From NCBI RefSeq assembly GCF_007164525.1, contig NZ_AP019791.1, positions 2,157,501-2,221,500 of the forward strand: 64,000 bases of DNA. Direction: 5' to 3'. A program made the translations under genes and the position numbers. This DNA comes from Rubrobacter xylanophilus (lineage in GTDB: Bacteria; Actinomycetota; Rubrobacteria; Rubrobacterales; Rubrobacteraceae). Under the pieces are notes generated by a model. That model ran no database searches and was not told where the DNA came from. It saw only the letters and a program-made list of their open reading frames with translations. Below are positions 1-64,000 of the stretch, one piece after another (the first letter of the stretch is position 1; every line of letters begins with the position of its first letter).

Positions 1-32
1 GACGGAGTGTTCTACACGGGGACGGCGAGCGG

Positions 33-2510
33 ATGAGCGATAAGCGACTTCAGGTGATCACGCTCCCGGTCACGGGGATGACTTGTGCCTCGTGCGCGAA
101 CCGGGTGGAGAAGGCGCTTGCGCGGGCGCCGGGGGTTTCTTCGGCGAACGTGAACTTTGCTGCGGAGAAGGCCAGCGTGGAGTATGACCCGGAGGAGACG
201 GATCCGGACCGCCTGGTAAGGGCCGTAGAGGAGGCGGGATACGGCGCGCGGACGCGCAAGGCGAGCTTCGGGGTCACGGGGATGAGCTGCGCGAGCTGTG
301 TGGGACGCGTGGAGAGGGCACTCCGGCGGGTACCGGGGGTACTCGAAGTGAGCGTGAACCTCGCGGCCGAGAGAGCGAGCGTGGAGTACCTGCCGGGGAC
401 GGTGGAGTTGGAGGACCTCGAGCGGGCCGTGGAGGGCGCCGGCTACGGCGTGGTTCGCGAGGAGGAAGAGGAGAGCTTCGAGGACGTCCACGAGCGGGAG
501 TACCGAAAGCTCAGGAACGACTTCCTCTGGGCGGCGGGGCTAACGACCTTCATCGTGCTCGGCAGCCTACCGATGATCTTCGGGTTCGAGCCTCCGGTTC
601 CGAGGGGCTGGCTCAACGCAGGGCTTCTATTGTTGGCGACGCCGGTACAGTTCTGGGCCGGGCGGCGCTTCTACCGGAGCGCCTGGGGTGCGCTCAGGCA
701 CGGGCAGGCCAACATGAGCACGCTGGTGGTGCTGGGCACCAGCGCTGCCTACCTCTACAGCGCGATAGCCACCTTCGCGCCGCAACTGTTCGCCGGCCGG
801 GCCGACGTGTACTTCGACACCTCATCGGTCATCATCACGCTCATCCTGCTCGGGAGGCTGCTCGAGGCGCGGGCCAGGGGCAGGACCAACGAGGCCATAA
901 AGAAGCTCGCGGGCCTGCAGGCCAGGACTGCTCGCGTGGTTCGCAACGGCGAAGAGAGGGATGTCCCCGTCGAGGAGGTGGAGGAGGGGGACGTGGTAGT
1001 GGTGCGGCCCGGCGAGAAGGTACCGGTGGACGGCGTGGTCGTCGCCGGGGAGTCGGCGGTGGACGAGTCCATGATCACGGGCGAGCCCATGCCGGTGGTC
1101 AAGCGAGCCGGGGACGAGGTCATCGGTGCGACCATGAACACCTCCGGATCGTTCAGGTTTAAGGCTACGAAGGTCGGCAGGGACACGGCGCTCGCCCGGA
1201 TCATACGGATGGTAGAGGAGGCGCAAGGCTCGAAGGCCCCCATTCAGCGCCTGGCCGATCGGATCAGCGGCGTCTTCGTCCCGGCGGTTATGGCCGTGGC
1301 CGCCGTCACCTTCGGTCTCTGGCTGGCCTTCGGACCCGAGCCGGCCCTCACCTTCGCCCTGCTGAACATGGTGGCCGTCCTGATCATCGCCTGTCCGTGC
1401 GCCATGGGCCTGGCTACGCCGACCTCGATCATGGTCGGCACCGGCAAGGGCGCCGAGATGGGCGTGCTGATCAAGGGCGGCGAGGCTCTGGAGAACGCCC
1501 ACGGGCTCGACGCCGTCGTGCTGGACAAAACGGGCACCCTCACGCGTGGTGAGCCGGAGCTGACCGACGTGGCAACCTACGACGGCCTTCCGGAGCAGGA
1601 GTTACTGCAGCTCGTCGCTTCCGCGGAGCGCAGCTCCGAGCATCCGCTGGGCGAGGCCATCGTCAGAGGCGCGAGGAAGCGCGGCGTCGAACCGGGCGAG
1701 GCCGAGGGGTTCGAAGCCGTTGCCGGAGGAGGCGTGAAGGCCCGGGTGGAGGGACGCAACGTCCTCGTCGGTAGCCAGCGCTTCCTCGAGGAGTCCGGCA
1801 TCTCCGGGGACGGGCTCGCGCCCCGCGGTGAGGAGCTCGCCCGGGACGGCAAGACCCCCGTCTTCGTGGCGGTCGACGGCGAGCCGGCCGGTCTGGTCGC
1901 CGTCGCCGACACGTTGAGAGAAGAGGCGCGAGAGGCCATCGAGCAGCTCCACGGAATGGGGCTCGAGGTCGCCATGATCACCGGCGACGACCGGCGCACG
2001 GCCGAAGCCATAGCGAGAGAGCTGGGCATCGACCGTGTGCTCGCCGAGGTGCTGCCGCAGGACAAGGCCGCCGAGGTTCGGCGCCTGCAGGAGGAGGGCA
2101 GGAAGGTCGGCATGGTCGGCGACGGGATAAACGACGCACCGGCGCTCGCACAGGCTGACGTGGGCATCGCCATCGGCACCGGCACCGACGTGGCGATGGA
2201 GGCCGCGGACATAACGCTCATCAGCGGCGACGTGCGCGGGGTGGCACGCGCCATAAAGCTCTCCAAGGCCACGATGAAGAACATAAAGCAAAACCTGTTC
2301 TGGGCGTTCGCCTACAACGTTGCGCTCATACCGGTGGCCGCGGGCGTACTCTATCTGTTCTTCTCGGACGGCACGGTACCGGAGGTTTTGCATCCCATCC
2401 TGGGCGAGTACGGGTTCCTAAACCCGGTGCTCGCGGCGGCGGCGATGGCGCTCTCGTCGGTGACGGTGCTCGGCAACGCGCTCAGGCTCCGCCGGGTGCG
2501 GATAGCCTGA
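33..2510 (+). CDS. copA: Copper-exporting P1B-type ATPase
   Basis: ATP-driven export of Cu(I) across the cytoplasmic membrane. The 825-residue protein has two N-terminal heavy-metal-associated domains with GMTCASC (Cys18, Cys21) and GMSCASC (Cys86, Cys89). It then has the membrane segments with the transport motif CPC (Cys454-Cys456), the phosphorylation motif DKTGT (Asp498), the P1B motif SEHPLGEA, and [10 protein letters not shown] in the hinge region. All catalytic elements are intact and length is normal for a two-HMA CopA. The stop overlaps the csoR start (TGATG), so the two are probably translationally coupled. Copper specificity over silver follows from the CPC motif and the csoR/copZ neighbours. 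Confidence 0.97.
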
Positions 2511-2857
2511 TGTCGGAAGAGAGGTCTAGGAGCGAGGCTCCTTCGAACGGAGGTTCCTGCGACGTGCACGGCTACATAAAGGCGGACCACAAGGACAAGC
2601 TGATAAACCGTCTGCGCCGGATAGAGGGGCAGGTGCGGGGCGTGCAGGGGATGGTCGAGCGCGAGGAGTACTGCATAGACATCCTCACTCAGATCTCCAG
2701 CCTCATCGCCGCCTCGGAGAAAGTAGCCGCGATGGTGCTGAAAGACCACATGGATCACTGCGTACGGGAGGCCGTGAAGGACGGAGAGCGTGCGGACGAA
2801 AAGATGGAGGAGCTGACCGCTGCCGTAGAGCGATTCCTGAAGCTGGACAGGAGGTAA
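2510..2857 (+). CDS. csoR: CsoR-type copper-sensing repressor (DUF156)
   Basis: Cu(I)-responsive DNA-binding repressor of the all-helical DUF156 family. The ligand set Cys55, His80, Cys84 has the same spacing (25 and 4 residues) as the Cys-His-Cys site known for CsoR. The family signature around RLRRIEGQVRG is present (residues 34-44). The N-terminal extension of about 20 residues carries another Cys17 and His20. It lies between copA and copZ, overlapping copA by one base, so it probably controls this operon. It may also act on the G-tract elements described downstream, which is inference. Confidence 0.94.
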   Translation: MSEERSRSEAPSNGGSCDVHGYIKADHKDKLINRLRRIEGQVRGVQGMVEREEYCIDILTQISSLIAASEKVAAMVLKDHMDHCVREAVKDGERADEKMEELTAAVERFLKLDRR

Positions 2858-2863
2858 CCGGAG

Positions 2864-3070
2864 ATGACCGAGATCAGGTTGACCGTTCCGGACATGAGCT
2901 GCGGCCACTGCAAGGCCGCCATCGAGGGGGAGCTCACGAAGCTCCCCACCGTCCAGGCCAACGCCGATCCGGACACCAAGATCGTCGAGGTCTCCTACGA
3001 CGAGAGCCGGGTCGGCGAGAAGGAGATAAAGGCCGCCATCGAGGAGGCCGGCTACACCGTCGCCGCCTGA
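2864..3070 (+). CDS. copZ: Copper chaperone, heavy-metal-associated domain
   Basis: Small soluble Cu(I) carrier of 68 residues, a single ferredoxin-like HMA domain with the binding motif MSCGHC (Cys13, Cys16). It would deliver copper to the CopA N-terminal domains or to CsoR. The start is preceded by an AGGAGG site in the end of csoR (GACAGGAGGTAACCGGAG). The gene ends in a perfect hairpin that includes its stop codon. Confidence 0.95.
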   Translation: MTEIRLTVPDMSCGHCKAAIEGELTKLPTVQANADPDTKIVEVSYDESRVGEKEIKAAIEEAGYTVAA

Positions 3071-3120
3071 AGGCGGCGACATAACCGGAGAACGGAGGGC
3101 GCGGGAGAACTCCTGCGCCC
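3059..3120 (+). terminator. Two tandem hairpins after copZ
   Basis: Hairpin 1 has a perfect 9-bp stem (GTCGCCGCC at 3059-3067, GGCGGCGAC at 3072-3080) with loop TGAA, so the copZ stop codon sits in the loop. Hairpin 2 has an 11-bp stem with one G-T wobble (3097-3107 with 3110-3120), followed by TTACCTCGTTT. The weak T tract leaves Rho-independent function uncertain. Placement at the operon end favours a terminator or mRNA-stabilising structure. Confidence 0.55.
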
Positions 3121-3129
3121 TTACCTCGT

Positions 3130-3157
3130 TTAAGACGGAGGGGATGGGGGGTATACC
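3130..3157 (+). promoter_or_regulatory. Candidate promoter with G-tract spacer
   Basis: TTAAGA (3130-3135), a 16-bp spacer ending in GGGGGG (3146-3151), then TATACC (3152-3157). It lies 58 bases upstream of the antiporter start. The string GGGGGGTATAC recurs in the promoter ahead of the Complex I-like operon (5355-5365). G-tracts next to TAT/TATAC are a known feature of DUF156 (CsoR/RcnR/InrS) operators, so copper control is possible but unproven. Confidence 0.4.
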
Positions 3158-3215
3158 GGGCGGGACATGAGGGCCTGCATGGGGACCACAATATCCCGGG
3201 AGGGAGGCTACCCGC

Positions 3216-4448
3216 TTGACCGAACTCAACCTGATGCTCCTGATCGTGGGTGGGGTGGTGCTGCTTGTCGGGCTGCTCTCCGGTCCGATCAAGCGCAGCC
3301 TCCTCTCGGCGCCGCTGGTCGCCCTGCTCGTAGGCGTTCTGGTCGGCCCTTCGGTGCTCGGGTTGCTGGACCCCACCGGGTGGGGCAGGCAGGCGACCGT
3401 CCTGGAGCAGGCAGCGCGCCTCACGGTCGCGATCTCGCTGATGGGCATAGCCCTGCGCCTCCCGTCCGGGTACCCGCTGAAGAGCTGGCGGTCCCTGATC
3501 GTCATGCTCGGCCCGGTGATGACGCTCATGTGGCTGGCGAGCGGGCTGTTGACATACTTCATCCTGGGCCTGCCCTTCTGGCTGGCGATGCTCATAGGCG
3601 CGGTCCTCACCCCCACCGACCCGGTCGTCTCGAGCACCATCGTCACGGGCAAGATGGCCGAACAGAAGCTGCCCGCGCGCCTCAGAAACCTGCTCTCCGG
3701 AGAATCCGGGGCGAACGATGGGCTGGCCTACCCGTTCGTCTTCCTCGCGATCCTGATGCTGGAGCGTCCGCCCACCGAAGCGCTGACCCACTGGCTAACG
3801 CTGACCCTGCTGTGGGAGGTCCTGGCGGCGGTGGTCCTGGGGGCAATCCTGGGCTACGGGGCGGGACGCCTGCTGCAACTGGCGAAGGAACGGGAGATCA
3901 TAGAGGAACCCTCTTACCTCGCCTATACCATAGCTCTCTCGCTGCTGGTACTGGGCGCCGCCAAGCTGCTTGGCACCGACGGCGTCCTTGCCGTCTTCGC
4001 CGCGGGCATCGCCCTGAACATGGCGGTAGATACGGAGACAGAGACCGAAGAGGAGAACGTGCAGGAAGCGGTGAACCGCTTCTTTGTCCTGCCGATCTTC
4101 GTGCTGCTCGGGATGGCGCTGCCGTGGGAGCAGTGGCTGGAGCTAGGCTGGAAAGGGCTGGTTCTGGTGGTAGCGATCCTCCTGTTCCGGCGGCTCCCGG
4201 CAGTGCTGGCGCTCAGTCCCCTCTTGGGGCCGTCGCGCGGCCGGGACGACGCCCTCTTCCTCGGATGGTTCGGTCCCATAGGAGTCGCGGCGCTGTTCTA
4301 CGCCACGCTCTCCGTACGGGAGGCGGGCACGCACGAAGCCTGGGTCGTGGGCAGCCTGGTCATCTGCGCCTCCGTGCTCGTTCACGGCGTCTCGGCCGCG
4401 CCGCTGACGAACCTGTACGCCCGCCGCTCCCGAGAGACGGAGGAATAA
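3216..4448 (+). CDS. CPA1-family cation/proton antiporter (NhaP-like)
   Basis: Integral membrane Na+ or K+/H+ exchanger of 410 residues with about 11-12 hydrophobic segments. Family motifs are TPTDPV and SGESGANDGLAYP, which hold the acidic ion-binding residues of CPA1 exchangers. The TTG start at 3216 is chosen because AGGGAGG lies 9-15 bases upstream. There is no large cytoplasmic C-terminal domain; the protein ends shortly after the last helix. A K+ channel follows 3 bases later, so the pair probably sets cation and pH balance beside the ion-pumping operon downstream. Ion specificity cannot be read from sequence. Confidence 0.88.
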   Translation: MTELNLMLLIVGGVVLLVGLLSGPIKRSLLSAPLVALLVGVLVGPSVLGLLDPTGWGRQATVLEQAARLTVAISLMGIALRLPSGYPLKSWRSLIVMLGPVMTLMWLASGLLTYFILGLPFWLAMLIGAVLTPTDPVVSSTIVTGKMAEQKLPARLRNLLSGESGANDGLAYPFVFLAILMLERPPTEALTHWLTLTLLWEVLAAVVLGAILGYGAGRLLQLAKEREIIEEPSYLAYTIALSLLVLGAAKLLGTDGVLAVFAAGIALNMAVDTETETEEENVQEAVNRFFVLPIFVLLGMALPWEQWLELGWKGLVLVVAILLFRRLPAVLALSPLLGPSRGRDDALFLGWFGPIGVAALFYATLSVREAGTHEAWVVGSLVICASVLVHGVSAAPLTNLYARRSRETEE

Positions 4449-4451
4449 GAA

Positions 4452-5342
4452 TTGACCATCCTGCTCACCCTGGCCGGAGCGGCCCTGATCCTGGCCGCCC
4501 TGCGCGACATTTTCCACGAGCTCTTTCACCCGAGCGGGAGCGGGAGTCTGAGCCGCGCGTTGATGCGCTCTCTCTGGCATCTCGCCCGCCGGGTCGCCTC
4601 CCGGTTCCCGTCCCTGCTGCACATCGCCGGACCGGCGATCATGGTCTCCATAATCGCGAGCTGGGCCGCGCTCCTGATGGTGGGCTGGGCGCTGGTCATC
4701 TGGCCTCATCTGCCAGGAGGCGTCCTTCTGGCTACCGGTCTGAAACCGTCCGGGAACAATGGTTTTCTCGACGCGCTCTACGTCTCCCTCACGACCCTCA
4801 CGACTCTCGGCTACGGAGACATAACGCCGCGAAGCGGACTGCTGCGCGTGCTGATACCGCTGGAGGCGCTGGTGGGCTTCGGGCTGCTGACGGCGAGCAT
4901 CTCCTGGGTGCTCTCGATCTACCCGGTCCTCTCCCGGCGCCGCTCACTGACCCAGAAGCTCCTCTTCCTGTCCCGGACCGAAGCCGAGAGCGGTCTGTCG
5001 GCAAACCGCGACCCGCAACTCCTGGCCACGCTCACCACCGAGGTGATCGAGGTCCAGCAAGACCTGATCCAGTTCCCCGTCACCTACTACTTCCACGGCG
5101 AAGAACACGACGCCCTCGCCGTTGCCATGCCCTACCTGATGCGACTCCCCAAAGACCTCGGTCCCCCCGAGAAACTTTCCGCCGATCTCCGACTCCACGC
5201 CACGACCCTCCAACAGGCCATAGAAGACCTCACCTCCACCCTCTCGGACCTCTTTCTCGGCGTCTCCGACGACCCGGAGACCGTGGCGAAAGCCTACATC
5301 CGCGACCATCTCTACGCCCAAAAGACAGATTCCACGAATTAG
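4452..5342 (+). CDS. Potassium channel, two-helix pore type
   Basis: Membrane protein of 296 residues with the K+ selectivity filter TLGYGD in the context LTTLTTLGYGDITP, flanked by hydrophobic segments (Ion_trans_2 type). Two hydrophobic N-terminal segments precede the pore, and a cytoplasmic C-terminal domain of about 130 residues follows, with no recognisable RCK/TrkA signature. The TTG start lies 3 bases after the antiporter stop, so the two are co-transcribed. K+ movement through it would complement the antiporter in regulating membrane potential. Confidence 0.85.
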   Translation: MTILLTLAGAALILAALRDIFHELFHPSGSGSLSRALMRSLWHLARRVASRFPSLLHIAGPAIMVSIIASWAALLMVGWALVIWPHLPGGVLLATGLKPSGNNGFLDALYVSLTTLTTLGYGDITPRSGLLRVLIPLEALVGFGLLTASISWVLSIYPVLSRRRSLTQKLLFLSRTEAESGLSANRDPQLLATLTTEVIEVQQDLIQFPVTYYFHGEEHDALAVAMPYLMRLPKDLGPPEKLSADLRLHATTLQQAIEDLTSTLSDLFLGVSDDPETVAKAYIRDHLYAQKTDSTN

Positions 5343-5368
5343 ACATATAGGGTAGGGGGGTATACAAT
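5340..5368 (+). promoter_or_regulatory. Candidate promoter of the Complex I-like operon with G-tract spacer
   Basis: TAGACA (5340-5345, 5 of 6 to the -35 consensus), a 17-bp spacer, and TACAAT (5363-5368, 5 of 6 to the -10 consensus). The spacer holds TATA-GGGTAGGGGGG-TATA (5346-5364), a G-tract flanked by TATA on both sides. This resembles DUF156-family operators and the element at 3146-3156. It overlaps the channel gene stop and lies about 190 bases before nuoA. Confidence 0.5.
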
Positions 5369-5557
5369 GACCGTCGTTTCGGAGGACAGAGAGGAGAGAA
5401 TGGCAGGAGGACGACACCTGTACCCGGCGTCTTTTCTTTCCGCGTTGCGTGCCGTGGGCTCGATACGCGCACTCTCTGGAAGGTCCGGCTATCCTGCGGA
5501 GGGGATCGCGTCGGCGGGAGGGCGTGGGGCCGGCGGCGTTCTTCGGGAGGTCCGGCG
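5369..5557 (+). other. Leader region before nuoA, possible small ORF
   Basis: An open frame from ATG 5367 (or ATG 5400, with GAGGAGAG just upstream) runs to TGA 5559-5561, overlapping the nuoA ATG at 5558. It would encode 64 or 53 residues with no recognised motif. The overlap resembles translational coupling, so a leader peptide is possible, but base composition alone could give this ORF. No other gene is visible here. Confidence 0.25.
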
Positions 5558-5920
5558 ATGAGCGCGTTGCAGCAGTACGCATTGTTGCTTGGGATGGCGC
5601 TGGGCGTGGTGGGCTTCGTGTTGAGCCTCTACGGGGTCTCCCGTTCGATGGGCAAGACGCGCGAGGAGCCGGGCAAGGACGTACCGGCGACGGCCGGCAA
5701 GCTCTCGCGGGACCCTGTGTGGGCCCGGTATCACGTCCGGTACTACGGGTACGCCCTGCTGTTTCTGGCTTTCGACATGGAGATGGCCTACATGTACCCG
5801 TGGGCGGTGGTCTACAGGCAGGAGGGGCTCGTCGCCCTGCTGGACATGGGGGTCTTTCTGGCGATTCTGTTCCTGGGGCTGCTCTACGGCTGGAGCCAGG
5901 GGGCGCTCAGGAGGCAGTGA
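5558..5920 (+). CDS. nuoA: Complex I-like subunit A
   Basis: Three-helix membrane subunit of 120 residues. The family core is clear in [20 protein letters not shown] followed by PWAV, matching the conserved FD-x-E-x-x-x-x-x-PWA segment. Two extra methionines flank the conserved Glu (DMEMAYM). In canonical Complex I, NuoA packs against NuoH, NuoJ and NuoK at the quinone entrance. It is the first gene of an eight-gene nuo-like operon whose genes mostly overlap by 1-4 bases. The next gene begins with GTG overlapping this stop codon. Confidence 0.93.
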
Positions 5921-7653
5921 TCTCCGGCGCTCGACAGGGGGACGTCTCCGGACTGCGGCGGCTCTTCGCGGCGGCGATGGCGCGGGATCTGAGGGCCTTC
6001 GTCGTCCCGGGCGCCGAGGTCGCGCGCGCCCGCGGCCTCGACCCCGAGGCTGTGGGGCTCAGGATCACCGCCGCGCCCCGCCACGCGAACGTCCTGGTCA
6101 TCGTCGGAGAGCTCCCGGAGGGGTTGAGGAAGGCTGCGGCGGTAACCTACGCCCAGATGATGCGCCCGCGGGCGGTGCTCGCCGTGGGAGCGGAAGAGCT
6201 CTTCCCCCTCCCGGAGGCGGACGTCTCCGCCGAGCTCTCACAGGCGGGGCTGGAGGAGGGCGTCGCCCGTCTCCGCCGGGCCTTCAGCCGGGGAGCCTTC
6301 GCCCCCGAGACGGCGGACTTCGAGCCCGAAACGCTGCACACGAAGACCGAATACACCTGCCCCATGCATCCCGAGGTCGTCCAGGACGAGCCGGGCACCT
6401 GCCCCAAGTGCGGCATGGATCTCGTACCCCGCGAAGCCCAGCAGGAACAGGACGGAGGACACGAGGATCACGACCACGGGGAGGAAGACCACCACGGCCA
6501 CGAGGAGCACGAGGAAGGTTCTCCGGAAGAGCACGACGACGGCTCGGAGAACGGAGACCACGAGGGCCGCAGTCACGAAGAGATGGATCACGGAGATCAC
6601 GGCGGCCACGAAGGGATGGACCATGGCGACATGGACTTCATGTCCATGGTCGAGATGACCAAGGACCTGCCGCGCAGCAGCGACGGGCTGCAGATGGAGT
6701 GGGTTGAGACGCCGTTCGGACCGCTCTTTCCGGGGCTGCCCGCGGGTCTCTCCCTGACGCTCACTCTCGACGGAGACACGGTCGCGGAGGTGCAGGCGGC
6801 ATCCGCCGTCGAGGGATGGGTCTCGACGGGAGATCTGGCCGGACCCGCCGCTTCCTTCCCCGACCGGCTCGCCGGGCTCGCCCCGCTCTCGCCGGTAGCG
6901 TACCGCGTGCTCGCCCTGCGGGCCGTGGAGAACGCGGCCGGCGCCGTCCCCGACGAGCGGACTACCCTCGCGCGGGTGGGCGCCATGGAGCGGGAGCGCG
7001 CGGCGAGTCACCTTAACTGGCTGGCGAGCTTCGCCCACCTGCTCGGCTACTCCTGGCTGGAGGAGCGGGCCAGGGAGCTGCAGATCGCGCTGCTGCGGGC
7101 GGCCGGCCCCGAAGACGTCGCGCGGCTCGCGGGCGAGGCCAAGAAGCTGGTGCGCAGGGTGGAGCGGACCCCGCTGCTCCGTCGAAGGTTGGGTGGGATC
7201 GGGACCTTGCCCGCCGACGCGGAAGCCTCCGGGCCGGTGGCGAGGGCGGGCGGCTCAGCAGCCGACGTCCGCACGAACGAGAAAACGTATCGTGAGCTCG
7301 GTTTCGAGACGGTCGTCCTCGATGGGAACGACGCCCTCTCGCGGCTCCGGGTCCGGCTTACGGAGGTCGGGCAGAGCCTGGAGCTCGCCGGCACGGTCAG
7401 CTCTGTAGACATCCCCGATCCCGTAATCGAAGATAGCCGTTCGGGAACGGGCGCCGCGACGGTCGAGACGCCACGCGGTCCGGCAACGCTCCGGGCAACG
7501 CTCGAGGACGGCGAAGTTGTAGGCGTGGAGCTGGACACGCCTTCGACGCGGCTCATACCCCTGGTACATCACGTCGTACAGCAGCAGGAGCTGGCCGACG
7601 CGCTCGTGGGGGTCGCCTCACTCGACATCTCGCCCTGGGAGGTGATCCAATGA
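5917..7653 (+). CDS. Fusion: NuoB-like segment, heavy-metal-binding domain, His-rich linker, NuoD-like domain
   Basis: A 578-residue protein from GTG 5917 (overlapping the nuoA stop). Residues about 45-95 ([20 protein letters not shown] and following) resemble the NuoB/hydrogenase small-subunit fold, but there is no cysteine before residue 148, so the N2 iron-sulfur cluster cannot form. Residues 147-171 are a heavy-metal-binding domain (TCPMHP...[12 protein letters not shown]; Cys148, Cys162, Cys165) of the type found in Cu-efflux proteins. Residues about 178-243 hold 14 His in an acidic, Gly-rich stretch. The rest is NuoD-like ([10 protein letters not shown] at 269-277, SHLNWLASF at 364-372, a C-terminal [14 protein letters not shown]). 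By eye, the canonical GPQHPxTHG loop has lost both histidines. Enzymatic quinone reduction looks impossible; a metal-linked role is inferred. Confidence 0.82.
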
Positions 7654-8543
7654 CGACGCTCGCGGTGCTGCTGATGCTGCTCGCCGGGGCCTACCTCGTG
7701 GCCGTGCTCGAGGGCTGGGCGACGACCGGGCGCCTGCGGGTGGCCGGGCCGGCGCTCTCCGCCGTGGCGCTGCTCGGGCGGGAGTCCGTCGTACCGAGGA
7801 AACCGGATCGCATCCTCTTCGAGGTCGCTCCAGTGCTGCTGCTCGTCTCCGCGGTGCTCGCCGCCGCCGTGCTGCCCTTCGGGCCGTCCCTCGTCGCCGC
7901 CGACATGGCCACGGGCGCGCTCTTCGTCAACGCCGCCCTCGCCTACGTGATGGTCGCCCTCCTCATGGCCGGCTGGGGCCCGGACGCAGCCTACGCCATG
8001 GTCGCCGGCTGGCGTTTCCTGGGACAGCTCGTCGGCTACTCCATGCCCATCGTGATGGCCATAGCCGCCATCGCCATGCGCGCCGAATCGCTCAGGAACA
8101 CCGCCGTCGTGGAGTCGCAGGCCGCCCTCCCCAACGCCCTCTACCAGCCCGTGGGCTTCGCGGTGTTCTTTTTGGCGGCGATGTGCCTGGCCTTCCTGCC
8201 GCCCTTCGACCTCCCCACCGCCGGCGAGCTCGCCGGCGGGGTCGAGGCCGAGTACGCCGGGGCGCGGCTGGCCGTGATGCGCCTGGGCCGCATGGTGCTC
8301 GTGGTTACGCTCTCGGCGGCGATCACGGTCTTCTACCTGGGCGGCTGGTACGGGCCGTTCCTCCCCGGCTGGGCCTGGAGCGCCGTGAAGACGCTCGCCG
8401 TGGCGGCGGCGATGCTGGCAGCGGGACGCTACGTGCCCCGGATCAGGGAGGCGAATCTCTTGTCCTGGTGGTGGAAGCTCGGCATCCCGCTCGCGCTCGC
8501 GAACATCTTCTGGGTGGGCGTGCTGCTCCTGGTGGTGAAGTGA
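7650..8543 (+). CDS. nuoH: Complex I-like subunit H
   Basis: Membrane subunit of 297 residues, somewhat short for NuoH. The best-conserved loop [20 protein letters not shown] followed by GARLAV corresponds to the canonical PFDLPEAE...EYSG region that lines the quinone channel. The N-terminal quinone-site motif usually rich in RxGPNRVGP is degenerate here ([20 protein letters not shown]), in keeping with loss of the redox core in the neighbouring fusion protein. The ATG overlaps the preceding stop and the stop overlaps the nuoJ start. Confidence 0.9.
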
Positions 8544-9049
8544 TGGGCCTCCAGACGCTGTTCACCGGCTTCTTCGGCCTGGCCGCGATCTGGTTCGGGG
8601 TCGTGGTCTTCAGGACCTCCTCGATGGTGCGCTCGGCGCTCGCGCTGCTCTTCTCGCAGGCGGCCATCGGCGCAATGTTTCTGGCCATGCAGGCCGAGTT
8701 CCTCGGGGTGCTGCAGATCATGATGATGGCCACGGAGATGTCGATCATGGCGATCTTCATGGTCATGTACATGATGGACCCGGGCGGCCTCGGCGAGATG
8801 GACATGTCCCACCAGAAGAAGCTCGCGATGGCCGCCGGCGTCCTCGGCGCCCTCGCCGCCGCGGGCGTCGTCGCGCTGGCGGACTGGGGGACGGTGTCCG
8901 CCGCCGCGCCGCCGGCGGCGGTGCAGACGGAGAGGCTGGGCACCGAGATGCTCGGGCGCTCGATGCTCGTCTTCGAGACCGCCGGGGTGACGATACTCAC
9001 CGCCATGATCGCCGCCACCGCCGTGGCGATAGAGAGGAGGCGCCGGTGA
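8543..9049 (+). CDS. nuoJ: Complex I-like subunit J, methionine-rich
   Basis: Membrane subunit of 168 residues with four or five helices; position between H and K and overall pattern identify it as NuoJ. Residues 45-88 contain 13 methionines, including MxxxM repeats at 45/49, 62/66 and 69/73/77, in the helix that in canonical NuoJ is the conserved TM3 (usually YxGAIMVLFLFVIML). MxxxM is the Cu(I)-conducting pattern of CTR-type transporters, so a copper path is a plausible inference. A His90 and two Met follow directly after the helix. It starts in the nuoH stop (TGATG). Confidence 0.85.
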   Translation: MGLQTLFTGFFGLAAIWFGVVVFRTSSMVRSALALLFSQAAIGAMFLAMQAEFLGVLQIMMMATEMSIMAIFMVMYMMDPGGLGEMDMSHQKKLAMAAGVLGALAAAGVVALADWGTVSAAAPPAAVQTERLGTEMLGRSMLVFETAGVTILTAMIAATAVAIERRRR

Positions 9050-9354
9050 CGACGCTCGTGGTCGCGCTCCTCACGGGTGCCGTGCTCTTCGGCGTCGGGC
9101 TCTACGGCGCCCTGAGCCAGACGAACCTGGTCATGATCATGATGGGCGTCGAGCTGATGCTGGGCGGGGCGCTCGTGAACCTGGTCGCCCTCTGGCGCTT
9201 CCTGCACCCGGAGGCCTACCCCGGCCAGATGTTCGTCCTCATCGTGATGACCGTGATGGCCCTGGAGATGGCCGTCGGCTTCGGCGTGGGGACCGCACGC
9301 TTCCGCTCGAAGGGTTCGGTCGAGATGGAAGAGGCCCGGGACCTCAAGGGATGA
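9046..9354 (+). CDS. nuoK: Complex I-like subunit K
   Basis: Three-helix membrane subunit of 102 residues from GTG 9046 (overlaps nuoJ stop). The two conserved membrane glutamates of the proton path are present: Glu36 in MIMMGVELMLGG and Glu74 in VMTVMALEMAVG. Methionines are again frequent around both glutamates (30, 32, 33, 38, 62, 68, 71, 75). NuoK couples the peripheral arm to the antiporter-like subunits. The nuoL ATG overlaps its stop. Confidence 0.93.
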   Translation: MTTLVVALLTGAVLFGVGLYGALSQTNLVMIMMGVELMLGGALVNLVALWRFLHPEAYPGQMFVLIVMTVMALEMAVGFGVGTARFRSKGSVEMEEARDLKG

Positions 9355-11168
9355 CCTACGTAGCCCTCACAATCCTCGGTCCCCTCGCGGCAGCCGCGGC
9401 GATCCTGCTCCTGCGGCGCGCACCGGCGGCGCTGGCCCTGCTTGGGGCCGGGATCGGGACGGCGGGCTCCCTCCTCACGCTCCTCCGGGTGGCCGGGGGC
9501 GCCCGCTACGAGGCGACGCTCCCGGGCCTTCCGGACCTCCCCCTGCGGCTCGTCGCCGAACCTCTGACGGCGCTGCTCGCAGCGGTCGTGGCGGCGGTGG
9601 GCGCGCTGGTCCTCGTGTACGCGGTGGGCTACATGGAGGGTGAGGAGGACCGGGTGCGCTTCTTCGCGCAGATCTCGTTCTTCGTGGCGGCGATGCAGGG
9701 GCTCGTGCTGGCGGGCGACTGGGTGCTCCTGCTCGCCTGCTGGGAGCTGATCGGGCTGAGCAGCTACCTCCTGATCGGGTTCTGGTTCTGGCGTCCGGGT
9801 GTCGGAGGGGCGGCCACCCGCGCCTTCCTCTACACCCGCACCGCAGATCTCGGCCTCTACGTGGCGATCTTCGTCCTCGTCTCGAAGACCGGAACGAGCG
9901 AGATCCCCCAAACCCTCCAGACGGGCGGGACGGCGGCCCTCGTCGCCGGGCTCCTGCTCCTCGTCGCCGCGATGGGCAAGTCCGCCCAGACGCCGCTTCA
10001 GGGCTGGCTGCAGGACGCGATGGTCGGCCCCACCCCCGTCTCGGCGCTGCTGCACTCCGCGGCGCTCGTCGCCGCCGGGGCGATCCTCATGATCCGGACC
10101 TCCCCCCTGCTGCCGCCCGCCGTCCTCCTCGCCGTGGGCCTCCTCGGCGGCGCAACGGCGCTCACCACCGGCCTCATCGCCCTCGCCGAGCGCGACCTGA
10201 AGCGGCTGCTCGCGGCCTCGACCTCCGCCCAGTACGGGCTGATGCTGCTCGCGGTGGGCGCAGGGTCTCCCGTGGCCGCCCTCGTCCACCTCACCGCCCA
10301 CGCCGCGATGAAGAGCTCTCTCTTCCTCGGCTCGGGTGTCTTCCAGCGCTCCCGCGGCTCCACGGGTTTTGCGGATCTCGCGGGCATCGGACGCGCCCGC
10401 CCGCGGACCTTCCTCGGCTTCGCCGTCGCGGGCCTGGCGCTCGCCGGTGTGCCGCCGCTTAGCGGGTTCTTCACGAAGGACGCGATCCTCGCCGCCGCCT
10501 TCGAGTCGCCCCACGCCCTCCTCCTCGCCCCCCTCGCCCTCGGCGGGACGCTGCTCACCGGTGTCTACGTGGGGCGAGCGCTCGGGCTCCTGTGGCGCGG
10601 CGAGGGGGTCGGGGAGCCCGTGGAGGGGATTCGATGGATGGGCGCGGGCCTCTTCGCCCTCGCCCTTCTCGCATCCTCCCTGGGTCTTGCGGTCTCCCCC
10701 CTCGGGAGGCTCCTCGGTGAACCGGTCCCGAAGGACACGATCACCACCATCCTGGGTCTCGCGGCGACGCTCGGCGGTCTGGCTTTGGGATGGCTCGTCC
10801 CGGCGGGCCGGATGCTCGGGCCGCTGCGCGAGACCGCAGCGAGGGGCTTCCGGATCGCCGGGGGCTTCGACGGGCTCGTCGCAAGTCCAGCGCTCGCGGC
10901 GGCGCGCGCCGCCGACGCCCTGGAACGCGGCCTCTACACCGCCGTGGTCGGCGCCGGAGGGCTCGGGCTCGCCGTGGCGGAAGCCGTCCGCCTCGGAGAC
11001 GAACGCGGCATAGACGGGCTCATCTTCACCCTGGTGCGCGGCACCCGTGCGCTCGGTGGCCGGGCCCGGGAGCTGCAGTCGGGCCTCGTCCACCGGGAGC
11101 TGCTCGTCGCCGTGGCCGGCGGCGGCTTCATCCTCGCGTTGCTCGTGGCAGGCGTCCTGACAACGTAA
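9351..11168 (+). CDS. nuoL: Complex I-like antiporter subunit L
   Basis: Proton-translocating antiporter-like subunit of 605 residues, about the normal length. Key ionisable residues are kept: Glu in CWELIGLSSYLLIGFW, Lys in GKSAQTPLQGWLQDAM, and the PTPVSALLHSA broken-helix region. The C-terminal extension (lateral helix and anchor helix) is present and ends in a hydrophobic segment. The intact pumping residues contrast with the missing electron-transfer core upstream, implying that ion movement is retained and driven, or used, in another way. Confidence 0.95.
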   Translation: MTYVALTILGPLAAAAAILLLRRAPAALALLGAGIGTAGSLLTLLRVAGGARYEATLPGLPDLPLRLVAEPLTALLAAVVAAVGALVLVYAVGYMEGEEDRVRFFAQISFFVAAMQGLVLAGDWVLLLACWELIGLSSYLLIGFWFWRPGVGGAATRAFLYTRTADLGLYVAIFVLVSKTGTSEIPQTLQTGGTAALVAGLLLLVAAMGKSAQTPLQGWLQDAMVGPTPVSALLHSAALVAAGAILMIRTSPLLPPAVLLAVGLLGGATALTTGLIALAERDLKRLLAASTSAQYGLMLLAVGAGSPVAALVHLTAHAAMKSSLFLGSGVFQRSRGSTGFADLAGIGRARPRTFLGFAVAGLALAGVPPLSGFFTKDAILAAAFESPHALLLAPLALGGTLLTGVYVGRALGLLWRGEGVGEPVEGIRWMGAGLFALALLASSLGLAVSPLGRLLGEPVPKDTITTILGLAATLGGLALGWLVPAGRMLGPLRETAARGFRIAGGFDGLVASPALAAARAADALERGLYTAVVGAGGLGLAVAEAVRLGDERGIDGLIFTLVRGTRALGGRARELQSGLVHRELLVAVAGGGFILALLVAGVLTT

Positions 11169-11186
11169 AGAGAGGGGTATAGCGCT

Positions 11187-12650
11187 TTGTTGCCCATGGT
11201 CTCCGTAACGCTGTTTCTGCCGCTCCTCGGGGCCGCCCTGCTCGTGGTGCTGAGGGACGTCCCGTCGCGGACGGCGCACGCCATCGGGATAGTCGCCTCC
11301 GGGCTCACGCTCGCCGGGGCGGTCTGGATCTGGGCACGCGGCGTGGCGGGAGAGGGCTTCTCGCAGGTCGAGGAGGTGGCCTGGATCCCCTCCATCGGGG
11401 TCGCCTACCGGGTGGGCGTGGACGGCATAAGCCTGCCGCTCGTCCTGCTGACGGCGATCCTCTTCTTCGTAGCGCTCGTCTTCTCGGCCCGAATAGAGGA
11501 GCGCGCCCGCTCCTACGTCGCCCTCGCCCTGCTCCTGGAGACCGCCTCCATCGGGGTCTTCGTGGCGCTGGACGCGATCCTCTTCTACGTCTTCTTCGAG
11601 GTGACGCTCGTCTCGATGTACTTCATGATCGCCGGCTGGGGCCACGAGGGGCGCCAGCGGGCCGCGCTGATGTTCTTCCTCTACACCCTCTTGGGGAGCC
11701 TGCCGCTGCTGCTCGCCATCCTGGGCCTCTACCTGGGCAGCGACCCGAACACCTTCGACATGCGCGCGCTCATCACGGACCCACCCCTCTCGGGGCTCGC
11801 GGCGACGCTGGCCCTCCTCGCGATGCTGGTGACTTTCGCCGTCAAGATCCCCGTCTTCCCCCTCCACACCTGGCTCCCGGCCGCCCACGTCGAGGCGCCA
11901 ACCGCCGGGAGCGTGATCCTGGCGGGCGTGATGCTGAAGTTCGGCACCTACGGTCTCGTCCGCTTCGCGCTGCAGATGACCCCGGAGGCCTTCCGCAGCC
12001 TGGCGGTCGTGGTCCTCGCCTTCGGCGTCTTCAGCGCGCTCTACGGGGCGTTCGCGGCGCTGGCGCAGACGGACCTGAAGCGCCTGGTCGCCTACACGAG
12101 CGTCAACCACATGGGCTACGTGGTCGTGGGGGTGGCGGTGGCCGCGGCGGCGGCCGACCCCGGGGCACGCACTCTGGCCCTGGACGGAGCGGTGCTGCAG
12201 ATGGTGAGCCACGGCGTCGTCACCGGCGCTCTCTTCCTGCTGGTCGGCATGATCCAGGACCGCGCCCACACCCGCGAGATGGGCGAGCTCGGCGGGCTGC
12301 TCAAGGTCGTACCGGTTTTAGGATGGTCTTTCGTGCTGGCCGCGTTCGCCTCGCTGGGGCTGCCGGGCCTGGCGCACTTCCCGGCGGAGTTCCAGATCTT
12401 CCTCGGCACCCTGCGGGTCTACCCAGCCGCCGTGGTCGTGGTGCTCGGCATCGTGGTGACCGCCGGCCTGTACCTGAAGGCGATCCAGAGCGCCTTCCTC
12501 GGTGAAGCCCCGGAGCGGTGGCGCGGGATGAAGGACATGGACGCCCGCGAGAGGCTCGCGGCGGCGCCGCTGCTCGCGCTGACGGTCCTGATCGGGGTGG
12601 CCCCCTTCGTGGTGCTCGAAGTGATCCACCGCACGACCCAGGGGCTCTAG
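11187..12650 (+). CDS. nuoM: Complex I-like antiporter subunit M
   Basis: Antiporter-like subunit of 487 residues. The conserved Glu in FFEVTLVSMYFMIAGWG and Lys in VKIPVFPLHTWLPAAHVEAP are present, as is the second-half repeat (YTSVNHMGY, SHGVVTGALFLLVG). TTG 11187 is chosen as start because AGAGAGGGG lies just upstream; ATG 11196 three codons later is an alternative. The 18-base gap from nuoL is the largest inside the membrane-arm genes. Confidence 0.95.
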   Translation: MLPMVSVTLFLPLLGAALLVVLRDVPSRTAHAIGIVASGLTLAGAVWIWARGVAGEGFSQVEEVAWIPSIGVAYRVGVDGISLPLVLLTAILFFVALVFSARIEERARSYVALALLLETASIGVFVALDAILFYVFFEVTLVSMYFMIAGWGHEGRQRAALMFFLYTLLGSLPLLLAILGLYLGSDPNTFDMRALITDPPLSGLAATLALLAMLVTFAVKIPVFPLHTWLPAAHVEAPTAGSVILAGVMLKFGTYGLVRFALQMTPEAFRSLAVVVLAFGVFSALYGAFAALAQTDLKRLVAYTSVNHMGYVVVGVAVAAAAADPGARTLALDGAVLQMVSHGVVTGALFLLVGMIQDRAHTREMGELGGLLKVVPVLGWSFVLAAFASLGLPGLAHFPAEFQIFLGTLRVYPAAVVVVLGIVVTAGLYLKAIQSAFLGEAPERWRGMKDMDARERLAAAPLLALTVLIGVAPFVVLEVIHRTTQGL

Positions 12651-12653
12651 GGC

Positions 12654-14012
12654 ATGGCACGCGACCTCTCGCTGCTCGCCCCGGAGATGGCGGTCCTCCT
12701 GACCGCGGTGGGCGCCCTGATCTTCGAGATGCTGCGCCTCCCCAAAGTGTCCCTGCCGTTCACCGTGGTCGGGCTGCTCGTCGCCGCCACCCTCACCGTC
12801 CCCCTGCTCGGCACCGAAACGGCCGTCTTCGGAGGCACCTTCCGCGTCGACCCTCTGAGCCAGTGGGCGAAGCTCGCGCTCCTGCCGGCGACGGCGCTCG
12901 TCACGCTCCTCGCCAGGACGGAGGTCCGCGACACCGACCGGGAGGGGACGGTCTACAGCCTGCTCTCCTTCACGGCCCTGGGGGCGCTCGTGCTCGCCGG
13001 GGCCGGAGACGTGATGTTCCTGGTGCTCGGCGTCCTGCTCTCTTCTCTGGGCTCCTTCGCCCTCGTCGCCTACCCCCGCGACGACCGCGCCACCGAGGCG
13101 GCGATGAAGTTCTTCGTCTTCGGCTCGGTGACGGGAGCAGTGATGACCTTTGGGCTCACCTACTGGTTCGGCGCGACGGGCTCGACCCTGCTCGGGGCGC
13201 TGGACCGCCTGGAGGACGCTCCGCTCGCGGCGGCCTTCGGGCTCGTAGTGGTGGTCGCGGGGCTGGGCTACAAGGCGTCGCTCGTCCCGTTCCACTTCTG
13301 GGCCCCCGACGCCTACGACGGAGCCCCCGTCTCCGTAGCCGCCTTCCTCTCGGTCGTCCCGAAGACGGGGGCGATCTTCGCCCTCGCCCAGCTCGCGCGC
13401 GACCTGCCGACCGGCACCGGCTGGCCGCTTCTCCTCGCCGGCGTCGCCGCGCTCACCATGACCTACGGCAACCTCGCGGCCCTGGTGCAGGAGAACGTGG
13501 TGCGGCTTCTGGCCTACTCTTCCATCGCGCAGTCCGGGTACTTCCTGCTCGCGATCGTCGCCGTCGGCGAGAGCGGGCTCGCCCTCCCGGCGCTCGTCGT
13601 CTTCGCCGCGGCCTACGCCGCGATGAACGTGGGAGCGTTCGCGATCGTCGCGCTCGCCGGGAGGACGCTCGGGGAGTTCACGGGGATCGGGAGGAGCAAC
13701 CCGGCGGCGGGGGTGGCGATGGTGATCTTCCTGGTCTCGCTCGTCGGCATCCCCCCTCTGGGCGGGTTCGTGGGCAAGTTCCTTCTCTTCGGCGCCGCGA
13801 TGGACGCTGGCTTCCTCTGGCTCGCCGTGGTCGGCATCCTCAACAGCGTCCTCTCCTTGGGCGTGTACCTCCGCATCATCGTCCCCATGTACCGCAGACC
13901 CAAAGAAGCAGCGGCCCCGGAGCCCCTGGTCCGGGCGGTCTGGATGATGGCGCTCGTCGCCACCGTGGCCGTGGGCCTCGCCGCACAGATCCTGCTGGGA
14001 CGAATCGCGTGA
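12654..14012 (+). CDS. nuoN: Complex I-like antiporter subunit N
   Basis: Antiporter-like subunit of 452 residues, third of the L-M-N series. Lysine and proline of the broken helix are visible in GLGYKASLVPFHFWAPDAYD followed by GAPVSVAAFLSVVPK. The second repeat holds LLAYSSIAQSGYFLL. It begins 3 bases after nuoM and closes the nuo-like set. No nuoC, E, F, G or I homologue is found before or after it. Confidence 0.95.
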   Translation: MARDLSLLAPEMAVLLTAVGALIFEMLRLPKVSLPFTVVGLLVAATLTVPLLGTETAVFGGTFRVDPLSQWAKLALLPATALVTLLARTEVRDTDREGTVYSLLSFTALGALVLAGAGDVMFLVLGVLLSSLGSFALVAYPRDDRATEAAMKFFVFGSVTGAVMTFGLTYWFGATGSTLLGALDRLEDAPLAAAFGLVVVVAGLGYKASLVPFHFWAPDAYDGAPVSVAAFLSVVPKTGAIFALAQLARDLPTGTGWPLLLAGVAALTMTYGNLAALVQENVVRLLAYSSIAQSGYFLLAIVAVGESGLALPALVVFAAAYAAMNVGAFAIVALAGRTLGEFTGIGRSNPAAGVAMVIFLVSLVGIPPLGGFVGKFLLFGAAMDAGFLWLAVVGILNSVLSLGVYLRIIVPMYRRPKEAAAPEPLVRAVWMMALVATVAVGLAAQILLGRIA

Positions 14013-14079
14013 TGTTCCGCGCGAAAACCCTATGGTCCCGGCAACGTACAGAGAGGAAACGGCTTCTGGAGGAGGGACA

Positions 14080-14526
14080 TTGAAGCGTCTGCTGTTCGTC
14101 GTGGCACTACTGAGCATCCCGCTCGTCGCCGGTTGTGGCAGCGAAGCCCCATCCGGCCCGGACGGCTCCCCTCCCACCAGCGTCAGCGGAGAGAGCGTCA
14201 CCGTACCCGGCGGCACATATACCCGCGTCTCGGCGGAGGAGTTGAAGGCGTTGCTGGAGAGCGAGGACTTCCCACTGGTGAACGTCCACATCCCCTTCGA
14301 GGGCGACATCCCGGGCACCGACCTCTCCATCCCCTACGACGAGATCGAGCACAATCTGGACAGACTCCCTGGGAAGGACGCGAAGATCGTTCTCTACTGC
14401 CGCAGCGGGAGCATGAGCACGGAGGCCGCCCAGAGGCTGGTGCAGCTGGGCTACGAGAACGTCTGGGAGCTGGAGGGGGGTATGAACGCCTGGAGAGCGG
14501 CCGGATACCAACTGGAAGGAACCTGA
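14080..14526 (+). CDS. Exported rhodanese-domain lipoprotein
   Basis: Secreted single-domain sulfurtransferase-like protein of 148 residues. TTG 14080 is preferred over the upstream ATG 14032 because GGAGGAGGG precedes it and it directly opens a signal peptide (LKRLLFVVALLSIPLVAGCG) with lipobox LVAGC. The rhodanese active-site loop CRSGSMS contains the catalytic Cys. It would be anchored outside the membrane. It starts 67 bases after nuoN, so probably belongs to the same transcript. A role in sulfur or copper-thiol chemistry at the cell surface is inferred. Confidence 0.85.
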   Translation: MKRLLFVVALLSIPLVAGCGSEAPSGPDGSPPTSVSGESVTVPGGTYTRVSAEELKALLESEDFPLVNVHIPFEGDIPGTDLSIPYDEIEHNLDRLPGKDAKIVLYCRSGSMSTEAAQRLVQLGYENVWELEGGMNAWRAAGYQLEGT

Positions 14527-14690
14527 AGCCTCGTCCCCATGAATGCCAACGAAGAGTGGCGTTCGGCGTCTTCCGGCGGCATCTGACCAGCAGATTTGGC
14601 CAGAAAGATGATCGAACGGGATCAGGTCGCGCCTCCCTTCCGGGGGTATTTTGTGATCGAAGGCGAGCGCGGAGAGGAGCCGGTGGAGAG
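14527..14690 (+). other. Intergenic region with a GGGGGTAT element
   Basis: No gene seen. CGGGGGTATTTTG at 14641-14653 resembles the G-tract-TAT elements at 3146 and 5355 and lies 38-50 bases before the SHOCT/multicopper oxidase genes. TATTTT (14647-14652) could serve as a -10 box, but no good -35 box is visible. Copper-responsive control is an inference. Confidence 0.3.
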
Positions 14691-14999
14691 ATGATGGGTG
14701 GATTCGACGGCGGAATGATGGGCGGCTGGGGAATCCTCGGGTGGCTGTGGATGCTGATCCCCCTGATTTTATGGGGTGGGCTTCTGGCCTTCATCGCCTG
14801 GGCGGTCGTCAGGGCCCTTCCGGGCCAGCGCGTCGGCGAGGGCGGATCTCCGGGAGGTGGTCTGCGTCCGGCCGAGGAGATCCTGAGGGAGCGCTTCGCC
14901 CGCGGCGAGATAGACGCCCGGGAATACGAGGAGCGGCTCCGGGTCTTGAGGGGAGAGACGCCCGCAGAAGAAGATCACACGTCCTCCGAGCGACGCTAG
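14691..14999 (+). CDS. Met/Gly-rich membrane protein with SHOCT domain
   Basis: Small protein of 102 residues, ATG 14691 with GGTGGAGAG just upstream. The N-terminus MMGGFDGGMMGGWG is Met/Gly-rich, one transmembrane helix follows (about residues 15-40), and the C-terminus EEILRERFARGEIDAREYEE followed by RLRVL is a SHOCT domain (short C-terminal oligomerisation motif). Such proteins are often near metal-handling genes. The next gene is a multicopper oxidase 20 bases downstream. Exact function is unknown; Met residues may bind Cu(I). Confidence 0.8.
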   Translation: MMGGFDGGMMGGWGILGWLWMLIPLILWGGLLAFIAWAVVRALPGQRVGEGGSPGGGLRPAEEILRERFARGEIDAREYEERLRVLRGETPAEEDHTSSERR

Positions 15000-15019
15000 A
15001 CCATGCAGAGAGAGCCGAC

Positions 15020-16471
15020 ATGAGAAGGCCCGGGCTGAGCCGCCGCGAGTTCCTCGGGATCGCGGGCATGGCCGCCGGCGCCCTCGCCCTCGGCGGCTGC
15101 GGTCCGTTCTCCGGTGGGGGACGGGATCTCCCCGGCTCTCCCCAGGCAAGGAGGACGGGCGAGACGCGGGAGCACCTCCTGCGGGCCGCCCCGTTGGAGT
15201 TCGAGGCCGGAGGCCAGCGCCTCCTCACCTGGGGCTACGAAGGAGACGTCCCCGGCCCGGAGATAAGGCTCAAAGAAGGCGACACCCTGCGCGTCAGGTT
15301 GCGCAACGAGCTGCCAGAGGAGACGACCATCCACTGGCACGGCCTGCCGGTACCCAACGCCATGGACGGCGTCCCGGGCGTGACCCAGCGGCCCATAAGC
15401 CCCGGCGAGGAGTTCGTCTACGAGTTCGTAGTGCCCGTCGCGGGCACCTACATCTACCACTCCCACGTCGGGCTCCAGCTCGACCGCGGGCTCTACGGCG
15501 CCCTCATCGTGGAGCCGGCCAAAGAGAACCTCGACTACGACCGCGAGTACGTCCTGGTGCTCGACGACTGGCTCGACGGCGCCGGAGGGACACCGGAGGA
15601 CGCCCTCCGGCGGCTCCGGGATTCCGGCGGCATGATGGGTGGCGGCATGGGCGGCGCCACCCTCGAGTATCCGCTCTACCTCGTCAACGGGCGCCCACCG
15701 GAAGACCCCGCGACGTTCGAGGTCCGCAGGGGCGAGAGGGTGCGGCTGCGTCTGGTGAACCCCTCGGCGGAGACCGTCTTCCGCTTCGCGGCCGGCGGGC
15801 ACCGCCTCACCGTCACCCACGCCGACGGTCAGCCCGTCGAGCCCGTGACGGTGGACGCGCTCAGGATCGGCATGGGCGAGCGCTACGACGTGGTCTTCGA
15901 GGCCGACAACCCCGGCGTACACCAGCTCACCGCCGCTCCCGAGGGCAAGGAGGGCCTGGCCCGCGCCCTCCTGCGCTACCGGGAGAGCGCCGCGAGCTCG
16001 CCGCCCCCTGCAGACCTCCTGCCCAAAGAACTCAGAGGCAAGCTCCTCACCTACGCCGATCTCAAGGACGCCCGGGAGCGTTCGTTCCCCGAAGACACCC
16101 TCCTCGGCGGTCCGGACAGGGTCTATCGGCTCACGCTCTCCGGCGGGCACGGAAGCTACGCGTGGGCCATAGACGGCCAGCTCTATCCGGACGCCGATCT
16201 CCTCGAAGTCCGCGAGGGCGAGTGGGTGCGCTTCGAGCTGCAGAACCACAGCATGATGGTCCACCCCATGCACCTGCACGGACACTTCTTCCAGCTCCGC
16301 AACGACACCGGGCGCGGCCCCTTCAAGGACACCGCGCTCGTCGAGCCGCACATGGGGCACCTCGCCTTCGACTTCGTCGCGGACAACCCGGGAGAGTGGT
16401 TCTTCCACTGCCACAACGCCTACCACCTGGAGACCGGCATGGCCCGCGTGGTCTCCTATGGGGGATCCTGA
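15020..16471 (+). CDS. Multicopper oxidase, Tat-exported lipoprotein
   Basis: Laccase/CueO-like enzyme that oxidises substrates (possibly Cu(I)) with reduction of O2 to water outside the membrane. ATG 15020 gives 483 residues starting with a twin-arginine signal (SRREFLG) and lipobox LGGC. Copper ligands are complete: HWH (105-107), HSH (147-149), HPMHLH (415-420) and HCHNAYHLETGM (463-474) with the type 1 Cys464 and an axial Met. A Met/Gly-rich loop at about 204-213 resembles the Met-rich inserts of cuprous oxidases. Adjacent copper genes support a cuproxidase role. Confidence 0.94.
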   Translation: MRRPGLSRREFLGIAGMAAGALALGGCGPFSGGGRDLPGSPQARRTGETREHLLRAAPLEFEAGGQRLLTWGYEGDVPGPEIRLKEGDTLRVRLRNELPEETTIHWHGLPVPNAMDGVPGVTQRPISPGEEFVYEFVVPVAGTYIYHSHVGLQLDRGLYGALIVEPAKENLDYDREYVLVLDDWLDGAGGTPEDALRRLRDSGGMMGGGMGGATLEYPLYLVNGRPPEDPATFEVRRGERVRLRLVNPSAETVFRFAAGGHRLTVTHADGQPVEPVTVDALRIGMGERYDVVFEADNPGVHQLTAAPEGKEGLARALLRYRESAASSPPPADLLPKELRGKLLTYADLKDARERSFPEDTLLGGPDRVYRLTLSGGHGSYAWAIDGQLYPDADLLEVREGEWVRFELQNHSMMVHPMHLHGHFFQLRNDTGRGPFKDTALVEPHMGHLAFDFVADNPGEWFFHCHNAYHLETGMARVVSYGGS

Positions 16472-16509
16472 AGCGTCCCTCAGGCCCGCGGCGGCAAACA
16501 CCGTCCCCA

Positions 16510-16525
16510 GAGCGTATACTCGCTC
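16510..16525 (+). promoter_or_regulatory. Inverted repeat around a TATACT box
   Basis: GAGCG-TATACT-CGCTC: 5-bp arms around a hexamer that matches the -10 consensus at 5 of 6. It lies 82 bases before the methyltransferase gene. No convincing -35 box is visible, so a promoter/operator is only possible. Confidence 0.3.
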
Positions 16526-16606
16526 CATGCCCATGACCCGCACATCCCCGCTGCACAGGAGCCATCGAGAAAGCCCCGCAACCCGGCCCTCCGCAGGAGG
16601 AAACGG

Positions 16607-17239
16607 ATGAGCCGCGGTGCCGCGCCGGAGACCGAGCGGGTAAGGCGCATCTGGGACGCCCACGCCCGCAACTACGACCGGGGGATCCGGACGGTCGATC
16701 GCCTCCTGCTGCGCGACGGCCGCCGGTGGGTGTGCTCCCGGGCCTCCGGCGAGGTGCTGGAGGTGGCGGTCGGCACCGGGCTGAACCTTCCGCTCTACCC
16801 CGAAGACGTACGCCTCACCGGGGTTGACATAAGCCCGGCGATGCTGGAGCGGGCCCGGAGGCGGGCGGCGGAGCTCGGGCGGGCGGCGACCCTGCTGGAG
16901 GGGGACGCCCAGTCCCTCCCCTTCCCGGACGCCTCCTTCGACACGGTGGTGTGCACCCTCTCGCTCTGCAGCATCCCCGACGACCACAAGGCCGTCGCCG
17001 AGATGAAGCGGGTGCTGCGTCCCGGCGGACGCCTGCTGCTCCTGGACCACATCCGCAGCTCCTCCCGACCCTGGCTGTCCCTGCAGCGGGTGCTCGACCC
17101 CCTCTTCGTACGGCTCGCCGGCGACCACCTGCTCCGGCGGCCGCTGGAGCACGTCGTCTCCGAGGGGTTCAGGGTGGAGCTCGCGGAGCGCTACGCGAAG
17201 GGGATGGTGGAGAGGATCTCGGCGATCAAGGAGGACTGA
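16607..17239 (+). CDS. Class I SAM-dependent methyltransferase (UbiE/MenG-like)
   Basis: Methyltransferase of 210 residues. Motif I is EVAVGTGLNLPLYP (about residues 49-62), followed by VDISPAMLERARRR, LPFPDASFDTVVCTLSLCSI and VLRPGGRLLLLDHIR. The pattern is that of small ubiquinone/menaquinone or lipid methyltransferases; the true substrate is unknown. GGAGGAAACGG precedes the ATG. It is the last plus-strand gene before the convergent cox operon. Confidence 0.85.
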   Translation: MSRGAAPETERVRRIWDAHARNYDRGIRTVDRLLLRDGRRWVCSRASGEVLEVAVGTGLNLPLYPEDVRLTGVDISPAMLERARRRAAELGRAATLLEGDAQSLPFPDASFDTVVCTLSLCSIPDDHKAVAEMKRVLRPGGRLLLLDHIRSSSRPWLSLQRVLDPLFVRLAGDHLLRRPLEHVVSEGFRVELAERYAKGMVERISAIKED

Positions 17240-17429
17240 GGAGCTGGCGCCGGGCGGCATCGTGCGGAAGACACGTGTCGAGACCTCGCCGGCTCCGCGG
17301 TTCCCACAAAGAGAGGGAGCTCCTGCCAGAGAGCGAAGATGCGCGGCGAAGAACGGCTCCGCCCGCTTGCCCTACTCGCGCCCGAAGCTCTCGATGGCAG
17401 CGCGGAGAGGCGTCTCCAGGAGCACCTCT

Positions 17430-18065
17430 TCACCTGCGCAGGAGCCAGACGACGACCAGCAACAGTACCGCACCCGCGGCGATCGCGGGCGCAGCCTGCT
17501 TCAGACGCTCGGTCACCGCCTCCCGACCCATCTCGCCGAGATCCAGCGGCTCGGGCTCGGGCTGCTCTATCCTGCGCACCCGCGGCTGCTCCTCCCCGGC
17601 GGCCTGCGGCGGCTCTTCTTCCTCCCCCGAGAGCTTCCGCTCCAGACACTCGGCGAACTGACCGAGCATCTTGGTCGCCACGTCCTGCTGGATGCCCCGT
17701 CCGAACTGGGCCGCCCGCCCGGTCAGGCGCATCTCCGTCTCCACCCTCACGTGGGTGCCGCCGTCCTCCTCCCTCAGCGTGGAGGTGATGGTCGCAGAGG
17801 CCGTCCCCTGCCCCCGCGCATCCCGCCCGCTGGCCTGAAGGACCATCCGCCGGTTCTCCTCGTCGACCTCCGCGTAGCGGACCGTCCCGTTGTAGCGGGC
17901 CGAGATCGGGCCCAGCTTCACGGTCATGGTGCCCCTGTACTCGTCGCCCTCGGAGCCCTCCACGGAGGCCCCGGGCAGGCAGGGCGCGACCTCCTCCAGG
18001 TTCTGCAGCGCCCTCCAGGCCTCCTCGAGGGGAACGCCGACGGTGAACTCGTTCTCTATCTTCAT
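17430..18065 (-). CDS. coxG: CoxG family protein (SRPBCC), membrane-anchored
   Basis: CO dehydrogenase subunit G family, 211 residues. The SRPBCC domain (MKIENEFTVGVPLEEAWRAL...) covers residues 1-145; a proline-rich linker follows, and the C-terminus ends in a hydrophobic anchor (GAVLLLVVVWLLRR). Family members recruit molybdenum hydroxylases to the membrane. It is the last gene of the cox operon. A 173-base internal segment is 99% identical to the adjacent second CoxG gene. Confidence 0.9.
   Translation of the reverse strand: MKIENEFTVGVPLEEAWRALQNLEEVAPCLPGASVEGSEGDEYRGTMTVKLGPISARYNGTVRYAEVDEENRRMVLQASGRDARGQGTASATITSTLREEDGGTHVRVETEMRLTGRAAQFGRGIQQDVATKMLGQFAECLERKLSGEEEEPPQAAGEEQPRVRRIEQPEPEPLDLGEMGREAVTERLKQAAPAIAAGAVLLLVVVWLLRR
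17668..17840. repeat. 173-bp near-identical tract, copy 1 (in coxG)
   Basis: Matches 18121-18293 at 171 of 173 positions (direct copies 453 bases apart) inside two tandem coxG paralogues. Sequence on either side diverges much more, which suggests recent gene conversion of the central part rather than simple recent duplication. Confidence 0.9.
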
Positions 18066-18077
18066 CTCGCCCTCCTC

Positions 18078-18518
18078 CTAGAAGACTTGGTTCTCGAGAC
18101 AGGAAGCGAACCGGTCCATGATCTTGGTCGCCACGTCCTGCTGGATGCCCCGTCCGAACTGGGCCACCCGCCCGGTCAGGCGCATCTCCGTCTCCACCCT
18201 CACGTGGGTGCCGCCGTCCTCCTCCCTCAGCGTGGAGGTGATGGTCGCAGAGGCCGTCCCCTGCCCCCGCGCATCCCGTCCGCTGGCCTGAAGAACCGCC
18301 CGCCGGTTCTCCTCGTCGGTCTCCAAAAACCTCACCGTCCCGTTGTAGCGGGCGGTCACCGGCCCCAGCTTCACGGTCATGGTGCCCTTGTACTCGTCTC
18401 CCACCTGCTCGGTGAGGGCCGCCCCCGGGAGGCAAGGGGTCACCCGCTCCAGGTCCAAAAGCGCCTCCCACACCTCCTGCACCGGGGAGCTCACCCTGAA
18501 CTCGTTCTCAAGCCTCAT
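18078..18518 (-). CDS. CoxG family protein (SRPBCC), short form
   Basis: Paralogue of the preceding CoxG, 146 residues, with the SRPBCC domain (MRLENEFRVSSPVQEVWEAL...) but ending at CLENQVF without linker or membrane anchor. The two genes are tandem, 12 bases apart. The short form may be soluble and act with the anchored one. The stop falls in the ribosome-site region of the anchored copy. Confidence 0.9.
   Translation of the reverse strand: MRLENEFRVSSPVQEVWEALLDLERVTPCLPGAALTEQVGDEYKGTMTVKLGPVTARYNGTVRFLETDEENRRAVLQASGRDARGQGTASATITSTLREEDGGTHVRVETEMRLTGRVAQFGRGIQQDVATKIMDRFASCLENQVF
18121..18293. repeat. 173-bp near-identical tract, copy 2 (in short coxG)
   Basis: Partner of 17668-17840, with two mismatches in 173 bases. 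It encodes the same peptide in both proteins, through the stretch ending in FGRGIQQDVATK. Confidence 0.9.
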
Positions 18519-18533
18519 AAGGCACCTCCTCTG

Positions 18534-19133
18534 TCACCCCGCGGCCCGCTCCTCGAGCCGCCGCAGGTCTTCCTTGGTGTCAACGTCGGCCGGATCCCCA
18601 ACCCCGTCGCAGGGGACCTGGCACACCAGCTCCGGATGGCGCCGCAACACGCGCCGGGCGCCCTCGTCACCCTCCAGCTCGTCCTCCAGCAGCGGCCAGA
18701 CCTCCCGGGCGAAGAGCACCGGGTTGCGCGCGCTCCCGCCATAGGTGGCCACCGCTATCCTGGCACCCTTCTCGAAGGCCCGGACGAGACGGGCCACCGC
18801 CCCGGCGCCCACGAGCGGCTGATCACCGAGCAGGACGACCGCGGCCCGCGCCTCCGGACCCAGGGCTCTGATCCCGGCGCGCACGGAGGTAGACTGCCCC
18901 TCGCGCCAGCGGGGGTTCTCCACCACCCGCACCCCGTACCGCCCGCACAGTCGGCGCAGCTCCCCCGAGGAGCCCTCACCCACCACCGCGACCGCCCCGT
19001 CCACGGGGGACGCGTGCAGCGCGAGGAGCGCGTGCTCCACCAGCGGCCTTCCCCGGAAGGGGGCGAGCAGCTTCCCGCCCCCGAAACGGCTCGCCGCCCC
19101 GGCGGCGAGCAAAACCCCGAAGACCCCGCTCAA
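18534..19133 (-). CDS. Molybdenum cofactor nucleotidyltransferase (MocA/MobA-like)
   Basis: Would attach CMP (or GMP) to molybdopterin for the hydroxylase upstream. TTG 19133 overlaps the stop of the preceding gene and yields 199 residues beginning MSGVFGVLLAAGAASRFGGG, the nucleotide-binding LAAGxxxRxGxxK motif (GGGKLL). LLGDQPLV holds the metal-binding Asp, and NPVLF is also typical. MocA (cytidylyl) fits better than MobA because CO dehydrogenases use the cytosine dinucleotide cofactor, but this is inference. Confidence 0.88.
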   Translation of the reverse strand: MSGVFGVLLAAGAASRFGGGKLLAPFRGRPLVEHALLALHASPVDGAVAVVGEGSSGELRRLCGRYGVRVVENPRWREGQSTSVRAGIRALGPEARAAVVLLGDQPLVGAGAVARLVRAFEKGARIAVATYGGSARNPVLFAREVWPLLEDELEGDEGARRVLRRHPELVCQVPCDGVGDPADVDTKEDLRRLEERAAG

Positions 19134-19930
19134 CGCCGCGCCTCTTCGGCCGGGCGGGCGTGGATCGGCCCCTGCCGCTCCGCCAGCCGTCCCCCGGGGT
19201 GTCCGGTCCTCAGGGCGATGATCTCGGCCGCTATCGCTACGGCCGTCTCCTCGGGCGTCCTCGCTCCGATGTCCAGCCCTATGGGGCTCGAGATGCGTGC
19301 GAGCTCCTCCTCGGTCACCCCCTCCTCCCTCAGACGGGCGGTTCGCTTCTCGTGGGTGCGGCGGCTGCCCATCGCCCCGATGTAGCCGGCCTCCGTCTTC
19401 AACGCCTCCTTGAGGACCGGCACGTCGAACTTCGGGTCGTGGGTCAGCACGCAGATCACCGTCCGCCGGTCCACCGGAGCGCTCTTTATGAACTCGTCCG
19501 GCCAGGCCACCACCACCTCGTCGGCGGTCGGGAAGCGCTCCCGGGTGGCGAACACCGGCCTGGCGTCGCACACCGTCACCCGGTAGCCGAGGAACTTGCC
19601 GATGCGGGCCACCGCCGAGGCGAAGTCTATGGCCCCGAAGACGTACATCCTGGGCGGCGGGGCGAAGGACTGGATGAAGACCGAGACGTCGTCCATCCGG
19701 CGCTGGCCCCGGGGACCGAGGTGCACCATCTCCGTCCTGCCGCCCTCGAGCAGCCCCCGCGCCGCCTCCACCACCGCCCGGTCCAGATCGGGGTTGCCGG
19801 CGGTGCCGACGTGCTCCTCGGGGGTCACCAGCAGCTTGCCCCCGCGCCCCGGACCGTCCACCACGGTGGCGACCGCGACCGGCTCCTCCCTCTCCAGCGC
19901 CTCCCGCCAGCGCCTGAGCAGCTCGCCCAT
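19130..19930 (-). CDS. XdhC/CoxI family maturation protein, two-domain
   Basis: Protein of 266 residues with an N-terminal XdhC-like region (degenerate relative to the next gene) and a C-terminal Rossmann domain (PPRMYVFGAIDFASAVARIG, CDARPVFATRERFP). Ends with GLDIGARTPEETAVAIAAEI, typical of the XdhC C-terminal domain. XdhC proteins hold and sulfurate the Mo cofactor and insert it into the apo-hydroxylase. The stop overlaps the MocA start (GTTGA), fitting a cofactor hand-over. Confidence 0.88.
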   Translation of the reverse strand: MGELLRRWREALEREEPVAVATVVDGPGRGGKLLVTPEEHVGTAGNPDLDRAVVEAARGLLEGGRTEMVHLGPRGQRRMDDVSVFIQSFAPPPRMYVFGAIDFASAVARIGKFLGYRVTVCDARPVFATRERFPTADEVVVAWPDEFIKSAPVDRRTVICVLTHDPKFDVPVLKEALKTEAGYIGAMGSRRTHEKRTARLREEGVTEEELARISSPIGLDIGARTPEETAVAIAAEIIALRTGHPGGRLAERQGPIHARPAEEARR

Positions 19931-19932
19931 CG

Positions 19933-20247
19933 CTACCAGTCCACCCTCTCGACGAAGATGTGGATCACACCGCCGCAGGTGAGCCCGACGCCGAAGGCCT
20001 CCTCGTCGGAGATGCCGTAGGTGAGGAGCCTGGGCTCACCGGTCTGGATGGCGCTCATGGCCTCTTCGTAGACGGCGGGCTCCACGCATCCTCCGCTTAC
20101 CGAACCCACCACCTCACCGTCCTCGCTGACGGCCATCGAGGTGCCCGGACCGAGAGGTCCCGAGCGCTCGACCTTGACTACCGTCGCCAGGGCGCACCGC
20201 TTGTCCTCCTCGCGCCACCGGGCCACCCTCTCCACCACTGGGTTCAT
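19933..20247 (-). CDS. XdhC/CoxI N-terminal domain protein, single-domain
   Basis: ATG 20247 is preceded by GAGGAGG at 8 bases, giving 104 residues rather than the longer frame. It matches only the N-terminal XdhC_CoxI domain: ALATVVKVERSGPLGPGTSM, SVSGGCVEPAV and GLTCGGVIHIFVE. Its conserved Cys residues (SGGC, LTCGG) are absent from the two-domain neighbour. The two proteins may therefore split the task: this one carries the thiol chemistry, the other the Rossmann domain. Confidence 0.85.
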   Translation of the reverse strand: MNPVVERVARWREEDKRCALATVVKVERSGPLGPGTSMAVSEDGEVVGSVSGGCVEPAVYEEAMSAIQTGEPRLLTYGISDEEAFGVGLTCGGVIHIFVERVDW

Positions 20248-20301
20248 GGTGTGGGCCTCCTCCTCTCTCTGCCTCACTCCGATCCCGCACGAGGGATTTT
20301 A

Positions 20302-21444
20302 TTACCGCCGGCCGTTCTCCGCCGCCGCGGCCACGGCGCGGGCCAGTTCCTCCAGACTCTCGAAGTTGTGCCCGGAGAGGAAAACGTCCACGTAGGGCAG
20401 GGCGGCGGCCATCCCGGCGGCGAGCGGCCGGTAGCCGGGGGCGGCCTTGAGGGGGTTCACCCAGATCACGCGGTAGGCCAGCCGCCGTATCCTCCTCATC
20501 TGCTCGGCGAGCACCGCCACGTCCCCCCGGTCCCAGCCGTCGGAGAGGATGACCACCACCGCGCCGCGGGCCATCCCCCGCTGCCCCCAGCGGTCCACGA
20601 ACTCCTTGAGCGCGTCCCCGAGCCGGGTCCCCCCCGAGAGATCCCGTACCGCCCCGGCGGCCTGCCTGAGGGCCCGGTCGGGGTCGCGGGTGGAGAGCTC
20701 CCTGGTGATCCTGGTGAGCCGCGTACCCACGGAGAAGGCCTCGAAACGCCCCCCGCTTATGACCCCGGCGTGCAGAAAGCGCAGCAGCGCCCGGCTGTAG
20801 GGGGCCATGGAGCCCGAGACGTCGCACAGCAGCACGACCCTGCGGGGCTGGTCCTTGGCCCGCCGGAAGCGGTGCCGGACGGTCTCCCCGCCGGTGCGCA
20901 TGGCGCTGCGCATGGTGCGCCGGGGATCGTGCCGGCCCCGCCGCGCGGGCTCCAGCCGGCGGGTCCTGCGGAGGGCCCCGGAGAGCCTGAGGTCGGCGAG
21001 CAGCCGCTGCAGCTCAGCGAACTCCTCCGGAGAGTAGAGGGCGAAGTCCTTCTTCCTGAGCACCTCCACCGGGCTGTAGCGCAGCCCCACGGCCTCCTCG
21101 CCCCGCTCGTCGGGCTCGACGGTCTCCTTGGCCGGCATGACGGAGTCCTCGGGCTCCGGGATCCGGAGCTCGGCCTCCCTCCGCCGCGGAGGAGCCCCTT
21201 CCGCCCCCCGCTCCCAGAAGACCTCGAAGGCCCGGTCGTAGACCTCGACGTCCTCCGGGCGGGAGGTGAGGGTAACTCTCCCGGCCCAGTAGACGTCCTC
21301 CCGACGCCCCACGTCCAGCTCCTCGAGCGCCCGGGCGAAGCCCACGAGCCTCTCGGTTCCCACCGAGAGCCCAGCACCCCGCAGCACCCGCCCGAAGGCG
21401 ACCGCCGCCGCCACCATCCGGGGAGCAGGCTCCTCCTCAGCCAC
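20302..21444 (-). CDS. coxE: CoxE-like VWA domain protein
   Basis: Protein of 380 residues with a C-terminal von Willebrand A domain; metal-ion-dependent adhesion site DVSGSM in VVLLCDVSGSMAPYSRALLR, and a second acidic patch at ILSDGWDRGD. In CO dehydrogenase clusters CoxE works with the CoxD AAA+ ATPase to mature the Cu/Mo active site. The start overlaps the end of coxD by 8 bases, so the pair is coupled. Confidence 0.9.
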   Translation of the reverse strand: MAEEEPAPRMVAAAVAFGRVLRGAGLSVGTERLVGFARALEELDVGRREDVYWAGRVTLTSRPEDVEVYDRAFEVFWERGAEGAPPRRREAELRIPEPEDSVMPAKETVEPDERGEEAVGLRYSPVEVLRKKDFALYSPEEFAELQRLLADLRLSGALRRTRRLEPARRGRHDPRRTMRSAMRTGGETVRHRFRRAKDQPRRVVLLCDVSGSMAPYSRALLRFLHAGVISGGRFEAFSVGTRLTRITRELSTRDPDRALRQAAGAVRDLSGGTRLGDALKEFVDRWGQRGMARGAVVVILSDGWDRGDVAVLAEQMRRIRRLAYRVIWVNPLKAAPGYRPLAAGMAAALPYVDVFLSGHNFESLEELARAVAAAAENGRR

Positions 21445-22381
21445 CGGCCATCCTCCCCGCCCCGGCGAGCAGCTCCTCCAGCCCGGAGGCGGTGACCCGC
21501 TGCTGGTCCTCGTGATACTTGAGCACCGAGCCCAGAGTGGCCCGCACCAGCCGCTCGTCGAGCTCCTTGGCCCCCAGCGCCACCAGCGCCTCGGTCCAGT
21601 CGAGGGTCTCGGCCACGCCGGGGGGCTTGTACAGGTCCATCTCCCGCAGGCGCTGCACGGCCGCGGCGACCTGCCGGGCGAGCCGCTCCTCGGCCTCCGG
21701 GACCCGCAGCCGCACGATCTCCACCTCCCGCTCGAAGGAGGGGTGCTCGATGTAGTGGTACAGGCAGCGGCGCTTGAGGGCGTCGTGCACCTCGCGGGTC
21801 CGGTTGGAGGTGAGGACGGCCACCGGGGGCCGCTCGGCCCTTATGGTGCCGAGCTCGGGGATGGTCACCGCGAAGTCCGAGAGGATCTCCAGCAGAAAGG
21901 CCTCGAACTCGTCGTCAGAACGGTCCACCTCGTCTATGAGGAGCACCGGAGGACTCGGCCCCTTGTGCTCGAGCGCCTGCAGGAGCGGCCGGCTGATCAA
22001 AAACTCCCGGTTGTACAGGTCGCGCTCCACCCGCTCCCGGTCCTCCGCCCCGCCGAAGGCCTCGGCCGCCCGGATGTGCAGGAGCTGGCGGGCGTAGTCC
22101 CACTCGTAGAGCGCCTGGTAGACGTCTATGCCCTCATAGCACTGCAGCCGGATGAGGGGGGTCTCCAGCATCCGGCTGAGCACCTTGGCCACCTCGGTCT
22201 TGCCCACCCCGGCCTCGCCCTCCAGGAACAGGGGACGACCCAGCCTGAGGGCGAGGAAGATGGCGATGGCCAGCCCCTCGTCGGCCAGGTAGTCGAACCG
22301 GCGCAGCAGCTCCCTGAGATCACCGGCAGAGGAAACGCCGGGGGGCAGAGCCCCCCGGCGTCCGTCGCGAGGCTCGCTCAA
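21437..22381 (-). CDS. coxD: CoxD-like MoxR AAA+ ATPase
   Basis: AAA+ ATPase of 314 residues, MoxR subfamily. Walker A GEAGVGKTE (in RPLFLEGEAGVGKTEVAKVL), Walker B LLIDEVDRSDDEFEAFLLEI, sensor 1 VLTSNRTRE. CoxD is known to remodel apo-CO dehydrogenase during insertion of the S and Cu of the active site. It partners the VWA protein CoxE encoded next. Confidence 0.92.
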   Translation of the reverse strand: MSEPRDGRRGALPPGVSSAGDLRELLRRFDYLADEGLAIAIFLALRLGRPLFLEGEAGVGKTEVAKVLSRMLETPLIRLQCYEGIDVYQALYEWDYARQLLHIRAAEAFGGAEDRERVERDLYNREFLISRPLLQALEHKGPSPPVLLIDEVDRSDDEFEAFLLEILSDFAVTIPELGTIRAERPPVAVLTSNRTREVHDALKRRCLYHYIEHPSFEREVEIVRLRVPEAEERLARQVAAAVQRLREMDLYKPPGVAETLDWTEALVALGAKELDERLVRATLGSVLKYHEDQQRVTASGLEELLAGAGRMAGG

Positions 22382-23229
22382 CGGGAGAGCGCCTCCTCGA
22401 GAGCCCTCCGCGTCAGCACCCGGGCCAGGTGCCGGCGGAACTCGTCCGAGGCCGCCACGTCCGAAGCCGGACTGGTCCCCTCCGCCGCGCTCTGGGCCGC
22501 CTCGGCGACGGAGGAGGCGTCCGCCCCGGAGAGCGCGCTCTCCACCGCCGACGCCCTAAGCGGCGTCGAACCCATGTTCGTAAGCCCGATGCGCGCCGAG
22601 GAGATGGAGCCGTTCTGCCGCTCGACGACCGCCGCGACCCCCACGACGGCCCAGTCCTGCGCCCGGCGGTTGAACTTCTGGTAGGACCATCCCGCGTTCG
22701 GTCCGAGCTTGGGGACCCGGATCTCGGTGAGCACCTCGTCCGGGGCGAGGGCGGTCTGCAGGTAGTCCTGGAAGAAGTCGCGGGCGGCGACGGTGCGCTC
22801 CCCGCCGGAACCGCGCACGACGAAGTCGGCGTCCAGCGCGAGCAGTACGCTCGGCAGGTCGGAGGCCGGGTCTCCGTGGGCCACGGAGCCGCCGATGGTC
22901 CCCCGGTGCCGCACCTGCGGGTCGCCGACCAGGCTCGCGGTGTAGGCCAGAAGGCCGCACTGCTCCCGCAGGAGGTCGCTGTGCTCCACGTCGGCGTGGC
23001 GGGTGAGCGCCCCGATGGCGATGTGGTCCCCGGCGTCCCTCACGTAGGAGAGGTCCCCGAGACGCCCGATGTCCACCAGGACCGCCGGGGCGGCCAGCCG
23101 GAGCTTCATGATCGGCAGCAGCGAGTGCCCGCCGGCCAGGAGCTTGGCCTCCTCGCCGTGCTGCCCGAGCAGCTGCACGGCGTGATCCACGGACTCGGCG
23201 ACCTCGTAGTCGAACTTCAGCGGAATCAC
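22378..23229 (-). CDS. coxM: CO dehydrogenase-type medium subunit, FAD-binding
   Basis: Flavoprotein subunit of 283 residues. FAD motifs AGGHSLLPIMKLRL and GTIGGSVAHGDPASDLP are both clear, as in CoxM and xanthine dehydrogenase FAD subunits. It passes electrons from the [2Fe-2S] subunit to the acceptor. The gene overlaps coxL at its start and coxD at its end by 4 bases each. Confidence 0.94.
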   Translation of the reverse strand: MIPLKFDYEVAESVDHAVQLLGQHGEEAKLLAGGHSLLPIMKLRLAAPAVLVDIGRLGDLSYVRDAGDHIAIGALTRHADVEHSDLLREQCGLLAYTASLVGDPQVRHRGTIGGSVAHGDPASDLPSVLLALDADFVVRGSGGERTVAARDFFQDYLQTALAPDEVLTEIRVPKLGPNAGWSYQKFNRRAQDWAVVGVAAVVERQNGSISSARIGLTNMGSTPLRASAVESALSGADASSVAEAAQSAAEGTSPASDVAASDEFRRHLARVLTRRALEEALSR

Positions 23230-25670
23230 AGCGACTCACCTCCCGGGTGCTCCTCGTGATCCGGCGCCTGCGCCGGACGCCCGGTGCGGCTGGCCTCCCC
23301 GGCGCTGGCCTCCCGGCCCCGGGCCTCCTGGATCGCCTGCCAGACCCGGGCGGGGCTGGCGGGCATGTCTATGTGGGTGACCCCCAGGTGGGAGAGCGCG
23401 TCGATGACCGCGTTTATGACCGCCGGCGGGGAACCGATGGTCCCGGCCTCGCCCACGCCCTTGACTCCCAGGGGGTTGGAGGGAGAGGGGGTCTCGGTGC
23501 GCTCGAGGGTGTAGCGCGGAAGCTCGGGCGCGCCGGGGACCAGGTAGTCGACCATGGAGCCGGTGACCAGGTTGCCGTCCTCGTCGTAGACGGCCTCCTC
23601 ATAAAGAGCCTGGGCCACGCCCTGGGCTATCCCGCCGTGCAGCTGCCCGTCCACTATCTGCGGGTTGACCACCGGACCGCAGTCGTCCACGGCGAAGTAG
23701 TCCCTTATTCTCACCTTGCCGGTCTCGGTATCCACCTCCACCACGCAGATGTGGGCCCCGAACGGGAAGGTGAAGTTCGGCGGGTCGAAGAAGGTCTCCG
23801 CAGAGAGGCCGGGCTCCATACCCTCGGGCAGATCCGCGGCCAGGAAGGCGGCTCCGGCCACCTGCTGGAGGGTGACGTTGCGGTCGGGGGAGCCCCGCAC
23901 CGAGAAGCGCCCGCCCTCGAACTCTATGTCGCCCTCGGCGGCCTCCAGCATGTGCGCCGCTATCTTCTTGGCCTTCTCGACGACCTTCTGGGCCGCGAGG
24001 TAGACGGCCACGCCGCCCACGGGGAGGCTCCTTGAGCCGTAGGTGTCCCGGCCCCAGGGCGCCGAGTCGGTGTCGCCGTGGATCACCTCAACGTCGTCCG
24101 GGGAGACGCCCAGGGCGTCGGCGGCTATCTGCGACCAGCTGGTGACGTGTCCCTGGCCGTGCGGCGAGGTGCCGGTCACCACCTCCACCTTGCCGCTGGA
24201 GAGCACCCGCACGGAGGCCGCCTCCCAGCCGGCGCCGCCGCCACCCAGGGCCGCGGCCACCTGTGAGGGGGCGATGCCGCAGATCTCGGTGTAGGTGGAG
24301 AAGCCGATTCCAAGCTGCACCGGGTCCCCGGCCTCCCGCCTCCTGCGCTGCTCCTCCCGCAGCCCCTCGTAGTCCGCGAGCTCCATCACCCGGTCGAGGA
24401 CCATCTCGTAGTTGCCGGAGTCGTACTGGATGCCCGCGGGCTGGGTGCGCGGCTCGTCGAAGGGCGGGTGGAAGTTCTTCCTGCGGACCTCCGCCGGGTC
24501 CATGCCGAGGCGGCGGGCCAGCGCGTCGATTATCCGCTCGACGGCGTAGGCCGCCTCGGGGCGCCCTGCCCCCCGGTAGGCGTCCGTCGGCGTCTTGTTG
24601 GTGTAGACCGCGGTGCACTTGAAGGAGTAGGCGTCGAAGTCGTAGAGCCCGGGGTACATGAACGCCCCCAGCAGCGGCACGACGGTGGTGCCGAGCTGCA
24701 GGTAGGCCCCCATGTCCGCCAGCAGCTCCACCTTCATCCCCAGGATCTTGCCGTCGCTGGTGGCCGCGACCTCGATGTCCTGGATCTGGTCACGCCCGTG
24801 GACGGTGGCCAGGTAGTTCTCGGAGCGCTCCTCGACCCACTTGACCGGCACCCCGAGCCTGCGGGAGAGCGCCAGCGCCAGGGCCTCCTCCGGGTAGACG
24901 TTGAGCTTGGAGCCGAACCCCCCGCCCACGTCCGGCGCCACCACCCGCAGCCGGTGCTCGGGCACCCCGCAGATCGCGGAGAGCACGCTCTTGAGGATGT
25001 GGGGCACCTGCGTGGAGGAGTAGACGGTGAAGGACCCGCCGGGCTCGGGCTGGGCGACGACCGCCCGCGGCTCGATGGCGTTGGGGATGAGCCGCTGCTG
25101 GATGTAGCGCTCCTTGACCACCACGTCGGCCCTGCCGAAGGCCTCGTCGATGTCCCCGTTCTGCATCGGCCAGGTGTAGCACTCGTTGGTGCCGAGCTCC
25201 TCGTGCACCAACGGGGCCCCCTCCTTGAGGGCCTCCTGCATGTCGGTGACCACGTCCAGCGGCTCGTAGTCCACCTCGACGAACTCCAGGGCATCCTTGG
25301 CCGCATACCGGTCCTCGGCCACCACCACCGCGACCGGATCCCCCAGGTAGCGGACCTTGTCGCCGGTGAGCGGCCAGTGCTCGGGAACCCGCAGATCCTC
25401 GGTCACCTGCCAGCCGCAGGGGATGGGAGCGGCCCACTCGTCCTTGAGATCCTCGGCCGTGAAGACGGCCACGACCCCGGGCTGCTCCCGGGCCGCCGAG
25501 ACGTCGATCCGGTTTATCTTCGCGTGGGCCATGGGGCTGCGCACCAGCGCGAAGTGCAGCATCCCGGGCAGCTTTATGTTGTCCGTCCAGGTGGCCCGCC
25601 CGGTTACGAGCGCGGGATCCTCCTTGCGCGGTACGCCGCCGCCGACGTACCTCTGGGCTGTCTCGGTCAT
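23226..25670 (-). CDS. coxL: CO dehydrogenase-type large subunit, form II, molybdopterin-binding
   Basis: Catalytic molybdenum hydroxylase subunit of 814 residues. Near residue 360 the active-site loop reads AYRGAGR, the signature of form II (in form I true CO dehydrogenase it is AYxCSFR with the copper-binding Cys). Other Mo-cofactor contacts such as GGGFGSK and GSRSLPVGG are present. Form II enzymes may oxidise CO slowly or act on other aldehyde/purine-like substrates, so the physiological substrate is open. It lies between coxS and coxM in the order S-L-M. Confidence 0.93.
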
Positions 25671-25686
25671 CCCACCACCCCCTCTC

Positions 25687-26172
25687 TCACGAGGCCGCCA
25701 CGGCCTGACCCCGCATCTCGCGCGCGGCCTGCTGGACGGCCTTGACGATGTTCTCGTAACCGGTGCAGCGGCACAGGTTGCCCTCGAGCCCCTCCCGGAT
25801 CTCCTGCTCGGAGGGGTCCGGGTTCTCCCTCAGCAGGCTCACGGCCGCCATGATCATGCCCGGCGTGCAGTAGCCGCACTGCAGCCCGTGGGCCTCGTGG
25901 AAGGCCTTCTGCACCGGGTGCCAGCCGCCGTCCCCGGCGAGACCCTGCACGGTGGTGATCTCGTGCCCGTCGGCCTGCACCGCCAGAACCGTGCAGCTCT
26001 TTACCGACTCACCGTCCATCAGCACCGTGCAGGCCCCGCAGTTGGAGGTGTCGCAGCCCACGTGGGCCCCCCCGATGCCGAGTACCTCCCTGAGGTAGTG
26101 GATCAGCAGGAGCCTCGGCTCCACCTCGTGTTCATGGGCCCTGCCGTCCACGGTCACCCTGATTCTTCGCAC
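25687..26172 (-). CDS. coxS: CO dehydrogenase-type small subunit, two [2Fe-2S] clusters
   Basis: Iron-sulfur subunit of 161 residues from GTG 26172 (AAGGAGG upstream). The plant-type cluster motif is [15 protein letters not shown]...SC, and the second cluster has [12 protein letters not shown] and CRCTGYENI. Electrons move from the Mo centre through these clusters to FAD. It is the first gene of an operon of about 8.7 kb that runs to 17430. Confidence 0.95.
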
Positions 26173-26528
26173 CTGCCCTCCTTTCCCTAACGCCCCTCAC
26201 TCGCCGCGGAAGCCCGCGAGCTCCTACGCCAAGGACCAACCGGCCGCCAGAGCTTCACGAAGGGGTAGTTCACAAAGAGAACCCCCACCGCCGCAAACCC
26301 ATGTAAACCACATACACATCCGTATGGCCGGTGATCCCTTCCCGCCAAGGCGGAACCTAGTCTAGCACGGCAAAAGCTCCCAATCCACCGATTTCAAATC
26401 GCTACAATGACATCAAGCAACGTGTCTGCCGGGGTAGACCTGCGGGGAGAGAGAGCCTAGACTTCCCACGTACGCGCGCCCGCTGGCGCCGGGAGCGGCT
26501 GAAGGAGAGCGTGTAGAGGAGGCAAGCG
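26173..26528. other. Divergent intergenic region between coxS and the transporter
   Basis: No gene seen. It must hold the cox operon promoter (minus strand) and the transporter promoter (plus strand). Visible elements: inverted repeat CATAC-ACATCC-GTATG (26311-26326), hairpin TTCCCGCC-AA-GGCGGAA (26339-26355), and TACAAT (26403-26408) as a possible plus-strand -10 box. No confident -35 box was found for either direction. Confidence 0.4.
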
Positions 26529-27281
26529 TTGGCGGAGATAGACGCCTGGCTCGAGGGGTTCATGCACGGTTCGGGGGTGCTCGTCGTTTTGCTCCTCAGC
26601 CTGGTACTGGGCCTGAGGCACGCCACAGATCCGGATCATCTGGCCGCGGTCACCACGCTCATCGCCTCGGAGAAGGAGCGCCGGCGGACGCGGCGGGCGA
26701 TGTCGATGGGGCTCTGCTGGGGACTCGGGCACGGAACGACCTTGATCCTGGTGGGGCTTCCGCTCGTACTGCTGGGACGCCACCTTCCCGAGCCGGTCCA
26801 GCAGGCCGCGGAGGTGGCCATCGGCGGGATCATCGTGCTCCTGGCGGCGAGGCTGCTGCTGCGGTGGCGCCGGGGGATGTTCCACGCCCACGCCCACGAG
26901 CACGACGGCGAGGTGCACCGCCACCTCCACTCCCACGCCGGGCACCGCTCCCACGATCACGACCACGCCTCGCCACTGCGCACCCCGCTCTCGGCATACG
27001 GCATCGGGCTGGTCCACGGCGTCGGCGGCTCGGGCGGCCTCACGCTGCTGCTGCTCTCCACCATCCCGGAGAGAGCCGAGGCCGCGGCGGCGCTGCTGCT
27101 GTTCGCCGCCGGAACCGCGCTCTCCATGGCGCTGCTCTCCACCGCCTTCGGGCTGGCGATCGCTGGCGGTCCGGTGGGGCGCAACTTCGAGCGGGTGGCG
27201 CCCGCGCTGGGCGTGCTGGGCATGGGCTTCGGAACGTGGTACGCGCTGGGCGCCCTGGGGGTGATCGTCTACCCGTTCTAG
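26529..27281 (+). CDS. NicO/UreH-like nickel-cobalt transporter
   Basis: Membrane protein of 250 residues from TTG 26529 with GAGGAGG upstream. The metal-transport signature RHATDPDHLAAV lies in the first helix (H-x3-D-x-D-H type), with GLGHGTTL and GLVHGVGGSGG in later helices. A central His-rich loop (HAHAHEHDGE...HRSHDHDH) probably binds metal. It is transcribed away from coxS. The metal (Ni, Co or another) and direction of transport are not decidable from sequence. Confidence 0.85.
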   Translation: MAEIDAWLEGFMHGSGVLVVLLLSLVLGLRHATDPDHLAAVTTLIASEKERRRTRRAMSMGLCWGLGHGTTLILVGLPLVLLGRHLPEPVQQAAEVAIGGIIVLLAARLLLRWRRGMFHAHAHEHDGEVHRHLHSHAGHRSHDHDHASPLRTPLSAYGIGLVHGVGGSGGLTLLLLSTIPERAEAAAALLLFAAGTALSMALLSTAFGLAIAGGPVGRNFERVAPALGVLGMGFGTWYALGALGVIVYPF

Positions 27282-28435
27282 GGGCGGGCGAGACCAGAGA
27301 CGGCAAGCTCTCGCCAGGCTTCCACGACGAGTTCCGCGGTCCGTTCCACCTCCTCGCGCGTGGTGAAGCGCCCCAGGCTGAAGCGCACGGCGGCCCAGTC
27401 CTCCCGAACGGCGCCCATGGCCTCGAGCACGTGCGAGGGGCCGGCTCGCAGGGAGGCGCAGGCAGAGCCCGCCGAGGCGGCGACCTCCGGCACGGCGCCG
27501 AGCAGCTCCCCCACCTCCACGCCGGGGAAGGAGACGTTGAGGGTGTTGGGCAGCCGGAGGTCGGGATGGCCGTTCAGGCGCAGCCCGGGGACGCCGGAGC
27601 GCAGCCGCCGGAGGAGGGCGTCGCGCAGGGAGGAGATCCGGCGCGCCTCCTCCGGCAGCGCCCCGGCGGCCAGCGCGGCCGCCCGGCCGAAGCCGACGAT
27701 CCCCGGGACGTTCAGGGTGCCGCTGCGCAGCCCCCGCTCCTGTCCGCCGCCGTCGAGCAGCGGGGAGGGCCTGACCCTGCGGACGCCGGAGTGCGGCCGC
27801 CGCCGGACGTACAGAGCCCCCACGCCCTTCGGGCCGTAGCACTTGTGGGCCGAGAGGCTCATCAGGTCCACTCCGAGCTCCTCCACGCTCACCGGCACCT
27901 TCCCGAGGGCCTGGGCGGCGTCGGTGTGGAAGGGAACGCCGCGCTCGTGAGCGACCTCCGCGAGCTCCCGGACGGGGTTCAGCGTCCCGGTCTCGTTGTT
28001 GGCCAGCATGACGGAGACCAGGCGGGTCTCGGGTGAGATCCCCTCCCGCAGAACGTCCGGGTGCACAACCCCGTACCCGTCCACCGGGAGTACGGTCACC
28101 CGCACCCCGGCGCGCGAGAGGGAGCGGGCGGCCTCCAGCACCGCCTCATGCTCCGTGGCGGCCGTTATCAGGTGGTCGCCGGGGCGCAGAAGGCCCTTGA
28201 GGGCCCAGTTGTCCGACTCCGTGGCCCCCGAGGTGAAGAGGACCTCCTCCGGGGAGGCTCCTATCGCTGTGGCGAGCTCTTCCCGGGCCAGGTCCACGGC
28301 GGCTGCGGCCTCCCAGCCGAAGGGGTGGGCGGCGGAGGCCGGGTTGCCGAAGCGCTCCCGGAGGTACGGGAGCATCGCCTCGAGCACCCGCTCGTCGAGC
28401 GGGGTGGTCGCGTTGTAGTCCAGGTAGATGGCCAT
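27278..28435 (-). CDS. Cysteine desulfurase, NadS-type
   Basis: Pyridoxal-phosphate enzyme of 385 residues that removes sulfur from cysteine as a persulfide. Motifs: YLDYNATTPLDE at the start, the PLP lysine in SLSAHKCYGPKG, and the catalytic Cys in SAGSACASLRAG. Last gene of the nad operon; in many bacteria such a gene (NadS) builds the iron-sulfur clusters of NadA. The end overlaps the convergent transporter gene by 4 bases. Confidence 0.92.
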   Translation of the reverse strand: MAIYLDYNATTPLDERVLEAMLPYLRERFGNPASAAHPFGWEAAAAVDLAREELATAIGASPEEVLFTSGATESDNWALKGLLRPGDHLITAATEHEAVLEAARSLSRAGVRVTVLPVDGYGVVHPDVLREGISPETRLVSVMLANNETGTLNPVRELAEVAHERGVPFHTDAAQALGKVPVSVEELGVDLMSLSAHKCYGPKGVGALYVRRRPHSGVRRVRPSPLLDGGGQERGLRSGTLNVPGIVGFGRAAALAAGALPEEARRISSLRDALLRRLRSGVPGLRLNGHPDLRLPNTLNVSFPGVEVGELLGAVPEVAASAGSACASLRAGPSHVLEAMGAVREDWAAVRFSLGRFTTREEVERTAELVVEAWRELAVSGLARP

Positions 28436-28446
28436 CTCCCCGCCTC

Positions 28447-28674
28447 CTAGAGGTCCGGGGCGGCGCGGGAGGCGTGCAGGACGGCCAGCTCGTCCAGCAG
28501 CCGCTGGGCCCCCCGCAGGCGGCCCTGGGCGGCGAGCGCCTGGGCGCAGCCGCGTGGGACGTCCCGGTCGCGGAAACGGGCGGCGGTCGCCCGCAGGTGC
28601 TCCGCAGCCCGCTCCAGCTCCCCGGCGGCCCGCTCGTACCTCCCGGCCACCGACTCGAACACGTCCTCGGTCAC
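28447..28674 (-). CDS. Small helical protein between nadB and nadS, unknown function
   Basis: GTG 28674 overlaps the nadB stop (GTGA) with GGAGGAGGTGA upstream. It encodes 75 residues ([20 protein letters not shown]...), predicted mostly amphipathic helix, rich in Ala, Arg and Glu. Not recognised as a known family. Tight placement between nadB and nadS suggests a role in quinolinate synthesis or cluster assembly, but this is inference. Confidence 0.6.
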   Translation of the reverse strand: MTEDVFESVAGRYERAAGELERAAEHLRATAARFRDRDVPRGCAQALAAQGRLRGAQRLLDELAVLHASRAAPDL

Positions 28675-30140
28675 GGCCTCACCTCCTCCAGATCCAACAA
28701 CCGGTGACAGCCCCGGCTCCGGCGGTCGGAGAGCGCCTGCCTCACGAGCGCCTCCGCCACGAGCAGGGGCCCGCCGAGGTCGGTACCGTCCAGCCCTTCC
28801 CCGAGCTCCCGGAGGCGTCGCAGACCCTCCTCGAGGGACGTCACGGTCCGTACGGGTCCGGCGTGCTCCCACAGAAGCCGGCCGAGCTCCTCCCTCGCCC
28901 ATCCCGGGGCCGGCTCAGGGAGGGGGATCGACGGTACGGGTGGGGCTCCCGTGGAGGGGAGACTTCGGGCCTCCTCCGCCGCGGCCTCGCCGGCCCGCCA
29001 GCCGAAGAGCAACCCCTCCAGCAGGGAGGTGGAGGCGAGCCGGTTGGCGCCGTGCAGCCCTGTGGAGGCCACCTCCCCGGCGGCGAAGAGCCCGGGGAGG
29101 CTGCTCCTGCCGGAGAGGTCGGTGGCTATCCCCCCGCAGGAGTAGTGGGCGGCGGGCGAGACGGGGACGGGCTCGCGCGCCATGTCCACCCCGGCGCGCA
29201 GGCAGCGCTCGCAGGCGCCGGGGAAGCGCTCCCGGAGAACGTCCTCTGGGAGGTGGGTCATGTCCAGGTAGGCGCAGGGCGAGCCGGTGCGGGACATCAT
29301 CTCGATGGTCTCGTGGGAGATCACGTCCCGCGGCGCGAGCGAGCCGGCCGGGTGGCGGATGAACTCCTCCCCGCCGGGGCCGCGGAGGACGCCACCCGCC
29401 CCGCGCGCGGCCTCGGAGATGAGGAAGGGCTCTCCCTCCGGAGCCCAGAAGGCGGTGGGGTGGAACTGCACGTAGTGCAGGTCCCGCACCCGCGCCCCGG
29501 CCCGCAAGGCGAGGGCGTACCCGTCGCCCGTGGCCCCCGGAGGGTTGGTGGTGCGCCCGTAGAGCCCGGCGAGCCCCCCGGTGGCGAGCACGACGCATCC
29601 TCCGGAAAGGGCCTCCACGCGCCCGCCCGCGGCGGCGTACACGCCCGCGCACCGGCCGTCCACGATCGCCAGTCGCAACGCCTCGAGGCCGGGGAGCACC
29701 GTGATCCGGCGCTCCGCGTCCACCGCCCGCAGCAGGACCCGCTGCAGCCTCTCGCCCGTGGCGTCGGCGCAGTGGACTATGCGCGGCACCGAGTGGGCCG
29801 CCTCGAGGGCGAGGTCGAGCCTTCCCTCCCCGTCCCGGTCGAAGGGGACCCCGAGCTCCTCCACCAGGAGCCTCCCGACGAGCGGCGGGCCCTCGCGGGC
29901 CAGAAGCTCGGCGGCCGCCCGGTCCCCACCCCCGGCCGCGAGGACGTCCCGGACCAGAGCCTCCGGGGAGTCCCCGGGCCCCGTATAGACTATGCCGCCC
30001 TGGGCGTATCTGGTGTTGGTCTCTGCGGGGTCGGGGTGCTTGGCGAGCAGCGCGACCTCCGCGCCCCTGCGCGCGGCGGCGAGCGCCGCCGCGCACCCGG
30101 CGACCCCACTCCCCACCACGACCACGTCCGCGACTAGCAA
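28671..30140 (-). CDS. nadB: L-aspartate oxidase
   Basis: FAD enzyme that oxidises L-aspartate to iminoaspartate, first step of NAD synthesis. TTG 30140 overlaps the nadC end and gives 489 residues. The dinucleotide motif is [20 protein letters not shown]. Other family features are [27 protein letters not shown] with the active-site region, and [17 protein letters not shown]. The C-terminal helical domain is complete. Confidence 0.94.
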
Positions 30141-31006
30141 GGCTCCACCTCCAGCGAGATGTCCGCCGCCGGAGCGGAGTGGGTGAGCGCCCCGACGGAG
30201 ATGAGGTCGGCCCCGGCCTCCGCGTAGGCCCGCACGGTCCCGAGATCCACCCCGCCGGAGACCTCGACGACCACCCCGGGCCGTTCCCCCCGCACCAGCC
30301 GGACGCACCGGCGGGCCTGCTCGGGGCTCATGTTGTCCAGCAGCACGGCGTCGGCGCCGGCGGCGAGCGCCTCGCGCAGCTCCCGCTCGCTCTCGACCTC
30401 CACCTCGATCTTGAGGAGGTGGGGCGCGGCCGCCCGGGCCCGCCTCACGGCCTCCGCCACCCCTCCGGCGAGGGCGAGGTGGTTGTCCTTGAGCAGGATG
30501 CCGTCGTCGAGCCCGAAGCGGTGGTTGACCCCTCCCCCGGCCCGGACGGCCGCCTTCTCCAGCGCCCGCAACCCCGGTGTGGTCTTGCGGGTGTCGGCGA
30601 TGCGGGCGCCGGTCCCCTCGACGGCCGCGACGTACCGGCGGGTGAGGGTGGCCACCCCGCACAGCCGCATGAGCAGGTTGAGCGCCACCCGCTCGGCGGC
30701 GAGCACCTCCCGCGCCGGGCCCGCCACCTCGGCGAGCACGACGCCCCCGCCGACGGCCTCCCCCTCCGCGGCGAGCGGGAGAAACTCCACCTCCCCGCCC
30801 CCGGCCTCGTGGAAGACCGCCGCGGCCGCCGCGAGCCCGGAGACGACGAGCTCCCGACGGGCGATGAAGCGCCCCCGGGCCCTGACCCCGGGCGGGACGG
30901 CGGCCTCCGAGGTTATGTCCCCCCGGCCGAGGTCCTCCCCGAGCGCCCTCCTGGCGACCTCGAGCAGCGCCTCCGGCGGCCGGCGCACGCCCACCCGCTG
31001 CTCCAT
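30134..31006 (-). CDS. nadC: Nicotinate-nucleotide pyrophosphorylase (quinolinate phosphoribosyltransferase)
   Basis: Converts quinolinate and PRPP to nicotinate mononucleotide. ATG 31006 overlaps the nadA stop (TGATG) and gives 290 residues. Motifs: [12 protein letters not shown] near the N-terminus, [20 protein letters not shown] with the PRPP/quinolinate-binding residues, [10 protein letters not shown], and [20 protein letters not shown] near the end. Length and motifs are normal. Confidence 0.95.
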
Positions 31007-31974
31007 CAGCCGAGCTCCAGCATCCGCTCGATGGGCCTGAGCGCCCGCAACCGGAGCTCCTCGTCGAGGGTTATCTCGGGCTCGAGGTCCCGCATGCACC
31101 GGTAGAGCTTCTCGAGGGTGTTGCGGCGCATGTGGGGGCACTCGCTGCACGCCTCGCAGGAGCCCTCCGGTCCCCGCCCCGGTGCCCGGATGAACTCCTT
31201 GCCGGGGGCGGCCTTCTTCATCTGGTGTATGATGCCGGGCTCGGTGGCCACGATGAAGCGGCGGGCGGGGCTCTCGACGGCCCGCCGGAGCAGCGACGAG
31301 GTGCTCCCGATGTGGTCGGCGAGCTCAAGGACGGCGGCCTCGCACTCGGGGTGCGCGAGCACCTCGGCGTCGGGATGGCGTATCTTGAGCTGCCGGATCT
31401 TCTTCTCCGAGAACCGGACGTGCACCATGCAGCTGCCGGGCCACAGCACCATCTCGCGTCCTGTCTTCTCCATCAGGTAGCGCCCCAGGTGTCTGTCGGG
31501 AGCGAAGACGATGGGGCTGTCCTCGGGGATGCTGGCTATGACCCTCTCGGCGTTGGAGGAGGTGCAGATCACATCCGAAAGCGCCTTTACCGCGGCCGAA
31601 GTGTTGACGTAGGAGACGACCACGTGCCCGGGATGCCGGTCGAGAAAGGCCGCGAAGTCGTCGGCCGGACAGCTGTCGGCGAGCGAACAACCGGCCTCGA
31701 GGTCCGGCAGCACCACGGTCCTGTCGGGGTTGAGGATCTTGGCGGTCTCGGCCATGAAGTGCACCCCGCAGAAGACGATGACCCCGGCGTCGGTCCGCTG
31801 GGCCTGCCGCGCCAGCTGCAGCGAATCCCCGACGAAGTCCGCGATGTCCTGTATCTCAGGCTCCTGGTAGTAGTGGGCCAGGATCACCGCCCCGAGTTCC
31901 TCCCGCAACCGGTCTATCTCCTCGAAGAGATCCAGGCCCCCACCAGTGGAAATAACCCCCGCCATCCGCAACAT
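31006..31974 (-). CDS. nadA: Quinolinate synthase A
   Basis: [4Fe-4S] enzyme that condenses iminoaspartate with dihydroxyacetone phosphate to quinolinate. 322 residues with [54 protein letters not shown]-like DVICTSSNA, and [13 protein letters not shown] near the C-terminus. First gene of the nad operon with AAGGAGG just upstream of the ATG. Confidence 0.95.
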
Positions 31975-31982
31975 AACCCTCC

Positions 31983-32085
31983 TTGTAACACTAACCGCTG
32001 CGCTTGCTACACGAAAATGTTGCTAGCGCGCCACTTTGTAACAATCTACTACATTCAGTATCACATGGATTACGAGGGCTTGCAA
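31983..32085 (-). promoter_or_regulatory. nad operon promoter region with direct repeats
   Basis: On the minus strand TTGCAA (32080-32085), 17 bases, GATACT (32057-32062) is a candidate promoter. Between it and nadA are two copies of TTGTAACA (31983-31990, 32036-32043) and two of TTGCTA (32004-32009, 32020-32025), read on the plus strand. The repeats could be operators for a NAD-responsive repressor; which one is unknown. Confidence 0.4.
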
Positions 32086-32090
32086 GGGGG

Positions 32091-32540
32091 TCAGCGGCGG
32101 ACGATGAGGACGGGGCGGTGGGCGTGGCGGACCACGGAGTCGGAGACGCTGCCCATGAGGGCACGGCGGAGGCCGCCGCGGCCGCGGCTTCCCAGGACGA
32201 TGAGGCCGGCGTCCAGCTCCTCGCTCAGCCGGACGATGGCCCGGTCCTTGGGCTGTTCGGTGAGCAGGTGTGCTCTGGCGACCCTGCCGCCGTACTCCTT
32301 GAGCTTTCTCACCTGCTCCTCGAGCACCTGCCGGGCCTCCTCCTCGAAGGCCTCCAGCGCCTCCTGGAAGCCGTAGTAGTACTCGTGGACGAAGTAGGCC
32401 GGGTCCAGCCCCCGGGCCACCGTCACCACGTGCAGCTCGGAGCCCGTGCCGTTCGCCAGGTCCACCGCGACCCGCCCGGCCCTCTCGGCGTCCGGCGAGC
32501 CGTCGGTGGCCAGCAGGATCCTCGTCGGAAAAGTGCCCAA
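32091..32540 (-). CDS. Universal stress protein, UspA family
   Basis: Cytoplasmic protein of 149 residues with one Usp domain. The N-terminal strand ILLATDGSPDAERA and C-terminal ATP-binding motif GSRGRGGLRRALMGSVS (G-x2-G-x9-GS type) indicate the ATP-binding class. It lies upstream of nadA on the same strand; a separate role in stress tolerance is likely. Confidence 0.9.
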   Translation of the reverse strand: MGTFPTRILLATDGSPDAERAGRVAVDLANGTGSELHVVTVARGLDPAYFVHEYYYGFQEALEAFEEEARQVLEEQVRKLKEYGGRVARAHLLTEQPKDRAIVRLSEELDAGLIVLGSRGRGGLRRALMGSVSDSVVRHAHRPVLIVRR

Positions 32541-32578
32541 ACGCCGCCTCCGGTTTCACATAAATTGTAGCAAAAGCT

Positions 32579-34495
32579 CTATAGAGTGAAGTAGAAGGTC
32601 GCTCCCTCTCCTTCGGCGCCCTCGGCCCACACCCGGCCGCCGTGGCGTTCTATCACCCGGGCGACGGCGGCCAGTCCGATACCGGTGCCTTCGAACTCTT
32701 CCTCGGTGTGCAGCCGCTGGAAGGGGCCGAAGAGCTTTCCGGCGTAGGCCATGTCGAAGCCCACGCCGTTGTCGCGGACGAAGAAGACCCTCTCGCCGCC
32801 GCGTTCTATGCGGCCGAAGACTATCCGGGGGCGGGGGGTGTGGCGGGTGAACTTCCAGGCGTTCTCCAGCAGGTTGGCGAGGGCCACCCGCAACAGGCGG
32901 CGGTCCCCTTCGGCGGCGAGCCCGCCGGCGACGATGAACTCCACCCGACGTTCGGGCTCTCCCTGGCGCAGTTCTTCGCCGATGGAGCGGGCCATGGCCG
33001 AGAGGTCGACCGGCTCGCGCCGGATATCCGTGCGGGCGAGCCGGGAGAGGTCCAGAAGCTCGTCGATCATCCGGGACATCCTGTTGGTCGCGCGCTGGAT
33101 GCGTCCCAGGTACTCCCGGCCGTCCGGGCCGAGCCGGGGGGCGTAGTCCTCCAGGAGGATCTGGGCGAAACCGTCCATGCTCCGGAGCGGGGCGCGCAGA
33201 TCGTGGGCTATGAGGTAGGCGAACTGCTCCAGTTCCGCGTTGGACCGGGCGAGCTCGGCCTTCTGGCGGACGATCTCCCGCTCGGCCCGCTTGCGGCCGG
33301 TGATGTCCCGCAAGACGAGCTGGGTGGAGGGTTTGCCCCCGTACTGCACCGGCGCCGCCAGCACCTCCACCTCCATCTCCCGGCCGTCCATCCGGAGCCA
33401 CCGCTCCTCCTGCAGCTCCACGCTCTCTCCCCGCCGCAGGCGGCGGGCCCTGCGGCGGGCGTTCTCCCGGTGGTCCGGGTGGACCCGCTCCAGGAGGGGG
33501 CGTCCCAGCACTTCCTCTGGCGAGGAGGCCCCGAGCAGGCGCGCCCCGGCGGCGTTCAGGTAGACGAAGCGTCCCTCGCTCTCCACCGCCACCCCGTCCG
33601 GGGAGAGCTGCACCAGCGAGCGGTAGCGCTCCTCGCTCTCCCGCAGGGCGGCCTCGGCCCGTCGCTGTTCGGTGATGTCCGAGATCACACCCTGCCACAG
33701 GCGGGGCTCGCCGGACTCGTCGCGCAGGATGCGGGCCTCGTCCCGCAGCCACACCACCCGGCCGTCGCTGGCGTAGACCCGGTACTCCAGGCTGAAGCTC
33801 CCCCGCTCCACCGCCTCCCGCTCGGCCGCCAGCACCCGCTCGCGGTCCTCGGGGTGGAGGATGCGGTGCCAGTAGAGGGGCTCGCGCTCGCAGAGGTCCC
33901 GGGGGTAGCCCAGGATCTCCTCTATGCGCGGGCTGTCGTAGAGGGTGGCTCCGGTTTCCGCGTCCTCGATGTAGACGATGGCGGGCACCTGCTCGACGAG
34001 CGTCCGGTAGCGGGCCTCGGTCTCGCGCAGCTTCTCTTCCTCGCGCCGCCGCCCGGTTACGTCCCGCAGGGCGAGGCATATCGCCTCCCGGCCGCCGGCG
34101 AGCACCCGTCCCGCCAGCGCCTCACACTCCACAGCGCCTCCTCCCCCGTCCCTCAGGGAGAGCACACCGGACCAGCTGCGCTTGCCGGGCGGCAGAAGCT
34201 CCGCCTCCCCGGCGAGAAGCTCTTCGAGGGGCATCCCGGCCAGCTCCCCACGTTCCCTGCCGAGCAGCGCGGCGCAGGCGGCGTTCGCCTCCAGCACCCT
34301 ACCGTCCTGCGAGACCAGCAACAACCCCTCGGCGGACTGATCGAAGGCCGCCCCGAGCAGCGCGGCCCTCCCGCGCGCCTTACGCCCGCGCCACCGCAGT
34401 AAGAGCGCCACCAGCGCGGCGAACAGGGCCCCGCCGGCGGCCGTCCCCGCGTAGGGGAGCAGCCCCTGATAAACCTGCAAGCCGCCCAGGTCCAT
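32579..34495 (-). CDS. PAS-domain sensor histidine kinase
   Basis: Membrane-associated kinase of 638 residues. One N-terminal hydrophobic segment (about 14-35) is followed by three PAS domains (about 45-150, 165-285, 288-405; the second has the PAC ending ISDITEQRRAEA). HisKA follows with phospho-acceptor in AHDLRAPLR, then HATPase with N box NLLENAWKFTRH, G1 DNGVGFD and G2 GTGIGLA. No adjacent response regulator is encoded, so it is an orphan kinase in this window. Confidence 0.92.
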   Translation of the reverse strand: MDLGGLQVYQGLLPYAGTAAGGALFAALVALLLRWRGRKARGRAALLGAAFDQSAEGLLLVSQDGRVLEANAACAALLGRERGELAGMPLEELLAGEAELLPPGKRSWSGVLSLRDGGGGAVECEALAGRVLAGGREAICLALRDVTGRRREEEKLRETEARYRTLVEQVPAIVYIEDAETGATLYDSPRIEEILGYPRDLCEREPLYWHRILHPEDRERVLAAEREAVERGSFSLEYRVYASDGRVVWLRDEARILRDESGEPRLWQGVISDITEQRRAEAALRESEERYRSLVQLSPDGVAVESEGRFVYLNAAGARLLGASSPEEVLGRPLLERVHPDHRENARRRARRLRRGESVELQEERWLRMDGREMEVEVLAAPVQYGGKPSTQLVLRDITGRKRAEREIVRQKAELARSNAELEQFAYLIAHDLRAPLRSMDGFAQILLEDYAPRLGPDGREYLGRIQRATNRMSRMIDELLDLSRLARTDIRREPVDLSAMARSIGEELRQGEPERRVEFIVAGGLAAEGDRRLLRVALANLLENAWKFTRHTPRPRIVFGRIERGGERVFFVRDNGVGFDMAYAGKLFGPFQRLHTEEEFEGTGIGLAAVARVIERHGGRVWAEGAEGEGATFYFTL

Positions 34496-34645
34496 GGTGT
34501 TTTCGGCGCCCCTGCCTCTCCGGAGAAGACCTTCCTTACATCTTAACCGCCGGAGACGGGCGGGTCGACGGGGCAGGCTCCCGAAGCTTTGGTGCGGTAA
34601 AAATTAGGCGCAGGAGAACGGCACCACCCTGAGGGAGGAGGCAGG

Positions 34646-35380
34646 ATGAACCGCAGGCTCGAGGTGGGCGAGCGCTTTCCGCTCTTCGAGCTTCCCGACG
34701 AGAGGGGAACGCCCTGGAACCTCTCCGGGCAGCTCATGCTGGGACCTGCCATGCTCGTCTTCTACCGGGGCGACTGGTGACCGTACTGCAACGGGCAGCT
34801 GGTCAGCTACGCCAGGAAGTTCGATGAGTTCCGCGCCCTCGGGGTACAGCTCGCGGGCATCAGCGTTGACCCGCCGGAGAACAACGCGGTCATGGTCCGC
34901 AAGCTGCTTCTGCCCTTCCCGCTGCTCTCCGACCCCCGGGGGGAGCTGGCCCGCCGGTGCGGGCTCTGGAACGGGCGGGAGCGGGTGGCCGTCCCGGCGC
35001 TGGTGCTGGTGGATCACTCCGCAACGGTGCGCTATCTGTACGCCGGGCGGGACTTCGCCGACCGGCCGGGGGATGAGGAGGTGTTCGCCGCCGCCCGCGA
35101 ACTGGAGGACGGAGCACCGCCCGAGGACGAGCCGGAGGTGGTGGCCACCCCGGCGGACGCCGGAGCGAGCACTCGTCCGGAGAGGGCGCCGCAACGGCTG
35201 GAGGACCTCCCCGTGTACTACCGGGGGGTGTACTTCGCCACGGTGGCGCTCGGCGGGCGGTTCGAGAGGTGGGGGGAGCCGGGCCTGCGGGCGCTCGGGG
35301 AGGTGATCCGCTACCGGAAGCTCATTGAGGACTATCGGAAGGCCGTGAGGGAGACCCTGAAGTTGCGGGAGGGAACGTGA
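34646..35380 (+). CDS. Peroxiredoxin-like selenoprotein with in-frame UGA (selenocysteine)
   Basis: One frame of 245 codons from ATG 34646 (GGGAGGAGG upstream) is interrupted only by TGA at 34778-34780, codon 45. It reads FYRGDW-UGA-PYCNGQLVSYARKF, where the AhpC/TSA-like family has FYRGxWCPYC, so the UGA falls exactly on the peroxidatic Cys and would form a UxxC motif with Cys48. Downstream, GISVDPPENN and FPLLSDPRGELARRCGLW are typical peroxiredoxin. A hairpin with GGUC loop follows the UGA. It would be a thiol/selenol peroxidase. A nonsense mutation is the alternative, but the intact frame and exact position argue for Sec. An extra C-terminal region of about 75 residues is unassigned. The last codons overlap the next gene (GTGA). 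Confidence 0.85.
34794..34813 (+). promoter_or_regulatory. Candidate bacterial SECIS hairpin
   Basis: GGC-AGCU, loop GGUC (34801-34804), then AGCU, a 2-nt bulge AC, then GCC: a 7-bp stem. The loop starts 20 bases after the UGA (34778-34780), within the spacing known for bacterial SECIS elements, and its GG-containing apical loop resembles that of E. coli fdhF. It lies inside the coding sequence, as bacterial SECIS elements do. Confidence 0.72.
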
Positions 35381-36363
35381 AGATCTTTCTGGAGGAGAGA
35401 CGCCGCAGGCCCCGGGCGCTCTGGAGGCTGCTTCTGCAGTTCGCCCTGTTCGCGCTGCTCGCCGCGCTCTTCACCAGCCTGTTCGCCGCCGTATGGTTCG
35501 TGCTCGGGCCGCGGGCCAGCCCAGCGGCCCCGGATGCCGGGCGGCTCGCCTCCTCCCCCGCGCTCTTCCTGCTGAGCACCCTGGCCTCGCTCGCGGCAAC
35601 GCTGCTCAGCCTGTGGCTGGCCGGCCGCTACCTCGACCGCAGACCCTTCCGGGACTTCGGCTTTTGCATCGACCGGGGATGGTGGTTGGATCTCTTCTTC
35701 GGCATGCTGCTGGGGGCGCTCCTGATGAGTGGCATCTTCCTGGTCCAGCTCGCCCTCGGATGGGTGGAGGTCGTGGGGACCTTCAGCTCCGATCTGCCGG
35801 GGGTGCCCTTCCGGACCGCCATCCTGCTGCCGCTCGCCATCTTCGTGTGCGTCGGCGTCTACGAGGAGGCGCTCTCCCGAGGCTACCAGCTCAGGAACAT
35901 GGCCGAGGGACTCAACCACCCGGCGCTCGGTCCGAGGGGAGCCATCGCGGCCGCCTGGGTCCTCTCCTCGCTCTTCTTCGGGCTGCTGCACTTCGCCAAC
36001 CCCAACGCGACCGCGCTCAGCACGCTAAACGTCTCGCTCGCCGGCATCCTGCTCGGCGCAGGCTACGTGCTCACCGGCCAGCTCGCCATCCCCATCGGGC
36101 TGCACATCACCTGGAACTTCTTCCAGGGCGCGGTCTACGGCTTCCCGGTGAGCGGCCTGCAGAGCGCCGGGGCCTCCTTCCTGCAGATCGAGCAGTCCGG
36201 GCCAAGGATCTGGACCGGCGGGCCGTTCGGACCCGAAGCCGGGCTGTTCGACCCGGTGGCCGTCCTCGTCGGCTGCCTGCTGATCGCCCTGTGGGTGAGG
36301 CTCCGGCACGGGAAGGTGGACCTCCTGAAGGAGCTCGCCGGGGGACCGGCCGGGAGGGCCTGA
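35377..36363 (+). CDS. CPBP-family intramembrane metalloprotease
   Basis: Multi-pass membrane protein of 328 residues (CAAX-processing/Abi family). The three motifs are present: EEALSR in VYEEALSRGYQLRN, FFGLLHFANPNA with the catalytic His, and HITWNFFQG. GTG 35377 overlaps the selenoprotein stop, so they are co-translated. The substrate is unknown; some relatives act in bacteriocin immunity or prenyl-protein processing. Confidence 0.87.
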   Translation: MKIFLEERRRRPRALWRLLLQFALFALLAALFTSLFAAVWFVLGPRASPAAPDAGRLASSPALFLLSTLASLAATLLSLWLAGRYLDRRPFRDFGFCIDRGWWLDLFFGMLLGALLMSGIFLVQLALGWVEVVGTFSSDLPGVPFRTAILLPLAIFVCVGVYEEALSRGYQLRNMAEGLNHPALGPRGAIAAAWVLSSLFFGLLHFANPNATALSTLNVSLAGILLGAGYVLTGQLAIPIGLHITWNFFQGAVYGFPVSGLQSAGASFLQIEQSGPRIWTGGPFGPEAGLFDPVAVLVGCLLIALWVRLRHGKVDLLKELAGGPAGRA

Positions 36364-36364
36364 G

Positions 36365-37867
36365 CTACAGGCTGCCGCTCGCGGCGTAGGCCCATCCCAC
36401 GTGTATGTGGTCCTGGTGCAGGGCGTCCGAGAAGGAGCCCGCCCCGAAGGTCCAGGGGCTCCCGAGCTCGGCCGGGGAGAACCGGGCGTAGATGGCCTGC
36501 GCCAGCTCGTAGGCGGCCTGGTTCCCCGAGCTCACCGGCGCCCCGTCCACCGCGTAGATGTCCACTGCCCGGCCGAAGTAGTGGGCGTTGGGGTACCCGG
36601 CGTAGCCGAGGGCGTCGAGCGTGGGCCCGTAGGGATGCCCGGTGGCGAAGACCGAGATGGCGATGGAGTGCTCGGAGGCCGCGAACTCCACCACGTCGAG
36701 CACCCGCGGGTCCACGATGCCGGAGAGCAGATCCTGCCGGGCCATCTCGGTCAGGGCGACGTTGGGGTTCTCCAGGATCGCCTGCACCCGCGGGTCGGCG
36801 GAGACCTCCTCCGGCTGCGGAGCCTCCGGCACCGCGACCTCGGGCTCCTCGTACTGCTCCTGAGCCTCGGAGGCCGGAGGAGCGGGCGCGGAGACGTCGG
36901 GCTGCTCCTCGCCTGCGTCGCCGTCCCCGGAAGGAGAGACCGGAGGAGCGGACACCTCCGGCTCCGCCTCCTCCCCGCCATCCCCGGAAGGAGCGGCCGG
37001 GCGAGCGGCGGGCGACCCGGTCTCCTCCACGGTCCTCTCCGGAGTTTCCGGAGCAGGGGAGGTTTCCGCCGGGGCGGGACCCTTCTCCGCCACCGCCGCC
37101 TCTTCCTGCGTCCGGAGGGTCGCGGACGGCTGCTCCGCTCTCTGTTCGGCGGCCCGGCGCTCCAGCGCGGCCTGCCGCTCGGCGGCCTCGGCCGCGGCCC
37201 GCCGACGGGCTTCGGCCGCCTCACGGGCGCGCCTCTCCTGCTCCTCCCGGATCATCTCCTTCAGCTCCGAGTCCAGCGCGGCGTAGGCCCGGCGGTGCTC
37301 CTCCAGCCGGCGCTCTATCGCCTCCCGCTTCCGCAGGAGCTCCGCGGAGACGGCCCGCTGCTCCCGCAGGCGCTCTTCGAGGGCCGCCTGGCGCTCCTCG
37401 AGGTCGCGGCGCGCCGCGCGCAGCCTGCCCACTATCCTGCGGTCCTCCGCCAGCGCCCGCAGCACGAAGCGGCTCCGGCCGGCGAACTCCGAGAAGGAAC
37501 GCACCGAGAGCAGCACGTCCAGGTACATCACCCCGCCGGCCTTGTAGGAGCCCTCGGCCCGCTCGGCCACCCGCTCCCGGGCGGCCGCGAGCTTCCGGCT
37601 CGCCTCTTCCACCTCCCGGCGGTTTCGGGCTATCTCCTCGCGCAGGGCGGTCAGGCGCACCTGCGACCTCTCGTAGGAGCCCTGTATCCGGGAGACGTCC
37701 TGCAGGGTCGCGGAGATTTGGGCCTGCGCCCGCTCCAGCTGGGCGCGTTTGGACTCGATCTCTGGCGTCTGCGCCCCGGCGGAGCCGGCAAGCAGCACCA
37801 CCACGCACAGCGCGGACGCGAAGATGAACAACCTGCCGCCCCAGGCGGCGCGCAAAGCCGTTCGCAA
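36365..37867 (-). CDS. Secreted coiled-coil protein with M15-like C-terminal domain
   Basis: TTG 37867 with GGAGGGGGGG upstream gives 500 residues starting with a signal peptide (hydrophobic core FIFASALCVVVLLAGSAGA). Residues about 30-260 form long coiled coil; residues about 265-370 are Pro/Glu/Ala-rich low-complexity linker. The C-terminal part has HYFGRAVD and HQDHIHVGW, resembling the SxHxxGxAxD and HxH zinc motifs of D-Ala-D-Ala peptidases (M15). The coil followed by a peptidase resembles EnvC/RipC-type cell-wall hydrolases. Catalytic role is inferred. Confidence 0.65.
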   Translation of the reverse strand: MRTALRAAWGGRLFIFASALCVVVLLAGSAGAQTPEIESKRAQLERAQAQISATLQDVSRIQGSYERSQVRLTALREEIARNRREVEEASRKLAAARERVAERAEGSYKAGGVMYLDVLLSVRSFSEFAGRSRFVLRALAEDRRIVGRLRAARRDLEERQAALEERLREQRAVSAELLRKREAIERRLEEHRRAYAALDSELKEMIREEQERRAREAAEARRRAAAEAAERQAALERRAAEQRAEQPSATLRTQEEAAVAEKGPAPAETSPAPETPERTVEETGSPAARPAAPSGDGGEEAEPEVSAPPVSPSGDGDAGEEQPDVSAPAPPASEAQEQYEEPEVAVPEAPQPEEVSADPRVQAILENPNVALTEMARQDLLSGIVDPRVLDVVEFAASEHSIAISVFATGHPYGPTLDALGYAGYPNAHYFGRAVDIYAVDGAPVSSGNQAAYELAQAIYARFSPAELGSPWTFGAGSFSDALHQDHIHVGWAYAASGSL

Positions 37868-38026
37868 GAGTTCCCCCCCTCCGGCGAGACTGCCTTCGTA
37901 TGCGATTGAGACGCGGGGGCCATTTTGAACCAACGCGAGCCGCCGCGCAAGCCCTCGTCAACGCGCCGTGGATGCGCTAGGCTACTCATTCGACAGGAAG
38001 CGGCGGGAGGAAGCGGCCACATCCCC

Positions 38027-39262
38027 ATGAGCATCGTCGTCCAGAAATACGGTGGGAGCTCGGTGGCGACGGCCGAGCACATAAAGGCGGTCGCCGGCAA
38101 GATCCGGCGCTCCCGCGAGGCCGGGCTCGACCTGGTGGTGGTGGCCTCGGCGATGGGCAAGACCACCGACCGGCTGCTCCGGCTGGCGGGGGAGGTCAGC
38201 CGCGACCCCTCGCCGCGGGAGATAGACCAGCTGCTCGCCACCGGGGAGGAGCAGTCGGTGGCGCTGCTGGCGATGGCGCTGCACGACCGGGGCGTCCCCG
38301 CCGTCTCGCTCACCGGCCCGCAGGCCGGGATGCGCACCACCGGGCGCTACGGCTCGGGGGTCATCTCGGAGATCCGGCCCGACCGCATCCGGAAGCTCCT
38401 CGGGGAAGGAAAGGTGGTCATCGTCGCCGGTTTTCAGGGGATGAACGCCCTGGGAGACGTCATGACGCTCGGGCGCGGCGGCTCGGACACCACCGCGGTC
38501 GCCCTGGCAGCGGCGCTCAAGGCCGAGAGGTGCGAGATCTACACCGACGTGGACGGCGTCTACACCGCCGATCCCCGCCTCGTCCCCGAGGCGCGGCGCA
38601 TCCCGCTCATCTCCTACGCAGAGATGGCCGAGATGGCCTGGCGGGGGGCCAAGGTCATGCACCCGCGGGCGGTGGAGCTCGGGGCGCTCTACGGGGTAGA
38701 GATACACGTGCTCTCCTCCTTCGACGAGGAGAGCCCGGGCACGATCATAACGGGAGGCGAGAAGGTGGAGCATCTGGAGACCCGCGAGACGGTGGCCGGG
38801 ATCGTCCACGACACGGACGTAGCCCGCATAACCCTCAACGGCATCAGGACCGGTCCCGGCACCCTGAGCAAGGTCTTCACCCCCCTGGCGGAGAAGGGTA
38901 TCTCGGTGGACGTCATCGTGGAGAGCGGCATCGAGGAGGGCGTGGCGGACATCGCCTTCACCGTCAGCCGCGCGGACTTCGCCGAGGCCCGTTCGGCCGC
39001 CGGGGAGGTCGCGCGGGCCCTCGGCGGCTCCGTGGAGGGCGAGGAGGGTCTGGCGAAGGTCTCGGTGGTGGGCACCGGGATGCTCAACCGGCCCGGCTAC
39101 GCCGCCCGGATGTTCGCCGCGCTCGGCGCCGAGGGCATCCCCATCCGGATGGTCTCCACCTCCGAGATCCAGGTAACATGTGTGATACCGGCGGAAAGGG
39201 TGCAGGAGGCGGTCAGGCGCCTCCACAGGGACTTCGAGCTGGAGGAGAGAGAGGATGTTTAG
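38027..39262 (+). CDS. lysC: Aspartate kinase
   Basis: Phosphorylates L-aspartate, first step to lysine, threonine, methionine and DAP. 411 residues from ATG 38027, beginning MSIVVQKYGGSSVATAEHIK (KYGGSS motif), followed by GRGGSDTTAVALAAAL and YTDVDGVYTADPR, and two C-terminal ACT domains for feedback inhibition. It overlaps dapA by 8 bases. The upstream gap of 160 bases has no clear promoter. Confidence 0.95.
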   Translation: MSIVVQKYGGSSVATAEHIKAVAGKIRRSREAGLDLVVVASAMGKTTDRLLRLAGEVSRDPSPREIDQLLATGEEQSVALLAMALHDRGVPAVSLTGPQAGMRTTGRYGSGVISEIRPDRIRKLLGEGKVVIVAGFQGMNALGDVMTLGRGGSDTTAVALAAALKAERCEIYTDVDGVYTADPRLVPEARRIPLISYAEMAEMAWRGAKVMHPRAVELGALYGVEIHVLSSFDEESPGTIITGGEKVEHLETRETVAGIVHDTDVARITLNGIRTGPGTLSKVFTPLAEKGISVDVIVESGIEEGVADIAFTVSRADFAEARSAAGEVARALGGSVEGEEGLAKVSVVGTGMLNRPGYAARMFAALGAEGIPIRMVSTSEIQVTCVIPAERVQEAVRRLHRDFELEEREDV

Positions 39263-40148
39263 CGGAACGCTCACGGCCCTCATAACCCCGTTCCGGAACG
39301 GGGAGGTGGACGTCGAGGCCCTGGAGGGGTTGGTGGAGTTCCAGATCCAGCAGGGCGTCTCGGGGCTCGTGCCCTGCGGGACCACCGGCGAGACCCCCTG
39401 CCTCTCCGAGGAGGAGGACCGGCTGGTGGTGGAGACGGTGGTCCGGGTGGCGAACGGTCGGGTCCCGGTGATCGCCGGCACCGGCTCGAACAGCACGGAC
39501 ATGGCGATCCGGTACACGAGGATGGCCGAGGAGGCCGGGGCCGACGGCTCCCTGCAGGTCGCCCCCTACTACAACAAGCCCACCCAGGAAGGCCTGTACA
39601 GGCACTTCGCCGCCATAGCCGAGAACACCTCGCTGCCGATAATCCTCTACAACATCCCCTCGCGCACCGGGGTGACGATCTCCGCGGAGACCACGGCGCG
39701 CCTGGCGGAGATCCCGAACATCGTGGGCACCAAGGAGGCCACCCACTCGATGGACCTGGCCTCGGACCTCCGCCGCCTGTGCGGGGAGGAGTTCTGCATC
39801 CTCTCCGGGGACGACTCTCTGACGCTGCCCATCATGGCCCTGGGAGGGCGCGGTGTGATCTCGGTGGCCTCGAACGTGGCGCCGGCCGCCGTCTCGGAGC
39901 TCACGCAGGCCCTGCTGGAGGGGGACTACGAGCGGGGACGGGAGCTGCACTACGAGCTTTTGCCGCTCTTCAGGGTGCTGTTCATCGAGACGAACCCCAT
40001 CCCGGTGAAGACGGCGGCCTCGCTGCTGGGCCTGTGCTCGGACGAGATGCGGCTGCCGATGCAGCCGATGAGCGGGGAGAACCTGCACAAGCTGCAGGAG
40101 GTCATGGAGAGGAAGGGCCACCTGCTGCCGACCCCCGAGGAAGTGTGA
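39255..40148 (+). CDS. dapA: 4-hydroxy-tetrahydrodipicolinate synthase
   Basis: Condenses aspartate semialdehyde with pyruvate. 297 residues with PCGTTGETPCLSEEED, VAPYYNKPTQEGLYRHF, the Tyr of LYNIPSRTGV and the Schiff-base Lys in VGTKEAT. Second gene of a lysC-dapA-dapB set, overlapping both neighbours (8 and 4 bases). Confidence 0.96.
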   Translation: MFSGTLTALITPFRNGEVDVEALEGLVEFQIQQGVSGLVPCGTTGETPCLSEEEDRLVVETVVRVANGRVPVIAGTGSNSTDMAIRYTRMAEEAGADGSLQVAPYYNKPTQEGLYRHFAAIAENTSLPIILYNIPSRTGVTISAETTARLAEIPNIVGTKEATHSMDLASDLRRLCGEEFCILSGDDSLTLPIMALGGRGVISVASNVAPAAVSELTQALLEGDYERGRELHYELLPLFRVLFIETNPIPVKTAASLLGLCSDEMRLPMQPMSGENLHKLQEVMERKGHLLPTPEEV

Positions 40149-40924
40149 TCCGGGTAACGGTCGTCGGGGCCGCAGGGCGCATGGGCCGCGAGGTCTGCCG
40201 GGCGGCGCTGGAGGACCCGGGAGTGGAGCTGGCGGGCGGCGTCGTGGAGCCCGGCTCCCCCGATGTGGGCGCCGACCTGGGCGAGCTGTGCGGCGCCGGG
40301 AGGGCCGGGCTGGCCGCCTCGGAGGAGCCACCTGAGGACGCCGGGGTCCTCGTGGAGTTCACCACCCCCGAGGCCACGGTGGAGCACCTCTCCTACCGGC
40401 TGCCCGCGGTCATCGGGACGACCGGCCTCTCGGAGGAGCAGCGGGCGCGGGTCGAGGAGGCGGCCCGCAGCGTCCCGATCGTGCTCGCCCCGAACATGAG
40501 CGCCGGGGTGAACCTGCTGCTCGGGGCGGTGCGCGAGCTGGCGGAGAAGCTCGCAGGCTACGACGTGGAGATCGTGGAGGCCCACCACCGGGGCAAGCGG
40601 GACGCCCCCTCGGGGACCGCGCTGCTCCTGGGCCGGGCCGCCACCTCCGGGCGTGGGCAGCGGCTGGAGGACGTGGCGGTCTACGGGCGGGAGGGGGTCT
40701 CCCCGCGCCGGGAGGGGGAGATCGGGATCCACGCCCTGCGCGGCGGGGCGGTGGTCGGGGAGCACCGCGTGATCTTCTACGGGGCCGGGGAGGAGGTGGA
40801 GGTGGTCCACCGGGCTCTCTCGCGCCGCACGTTCGCCGAAGGGGCTCTGAGGGCCGCAAGGTTCGCCGCCGCGGCGAAACCCGGTCTGTACACGATGCAG
40901 GACGTGCTCTCCGCCCGAGGCTAG
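40145..40924 (+). CDS. dapB: 4-hydroxy-tetrahydrodipicolinate reductase
   Basis: NAD(P)H reductase, next step after DapA. GTG 40145 overlaps the dapA stop and gives 259 residues. N-terminal VTVVGAAGRMGREV is the nucleotide-binding loop, EFTTPEATVEHL and APNMSAGVNLLL follow, and the catalytic region has EAHHRGKRDAPSGTALLLG. C-terminus GLYTMQDVL is typical. Confidence 0.96.
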   Translation: MIRVTVVGAAGRMGREVCRAALEDPGVELAGGVVEPGSPDVGADLGELCGAGRAGLAASEEPPEDAGVLVEFTTPEATVEHLSYRLPAVIGTTGLSEEQRARVEEAARSVPIVLAPNMSAGVNLLLGAVRELAEKLAGYDVEIVEAHHRGKRDAPSGTALLLGRAATSGRGQRLEDVAVYGREGVSPRREGEIGIHALRGGAVVGEHRVIFYGAGEEVEVVHRALSRRTFAEGALRAARFAAAAKPGLYTMQDVLSARG

Positions 40925-41064
40925 TCCTCCCCCCAGGCGGAGAGCAGGGCCTCCACCCACCCCGGATCCACCCCCATCACCCGTGCTATCTCCTCGGCGG
41001 ACAGACCCTCCCGCCGCAGCTGCGCGACCCGCTCCTCAAGGCAAAGCTCCCCGCCATCATCCAT
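40921..41064 (-). CDS. Small helix-turn-helix-like protein
   Basis: ATG 41064 with GGGAGGTGG upstream gives 47 residues, in place of a longer 65-residue frame that lacks a ribosome site. LSAEEIARVMGVDPGWVEAL resembles a helix-turn-helix of the sigma-70 region 4 or transposase type. It converges on dapB and overlaps it by 4 bases. Function unknown; possibly a truncated remnant. Confidence 0.5.
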   Translation of the reverse strand: MDDGGELCLEERVAQLRREGLSAEEIARVMGVDPGWVEALLSAWGED

Positions 41065-41235
41065 GAAAACCACCTCCCTGAGGTGGGGATCCTTACCCGC
41101 CTTTATACTACCCACCATGTAGTTGCGCCTCCTCCGCCCCGCCCAAGATATTCCGCGAAGGTGGTGACAGGGCCCGGGGAGCCCGCTACAATGGTTTCGA
41201 CACCGGGCGGACCTTCCTCAAGGACTCTACCTTCC

Positions 41236-41265
41236 TTGCACACACCGCCCGGCCTGCCGTATCAT
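41236..41265 (+). promoter_or_regulatory. Candidate dapF promoter, short leader
   Basis: TTGCAC (41236-41241), 18-bp spacer, TATCAT (41260-41265, 5 of 6 to consensus). Transcription would start about 7 bases before ATG 41279, and no ribosome site is visible there, so the dapF mRNA may be leaderless or nearly so. Confidence 0.5.
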
Positions 41266-41278
41266 TTGCGGGTTTCCG

Positions 41279-42064
41279 ATGACGGCGTTCACCAAGATGC
41301 ACGGCGCGGGCAACGACTTCCTCGTCTTCCGGTGGGAGGAGGTGCGGGGCCGGGATCTCCCGGAGCTGGCCCGCCGGGCCTGCGACCGGCACTTCGGCGT
41401 CGGGGCCGACGGCATCCTTGTCCCTGCACCTTCCCGGAAGGCGGATCTGCGCATGATCTACCACAACTCCGACGGCTCCCCCTCGGAGATGTGCGGCAAC
41501 GGCCTCCGGTGCCTGGCCCGCTACGCCCGCGACCGGAGCCTCGTCCCCTCGAACGCCCTCACCGTGGAGACGGGATCCGGGATCCACGAGGTGGTCCTCC
41601 GCGAAGGCGGGCGGCTGAGCCGGGTGGAGATGGGGGTTCCGGGGTTCGAACCGCCGGTGGAGCTGGGCGGCCGCCGTTTTCTGCGGGTCTCGATGGGCAA
41701 CCCGCACGCGGTCGCCTTCCTCGCCGCGGAGGAGGTCGAGTCCCTCGACCTGCGCACCGCCGGGCCGGAGGTGGAACACGCCCCGGTCTTTCCGGACCGG
41801 ACGAACGTGGAGTTCGTGCACGTCCGCGGGCCGCACGAGCTCAGGATGCGCATCTGGGAGCGGGGCGCGGGCGAGACGCTGGCCTCCGGCTCCGGGTCGT
41901 GCGCCGCGGCGGCCGCCGCGATCCGGGAGGGGCTCGCAAACAGCCCGGTACGGGTCATCCTGGACGGTGGCACGGTGGAGGTGGAGTGGGCCGGCGGGGC
42001 GGAGGACGTCCTGTACATGAGCGGGCCGGCCGAGTACGTCTGCGAGGGGCGGCTGCTCCTCTAG
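41279..42064 (+). CDS. dapF: Diaminopimelate epimerase
   Basis: Interconverts LL- and meso-DAP for peptidoglycan and lysine. 261 residues. The two catalytic cysteines are in NSDGSPSEMCGNGLRC and ASGSGSCAAAAAA (the latter usually GSGTCA, here Ser for Thr). FTKMHGAGNDFLVF opens the protein as usual. No Shine-Dalgarno sequence precedes the ATG. It overlaps the end of the convergent regulator gene by 4 bases. Confidence 0.95.
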   Translation: MTAFTKMHGAGNDFLVFRWEEVRGRDLPELARRACDRHFGVGADGILVPAPSRKADLRMIYHNSDGSPSEMCGNGLRCLARYARDRSLVPSNALTVETGSGIHEVVLREGGRLSRVEMGVPGFEPPVELGGRRFLRVSMGNPHAVAFLAAEEVESLDLRTAGPEVEHAPVFPDRTNVEFVHVRGPHELRMRIWERGAGETLASGSGSCAAAAAAIREGLANSPVRVILDGGTVEVEWAGGAEDVLYMSGPAEYVCEGRLLL

Positions 42065-42726
42065 CCACCCCCCAGCCGCACCACGCCGGCGCGGGCCGCG
42101 AGCACCAGCGCCTGCAGCCGGGAGTGCGCCCCCAGTTTGTTCAGGATGTTCACCATGTGCGTGCGCTCGGTGTCCACGCTCATGTGCAGCCGCTCGGCTA
42201 TCTCCCGGTTGCTCAGCCCCTCGGCCAGCGCCTGCAATACCTCCCGCTCGCGGGGGGTCAGTCGGGCGGCGTTCTCCCGCAGGAGACGCTCCTCCTCGCG
42301 GCTTCTGCCGGCGAGCCGGATCATCTCCGAGACCTCCTGCGGGCTCATGAGCTGCTCCCCCACCGCGAGCCGCCGGGCGGCGTCCAGGATCTCGTCCACC
42401 TCCGCGCTCTTGTGCAGCACCCCGGCCGCCCCGGCCTCGACCGCCCGGGCGTGCTCCGCTCTGTCCAGGCTGGCGGTGAGCACCAGCGCGGCGAACTCCG
42501 GGTTCCGCCTCCGGAGTTCCCCGATGAGCTCCGAACCGTCGCCGTCCGGGAGGTTGAGGTCTATGACGCCCAGCGTCAGGCGCGGTCTCGCCCGCAGGGC
42601 CGCGCGGCGGGCCTCCTTGAGCGTCCCGGCCTGCCCGGCCACCTCGAAACCGGGCTCGGCGTCGAACAGCAGGGCGAGCGCCTGCCGGAAGGCGGCGTGG
42701 TCTTCCACCAGAAGGACGCGCTGCAA
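42061..42726 (-). CDS. NarL/LuxR-type response regulator
   Basis: Two-domain regulator of 221 residues. The receiver has acidic residues in LLVEDHAAFRQAL, phospho-acceptor Asp in GVIDLNLPDGDGSELI, and Lys in LHKSAE. The C-terminal LuxR helix-turn-helix is LTPREREVLQALAEGLSNRE followed by IAERLHMS. It is transcribed with the HisKA_3 kinase upstream, which fits the NarX/NarL pairing. Confidence 0.93.
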   Translation of the reverse strand: MQRVLLVEDHAAFRQALALLFDAEPGFEVAGQAGTLKEARRAALRARPRLTLGVIDLNLPDGDGSELIGELRRRNPEFAALVLTASLDRAEHARAVEAGAAGVLHKSAEVDEILDAARRLAVGEQLMSPQEVSEMIRLAGRSREEERLLRENAARLTPREREVLQALAEGLSNREIAERLHMSVDTERTHMVNILNKLGAHSRLQALVLAARAGVVRLGGG

Positions 42727-42780
42727 GGATGAGCCCTCCCCTCTTGCCGTTGCACAAAAAATATAGCAGCTCCGGGCGAG

Positions 42781-45381
42781 CTAGCGGCGGGAGGAGGCCG
42801 GCAGACCACTCAACGCGGAGAGCGGGACGCGCAGCCGGACCCTCGTGCCCTCGCCGGGACGGCTCTCCACCTCCAGGCGGCCTCGCAGCGACTGGGCCCG
42901 CTCCCGCATCCCCACAAGCCCCACCCCACCGCCGGAGGCGGCGGGATCGAAGCCGCGCCCGTCGTCCTCTATCTCGACTACGGCCTCCTCTCCCTCTACA
43001 TGGAGACCGATCTCCACAAGCCCGGCTTCCGAGTGCCGGCGGACGTTGGCGAGCGCCTCCTGCACCACGCGGGCGATCTCGGCGACCGCCGGGCCCGAGA
43101 GGTCGGCCGGGAAATCCTCTGAGACCGCCAGCCGCACCTCCCGGTGCGGCGTGCGCCTGCGGTGCAGCTCCACCAGCGCCTCCACCGAGCGGATCAGAGG
43201 TCGCTCGGCCATCTCTCCGGAGCGCAGCTCGTAGATGGCCTCCCGCAGCCCCTCCACCGCCCGCCGCAGGGCGTCGATCTGGCGCTCGCGCTCCTCTCCG
43301 CCCCCTCCCGAGAGGTGCTGCTCGACCTGCATGGACTGCAGGGTGTAGATCAGGTCCTGCAGCACCCCGTCGTGCAGCTCACGCGAGATCCTGCGCCGCT
43401 CGGCCTCCCGGATCTCGCGCATCGCCCGCTCCGCCCGCTTGCGCTCGGTTATGTCCCGCACCATGGAGCAGATTACCCGGCGCCCGGCGTAGTAGATCAC
43501 GCCGCCGCTCCCCTCCACCTCCAGCACCGATCCGTCCTTGCGCCGGTAGCGCCGCTCCCCTACGTAGTAGTAGTCGGGGTTCTCGAGGGTGCGCCGGATG
43601 TTGAGCTCCACGTTCTCCGGGGTGTCGTCGACGAGCTCGTAGATGCTCATCCCCCGCAGCTCCTCCTCGGTGTAGCCGAACATCCGGCGGAAGGCGCGGT
43701 TGGTGGCCACTATGCGCCGGGTCTCGGGGTCGTGCAAAAAGAGCCCCTCGGCCGTCTGCTCGACGACCGCCCGGTAGCGCTCCTCGCTCTCCCGCAGTTC
43801 CTCCTCGGCCCGCTTGCGCCCGGTGATGTCGTGGGCGACGACGCACATGGCGTCCCGCCCGTCGTAGGAGATGACGCTGACGCTGACCTCCATGTATGCC
43901 AGCGAGCCGTCCCTGCGCCGGTATCGCCGCTCCCCCGGTGAATACCGGCCCGAACTCTTTATCCTCTCGATGTTCCAGTCTATGCTCCGCCGGTCGTGGG
44001 CCACGATGTCGTAGATGCTCATCCCCCGCAGCTCTTCCTCGGTGTAGCCGAGGGTCCGGCGGAAGGCTGGGTTGGACTGCAGGATGAGCCGGGTCTCGAG
44101 GTCCACCAGCATGATGTTCTCCTGGGCCTGCTCGACGACGGAGCGGTAGAGCTCCTCGCTCTGCCGGAGCGCCTCCTCGGCCCGCTTGCGCCCGGTGATG
44201 TCCCCCAGGGTGCCCTCGTACCCCACGACCTTCCCGGAGGCGTCCCGGACGGCGCGCCCGGCGAGGGAGACCCAGATCTCGCTGCCGTCCCGCCGGCGGA
44301 GCCTGAGCTCGAAGCCGGAGACGGAGCCCCGCTCCTCCACCAGCCGACGGAACTCGTCCCGGCGCCCGGGATCGGCGTAGATCCCGGTGATGTCCTTTAC
44401 GCAGGCGAGGAGCTCCCCGGCGGAGGCATAGCCCAGCATGCGTGCCATGGCGGGGTTGGCGGTGATGAGTTCTCCCTCCGGGGTGCTCTGGAAGATGCCC
44501 TCCACCGCGTTCTCGAAGATGGAACGGTACCTCCTCTCGGCCTCCCGCAGGGCCTCCCAGGCCTCCCGGGTCTCGGTGATGTCCTCGTGGATGAGGACGA
44601 CCTCCTGTACCTCGCCCTCCTCACCCACCACCGGGTAGATGAAGGCCCGCACCCAGCGGTAGGAGACCGGTGAGACGCCGGGTATGGTGCGGTCCGGCTC
44701 GTACCGGACAGGAGGTATGACGGCGGCCCGGCCCGCAAAACCCTCCCGTATGTAGGGCATGACCCCGCCCGCCAGAAGCTGGGGGTCCTCCAGGACGTTG
44801 TACCCGGCGACCTGCTCCGGTTCGACACCCCACAGCCGCCGCCAGGCCCGGTTGGCGCTCAGCATCCGGCCGTCGGGGGAGAAGATCTGGATGCTCAGCG
44901 GTGACTGTTCGAACATGAGCCGGTAGCGCCGCTCGGCCCGCCGCCGCTCCCGACGCACCTCCGTCTCCCGCAGCTCGCGCTCGATGGCGGCCCCGAGGCG
45001 GGTGAGGTTGTCCTTCATGACGTAGTCGTGGGCCCCCGCCTTCATGGCCGCCGCCGCGGCCTCCTCGCCTATCTTGCCGGAGACGAGGATAAACGGCAGC
45101 TCGTCGGAGAGCCCCCGGCGGCGCAGCAGCTCGAGCGCCGCAAAGGAGCTGAAGGCGGGCATGGAGTGGTCGGAGAGGATGATGTCCCACCGTCCCCGAT
45201 CAAGCGCCCGCTCCATCCCCCCAGCGGTGCAGACGACCTCGTGCTCGGGCTCGTACCCGGCCCGGCGCAGCTCCCGGAGCAGGAGCAGCACATCGTCCTC
45301 GGAGTCCTCGATGAGCAACACCCTGAGCGGCCTGCGGTCCGAAGCCAGGATCTTTTCCGTCTCCGCGTCCGCTCCAGACAC
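42781..45381 (-). CDS. Hybrid sensor: receiver domain, five PAS domains, HisKA_3 kinase
   Basis: A cytoplasmic multi-domain kinase of about 866 residues (GTG 45381; a frame from TTG 45483 is also open, and no clear ribosome site decides). Order: N-terminal receiver (LLIEDSEDDVLLLLRELRRA, Asp in DIILSDHSMP), then about five PAS/PAC repeats each closing with a DITGRKRAEE-type linker, HisKA_3 with acceptor His in RRISRELHDGVLQDL, HATPase (ALANVRRHSEAG, DDGRGFD, GVGLVGMRERA). No membrane segment, so the signal is intracellular. It sits beside two response regulators. Confidence 0.9.
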   Translation of the reverse strand: MSGADAETEKILASDRRPLRVLLIEDSEDDVLLLLRELRRAGYEPEHEVVCTAGGMERALDRGRWDIILSDHSMPAFSSFAALELLRRRGLSDELPFILVSGKIGEEAAAAAMKAGAHDYVMKDNLTRLGAAIERELRETEVRRERRRAERRYRLMFEQSPLSIQIFSPDGRMLSANRAWRRLWGVEPEQVAGYNVLEDPQLLAGGVMPYIREGFAGRAAVIPPVRYEPDRTIPGVSPVSYRWVRAFIYPVVGEEGEVQEVVLIHEDITETREAWEALREAERRYRSIFENAVEGIFQSTPEGELITANPAMARMLGYASAGELLACVKDITGIYADPGRRDEFRRLVEERGSVSGFELRLRRRDGSEIWVSLAGRAVRDASGKVVGYEGTLGDITGRKRAEEALRQSEELYRSVVEQAQENIMLVDLETRLILQSNPAFRRTLGYTEEELRGMSIYDIVAHDRRSIDWNIERIKSSGRYSPGERRYRRRDGSLAYMEVSVSVISYDGRDAMCVVAHDITGRKRAEEELRESEERYRAVVEQTAEGLFLHDPETRRIVATNRAFRRMFGYTEEELRGMSIYELVDDTPENVELNIRRTLENPDYYYVGERRYRRKDGSVLEVEGSGGVIYYAGRRVICSMVRDITERKRAERAMREIREAERRRISRELHDGVLQDLIYTLQSMQVEQHLSGGGGEERERQIDALRRAVEGLREAIYELRSGEMAERPLIRSVEALVELHRRRTPHREVRLAVSEDFPADLSGPAVAEIARVVQEALANVRRHSEAGLVEIGLHVEGEEAVVEIEDDGRGFDPAASGGGVGLVGMRERAQSLRGRLEVESRPGEGTRVRLRVPLSALSGLPASSRR

Positions 45382-45741
45382 CCCCTGCCGCACCGGGCAC
45401 TCGGACGCTCCCTCGCACCAACCGAATTCTACCCGTTCCCCTCGCAATCCCTCAACGCCGCATCCCGCTCGCGAGGCACCCAAAATACGTAGTTTGAGCG
45501 ATGCGCAACTCCCCGCCGGCGTAGATAATCATCGTATCAAGCGGGTCGGCCTTTCATCTCCCCCCTCCTGTCCGACCGGCCCGTTCCTCTCTCCCCCGCC
45601 GGTGGCGGCAAAATCACTCAAATGAGTGATGTGCGGAGCGAAACGGGGAGGCTATGCTGGATGCCGGTCCCGCACCGGGCGCAGGGTGGTCCTCCGTACG
45701 CAGGGTACAGGGAGCCGCATCTACTGCCGGAAAAGAGGCGG
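45382..45741. other. Divergent gap between hybrid kinase and response regulator
   Basis: No gene recognised. The plus-strand frame upstream of ATG 45742 is open from ATG 45622, but RBS position favours 45742. It contains the palindrome at 45613-45630 and, on the minus strand, TTGATA (near 45535) as a possible -35 box for the kinase. Confidence 0.4.
45613..45630. promoter_or_regulatory. Perfect palindrome in divergent gap, candidate operator
   Basis: ATCACTCA-AA-TGAGTGAT: 8-bp arms and a 2-bp centre, flanked by AT-poor sequence. It lies between the divergent kinase and response-regulator genes and fits a dimeric regulator site; which protein binds is unknown. Confidence 0.5.
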
Positions 45742-46203
45742 ATGGTGGATCAGGAATACATCCGGGACAAGGTGATCCTCCTGGTCGAGGACAACCCCGA
45801 CGACCAGCTGCTCACCATCCGGGCGCTCAAGAAGCACAACATAATGAACGAGGTCGTCATCGCCAAAGACGGCGCGGAGGCCCTGGACTACCTGTTCGGA
45901 GAGGGCTCTTACGCCGGGCGGGACACGAGCGTGATGCCGCAGCTGGTGCTGCTGGACCTGAAGCTCCCGAAGGTGGACGGCCTGGAGGTCCTGCGCCGGA
46001 TGCGCGCCGACGAGCGGACCCGACTGCTGCCGGTCGTGGTCCTCACCTCCTCCCGGGAGCAGCAGGACCTGGTGGACAGCTACGGGCTCGGGGCGAACAG
46101 CTACGTCCGCAAGCCGATCAACTTCGAGCAGTTCACCCGGGCCGTGGAGCAGCTCAAGCTGTACTGGCTGGTGCTGAACGAGGCCCCACCACCCATCCCC
46201 TAG
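45742..46203 (+). CDS. Single-domain response regulator (CheY/Rcp1-like)
   Basis: ATG 45742 with AAAGAGG upstream gives 153 residues. Receiver features: LLVEDNPDDQLLTIRALKKH with the acidic pair, phospho-acceptor Asp in LVLLDLKLPKVDGLEVLRRM, Thr in VVLTSSRE, and Lys in SYVRKPINFEQF. The DNPDDQ and YLFGEGSY patterns are typical of Rcp1-like regulators that work with PAS or phytochrome kinases. No output domain, so it may relay phosphate within this signalling cluster. Confidence 0.9.
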   Translation: MVDQEYIRDKVILLVEDNPDDQLLTIRALKKHNIMNEVVIAKDGAEALDYLFGEGSYAGRDTSVMPQLVLLDLKLPKVDGLEVLRRMRADERTRLLPVVVLTSSREQQDLVDSYGLGANSYVRKPINFEQFTRAVEQLKLYWLVLNEAPPPIP

Positions 46204-47504
46204 CCCCGCGCAAGCTCCGCCGCCAGTTCGTCCACGAACTGCCTGGCGGTGCGCCCGCTGCGCCCGGTGCGCCAGCGCTCCCATTGCAGGGCCCGCTCGA
46301 CGAGCCTCTCCTCGGGCACTTCGAGCCCCCGCCGCCGGGCGAGCTCCCGAACGATCCGGAGGTACAACCGCTGATCGGGAGGAGGGAAGGTGAGGCGCAG
46401 CCCGAAGCGAGCCGCCAGCGAGAGCTTCTCGTGCATCGTGTCGCGGGCGTGTACGTCGTCGCCGGCGACGCCATCGCCGCGATCGGCGAAGCTCTCCCGC
46501 ACGATGTTGCGGCGGTTGGAGGTGGCGTAGACGCGCACGTTCTCCGGCGGCGCCTCGACGCTGCCCTCGAGTAGCGCCTTGAGGGCCTTGTACTCGACCT
46601 CGTGCTCCTCGAAGGAGAGGTCGTCCACGAAGAGCACGAAGCGCGGGGCGCGTCCGCGCAACCGCGCCAGCACCTCCGGGAGGTCCCCGAGGTCCTCCTT
46701 GGCCACCTCGACGAGCCGCAACCCGTCATCCGCGTACTCGTTGAGCAGCGCCTTGACGGTGGAGGACTTGCCGGTGCCGGGCAGCCCGTAGAGCAGGACG
46801 TGGTGGGAGGGAAGCCCCCGCAGGAAGCGCTCGGTGTTGAGGACGAGCGGTTCCCGCTCCCGCTCGTAGCCGACGAGGTCCGCGAGCCGCACCGGGTCCG
46901 GATGGGTGACGGGCCGCAGGGCGCTCCCATCCCACCGGAACGCCCGGTAGCGCCCGAAAGCCCCCGCTCCATGCCGGGCGTGGTAACCGGAAACGATCTC
47001 GAGACACCGGCTCCAATCCTCCTCCGCCGCCAGCTTTCCGGCCACTGCACGGCGCGGAGAATCCTCCCCGGCACAGCCGGGGTCGCTCCAGGGAACCCAC
47101 ATCCCCTGCGCCTCCGCCATCGTCTCCTCCACCAGGCCGAGCACCGTCTCTCCGTCGAGCCGGAAGAGACCGCCGAGCGTGCGCAGGTCGCGGCGGGCCT
47201 GCTCCGCAAGCGTGGCGGTGACCCCCTCCATCTCCGAGGCCAGAGAGAAGGCGTTCTCGTCGTCCAGAAGGCGCCCGACGAGGTGCGACTGCCAGGCGTC
47301 CGGCAGCAGGCGGTAGGGCTCGAGGGCGAGCTCCTCCCACAGCCGGCCGAAGGTCCGGGCCACGGCGGCGGGCTCGGGCCGCTCGCAGGCGAGGATCTCG
47401 AGCAGCTCCAGCATGTGCTGCGCGGCGGGAGACTCGAGCACGCCGCGCAGCACGGCCAACCCCCTCGCCCTCAGAAGCAGCCTCTCCAGCCCATCGCGCT
47501 CCAT
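46200..47504 (-). CDS. DUF815 family AAA ATPase
   Basis: Protein of 434 residues. A helical N-terminal half of about 200 residues is followed by an AAA domain: Walker A YGLPGTGKSSTVKALLNEYA, Walker B RFVLFVDDLSFEEHEVEYKA, sensor YATSNRRNIVRESF. The family function is unknown. It overlaps the convergent regulator by 4 bases. Confidence 0.88.
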   Translation of the reverse strand: MERDGLERLLLRARGLAVLRGVLESPAAQHMLELLEILACERPEPAAVARTFGRLWEELALEPYRLLPDAWQSHLVGRLLDDENAFSLASEMEGVTATLAEQARRDLRTLGGLFRLDGETVLGLVEETMAEAQGMWVPWSDPGCAGEDSPRRAVAGKLAAEEDWSRCLEIVSGYHARHGAGAFGRYRAFRWDGSALRPVTHPDPVRLADLVGYEREREPLVLNTERFLRGLPSHHVLLYGLPGTGKSSTVKALLNEYADDGLRLVEVAKEDLGDLPEVLARLRGRAPRFVLFVDDLSFEEHEVEYKALKALLEGSVEAPPENVRVYATSNRRNIVRESFADRGDGVAGDDVHARDTMHEKLSLAARFGLRLTFPPPDQRLYLRIVRELARRRGLEVPEERLVERALQWERWRTGRSGRTARQFVDELAAELARG

Positions 47505-47538
47505 ACGGAGAGGAACTCTAGCACAGAGCGGGGTACGG

Positions 47539-48357
47539 CTACGTGTAGATGTCCCGCCGCCGGAAAGCCGGGACGGCGAGCGCGACGAAGAGGACCGCGA
47601 CCCCGGTCACGCCCGCGAAGTTGGCCCAGTCTATGCCGTTCTCGATGGCGGAGCCGTAGTAGTAGAAGACGGAGTACGGACGGAGGTCCTCGAGGTCCTC
47701 GGAGGCGCGGCCTATGGCGTCGACCAGGTACATCGCGAAGAGCACGAAGGCGGGCAGGGCTATGGCGAGCGCCCGGCGGTGGAAGAGCGCCGAACCCAGC
47801 ATCGCCAGCCCGCCGAAGAAGAGGCACACGGGCCACATGTTGAGCACGGCGTTCACCGTGCTCTCCAGCGAGAGGTCAACCTCGAAGAGCACCGCCGTCC
47901 CCCAGGTCAGAAGCCCCACGATGGCCAGGATGCCGAGCAGCGAGACGGCCGTGGCGGTGAAGCTGCCGACGACGAGCTGCCAGCGCGGCAGCGGGTTGCC
48001 GAGCAGGACGTCTATGGTGCCGCGCTCCTCCGCGCCGGCTATGGCGTTCGCGGAGGCGAGTATGGGGAAGAAAGCGAGTGCGAGAGGAGCCAGGATGAAG
48101 ACCTGCGAGTGCATGTAGTTCCTGACGTCGGCGAGGTCCGTGATCCCGAACGCCTCCAAAAGCCCCTCCGGATACGCCTCCATCAGCTGGTTCAGCTGCT
48201 CGGCGCTGCCCTCGAAGGTGACGAACGAGGCGACGACGACGGCGCTGTAGAGCCCGAGCGCCGCGCCCCAGACGAGCACGCCCCTCGACTGCAGCCTCAA
48301 GGTGTGCAGCACCAGGGCAAGGAGCGTCCCCCGCCCCGCCGCGCGCTTCGCGCTCAT
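47539..48357 (-). CDS. ABC-2-type transporter permease
   Basis: Membrane protein of 272 residues with about six hydrophobic segments. ATG 48357 overlaps the ATPase stop (ATGA). Conserved features are EERGTIDVLLGNPLPRWQLV and long N-terminal soluble loop between the first two helices. It forms an exporter with the adjacent ATPase; the substrate is unknown. Confidence 0.9.
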   Translation of the reverse strand: MSAKRAAGRGTLLALVLHTLRLQSRGVLVWGAALGLYSAVVVASFVTFEGSAEQLNQLMEAYPEGLLEAFGITDLADVRNYMHSQVFILAPLALAFFPILASANAIAGAEERGTIDVLLGNPLPRWQLVVGSFTATAVSLLGILAIVGLLTWGTAVLFEVDLSLESTVNAVLNMWPVCLFFGGLAMLGSALFHRRALAIALPAFVLFAMYLVDAIGRASEDLEDLRPYSVFYYYGSAIENGIDWANFAGVTGVAVLFVALAVPAFRRRDIYT

Positions 48358-49259
48358 CGTCCGCCTCCGTTCTGGCCGTAGTAGGTGAGGAAGACCTCCT
48401 CCAGGCTCGGGCGCTCGTACTCCATGCTCACCAGGCGGTGCTTCGCGGCGAGCTTGATCATCGCGTCCGGGCTCTCGTGCAGCGTGAAGGTCAGCCGCGC
48501 CCCATCGGCCTTGAGATCCTCGACCCCGGGCAGGGCCTCGAAGGGCCTCGGGTCCACGGGCCCGTCGAAGACGAGCCTGACGTGGCGGAAGGCCTTGTCC
48601 ACGAGCGCGTCGGTCGGCTCCACCTCCACGAGCTCGCCGTCGCGGATGATCCCGACCCGGTCGCAGACGCGCTCGACCTCGCTGAGGACGTGCGAGGAGA
48701 AGAAAACGGTGCGCCCCTCGTCCCGCGTCTCCTCCACGATGTCCAGGAACTCCTCCTGCACGAGCGGGTCGAGGCCACCGGTCGGCTCGTCCAGAACCAG
48801 AAGCGGCGGCCGGTGGAACATGGCCTGGATTAGCCCGATCTTCTGCTTGTTGCCCCTGGACAGGCGCCGCATCGGGCGCTCCAGCTCGGCATCGAGCCTC
48901 TCGGCCAGCTCGTGGGCGTAGCCGAGGTCCTTCACGCCCCTGAGCCGCGCGAAGAACCTGATCAGATCTTCCCCGGTCATCCTGTCCTCGAGGGCGAACT
49001 CGCCGGGCAGGTTGCCGACCCGGGCCCGCACCTCCACGCTCTCCCTCCAAACGTCGAACCCGAAGACCCGGGCCCTCCCGCCGCTCGGTCGCAGAAACCC
49101 CATCAGCAACCGGATCGTGGTGGTCTTCCCGGCCCCGTTGGGCCCGAGAAAGCCGAAGACCTCGCCCTCCTCGACAGCGAGGTCCACGTCTTTTATGCCC
49201 CGGCTCTTCCTGCGGCCGTAGGTCTTGGTCAGCGCCCGCGTCTCTATCACCGCGCCCAC
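48354..49259 (-). CDS. ABC transporter ATP-binding protein
   Basis: ATPase of 301 residues with Walker A GFLGPNGAGKTTTIRLL, signature LSRGNKQKIGL, Walker B LLVLDEPTGGLDP and the H loop SSHVLSEVERV. About 80 further C-terminal residues match the regulatory extension of CcmA/drug-exporter ATPases. Regulated presumably by the GbsR-type repressor encoded upstream in the same operon. Confidence 0.94.
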   Translation of the reverse strand: MGAVIETRALTKTYGRRKSRGIKDVDLAVEEGEVFGFLGPNGAGKTTTIRLLMGFLRPSGGRARVFGFDVWRESVEVRARVGNLPGEFALEDRMTGEDLIRFFARLRGVKDLGYAHELAERLDAELERPMRRLSRGNKQKIGLIQAMFHRPPLLVLDEPTGGLDPLVQEEFLDIVEETRDEGRTVFFSSHVLSEVERVCDRVGIIRDGELVEVEPTDALVDKAFRHVRLVFDGPVDPRPFEALPGVEDLKADGARLTFTLHESPDAMIKLAAKHRLVSMEYERPSLEEVFLTYYGQNGGGR

Positions 49260-49260
49260 G

Positions 49261-49758
49261 CTACCTCCTCCCGGACTCCTTTTCCCACCGCTCGAAGAAC
49301 GCCGGGAGCTCCCTCTCGCAGTAGGCGTAGAAGTCGCGCATCTCTTCGAGACCCAGCCTCACCTCGGGCCTGTCCCTGCCCTCCGCCTCCAAGATGCCGA
49401 GGCCCCGCTCGGCCATCTCTCGGAAGGCAACTATGCCCTCCATCTCGCGCCGCATCAGCTCGTGCCAGGCGCCCGGCCTGTTGCGGAAGTAGTCCCGGCG
49501 CTCCCCGGGCCTGCCCACGCGCTCGACGAGCCCCATCCGCACCAGCATCCTTGTCGCCGTGCTGATCGAACCCCGACTCGCCCGCAACACCCCGGCCAGC
49601 TCCTCCGCCGACATCTCCGGCGGGTCGGCGATCATCAACGCCCCAAGCACCCGCCCCACCATCCGCGCCAGCCCGAACCCCTCGAACAGCAGCCCGAAGT
49701 CCTCCGCGTACCGCTGCCGCTCCTCTTCCATGCCGCCACCAGCCCGCCGCTCTTCCAT
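49261..49758 (-). CDS. GbsR/MarR-type transcriptional repressor
   Basis: Winged-helix regulator of 165 residues (MSAEELAGVLRASRGSISTA, MLVRMGLVERVGRPGERRDY typical of the recognition helix and wing). The C-terminal part RERELPAFFERWEK-like (CERELPAFFERWEKES) fits GbsR. First gene of the operon with the ABC exporter, and its promoter overlaps a palindrome, so autoregulation is likely. ATG 49758 is the likely start of a leaderless transcript; ATG 49731 is an alternative. Confidence 0.88.
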   Translation of the reverse strand: MEERRAGGGMEEERQRYAEDFGLLFEGFGLARMVGRVLGALMIADPPEMSAEELAGVLRASRGSISTATRMLVRMGLVERVGRPGERRDYFRNRPGAWHELMRREMEGIVAFREMAERGLGILEAEGRDRPEVRLGLEEMRDFYAYCERELPAFFERWEKESGRR

Positions 49759-49766
49759 GGCCGCAC

Positions 49767-49801
49767 ATTATCGGTTTCATTTCTTTCAGTCAATACTGAA
49801 A
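49767..49801 (-). promoter_or_regulatory. Promoter and operator of the GbsR-ABC operon
   Basis: On the minus strand TTGACT (49788-49793, 5 of 6) and GATAAT (49767-49772, 5 of 6), 15-bp spacer. The -35 box lies within the palindrome TTTCAGTCAATACTGAAA (49784-49801; 7-bp arms, 4-bp centre), so a repressor bound there would block RNA polymerase. The -10 box is only 8 bases from the ATG, so the transcript is probably leaderless. Confidence 0.65.
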
Positions 49802-50763
49802 ATGCCGAAAATCGTCCTGCGCGGTGGGCAGTGGACGGGCTTGCGGGGACGGGTTGCGCCGGGCGGTTCGGCGCAACAGACGGAGGAGCGGACCCTGGTC
49901 ACGCTCTGGAGCGTCCGGGGCGCCCCCTACGTCGTCCCGGCAAGCGACTATTGCGGTCTTCGGCGTCGGGGCGCTTCCCTTCGACGCAGCCTCGTTCAGG
50001 CGGTTGCTCGGCGGCTGGGCGAGCGCGGCTCGATCCCCTCGACGTTCTCGACCGGATGGTAGAGGTCGCCGGCAGGCTCCTCGACGGCAGAAAGCTCGAC
50101 GTAGCTGCGGGACCTGATCTACGCCAGCATCCCCTCCCTCGCTGGCGTGCAGCGTCCATCGGGCGCCCACGCCGACATGCCGGAGCCCCTGTTCCGCGCG
50201 GTGGGCACCGCGGGCGTGGCGTGCATCGTCGCCGGCCGGGGCACCGACGCCGAGCTTGCACGCACCGACCAGTGGCTGAGGGAGGCCCCTCCCGTCCCCG
50301 ACCGGCCACCTCGCGGCAGTTCGCCGAGTGGTCCGGGCGGGGCCTGGACGACGACAGGGGCGCATTCTCCCTCATCGAGGAAGAGCTTGTCGAGGTCGCC
50401 CTCGACGGGAGGCCAGCCCGTCTCCTCGAGCGCGACCTGAGGGCCCTCTCCTCGCCGCCCGAACCCAGCGGCGTCCGGCTCCTGCCCGCGCAGGACCCTT
50501 TCCTGCAGCAGCGCGACCGGGCGACGCTACTGCCAGAGCAGGCCACACGGCGGAGGCTGTGGCAGCCGGTCCGCGGGCCGTGCTCGTGGACGGGAAGATC
50601 AGCGGGCACGTGGCGAGCCCGGACCGCACGCGCCGGGCTCGAGGCGACCGTCGAGCCCTTCGGCCGCCCGTCGCGAGCCGTGAGGGAGGAGATCGAGGCC
50701 GAAGCGGAACACCTCGCTGCCTTTCGGGGTCGCGAGACGGTGAGCATCAGGTACGCCGGGTAG
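49802..50763 (+). pseudogene. Decayed winged-helix DNA-binding domain protein (HTH_42-like)
   Basis: Fragments of one protein appear in successive frames: LWSVRGAPYVVPASDY near 49910, VFGVGALPFDAASFRRLLGG in another frame, then LFRAVGTAGVACIV near 50195, and a long C-terminal piece from about 50330 (FAEWSGRGLDDDRGAFSLIE, RLWQPV, TWRARTARAGLEATVEPFGR, ending in EAEAEHLAAF). These match the winged-helix DNA-binding domain family (PF06224, YcaQ/AlkX-like). At least three frameshifts would be needed, so it is no longer functional. Confidence in the family is moderate. Confidence 0.6.
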
Positions 50764-50804
50764 CGCACCGGTCTGCCGCAGGCGCTTGGATCGGTCGTGC
50801 GGAC

Positions 50805-51425
50805 CTAACCGCCGAAGAGGCGGGACCAGAAGGAGCGGTTTTTGAGGACCTTTATCTCGGCTTCGAGGCGGGTACGCTCTTCGGCGAGCTGGCTCTTCTC
50901 CTCCAGGAGCTTCATGCGTTCCTGGATGAGGCGTTCGCGCTCCTCTTCGAGCCTCTTCTTCTCCTCCTCGAGGGTGGAGATGGTCTTCTCCTGCAGCTCG
51001 CGCTGGAACTCCGAGAGCCGCAGGCGTTCTATCTCCTCCCAGAGGCGGTCGATCTCCAGCCGGGCGGCGTCGCGCTCCTGGCGGATCTCCTCCATCTGCC
51101 GGGTGCGCTCCTCGAGGCGTGTCTTGAAGTCCTGGCCCTGCTGCAGAAGGCGCTCGTAGCGCTCGAAGGGGACGGCCGGGAGCCTGGAGGAGGACTGGGA
51201 ATCCTCTCCGATAACCTCTCCCTCGAAGATCTCCTCCCCGGCATCCCGGGCGCCCCTTTCACGGGCCAGCTCCAGCACCTCGGAGAGGGCGAAGCTGTAG
51301 ACCCCCTCCTCGTCGCGCTCGGAGCGCAGAGAGCCCTGCTCCACCAGCCGGATGACCTCCTCGGCCCCAACGTCCAGGATGGCCGCCGCCCCGTACAGCC
51401 CGATGCGCTCCTCCCTGGGGTCCAT
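50805..51425 (-). CDS. Coiled-coil protein with excisionase-like N-terminus
   Basis: 206 residues. The N-terminus IGLYGAAAILDVGAEEVIRL followed by VEQGSL resembles a MerR/excisionase helix-turn-helix (GxAAxxLGVSxxTVRRxVxxG); residues about 95-195 are long coiled coil very rich in Glu, Arg and Lys. It ends SFWSRLFGG. No known family was recognised; the combination suggests a DNA-associated or scaffold role. Confidence 0.7.
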   Translation of the reverse strand: MDPREERIGLYGAAAILDVGAEEVIRLVEQGSLRSERDEEGVYSFALSEVLELARERGARDAGEEIFEGEVIGEDSQSSSRLPAVPFERYERLLQQGQDFKTRLEERTRQMEEIRQERDAARLEIDRLWEEIERLRLSEFQRELQEKTISTLEEEKKRLEEERERLIQERMKLLEEKSQLAEERTRLEAEIKVLKNRSFWSRLFGG

Positions 51426-51475
51426 GCGGGCATTCTACTTTAGCCTCCGCCGGGAAGGAACCCGAGGGGCGGGAA

Positions 51476-51835
51476 TCACACGACCCGGCCCACGAAGGGG
51501 AGCCCGGCCTCGACCCAGGCCCTCACCCCACCCTCCAGGTTCAGCACCTCGTACCCCTCAGCGGAGAGCGCCTGCGCAGCGAGGGCGCTGCGGTTGCCCG
51601 AACGGCACGCAACCACCAGGGTTCTTTCCCGCGGCAGAGACCCAGCCCGTGCGCGAAGCTCCCCCAGAGGTACGTGCGTGGAACCGGGGATCCTCCCCGC
51701 CAACCACTCCTCGTCCTCCCGCACATCCACCAGCACCGCCTCACCCGTCTCCAGACGCCCCCGCGCCTCGCGCGGCGAGACGCCGACCACCCCGGAAGCC
51801 CCTCCAGACAACACAGCCCGTATTCTCCGCAGCAC
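51476..51835 (-). CDS. Rhodanese-domain sulfurtransferase
   Basis: GTG 51835 follows the thioredoxin stop by one base and yields 119 residues. Rhodanese motif LVDVREDEEWLAGRIPGSTH and catalytic loop CRSGNRS are complete. It is single-domain and cytoplasmic. It would transfer sulfane sulfur from persulfides to acceptors such as the adjacent thioredoxin. First of a run of sulfur-handling genes. Confidence 0.88.
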   Translation of the reverse strand: MLRRIRAVLSGGASGVVGVSPREARGRLETGEAVLVDVREDEEWLAGRIPGSTHVPLGELRARAGSLPRERTLVVACRSGNRSALAAQALSAEGYEVLNLEGGVRAWVEAGLPFVGRVV

Positions 51836-51836
51836 C

Positions 51837-52178
51837 CTACGCCGCCTCCCCCAGAAAACGCCGCAGGCCAAACGCCTCCTCCAGCGCTCCCTCGGGAAGG
51901 GCACCTACCACGGCCTTGGGCTGCTCGCCCGGCTCGAAGAAAGCTATCGTGGGAATGCCGGAAACCCCGAACCGGGCCGCAAGCTCCGGCTCCGCGTCCA
52001 CATCGACCTTCGCTACCTTCACCCTACCCCCATACTTCTCCGCAATCCGCTCCATGACCGGCGCAACCATCCTGCACGGAGCACACCACCCGGCCCAGAA
52101 GTCCACCAGCACAGGAACCTCGGACCTCAAAACCTCCCGCTCGAACGTCTCAGCCGTAACCTCCACAATGGAAGCCAT
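51837..52178 (-). CDS. Thioredoxin
   Basis: Dithiol reductase of 113 residues with fold motifs PVLVDFWAGWCAPCRMVAP (active site CAPC; canonical CGPC), KVDVDAEPELAARFGV, and the cis-proline loop GIPT. Altered active site may change redox potential. AGGAGG lies 8 bases upstream of the ATG. It leads a two-gene transcript with the rhodanese. Confidence 0.92.
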   Translation of the reverse strand: MASIVEVTAETFEREVLRSEVPVLVDFWAGWCAPCRMVAPVMERIAEKYGGRVKVAKVDVDAEPELAARFGVSGIPTIAFFEPGEQPKAVVGALPEGALEEAFGLRRFLGEAA

Positions 52179-52197
52179 CTGAATACCTCCTGCTCTT

Positions 52198-52241
52198 ATA
52201 TTACTACATCACTATTTAGTTTAAATGAAGTATAACATACT
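52198..52241 (-). promoter_or_regulatory. AT-rich promoter region of trx-rhodanese
   Basis: On the minus strand TAATAT (52198-52203) is a good -10 box. The 10-mer ATTACTACAT (52200-52209 on plus) recurs at 56016-56025 ahead of the ccdA-like gene. Inverted repeat AGTAT-AAC-ATACT lies at 52229-52241. Base composition here is unusually AT-rich for the window, as expected for a repressor site. Confidence 0.45.
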
Positions 52242-52249
52242 CTGGTGGG

Positions 52250-53005
52250 TTAGAAGAGGGTGCTGACATTTTGGGCGAGGATGAGGGCGCCCATGAGGGT
52301 CAGGAAGGCGGCGAAGCCCTTTTTGAGGGTTCGTTGGGGGAGGAAGTTTGCGAGGAAGGATCCTCCGAGGCTGCCGAGCATGGCGACGAGGGTGAAGGCG
52401 GTCATATAGGTCCAGGGCACGTCCACCTGTCCCAGGTATCCGACGAAACCCGCGGCGGATTTCATGGCGATGACCAGCAGGGAGGTTCCGATGGCGATCT
52501 TCATGGGGACCCTTCCGAGCAGGACGAGCGCGGGCACTATGAGGAATCCCCCGCCGACCCCGACCAGCCCGGTGAGGACTCCCACGCCGATCCCCTCGAA
52601 GACGATGAGCGCCAGGGGCATGCCGTGAGACTCGGCCTCCGGAGCACCACCATCCCGGAACATGAAGAACGCTGCAAGAAGCATCACCCCGGCGAAGAGG
52701 GCGAGCTGCGCCGCATCGCTGAAGAAAACCGCCAGCCGCGCCCCCAGATAAGTTCCCGCCATCGCCACGGCACCGAAGATCAAAGCGACCCGCAAGTTCA
52801 CGTTGCCCCGACGCCAGTGCCCGACCGCAGCAAAGAGACTCGTAACCCCCACCACGGCCAAGCTCATCGCGATGGCCTCTTTGGCCCCATACCCGAGTAC
52901 ATAGACGAAGATGGGTACCGCAAGAATGGACCCCCCACCCCCGAGCAGCCCAAGCAATACCCCCATCAGCGCCGCCAACACCAAACCCAAAACCTCGCCA
53001 ACCAC
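52250..53005 (-). CDS. TauE/SafE-family transporter
   Basis: Membrane protein of 251 residues with about eight hydrophobic segments. GTG 53005 is preceded by GGAGGTG. Conserved features are LGLLGGGGSILAVPIFVYVL and VGVGGGFLIVPALVLL, the two GGxS/GGxL motifs of the TauE family. Members export sulfite, sulfoacetate or thiosulfate. It lies among persulfide-related genes, so export of sulfite or thiosulfate fits. Confidence 0.9.
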   Translation of the reverse strand: MVGEVLGLVLAALMGVLLGLLGGGGSILAVPIFVYVLGYGAKEAIAMSLAVVGVTSLFAAVGHWRRGNVNLRVALIFGAVAMAGTYLGARLAVFFSDAAQLALFAGVMLLAAFFMFRDGGAPEAESHGMPLALIVFEGIGVGVLTGLVGVGGGFLIVPALVLLGRVPMKIAIGTSLLVIAMKSAAGFVGYLGQVDVPWTYMTAFTLVAMLGSLGGSFLANFLPQRTLKKGFAAFLTLMGALILAQNVSTLF

Positions 53006-53176
53006 AGCACCTCCGATCTTTACTTGCCTTTTATGACTATCTAGTTATATTGTTTCGCAGTCTAACCGACGCGTACATTGATGTTAGAGAATATGTTCAC
53101 TTGGTGTTTCAAGTGGGCGTCTCTCGGGTAGGAAGGTTTCGCAGTGCGAGTTCTGTGAAGAGGAGGCACGCCGGTT
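53006..53176. other. Divergent gap with inverted repeat
   Basis: No gene. Between the TauE gene (minus) and the small Gly/Met protein (plus). It holds the inverted repeat CACTTG-GTGTTT-CAAGTG (53098-53115) and AT-rich stretches (53029-53056). GAAGAGGAGG-type ribosome site precedes the plus gene. Possible operator for the persulfide cluster. Confidence 0.35.
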
Positions 53177-53383
53177 ATGGGAGACCTGGGCAAGGTACTG
53201 CTCGGGATATTCATCGGGGTACTGGCAGCCTTGGTGTTGGTTGGTTCGTTCTCGGGCGGGGGCATGGGGGGGATGATGGGTGGTGGTCCTGCGGGCATGT
53301 TCTTCGGGCTTTTCATGTGGCTGCTGCTCGCGGTGCTGCTGGTGGTCCTGATCTTCTGGCTCGTACAGCAGATACGGCGTTGA
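53177..53383 (+). CDS. Small Met/Gly-rich membrane protein
   Basis: 68 residues: N-terminal helix (about 6-24), then SGGGMGGMMGGGPAGM, then a second helix (about 42-64). The Met/Gly linker resembles that of the SHOCT protein at 14691-14999 and could bind soft metals. ATG 53177 has GAGGAGG at 14 bases. Not matched to a known family. Confidence 0.6.
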   Translation: MGDLGKVLLGIFIGVLAALVLVGSFSGGGMGGMMGGGPAGMFFGLFMWLLLAVLLVVLIFWLVQQIRR

Positions 53384-53416
53384 GAAGAGAGCGTCCTTGA
53401 GGAGGTGAGGACAACG

Positions 53417-53836
53417 ATGGCAATGGAAAGGACGGGCTACACCATCTCCGGCGAGACCTCGCTGGCATTCGGTGAGGCGGTGGAGAGGGTTCGCGAGCTG
53501 CTCCAGCAGGCTGGCTACGGGGTTCTCTGTGAGATAGACGTCAAGGCCAAGCTGGAAGAGAAGCTCGGCGTTGAGCGCGAGCCCTACACCATACTGGGGG
53601 CTTGCAATCCGCCGCTGGCCAGGGAGGGCTTGGACGCCGAGCCGGAGCTCGGCGCGCTTTTGCCGTGCAACGTCGTCGTCTACGAGCGGGAGGGCAGGAC
53701 CCGCGTAGCGGCGGTGGAACCGCGGGCGATGCTCTCGGTGGTGGGCAACGAGAAGCTGGATCGGATCGCGGCGCGGGTGAGGGAGGATCTCGCGCGTGTC
53801 GTCGAGCAGGTGGCGGACGGCGAACGGCGCGCGTAG
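53417..53836 (+). CDS. DUF302 family protein
   Basis: ATG 53417 with GGAGGTGAGG upstream yields 139 residues. Fits DUF302 with YGVLCEIDVKAKLEEKLGVE and the conserved YTILGACNPPLAREGLD segment. The function is unknown. It often accompanies persulfide and copper genes. It precedes the persulfide dioxygenase by 4 bases. Confidence 0.85.
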   Translation: MAMERTGYTISGETSLAFGEAVERVRELLQQAGYGVLCEIDVKAKLEEKLGVEREPYTILGACNPPLAREGLDAEPELGALLPCNVVVYEREGRTRVAAVEPRAMLSVVGNEKLDRIAARVREDLARVVEQVADGERRA

Positions 53837-53840
53837 CGAC

Positions 53841-55214
53841 ATGTTCTTCCGGGAGGTCATCAACGAGGATCTGGGGTGCGTCTCGTACGTCGTAGCCGAC
53901 GGGAGCGAGGCGGCGGTCGTAGACCCCAAGTGGGAGATCGAGGAGTACCTCGGCATGGCCGAGGAGAACGGCTTCGGCATCGCTCACATCCTGGAGACCC
54001 ACAACCACGCCGACCACGTCTCCGGCAGGGGGCGGCTGGCGGCGGCCGCAGGAGCGCGCATACACGCTCCTGCGGAGGCGCAGGCGGCTTACGAGCATGA
54101 ACCCCTCCGCGAAGGAGACGAGATCCGGGTGGGGGACGTGCGGATCACCGCGCTGGCGACCCCTGGTCACAGGCCGGAACACCTCTCTTTTCTCGCACGG
54201 GACGGCAGCCGCTCGGGGGAGGCGTGGATGCTGCTCTCCGGCGATTTCCTCTTCGTCGGGGATCTTGCCCGGCCCGACCTGGCCGTGGAAGCCGAGGAGG
54301 GAGCGCGGGGCATCTTCCGCTCGCTGCGCAAGCTGGAGGGGCTCGGGGACTTCGTCGAGCTGTGGCCGGCGCACATCGGGGGGTCGCTGTGCGGAGGAGC
54401 GGCCATGAGCCGCAAACCCTCCTCCACACTCGGCTTCGAGCGGCGCTTCAACCCTCACCTGCAGGTGGGGGACGAGGAGAAGTTCGTACGGAACATTGCC
54501 GCCGAGCTGCCTCCGCAACCTCCCAACTTCGAGCGCATAGTCGAGCTCAACCGCGGTCCCCTCCTGACGGAGGCCGCCCCTCCGAGGGCGTTGACGCCGC
54601 AAAGGGTGGAGGAGCTCTTGCGGGGCGGCGCGGTGCTCATAGACGGCAGGGACCAGCGCGAATTCGATGGCGCACACGTTCCCGGCTCGATAAACGTGAC
54701 GACCAATCAGTCGGGCGTCGGCACCCGAGCGGCATGGGTCGTGCCCCCGGACGCGGAGATCCTGACCACGGCCGGAGGGGACGAGAAAGCCCGAGGGATG
54801 GTGCGCATGCTGGAGGCGGTGGGGTTCCGCAGGATCCGCGGCTACCTCGCCGGGGGCGTCGCCGCCTGGAGGGCTGCGGGGCTCGAGGTGAAGACCACCC
54901 CAGCCCTGGACGTGTCAGGTCTCGCCAGGCTACTCGAACGGAAGGAAGCGTCGCTGCTGGACGTGCGGAGCGTCGAGGAGTGGCGGGAAGGACACGTAGA
55001 GGGATCGATACACCTCCCCTACCAGGAGCTCAGGGACGGCATCCCCGAGAAACTGCGCGGCGCCGAAAGACCCCTCGCCGTCGCATGTTCGGGAGGGGTG
55101 CGGAGCGCGCTCGCGGCCTCGCTGCTCGAGCGTGCCGGCGTGGAGGGAATCATGCACGTCGCAGACGGCGGCGTCCCCGACCTCGAGAGGTTCGGCGTCC
55201 GGCTGACGCGCTAG
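53841..55214 (+). CDS. Persulfide dioxygenase-like protein with two rhodanese domains
   Basis: ATG 53841 gives 457 residues. The N-terminal metallo-beta-lactamase domain (1-240) has THNHADHVSGR, LATPGHRPEHLSF and LLSGDFLFVGDLARPD, as in ETHE1-like glutathione persulfide dioxygenases (iron). Two rhodanese domains follow (about 260-355 and 360-455). The first lacks the catalytic Cys (TTAGGDEKA), the second keeps it (VACSGGVRSA). It would oxidise persulfide to sulfite. Confidence 0.9.
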   Translation: MFFREVINEDLGCVSYVVADGSEAAVVDPKWEIEEYLGMAEENGFGIAHILETHNHADHVSGRGRLAAAAGARIHAPAEAQAAYEHEPLREGDEIRVGDVRITALATPGHRPEHLSFLARDGSRSGEAWMLLSGDFLFVGDLARPDLAVEAEEGARGIFRSLRKLEGLGDFVELWPAHIGGSLCGGAAMSRKPSSTLGFERRFNPHLQVGDEEKFVRNIAAELPPQPPNFERIVELNRGPLLTEAAPPRALTPQRVEELLRGGAVLIDGRDQREFDGAHVPGSINVTTNQSGVGTRAAWVVPPDAEILTTAGGDEKARGMVRMLEAVGFRRIRGYLAGGVAAWRAAGLEVKTTPALDVSGLARLLERKEASLLDVRSVEEWREGHVEGSIHLPYQELRDGIPEKLRGAERPLAVACSGGVRSALAASLLERAGVEGIMHVADGGVPDLERFGVRLTR

Positions 55215-55222
55215 CGCCCGGC

Positions 55223-55963
55223 CTACAGCCAGAGAAGGGCCCGCCAGGCGAAATAGGCGGCGGACAGGATCAACACCACCCCGAGCCCCTTCTCCACGAA
55301 GACCCGGTACCGGTGGAACCAGCCCGACGCCAGAACCCTGCCCCCCGCAACCGCCGCGGCGACCAACACCGCTCCCTGCCCGATGCCTAGCCCCAGCAGA
55401 GCCAGGGCCCCGAGCAGGGGATTCCCGCTCGCCGCAACGGCCGTGAGCACCGAGGGCAGGATGAGCGCACAGGTCGGGCAGCCCGCCAGCCCGAAGGGCA
55501 CCCCCAGCAGAAAGGCCCCGGCCAGACCGCGCCCCCGGGCTCCGGTCCCCTTCGGAACGGGGAGCATCGGAACCCCGAAGCTCACGACCCCCAACGCTCG
55601 CAAACCCATCAACCCGACCACCGGCGCCAGCAGCCCATACCACAACCAGATCGAACGGTTCAGCAGCGTCATGAACGCAAGCCCCGCCACCCCGAAGACG
55701 AATCCCAACGCCGTATACACCAGCGCAACGCCCGCGGCGAAAGCCACCCCCAACCCGAAAGCCCGGCCACCGCCGGATCCCCCCTCCCCCACCACGTACC
55801 CCACCACCGCCGGCAGCATCGGATACGTCGCCGGCGTGAGCCCCAGTACGAGGCCGGCCACCAGAGCCAGCACCAACCCCGCCGGGGAGCCAGACTCCAG
55901 ACGCTCGGTCCCCCAAGCCAGATACGGCTCGGCCCACAGCAACAAACGGACCATCCAGTCCAC
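55223..55963 (-). CDS. CcdA/DsbD-like thiol-disulfide membrane protein
   Basis: Membrane protein of 246 residues with about six to seven hydrophobic segments. GTG 55963 is preceded by GGAGGGAGG at 8 bases; ATG 55954 is an alternative. CcdA features: GLTPATYPMLPAVVGYVVGE and the Cys pair in GLAGCPTCALILPS. In CcdA/DsbD the transmembrane Cys pair carries electrons from thioredoxin outward. Only one Cys pair is visible here. It converges on the persulfide dioxygenase gene. Confidence 0.82.
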   Translation of the reverse strand: MDWMVRLLLWAEPYLAWGTERLESGSPAGLVLALVAGLVLGLTPATYPMLPAVVGYVVGEGGSGGGRAFGLGVAFAAGVALVYTALGFVFGVAGLAFMTLLNRSIWLWYGLLAPVVGLMGLRALGVVSFGVPMLPVPKGTGARGRGLAGAFLLGVPFGLAGCPTCALILPSVLTAVAASGNPLLGALALLGLGIGQGAVLVAAAVAGGRVLASGWFHRYRVFVEKGLGVVLILSAAYFAWRALLWL

Positions 55964-56015
55964 GGAGGTACGCCTCCCTCCACGTCGCACGGTATCCGCT
56001 TCCTTCGGAAATAGC

Positions 56016-56025
56016 ATTACTACAT
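56016..56025 (-). promoter_or_regulatory. Shared ATTACTACAT element upstream of ccdA-like gene
   Basis: ATTACTACAT here matches 52200-52209 ahead of the thioredoxin gene. TACTACAT also occurs upstream of nadA (32047-32054). Both sulfur-island copies lie in AT-rich sequence 22-53 bases before the coding regions and may be common operator or promoter elements. Confidence 0.35.
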
Positions 56026-56067
56026 TACCAACAAATTCAAAAGGATTCTGTATCATATTCCGTGGGG

Positions 56068-56412
56068 ATGTTTGCGCTACGCAGAACGGCGATTGGGGTA
56101 CTGGTCGCGGCGACGATGGCATGGGGCGCCTTCGCCGTGTTCGGCGGGGCCGCGTACCTGGCCAAGCAAAGGAGCGCTCTCGAACCTTCGGCTCCCTCCC
56201 TGCACGGGCAAGGTCTCGGGCTATGTGCGGCGACGCTGGCCGCGCTGCTCGGGGCCGGTGCGGGGCGAGCGGGTCGTCTGCGGCCGCGGCGGGACCCGTT
56301 GCCGCCCGCGCGGCCCGTGAGTAAACGCGAGCCCCCCTCTCCGGCGCCGCGTCCCGCTCACCTCCACTGCGGCCCCCGATCATCCGCGCTGTTACAGGTA
56401 TTCCGCACCTGA
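56068..56412 (+). CDS. Predicted small membrane protein
   Basis: ATG 56068 yields 114 residues with two hydrophobic segments (about 8-28 and 47-63) and a Pro/Arg-rich tail. It is divergent from the ccdA-like gene. TATCAT at about 56050 may be its -10 box. No homology recognised; coding status is uncertain given the Arg-rich composition that chance GC-rich frames give. Confidence 0.4.
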   Translation: MFALRRTAIGVLVAATMAWGAFAVFGGAAYLAKQRSALEPSAPSLHGQGLGLCAATLAALLGAGAGRAGRLRPRRDPLPPARPVSKREPPSPAPRPAHLHCGPRSSALLQVFRT

Positions 56413-56543
56413 GAGGCGGTGCTCCGGGCGGGGTAGTCCGGCCTCCTGCAACGTCGAGAAGCAGGTGCGGTCCTCTTCCGGGGACGAGAACCTGCGCCGT
56501 CAAGGTCGCCGTGGTCTTGTCTTGAAGGATGTGTGGTACGCAT

Positions 56544-58178
56544 ATGAAGGGTAAGAACGCCGGGTTCGTCATACTGCTGTGCGCGCTGGTCTCCGCCACG
56601 GTCGCCGTGGACCACCTGTTGCACGCCGGAGAGATCTACGGAGGCGTGAGGGTGGGGGAGATGCCCGTAGGCGGCAAGACGCCCGAAGAGGCTCGGCGCG
56701 CACTTGCGGCCCGGATCTCGGAGCTGGAAGAGATAAGCCTCGCCGGGGATTCCCGGAAGGTCCCGCTCTCCACCGGGGAGTTCGTGCAAGGCTACGACAT
56801 ACCCGCCACCCTGGAGCGGGCCTACGCCGTGGGGCGCAGCGGCGGGGTCCTCCGGCGGCTGCGGGAGAGGATCCAAGCCGCGGCGGGGCTCCGGATCGAG
56901 CCCGTGGTCTCCGTGGACGAGACGAGGCTCGTGCGCCGGGTCCAGGAACTCGCCGCGGAGTTGAACCGGGAGCCCCAGGAGGGCGGGGTGAACGTAAGGA
57001 ACGGAGAGGTGAGGGTGACGGCCGCCCGCGCCGGCTACCGGCTGGACGTCCGGGAGACCATGACGAACATCGAGGAGGCCGTGAGAAACCTGAGCGTCGA
57101 GGCCCGGTTGTCGGGAGACCGGCGGAGACCGGAGATCTCCACCGACGAGGCCCGGCGAGCCGCCCGCCGCGTGCAAGAGGCCATCGGCGGCGGCATCACG
57201 CTCCACCACGCAGGCAGGAAGGGCTGGACCGTCTCCGAACCCGCGCTCGGCAGGGCCATCGAGGTCTCGCCTCGCGACGGAGTCCTGCAGGTCTCGCTCG
57301 ACCGGGAGGTGCTGCGAGAAGAACTCGACGAAGTGCACGCGGCGCTCACCATCGAGCCCGAGAACGCCTCGTTCGTCGTGCGGGGAGACGGCGTGCGGGT
57401 GGTTCCCGGGAAACCCGGCCGGCGGGTAAAGATGGAGGAACTCCTCGAGGACATCTCGCGAGGCGTCTTCCTGGGGCGCAGAGAGTACCGGGTGCGCGTG
57501 GAGGCCGAAGAGCCAGAGCTCACGACAGCGCGGGCCGAACGTCTCAAGCCCACCACCGTCCTCGGCGAGTACAAGACGGACTATACCTGGGACACCGATC
57601 CCGGAAGACGGGCGAACATGGAGCGGGCATCCGCGGCCATCGACGGGACGGCCGTCGCCCCCGGTGAGATCTTCTCCTACAACGCCACGACCCGACCGCT
57701 GAGCTACGAGCCGGCCAAGGTGATAAAGAACGGCAGGGTGGCCTACGACGAGGGCGGGGGACTCTCGCAGGTCTCCTCCACCCTGTACATGGCGGCCAAC
57801 TACGCGGGCCTTGAGATCCTCGAAGCCCACCCCCACTACGCGGAGCTGCCGTACATAACCCCCGGTTTCGACACCACCGTGTGGTTCGGCGCCCTGGACC
57901 TCAGGTTCAGGAACGACACAACCGGCTACATACTCATCCAGCAGTGGCAGGGCGCGGACGGGTACAACCACGCCCGCATCTGGGGCCGCCCGAACGGCAA
58001 ACGGGTCACCATGCGCTCCGAGAAGGTCTACGAAGGCACCGACGAACGTGGCCGCCGCGTCACCCGGTGGGTCGTTTACAAGACCGTCGTCAGGGGAGAC
58101 CGGGTGCTATACGACGGTCCGTTCCGAAGGGTCACCTACAGGGAGCTCGCCCCCGCCCAAAAGACGCCCTCCGGATAG
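56544..58178 (+). CDS. VanW family protein with peptidoglycan-binding-like domain
   Basis: Secreted or membrane-anchored protein of about 544 residues (ATG 56544; ATG 56529 is also open). N-terminal hydrophobic segment, then putative peptidoglycan-binding (PG_binding_4-like) region around 30-200, then VanW: GEIFSYNATTRPLSYEPAKV, GGGLSQVSSTLYMAANYAGL and PYITPGFDTTVWFGALDLRF. In other bacteria VanW/YoaR proteins modify or bind the cell wall; activity is undetermined. Confidence 0.87.
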   Translation: MKGKNAGFVILLCALVSATVAVDHLLHAGEIYGGVRVGEMPVGGKTPEEARRALAARISELEEISLAGDSRKVPLSTGEFVQGYDIPATLERAYAVGRSGGVLRRLRERIQAAAGLRIEPVVSVDETRLVRRVQELAAELNREPQEGGVNVRNGEVRVTAARAGYRLDVRETMTNIEEAVRNLSVEARLSGDRRRPEISTDEARRAARRVQEAIGGGITLHHAGRKGWTVSEPALGRAIEVSPRDGVLQVSLDREVLREELDEVHAALTIEPENASFVVRGDGVRVVPGKPGRRVKMEELLEDISRGVFLGRREYRVRVEAEEPELTTARAERLKPTTVLGEYKTDYTWDTDPGRRANMERASAAIDGTAVAPGEIFSYNATTRPLSYEPAKVIKNGRVAYDEGGGLSQVSSTLYMAANYAGLEILEAHPHYAELPYITPGFDTTVWFGALDLRFRNDTTGYILIQQWQGADGYNHARIWGRPNGKRVTMRSEKVYEGTDERGRRVTRWVVYKTVVRGDRVLYDGPFRRVTYRELAPAQKTPSG

Positions 58179-58189
58179 AGAACGGCCCC

Positions 58190-58639
58190 TCACGCCCGGT
58201 AGACCCTTCCGTCCCGGAGGCGGATCGGGATCTCCTGCAGGGGACGCGGAGCGGGGCCGGCGACCACCCGTGCCCCGTCGGCCGGGTCGAAGACCGAGCC
58301 GTGGCAGGGGCAGGCGAGCCGCCCGTCTCGGTAGGCCACCGTGCACTGCTGGTGGGTGCACACCGCCGAGTAGGCGACGAAGTCCCCGTTGCGCAGGTGG
58401 ATCAGGAACGCGGGCCGGCCGTCCTCCCGGAACCGCACCGCCTCACCGGGCGGAACCTCGGAGGCCGCAGCGATGGCCTCACCCCCCGCCCCGCCGCCCT
58501 GCGGGGCCGCGTCTCCGCCCTCCCCCGAGGAGGCGCCGCTACCGTCCCCGCCGCACGCTCCCAGAGCCGCCGCCGCGCCGAGCGCGGTCCCCAGCCGGAG
58601 AAAGCCAACGCGAGAGATTCCTGCACGTCCAGCACCCAA
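58190..58639 (-). CDS. Rieske [2Fe-2S] lipoprotein
   Basis: 149 residues from TTG 58639, with signal peptide and lipobox LGACG; VGFLRLGTALGAAAAL is the hydrophobic core. Rieske ligands are CTHQQC and CPCHGS, complete. It is a small one-domain form, as in cytochrome bc1 relatives or arsenite oxidase-type small subunits. The partner is not obvious here. Confidence 0.88.
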   Translation of the reverse strand: MGAGRAGISRVGFLRLGTALGAAAALGACGGDGSGASSGEGGDAAPQGGGAGGEAIAAASEVPPGEAVRFREDGRPAFLIHLRNGDFVAYSAVCTHQQCTVAYRDGRLACPCHGSVFDPADGARVVAGPAPRPLQEIPIRLRDGRVYRA

Positions 58640-58775
58640 GATACTCAGAGCTCCTCTCGATCCTCGGTCTCGCCGAACCGGCAGTACAGAGGGTTATACG
58701 TACCGGCACCGGCTCCGGTTGCCGCCAACGCCGGCCCCGAGGGCGGGTAGAATGGGGCTCGGGAGGTCACATACG

Positions 58776-59279
58776 GTGAACGGCATGACATGGGTGCGGA
58801 TACTGGTGGGGGCCGTCTGGCTCAACGGGGGCATCGAGAAGCTCCTCAACCCGGACTTCCCCCGGGAGTTTGCGGCCAGCCTGCAGGCCGGGGGCTTCAT
58901 CTCGGCGGCTCCGGCCTTCTTCCGCGTCTTCATGCAGAACAACGTGGTGCCCAACGCCGAGCTCGTGGCCCAGTTGGTGCGGGCGGCGGAGCTGGCGATG
59001 GGGCTCGCGCTCATCCTCGGGCTCCTCACCAACCTGGCCGCGCTCGGGAGCATCGCGCTGAGCGTCATGATCCTCCTCTCCCAGGGTGGCGTCAGCCTCG
59101 GCACCGGGCTCGGCTCGCCGCAGTTTCTCACCATAAACGTGGTGATGGCGGTGCTCTCCCTGATCATCCTCTTCAGCCCGGCGGCGAAGGAGGCCTCGCT
59201 CGACGCCGGGCTCTCCCGCCGCCGTCCCGGGCTCTCGCCGCTGCTCACCAACACCGCCGGCCGGCGGCGCAGGAGGTAG
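58776..59279 (+). CDS. DoxX-family membrane protein
   Basis: GTG 58776 (GGGAGG at 9 bases) gives 167 residues; ATG 58785 is an alternative. Four hydrophobic segments; RILVGAVWLNGGIEKLLNPD at the start and AAELAMGLALILGLLTNLAA are typical of DoxX. Members are often near thiosulfate:quinone oxidoreductase genes, which is consistent with the persulfide cluster nearby. Confidence 0.82.
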   Translation: MNGMTWVRILVGAVWLNGGIEKLLNPDFPREFAASLQAGGFISAAPAFFRVFMQNNVVPNAELVAQLVRAAELAMGLALILGLLTNLAALGSIALSVMILLSQGGVSLGTGLGSPQFLTINVVMAVLSLIILFSPAAKEASLDAGLSRRRPGLSPLLTNTAGRRRRR

Positions 59280-59284
59280 TTCCT

Positions 59285-60952
59285 TTACGGCACGCCGTCG
59301 AGCGTGAGGGTCTCGCCGCTTATGCTCCGGGCGGCCGCCGAGGCGAGGAAGACCACGGTGCCTGCCACCTCCGCGGCCCGTTCGGTCTGCAGCTCGTGGC
59401 GGTCCGCCAGGCACAGCAGGGCGTTCACCCGCACGCCCTTTGCGGCGCCCTCCGCGGCGAGCACCCTCACCACCCGCTCCAGACCGGCCCGGACCGCCTC
59501 GTGTTCTATACCGCCGAGGGAGGGGTCGGGGGACATGGCCGAGGCCACGTACACCAGGACCCCTCCCTCCCCCATCCGGCGCAGGGCCATCCGGCCGCGC
59601 TCCAGCGCCCGCCGCAGGTTGGTCCCGAGATCCTGCCACAGCGAGAGCCCCTGCACCCAAAGCTCCGGGGGTGTCTCCTCCCCGGCGAGCGGCAGGGCCC
59701 CCTCGGCGGCGCACGCCCGGACGACCTCCTGCCGGAGGGCGGGCTCCAGGCCCGAGCACAGCAGGCCGAGACCGGAGAGCCGCCCGGAGGGCGGAGGCTG
59801 CCGGTGGGGTTGGGGGGTTGCGGCGCGCTTCGCCTCCCTCTTCTTCGGGCTCAGCCGGCGGGTGGAGCCGCGGAGCACGAGGGTCGGGTGGATCACCCGC
59901 CGCTGCGGGGCCACCTCCCGGCCCTCGATGAGGTCCAGCAACAGCTGGGCCGCCAGCCGGCCGAAGTCGTAGTAGGAGGTTCTCACGGTGGTGAGCGGGG
60001 GCTGCAGGACCGAGGCCGCCTGGATGTCGTCGTAGCCGACGATCGAGACGTCCTCCGGGATCCTGAGCCCCAGGTCCCACACCGCCTCGTAGCCCCCGAG
60101 GGCCATGGTGTCGCTCGCCACGAACACCGCGCTCGGTCGGGAGGGCCTCTCCAGCAGGGATCGCACCGCCCGGTAGCCCATCTCGGTGGTGAAGTGCTCC
60201 TCGTGGCGCACGAGCCCCTCGTCGAAGCCCACCCCGTACTCCTCCAGCGCCTCCCGGTAGCCGGCGAGCCGCTCCCGGTTCAGCATCAGGTGGGGCTTGC
60301 CGCACACGAAACCGATGCGCCGGTGGCCCAGCTCCAGCAGGTGCGTGGTCGCCATCCGGGCGCCGGTGACGTCGTCGCTGATCACGCAGTTCATCCTCCG
60401 GCCGGGGATGTGGCGCTTGATGAGCACGTAGGGCATCCCCGCCCGCTCCAGGATGTCCAGGTGCTCGCCGCGGATGTCGTTGGCGACCCTCAGGAGCAAC
60501 CCGTCCACCGAACGCCGCTCGGTCACCCTCCTGAGGTAGCCCTCGGCCTCCTCGTCCTCCACGCCCACGATCTCCAGCACCGCGTCCCTGCGCCAGGCGT
60601 GCTCGCCTATCCCGGCGAACATCTCCCCGATGACGCTGGGGATGTGCCGCCAGGCGTCCCCGGTGTAGTCGATGCTGGCGAAGGCGATGCGCGCCCGCCG
60701 GACCCGCGGGGTGACCATGGTCCCCACCCCGGCCCTCCGCCGGACCACCCCCTCCTTCACCAGCTCCAGAAAGGCCCTCCGGGCGGTGGTGACGCTGACG
60801 CCGTACTGCTCGCAGATCTGGTTCTCCGACGGCAGCAGGCTGCCCGGGGGGAATTCCCCGCGCCGGATGCGGGCCAGCAGGTCCTGGCGCACCTGCTGGT
60901 ACATCGGCCCGTCGCGCCGTACGGGTCTGGCGTTTTTGCCCACGGTCACCAC
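59285..60952 (-). CDS. GntR-LacI-type regulator with C-terminal degenerate SDR domain
   Basis: GTG 60952 is preferred because TATACT (60958-60963) is a -10 box only a few bases upstream (leaderless); GTG 60949 and ATG 60904 are alternatives. Order: GntR winged helix (YQQVRQDLLARIRRGEFPPG...VSVTTARRAFLEL), LacI-type ligand-binding domain (about 85-360: MPYVLIKRHIPG, GHRRIGFVCG, AVFVASDTMALGGYEAV), and about 150 residues like a short-chain dehydrogenase (GLGLLCSGLEPAL, GVRVNALL, AARSISGETLTLDGVP) in which the catalytic YxxxK is replaced (HEAVR). This layout is not typical for either family. It would sense a sugar acid and control the KDG genes. Confidence 0.85.
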   Translation of the reverse strand: MVTVGKNARPVRRDGPMYQQVRQDLLARIRRGEFPPGSLLPSENQICEQYGVSVTTARRAFLELVKEGVVRRRAGVGTMVTPRVRRARIAFASIDYTGDAWRHIPSVIGEMFAGIGEHAWRRDAVLEIVGVEDEEAEGYLRRVTERRSVDGLLLRVANDIRGEHLDILERAGMPYVLIKRHIPGRRMNCVISDDVTGARMATTHLLELGHRRIGFVCGKPHLMLNRERLAGYREALEEYGVGFDEGLVRHEEHFTTEMGYRAVRSLLERPSRPSAVFVASDTMALGGYEAVWDLGLRIPEDVSIVGYDDIQAASVLQPPLTTVRTSYYDFGRLAAQLLLDLIEGREVAPQRRVIHPTLVLRGSTRRLSPKKREAKRAATPQPHRQPPPSGRLSGLGLLCSGLEPALRQEVVRACAAEGALPLAGEETPPELWVQGLSLWQDLGTNLRRALERGRMALRRMGEGGVLVYVASAMSPDPSLGGIEHEAVRAGLERVVRVLAAEGAAKGVRVNALLCLADRHELQTERAAEVAGTVVFLASAAARSISGETLTLDGVP

Positions 60953-60974
60953 GGAAGAGTATATACGTCCTCCG

Positions 60975-61823
60975 CTAGACCCCGCCGAAGGCGCTGAAGC
61001 CCCCGTCGACGGGGACGACCGCCCCGGTGACGAAGCTCGCCCCGGGCCCGCAGAGCCACACCACCGCCCCAGCAAGCTCCTCTGGCTTGCCGAAGCGGCC
61101 CATCGGGGTGTGCTCTATGACCGCCCGGCCCCGGGCGGTGAGGTTCCCATCGCCATCCACCAGCAGATCCCTGTTCTGCTCCCCGAGGAAGAACCCCGGG
61201 GCCACGGCGTTGACCCGTATGCCGGGCCCGTACCGGCGGGCGAGCTCGACGGCGAACCAGCGCGTGAAGTTTTCGACGGCGGCCTTGGCCGCCGAGTAGC
61301 CCGCGACCCGGCTCAGCGGGCGGATGGCGGCCATGGAGGAGAAGTTCACCACGCACCCCTCCGCCCGCCCACCGGCGGCCATGGCCTCCCCGAAGACGAG
61401 GCTCGGGAGCACGGTGCCAAAGAGGTTGAGGTCGAGCACCTCCCTGAAGCCCTCGATGCCGAGCCCCTGGAAGACGTCCTCCCCGGCCTCCAGCACGGCC
61501 CCCGGCACGTTGCCCCCGGCGGCGTTGATGAGGATGTCCACCCTCCCCCAGCGCTCCAGCACCTCCTCCCGCGCCCGGCGGAGCTGCTCCTCGTCGAGTA
61601 CGTCCGCCTGTAGGGCAAGTGCCCCGGCCCCCTCAGCCGCGAGTCGGTGGGCCGCCCGCTCTGCCCTCTCCCGCCGCCGGCCGAGGACTCCGACCCGGGC
61701 CCCGGCACGCGCGAGCCCCGCAGCGACCGCCCCGCCGAGCACGCCGGTCCCCCCGGTCACCACGGCGACCCGCCCCTCCAGCGAGAACATCTCCCTCAAC
61801 CCGCCTCCGTTCTCCTGCATCAT
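60975..61823 (-). CDS. SDR oxidoreductase, probable fructuronate/mannonate type
   Basis: 282 residues; ATG 61823 overlaps the KDPG aldolase stop (ATGA). Rossmann motif VVTGGTGVLGGAVAAG, NAAG in INAAGGNVPG, catalytic Ser in NFSSMAAIRP and YSAAKAA (Tyr/Lys). GFFLGEQNRDLL and the HTPMGRFGKPEE loop match SDRs of hexuronate pathways (D-mannonate oxidoreductase-like). Substrate is inferred from sequence resemblance and operon. Confidence 0.87.
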   Translation of the reverse strand: MMQENGGGLREMFSLEGRVAVVTGGTGVLGGAVAAGLARAGARVGVLGRRRERAERAAHRLAAEGAGALALQADVLDEEQLRRAREEVLERWGRVDILINAAGGNVPGAVLEAGEDVFQGLGIEGFREVLDLNLFGTVLPSLVFGEAMAAGGRAEGCVVNFSSMAAIRPLSRVAGYSAAKAAVENFTRWFAVELARRYGPGIRVNAVAPGFFLGEQNRDLLVDGDGNLTARGRAVIEHTPMGRFGKPEELAGAVVWLCGPGASFVTGAVVPVDGGFSAFGGV

Positions 61824-62476
61824 CGACGCTCCTCCCTGGCGCGCTCCACGGCCTCCACGAACCGCCGCGCGAGCTCCACGACCTCCTCCCGGTGCACCCG
61901 GTCCCGCAGGAAGGGCGGGGCGAGAGCCCCTCCCGCGCCCACGGCGAACGCCCCGACCGCGAACCACTCGCCCGCGTTGCGATCGGTGACGCCGCCGGTG
62001 GGCACGAAGCGAGCCTCAGGGAAGGGACCGAGCAGAGCCTTCAGGTACCCGGGTCCCACCGCTCCGGCGGGGAAGAGCTTGAGCGCCTCCACCCCGGAAT
62101 TCAAAGCGCCCATCACCTCGCCGGGGGTGAGCACGCCGGGCAGCGCGGCGCACCCCGTACGGAGCATGGCCGCCGTCAGCTCCGGGTCGAAGCCGGGGCT
62201 CACCAGGAAGGCGGCTCCGCTCGCGGCGGCCTCCTCCGCCTGTTCCGGAGCGGTCACCGTCCCGGCCCCCAGCAGGAAGTCCTCCCCGCGCCGCCGGGAG
62301 AGCTCGCGGAGGGCCCGCCCGGCCTCCGGGGTGGTGTAGGCGACCTCGATGGCGCCCACCCCGCCCTCCAGGAGGGCCTCGGAGACCCCGACCGCATCCT
62401 CCCACGAGCGCCCGCGCACCACCGCCACGAGCCCGAGACGCCCGAGCCGCTCCAGAATCTTTCCGCCGTCCGGCAT
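61820..62476 (-). CDS. eda: KDPG/KHG aldolase
   Basis: 218 residues. Cleaves 2-keto-3-deoxy-6-phosphogluconate. The Glu in IEVAYTTPEAG, the PGVLTPGEV loop, the Schiff-base Lys in ALKLFPAGAVGPGYLKALLG and the phosphate loop PTGGV are visible. It lies between KDG kinase and the SDR, which fits a KDG route. Confidence 0.93.
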   Translation of the reverse strand: MPDGGKILERLGRLGLVAVVRGRSWEDAVGVSEALLEGGVGAIEVAYTTPEAGRALRELSRRRGEDFLLGAGTVTAPEQAEEAAASGAAFLVSPGFDPELTAAMLRTGCAALPGVLTPGEVMGALNSGVEALKLFPAGAVGPGYLKALLGPFPEARFVPTGGVTDRNAGEWFAVGAFAVGAGGALAPPFLRDRVHREEVVELARRFVEAVERAREERR

Positions 62477-62491
62477 GCCTCGCCTCCCTCG

Positions 62492-63460
62492 CTAACGCTC
62501 CCGCCCCCGATGGCCGCGGAGGAGGGCGAACGCTTCCTCCGCGGCCGGCATGCTGGCCGCGTCCCCGGGGACGGCGACCGCGCACGCCCCGCAGGCGTTG
62601 GCCAGCTCCAGGCACTCACCGGTCCCCCAGCCCCGCAGGAACCCGGAGAGGAAGCCCGCGACGAAGGCGTCCCCGGCCCCCACCGTATCCACGGCCTCCA
62701 CCCTGTAGCCTTCCCTGCGGGCCACGCCCTCCCTGCCAGCGGCGAAGGCCCCGGAGGCGGAGTGCACTACCACGACGCCAGCCCCGAGCCGTCCGCGGGC
62801 CCGCTCCACCGTTTCCGGATCGCTCCCGCCGAGCAGCAGCTCGGCCTCCTCGTCGGAGAGAAAGAGCAGGCCGACCCGCGGCAGGAGGGGGCCTATCACC
62901 TCCCGCGGGTCCCGCCCCCCGAAGAGCCGCCAGCGGACGTTGGCGTCGAAGGAGAGGAGCACCCCCCGCCGCTCCGCCTCCTCCACGAGCCGCCGCACCA
63001 GCTCCTCGCAGCCCCCGGAGAGGGCCGGCGTGATCCCGGTGAGGTGCAGCACCCTCCCGGAGAGCAGAAGCTCCTCGTCCACCCTCCCGGGCTCCATCCG
63101 GCTCGCCGCCGACCCGGCCCGGTAGTAGTGGGCCCTGAGCCCTCCCGCCCGCCACTCCTTGAAGTACAGACCGGTCGGAGCCCCGGCATCCAGCACCACT
63201 CCCGAGACGTCCACCCCTTCGGCGCGCAGGAAACCGAGCACCTCCCGGCCGAACTCGTCGTCCCCGAGAGAGCCCGCCCACCCCACCCGGTGCCCGAGGC
63301 GGGCCAGCGCCACCGCAACGTTCAGCTCGGCGCCGCCCACCCGCTTGCGGAAGCCGGAAACGTGCCTGAGCGGTCCCCGTTCGACGGGGTCCATGACGAT
63401 GAGCGCCTCGCCGAGCGCCATCACCTCCGGCGCGCCGGTTGCCTCCAAGACCCTACGCAC
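62492..63460 (-). CDS. 2-keto-3-deoxygluconate kinase (PfkB family)
   Basis: 322 residues from GTG 63460. PfkB motifs: GGAELNVAVALARLGHRVGW with the sugar-binding loop, and DTVGAGDAFVAGFLSG with the catalytic Asp near the C-terminus. Provides KDPG for the aldolase 15 bases downstream. Substrate specificity is inferred from the operon. Confidence 0.9.
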   Translation of the reverse strand: MRRVLEATGAPEVMALGEALIVMDPVERGPLRHVSGFRKRVGGAELNVAVALARLGHRVGWAGSLGDDEFGREVLGFLRAEGVDVSGVVLDAGAPTGLYFKEWRAGGLRAHYYRAGSAASRMEPGRVDEELLLSGRVLHLTGITPALSGGCEELVRRLVEEAERRGVLLSFDANVRWRLFGGRDPREVIGPLLPRVGLLFLSDEEAELLLGGSDPETVERARGRLGAGVVVVHSASGAFAAGREGVARREGYRVEAVDTVGAGDAFVAGFLSGFLRGWGTGECLELANACGACAVAVPGDAASMPAAEEAFALLRGHRGRER

Positions 63461-63520
63461 CCCTTCCGGACGACATTGAAACGTCCCGTTCTCTTCCAGG
63501 GTAGCAGGCCCGGGAGGCTC

Positions 63521-64000
63521 TCACCGGGCGCTCATCCCCCCGTCGATGACCATGCAGGCGCCGACCACCGAGGCGGCCTCCTCGCTGGCCAGGTAGGCCG
63601 CCATCGCCGCAACCTCCTCCGGCCGCACAAAGCGCCCGTGCGGCTGGCGGGCCCGCATCTGCCGCCGCGCCTCCTCCGGGTCCGCATACCCGGCGGTGAT
63701 CTTCTCTATCCAGGGGGTTTCGGTGGTGCCGGGGGCTATGGCGTTAACGCGCACGCCCTCCTGTACGTGGTCTATGGCCGCGGCCCGGGTGAGGGAGAAC
63801 ACCGCCCCCTTGGCCGCGCTGTAGACGGCGCGCTGGGGCACCCCGACGAGCGCCGCGTTGGAGCAGATGTTTATGACGGACCCTCCTCCGGAGTCCCTCA
63901 TGGCAGGGATGGCGTACTTCATCCCGAGGAAGGTGCCCCGCACGCACACGTCCATGACCCGCTCGAAGTCCTCCTCGGAGGTCTCGGGGGTCGTGGCGGC
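63521..64000 (-). CDS. SDR oxidoreductase, truncated by window end
   Basis: The N-terminal part continues past 64000; the frame is open to the edge with the SDR pattern SEEDFERVMDVCVRGTFLGM. Visible: INICSNAALVG, YSAAKGAVFSLTRAAAIDHV (catalytic Tyr/Lys) and GVRVNAIAPGTTETPWIEKI. Typical C-terminus GACMVIDGGMSAR. It is 60 bases downstream (minus strand order: upstream) of the KDG kinase gene, so probably part of the same cluster. Confidence 0.9.
   Translation of the reverse strand, partial: AATTPETSEEDFERVMDVCVRGTFLGMKYAIPAMRDSGGGSVINICSNAALVGVPQRAVYSAAKGAVFSLTRAAAIDHVQEGVRVNAIAPGTTETPWIEKITAGYADPEEARRQMRARQPHGRFVRPEEVAAMAAYLASEEAASVVGACMVIDGGMSAR

What the first reader, a model, noticed from the sequence alone, without database searches (positions are those of the whole stretch)
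34646..35380. Peroxiredoxin-like gene with UGA at the peroxidatic cysteine (selenoprotein)
A single reading frame of 245 codons is broken only by TGA at codon 45, exactly where FYRGxWCPYC relatives have Cys. A hairpin with a GGUC loop follows 13 bases after the UGA. This would give a UxxC selenol active site. Random nonsense at this one position is unlikely.
Basis: partly seen in the sequence, partly recalled or inferred. Interest (0 to 1): 0.85.

Follow-up and report, generated by a model that had tools for sequence, protein, structure and literature searches.

The report
Selenocysteine-containing peroxiredoxin-like oxidoreductase gene
A Rubrobacter gene for a peroxiredoxin-like enzyme uses the usual stop codon UGA to insert selenocysteine in its active site; this is almost certainly real, but it belongs to a kind of selenoprotein already known in bacteria.

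Summary
The frame 34646-35380 is broken only by TGA 34778-34780 (codon 45), inside RGDW-U-PYC. The genome has selA, selB and tRNA-Sec(UCA) in one cluster, and selD. The same codon is UGA in 19 genes found in the family and in at least nine other actinobacterial families, with Cys (rarely Ser or Asp) in a minority of relatives. Both sides of the UGA are under purifying selection. The hairpin begins 13 bases after the UGA. Its folding energy is unremarkable, but its loop N-GU-N' covaries (G-C 14, A-U 3, C-G 3 of 20; GU invariant), and its codons are kept only where UGA is kept. It is a selenoprotein.

One part of the reading is wrong: U45 is not at the peroxidatic position. It lies opposite the Thr of the peroxiredoxin PxxxTxxC motif; Cys48 lies opposite the peroxidatic Cys, Pro117 opposite the catalytic Arg. 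The active site is thioredoxin-like (UxxC plus a Pro at the usual cis-Pro place) on a peroxiredoxin fold, matching the known 'Prx-like thiol:disulfide oxidoreductase' selenoproteins (PF00578, UxxC). It is a new member of a known kind. The tree suggests Sec is ancestral in this clade and was replaced by Cys about twice.

The parts
34646..35380 (+). Prx-like selenoprotein gene, 244 residues with Sec45, ATG start behind a strong purine-rich ribosome-binding site
   Evidence: orthologues
34778..34780 (+). in-frame UGA, read as selenocysteine 45 (first position of UPYC)
34787..34789 (+). Cys48, second position of UxxC; opposite the peroxidatic Cys of peroxiredoxins
   Evidence: alignment; invariant in 23 of 23 family rows
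34794..34813 (+). SECIS-like hairpin: 5' arm 34794-34800, loop GGUC 34801-34804, 3' arm 34805-34808 and 34811-34813 with a 2-base bulge
   Evidence: loop positions 1 and 4 covary, GU invariant
34994..34996 (+). Pro117, invariant, opposite the catalytic Arg of peroxiredoxins and at the place of the thioredoxin cis-Pro
35198..35374 (+). C-terminal helical hairpin (residues 185-243) outside the peroxiredoxin domain, no Pfam match

Best explanation
The gene encodes a Prx-like selenoprotein, probably cytosolic. SelB, carrying Sec-tRNA(UCA), is brought to the UGA at codon 45 by the hairpin 13 bases downstream, and selenocysteine is inserted in place of termination. The protein has a peroxiredoxin fold with a thioredoxin-like active site, R-G-D-W-U45-P-Y-C48 plus invariant Pro117. 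It most likely works as a thiol:disulfide oxidoreductase or thiol-dependent reductase: the Sec45 selenolate attacks a disulfide or oxidised substrate, Cys48 resolves it to a selenenylsulfide, and a thioredoxin-type donor reduces that. Sec insertion is strongly supported by sequence evidence. The catalytic cycle and the substrate are inferred.
For: selA, selB and tRNA-Sec with anticodon UCA lie in one cluster, and selD (itself with an in-frame UGA) is present, all in the same complete 3.02 Mb genome. UGA is at the same codon in 19 family genes and in at least nine other families; Cys replaces it in a minority. dN/dS is 0.1-0.5 upstream and downstream of the UGA against eight relatives. SECIS loop covariation: G-C 14, A-U 3, C-G 3, no mispair. 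The codons CTR GTY AGC are kept in 17 of 17 UGA genes but in 0 of 9 Cys/Ser genes, which mostly have Ala for Val. The model has pLDDT 93.8 and Z 23 to AhpE. Thioredoxin-like site. Family precedent: PMC1088965, PMC1794560, PMC13188914.
Against: Hairpin energy alone is not significant. One relative fragment (L035) has two UGAs and a TAG. Two incomplete genomes (G031, G035) have a UGA copy but no selA, selB or tRNA-Sec was found. The substrate and the electron donor are unknown; a peroxidase activity through Cys48 or Sec45 is not excluded.
Confidence: 0.87

Rival explanations
1. It is a true selenocysteine peroxidase: the same recoding, but the main reaction is peroxide reduction at Sec45 or at Cys48.
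For: Peroxiredoxin fold and PF00578 match; Cys48 occupies the peroxidatic place; some relatives keep Cys48 but carry Ser or Asp at position 45 (L051, L026), so Cys48 may matter on its own.
Against: The Pro, Thr and Arg of the peroxiredoxin site are replaced by Arg41, Sec45 and Pro117. Two relatives have Asp at position 48 (L070, L034). Published classification sets UxxC Prx-like apart from TxxU Prx (PMC1088965).
Confidence: 0.2
2. The UGA is a plain nonsense mutation and the gene is a pseudogene, or encodes a 44-residue peptide plus a reinitiated 162-residue fragment.
For: Standard code reads TGA as stop; an ORF from ATG 34892 exists.
Against: Same codon UGA in many genera and families, purifying selection on both sides, no other stops, Sec machinery present, hairpin covariation.
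Confidence: 0.02
3. The UGA is read through as another residue (Trp or Cys) by suppression or by a changed code, without selenium.
For: None beyond the open frame.
Against: This gene itself ends at TGA, the tRNA-Sec has the UCA anticodon, and the relatives' substitute is mostly Cys, not Trp.
Confidence: 0.01

Closest known systems
Prx-like thiol:disulfide oxidoreductase selenoproteins (PF00578, UxxC/UxxU; PMC1794560 Table 1, PMC13188914 Table 1; 'Prx-like protein' of PMC1088965)
   Same: Peroxiredoxin-type domain, Sec in a thioredoxin-like UxxC motif, bacterial SECIS just downstream, Cys homologues
   Different: Examples named in these papers are mostly from Deltaproteobacteria and marine metagenomes; this actinobacterial clade has RGDWUPYC(N/C)GQLV and a C-terminal helical hairpin. 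Its sequence was not compared directly with the published representative.
Selenocysteine peroxiredoxin PrxU (TxxU; NCBIfam NF040737)
   Same: Same fold; a selenoprotein
   Different: Sec there is at the peroxidatic position (TxxU). Here Sec is three residues earlier and Cys48 sits at that place; score 34.5 against a cut-off of 270.
SelL-related redox protein (NCBIfam NF040769)
   Same: Prx-like with a redox pair at the same two positions (from general knowledge of SelL)
   Different: Score 35.6 against a cut-off of 120; single Sec here.
Mycobacterium tuberculosis AhpE (5id2, 4x0x)
   Same: Closest solved fold, Z 23.4, rmsd 1.6 over 154 residues, 25% identity
   Different: AhpE is described in its PDB titles as a 1-Cys peroxiredoxin; this protein has a UxxC pair and a C-terminal extension.

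Membership tests
Bacterial selenoprotein | In-frame UGA aligned with Cys in homologues | tested here: met
Bacterial selenoprotein | selA, selB, selD and tRNA-Sec in the same genome | tested here: met
Bacterial selenoprotein | SECIS hairpin just 3' of UGA with a small apical loop containing G | tested here: met
   Present and covarying; energy alone not significant
Bacterial selenoprotein | Selenium in the protein | not testable with these tools
   Needs 75Se labelling or mass spectrometry
Prx-like thiol:disulfide oxidoreductase (UxxC) | PF00578 domain | tested here: met
   E 8.6e-29, 100 bits against cut-off 26
Prx-like thiol:disulfide oxidoreductase (UxxC) | UxxC motif replacing the TxxC/TxxU site | tested here: met
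Prx-like thiol:disulfide oxidoreductase (UxxC) | Thiol:disulfide exchange activity | not testable with these tools
   No biochemical data; predicted only, also for the published family
Selenocysteine peroxiredoxin (PrxU) | PxxxTxxU with Sec at the peroxidatic position | tested here: not met
   U45 opposite Thr47, Cys48 opposite Cys50 of A. pernix peroxiredoxin; R41 opposite Pro43
Selenocysteine peroxiredoxin (PrxU) | Catalytic Arg of peroxiredoxins | tested here: not met
   Pro117 opposite Arg126, invariant in 23 rows
SelL-related redox protein | NCBIfam NF040769 score over cut-off | tested here: not met
   35.6 against 120

The most novel reading that the evidence does not exclude
The RGDWUPYC proteins of Actinomycetota form their own, so far unlisted selenoprotein subfamily, in which Sec is the ancestral state, with a C-terminal helical module and (in Rubrobacteraceae) a tightly linked CPBP/Rce1-like intramembrane protease gene, suggesting a redox step tied to membrane protein processing.
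Probability: 0.3. Interest if true: 0.45.

Novelty: new member of a known kind. Interest (0 to 1): 0.3.

Why it matters
Ordinary gene finders stop at the UGA and would report a broken gene or a headless 162-residue protein. Recognising Sec here corrects the annotation in Rubrobacter and many relatives. The clade also gives a clean natural experiment in which Sec has been swapped for Cys (then Ser or Asp) in close relatives, with the hairpin codons released at the same time, so the benefit of selenium at this site can be tested by comparing natural orthologues.

Tried and rejected
Pseudogene or nonsense mutation: rejected by the conserved UGA position, dN/dS and machinery. Hairpin supported by folding energy: rejected; shuffles and synonymous recoding give no significance for the window sequence, so only covariation and codon constraint are used. 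An alternative low-energy fold in which the UGA itself pairs with UCA of the loop was set aside because the relatives with CTA GTT lose its pairs, while the short hairpin keeps its form. Membership in the PrxU and SelL-related NCBIfam families: scores far under cut-off. The C-terminal helical hairpin was not folded or searched alone.

Full report
Observation. The frame 34646-35380 on the + strand starts with ATG behind a purine-rich ribosome-binding sequence and is open to the TGA at 35378-35380, except for one TGA at 34778-34780, codon 45. The read-through protein matches AhpC-TSA (PF00578) over residues 7-130 at E 8.6e-29, that is across the UGA. Thirteen bases after the UGA a hairpin begins, with the loop GGUC at 34801-34804. 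Among 331 TGA codons of the window that have at least 25 open codons on both sides, this is the only one with a UxxC or CxxU motif and such a hairpin.

Sec machinery. The window lies in a complete 3.02 Mb genome; the nearest named record with this gene (84% identity) is a Rubrobacter. The genome has selA (E 1.1e-123), selB (325 bits over a cut-off of 242) and tRNA-Sec with anticodon UCA (68.9 bits over a gathering score of 47; ARAGORN agrees). These three lie within 1198663-1201756. selD is at 358873-359775 and has an in-frame UGA of its own in AGUASK, followed by a strong hairpin (z -3.6).

Conservation. Orthologues in the same family carry UGA at exactly this codon in 19 genes found here, including both members of the genus. 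Eight have TGC; single copies have Ser (L051) or Asp (L026); two diverged copies have CxxD (L070) and SxxD (L034). UGA is also at this codon in homologues from at least nine other actinobacterial families, with the motif RGDWUPYC or close to it. dN/dS against eight relatives is 0.1-0.5 both before and after the UGA, as expected of one translated protein. A tree built with the Sec/Cys column masked puts only UGA genes in the outer lineages and needs two changes of the UGA state, so Sec to Cys replacement within Rubrobacteraceae is the simplest reading (several branches have modest support and the root is a midpoint).

SECIS. Energy gives no support for the window copy (z -0.17 and -0.30; 29% of synonymous recodings do as well). 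The comparative evidence does. In 20 distinct UGA sequences the loop is always N-G-U-N', and N and N' are G-C in 14, A-U in 3 and C-G in 3, never mispaired; no shuffle of 500 reached the covariation score. The shuffle control does not remove shared ancestry, and sliding the register by -1 or -2 columns gives covariation scores as high (0.18, 0.15) while pairing falls to 36% and 19%, so the argument rests on the single loop-closing pair and the invariant GU. In 17 of 17 distinct UGA sequences from Rubrobacteraceae and close kin the three codons over the hairpin top are CTR GTY AGC; none of the nine Cys/Ser genes keeps this triplet, and eight of nine have Ala where UGA genes have Val. G23 and U24 of the apical loop are among the few fixed positions of the bacterial SECIS (PMC8659212), which fits the invariant GU. 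These Cys genes are related to each other, so the contrast counts few independent events.

Active site. The alignment with Aeropyrum pernix peroxiredoxin (2cv4 and others) puts R41, U45, C48 and P117 opposite Pro43, Thr47, Cys50 and Arg126. C50 is the residue mutated in the peroxide-bound structure 3a2w and in 3a2x (titles); that Pro, Thr, Cys and Arg form the peroxiredoxin catalytic set is established knowledge. So only the Cys of that set is kept, and it is the second residue of UxxC. R41, C48 and P117 are invariant in 23 aligned family members. The predicted model (pLDDT 93.8) has the peroxiredoxin fold over residues 1-157, closest to M. tuberculosis AhpE (Z 23.4, rmsd 1.6, 154 residues).

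Comparison with the known. [quoted passage not shown] Rubrobacter xylanophilus is named in PMC1794560 (Table 4) with five selenoproteins, and its tRNA-Sec in PMC5330540. Whether this very gene is in their supplementary lists could not be read. No NCBIfam model reaches its cut-off, so current model-based naming would not catch this subfamily by name.

Mechanism. Shown by sequence: UGA is decoded in this lineage as part of one protein, and Sec is the only reading for which machinery, SECIS and Cys homologues all exist. Inferred: Sec45 is the attacking nucleophile and Cys48 the resolving thiol, as in thioredoxin-like proteins; the reductant and the substrate are unknown. A peroxidase role is a rival at about 0.2.

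Limits. L035 is a fragment with a repeated DW-UGA-PD and a TAG, decayed or misassembled. G031 and G035, 82 and 88% complete, have an intact UGA copy beside a Cys copy, but no selA, no selB over cut-off and no tRNA-Sec over cut-off; as the three genes are one cluster in the window's genome, one missing contig could explain it, or Sec decoding was lost recently.

Noticed in passing
window 35377-36363 (+): A CPBP/Rce1-like protease gene starts with GTG overlapping the selenoprotein stop by 4 bases and is conserved beside the gene in 18 relative loci, in Sec and Cys lineages alike.
   Followed up: partly
L068, L069 (genomes G031, G035): Intact UGA paralogues with the GGUC hairpin in two incomplete genomes where no selA, selB or tRNA-Sec was found.
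   Followed up: partly
L026, L051, L034, L070: Relatives with Asp or Ser at the Sec position, or Asp at the second Cys, so the redox pair has been given up in some lineages.
   Followed up: partly
L071 (own genome C1:358873-359775, - strand): selD of this genome is itself a selenoprotein gene (AGUASK) with a perfect hairpin whose loop lacks the GU of the Prx-like SECIS.
   Followed up: partly
window 35198-35374: C-terminal helical hairpin (residues 185-243) outside the peroxiredoxin domain, no Pfam match, evolving faster than the core.
   Followed up: no
L035 (genome G028): Homologue fragment with DW-UGA-PDW-UGA-PDC, a tandem insertion with two UGAs at the active site.
   Followed up: no
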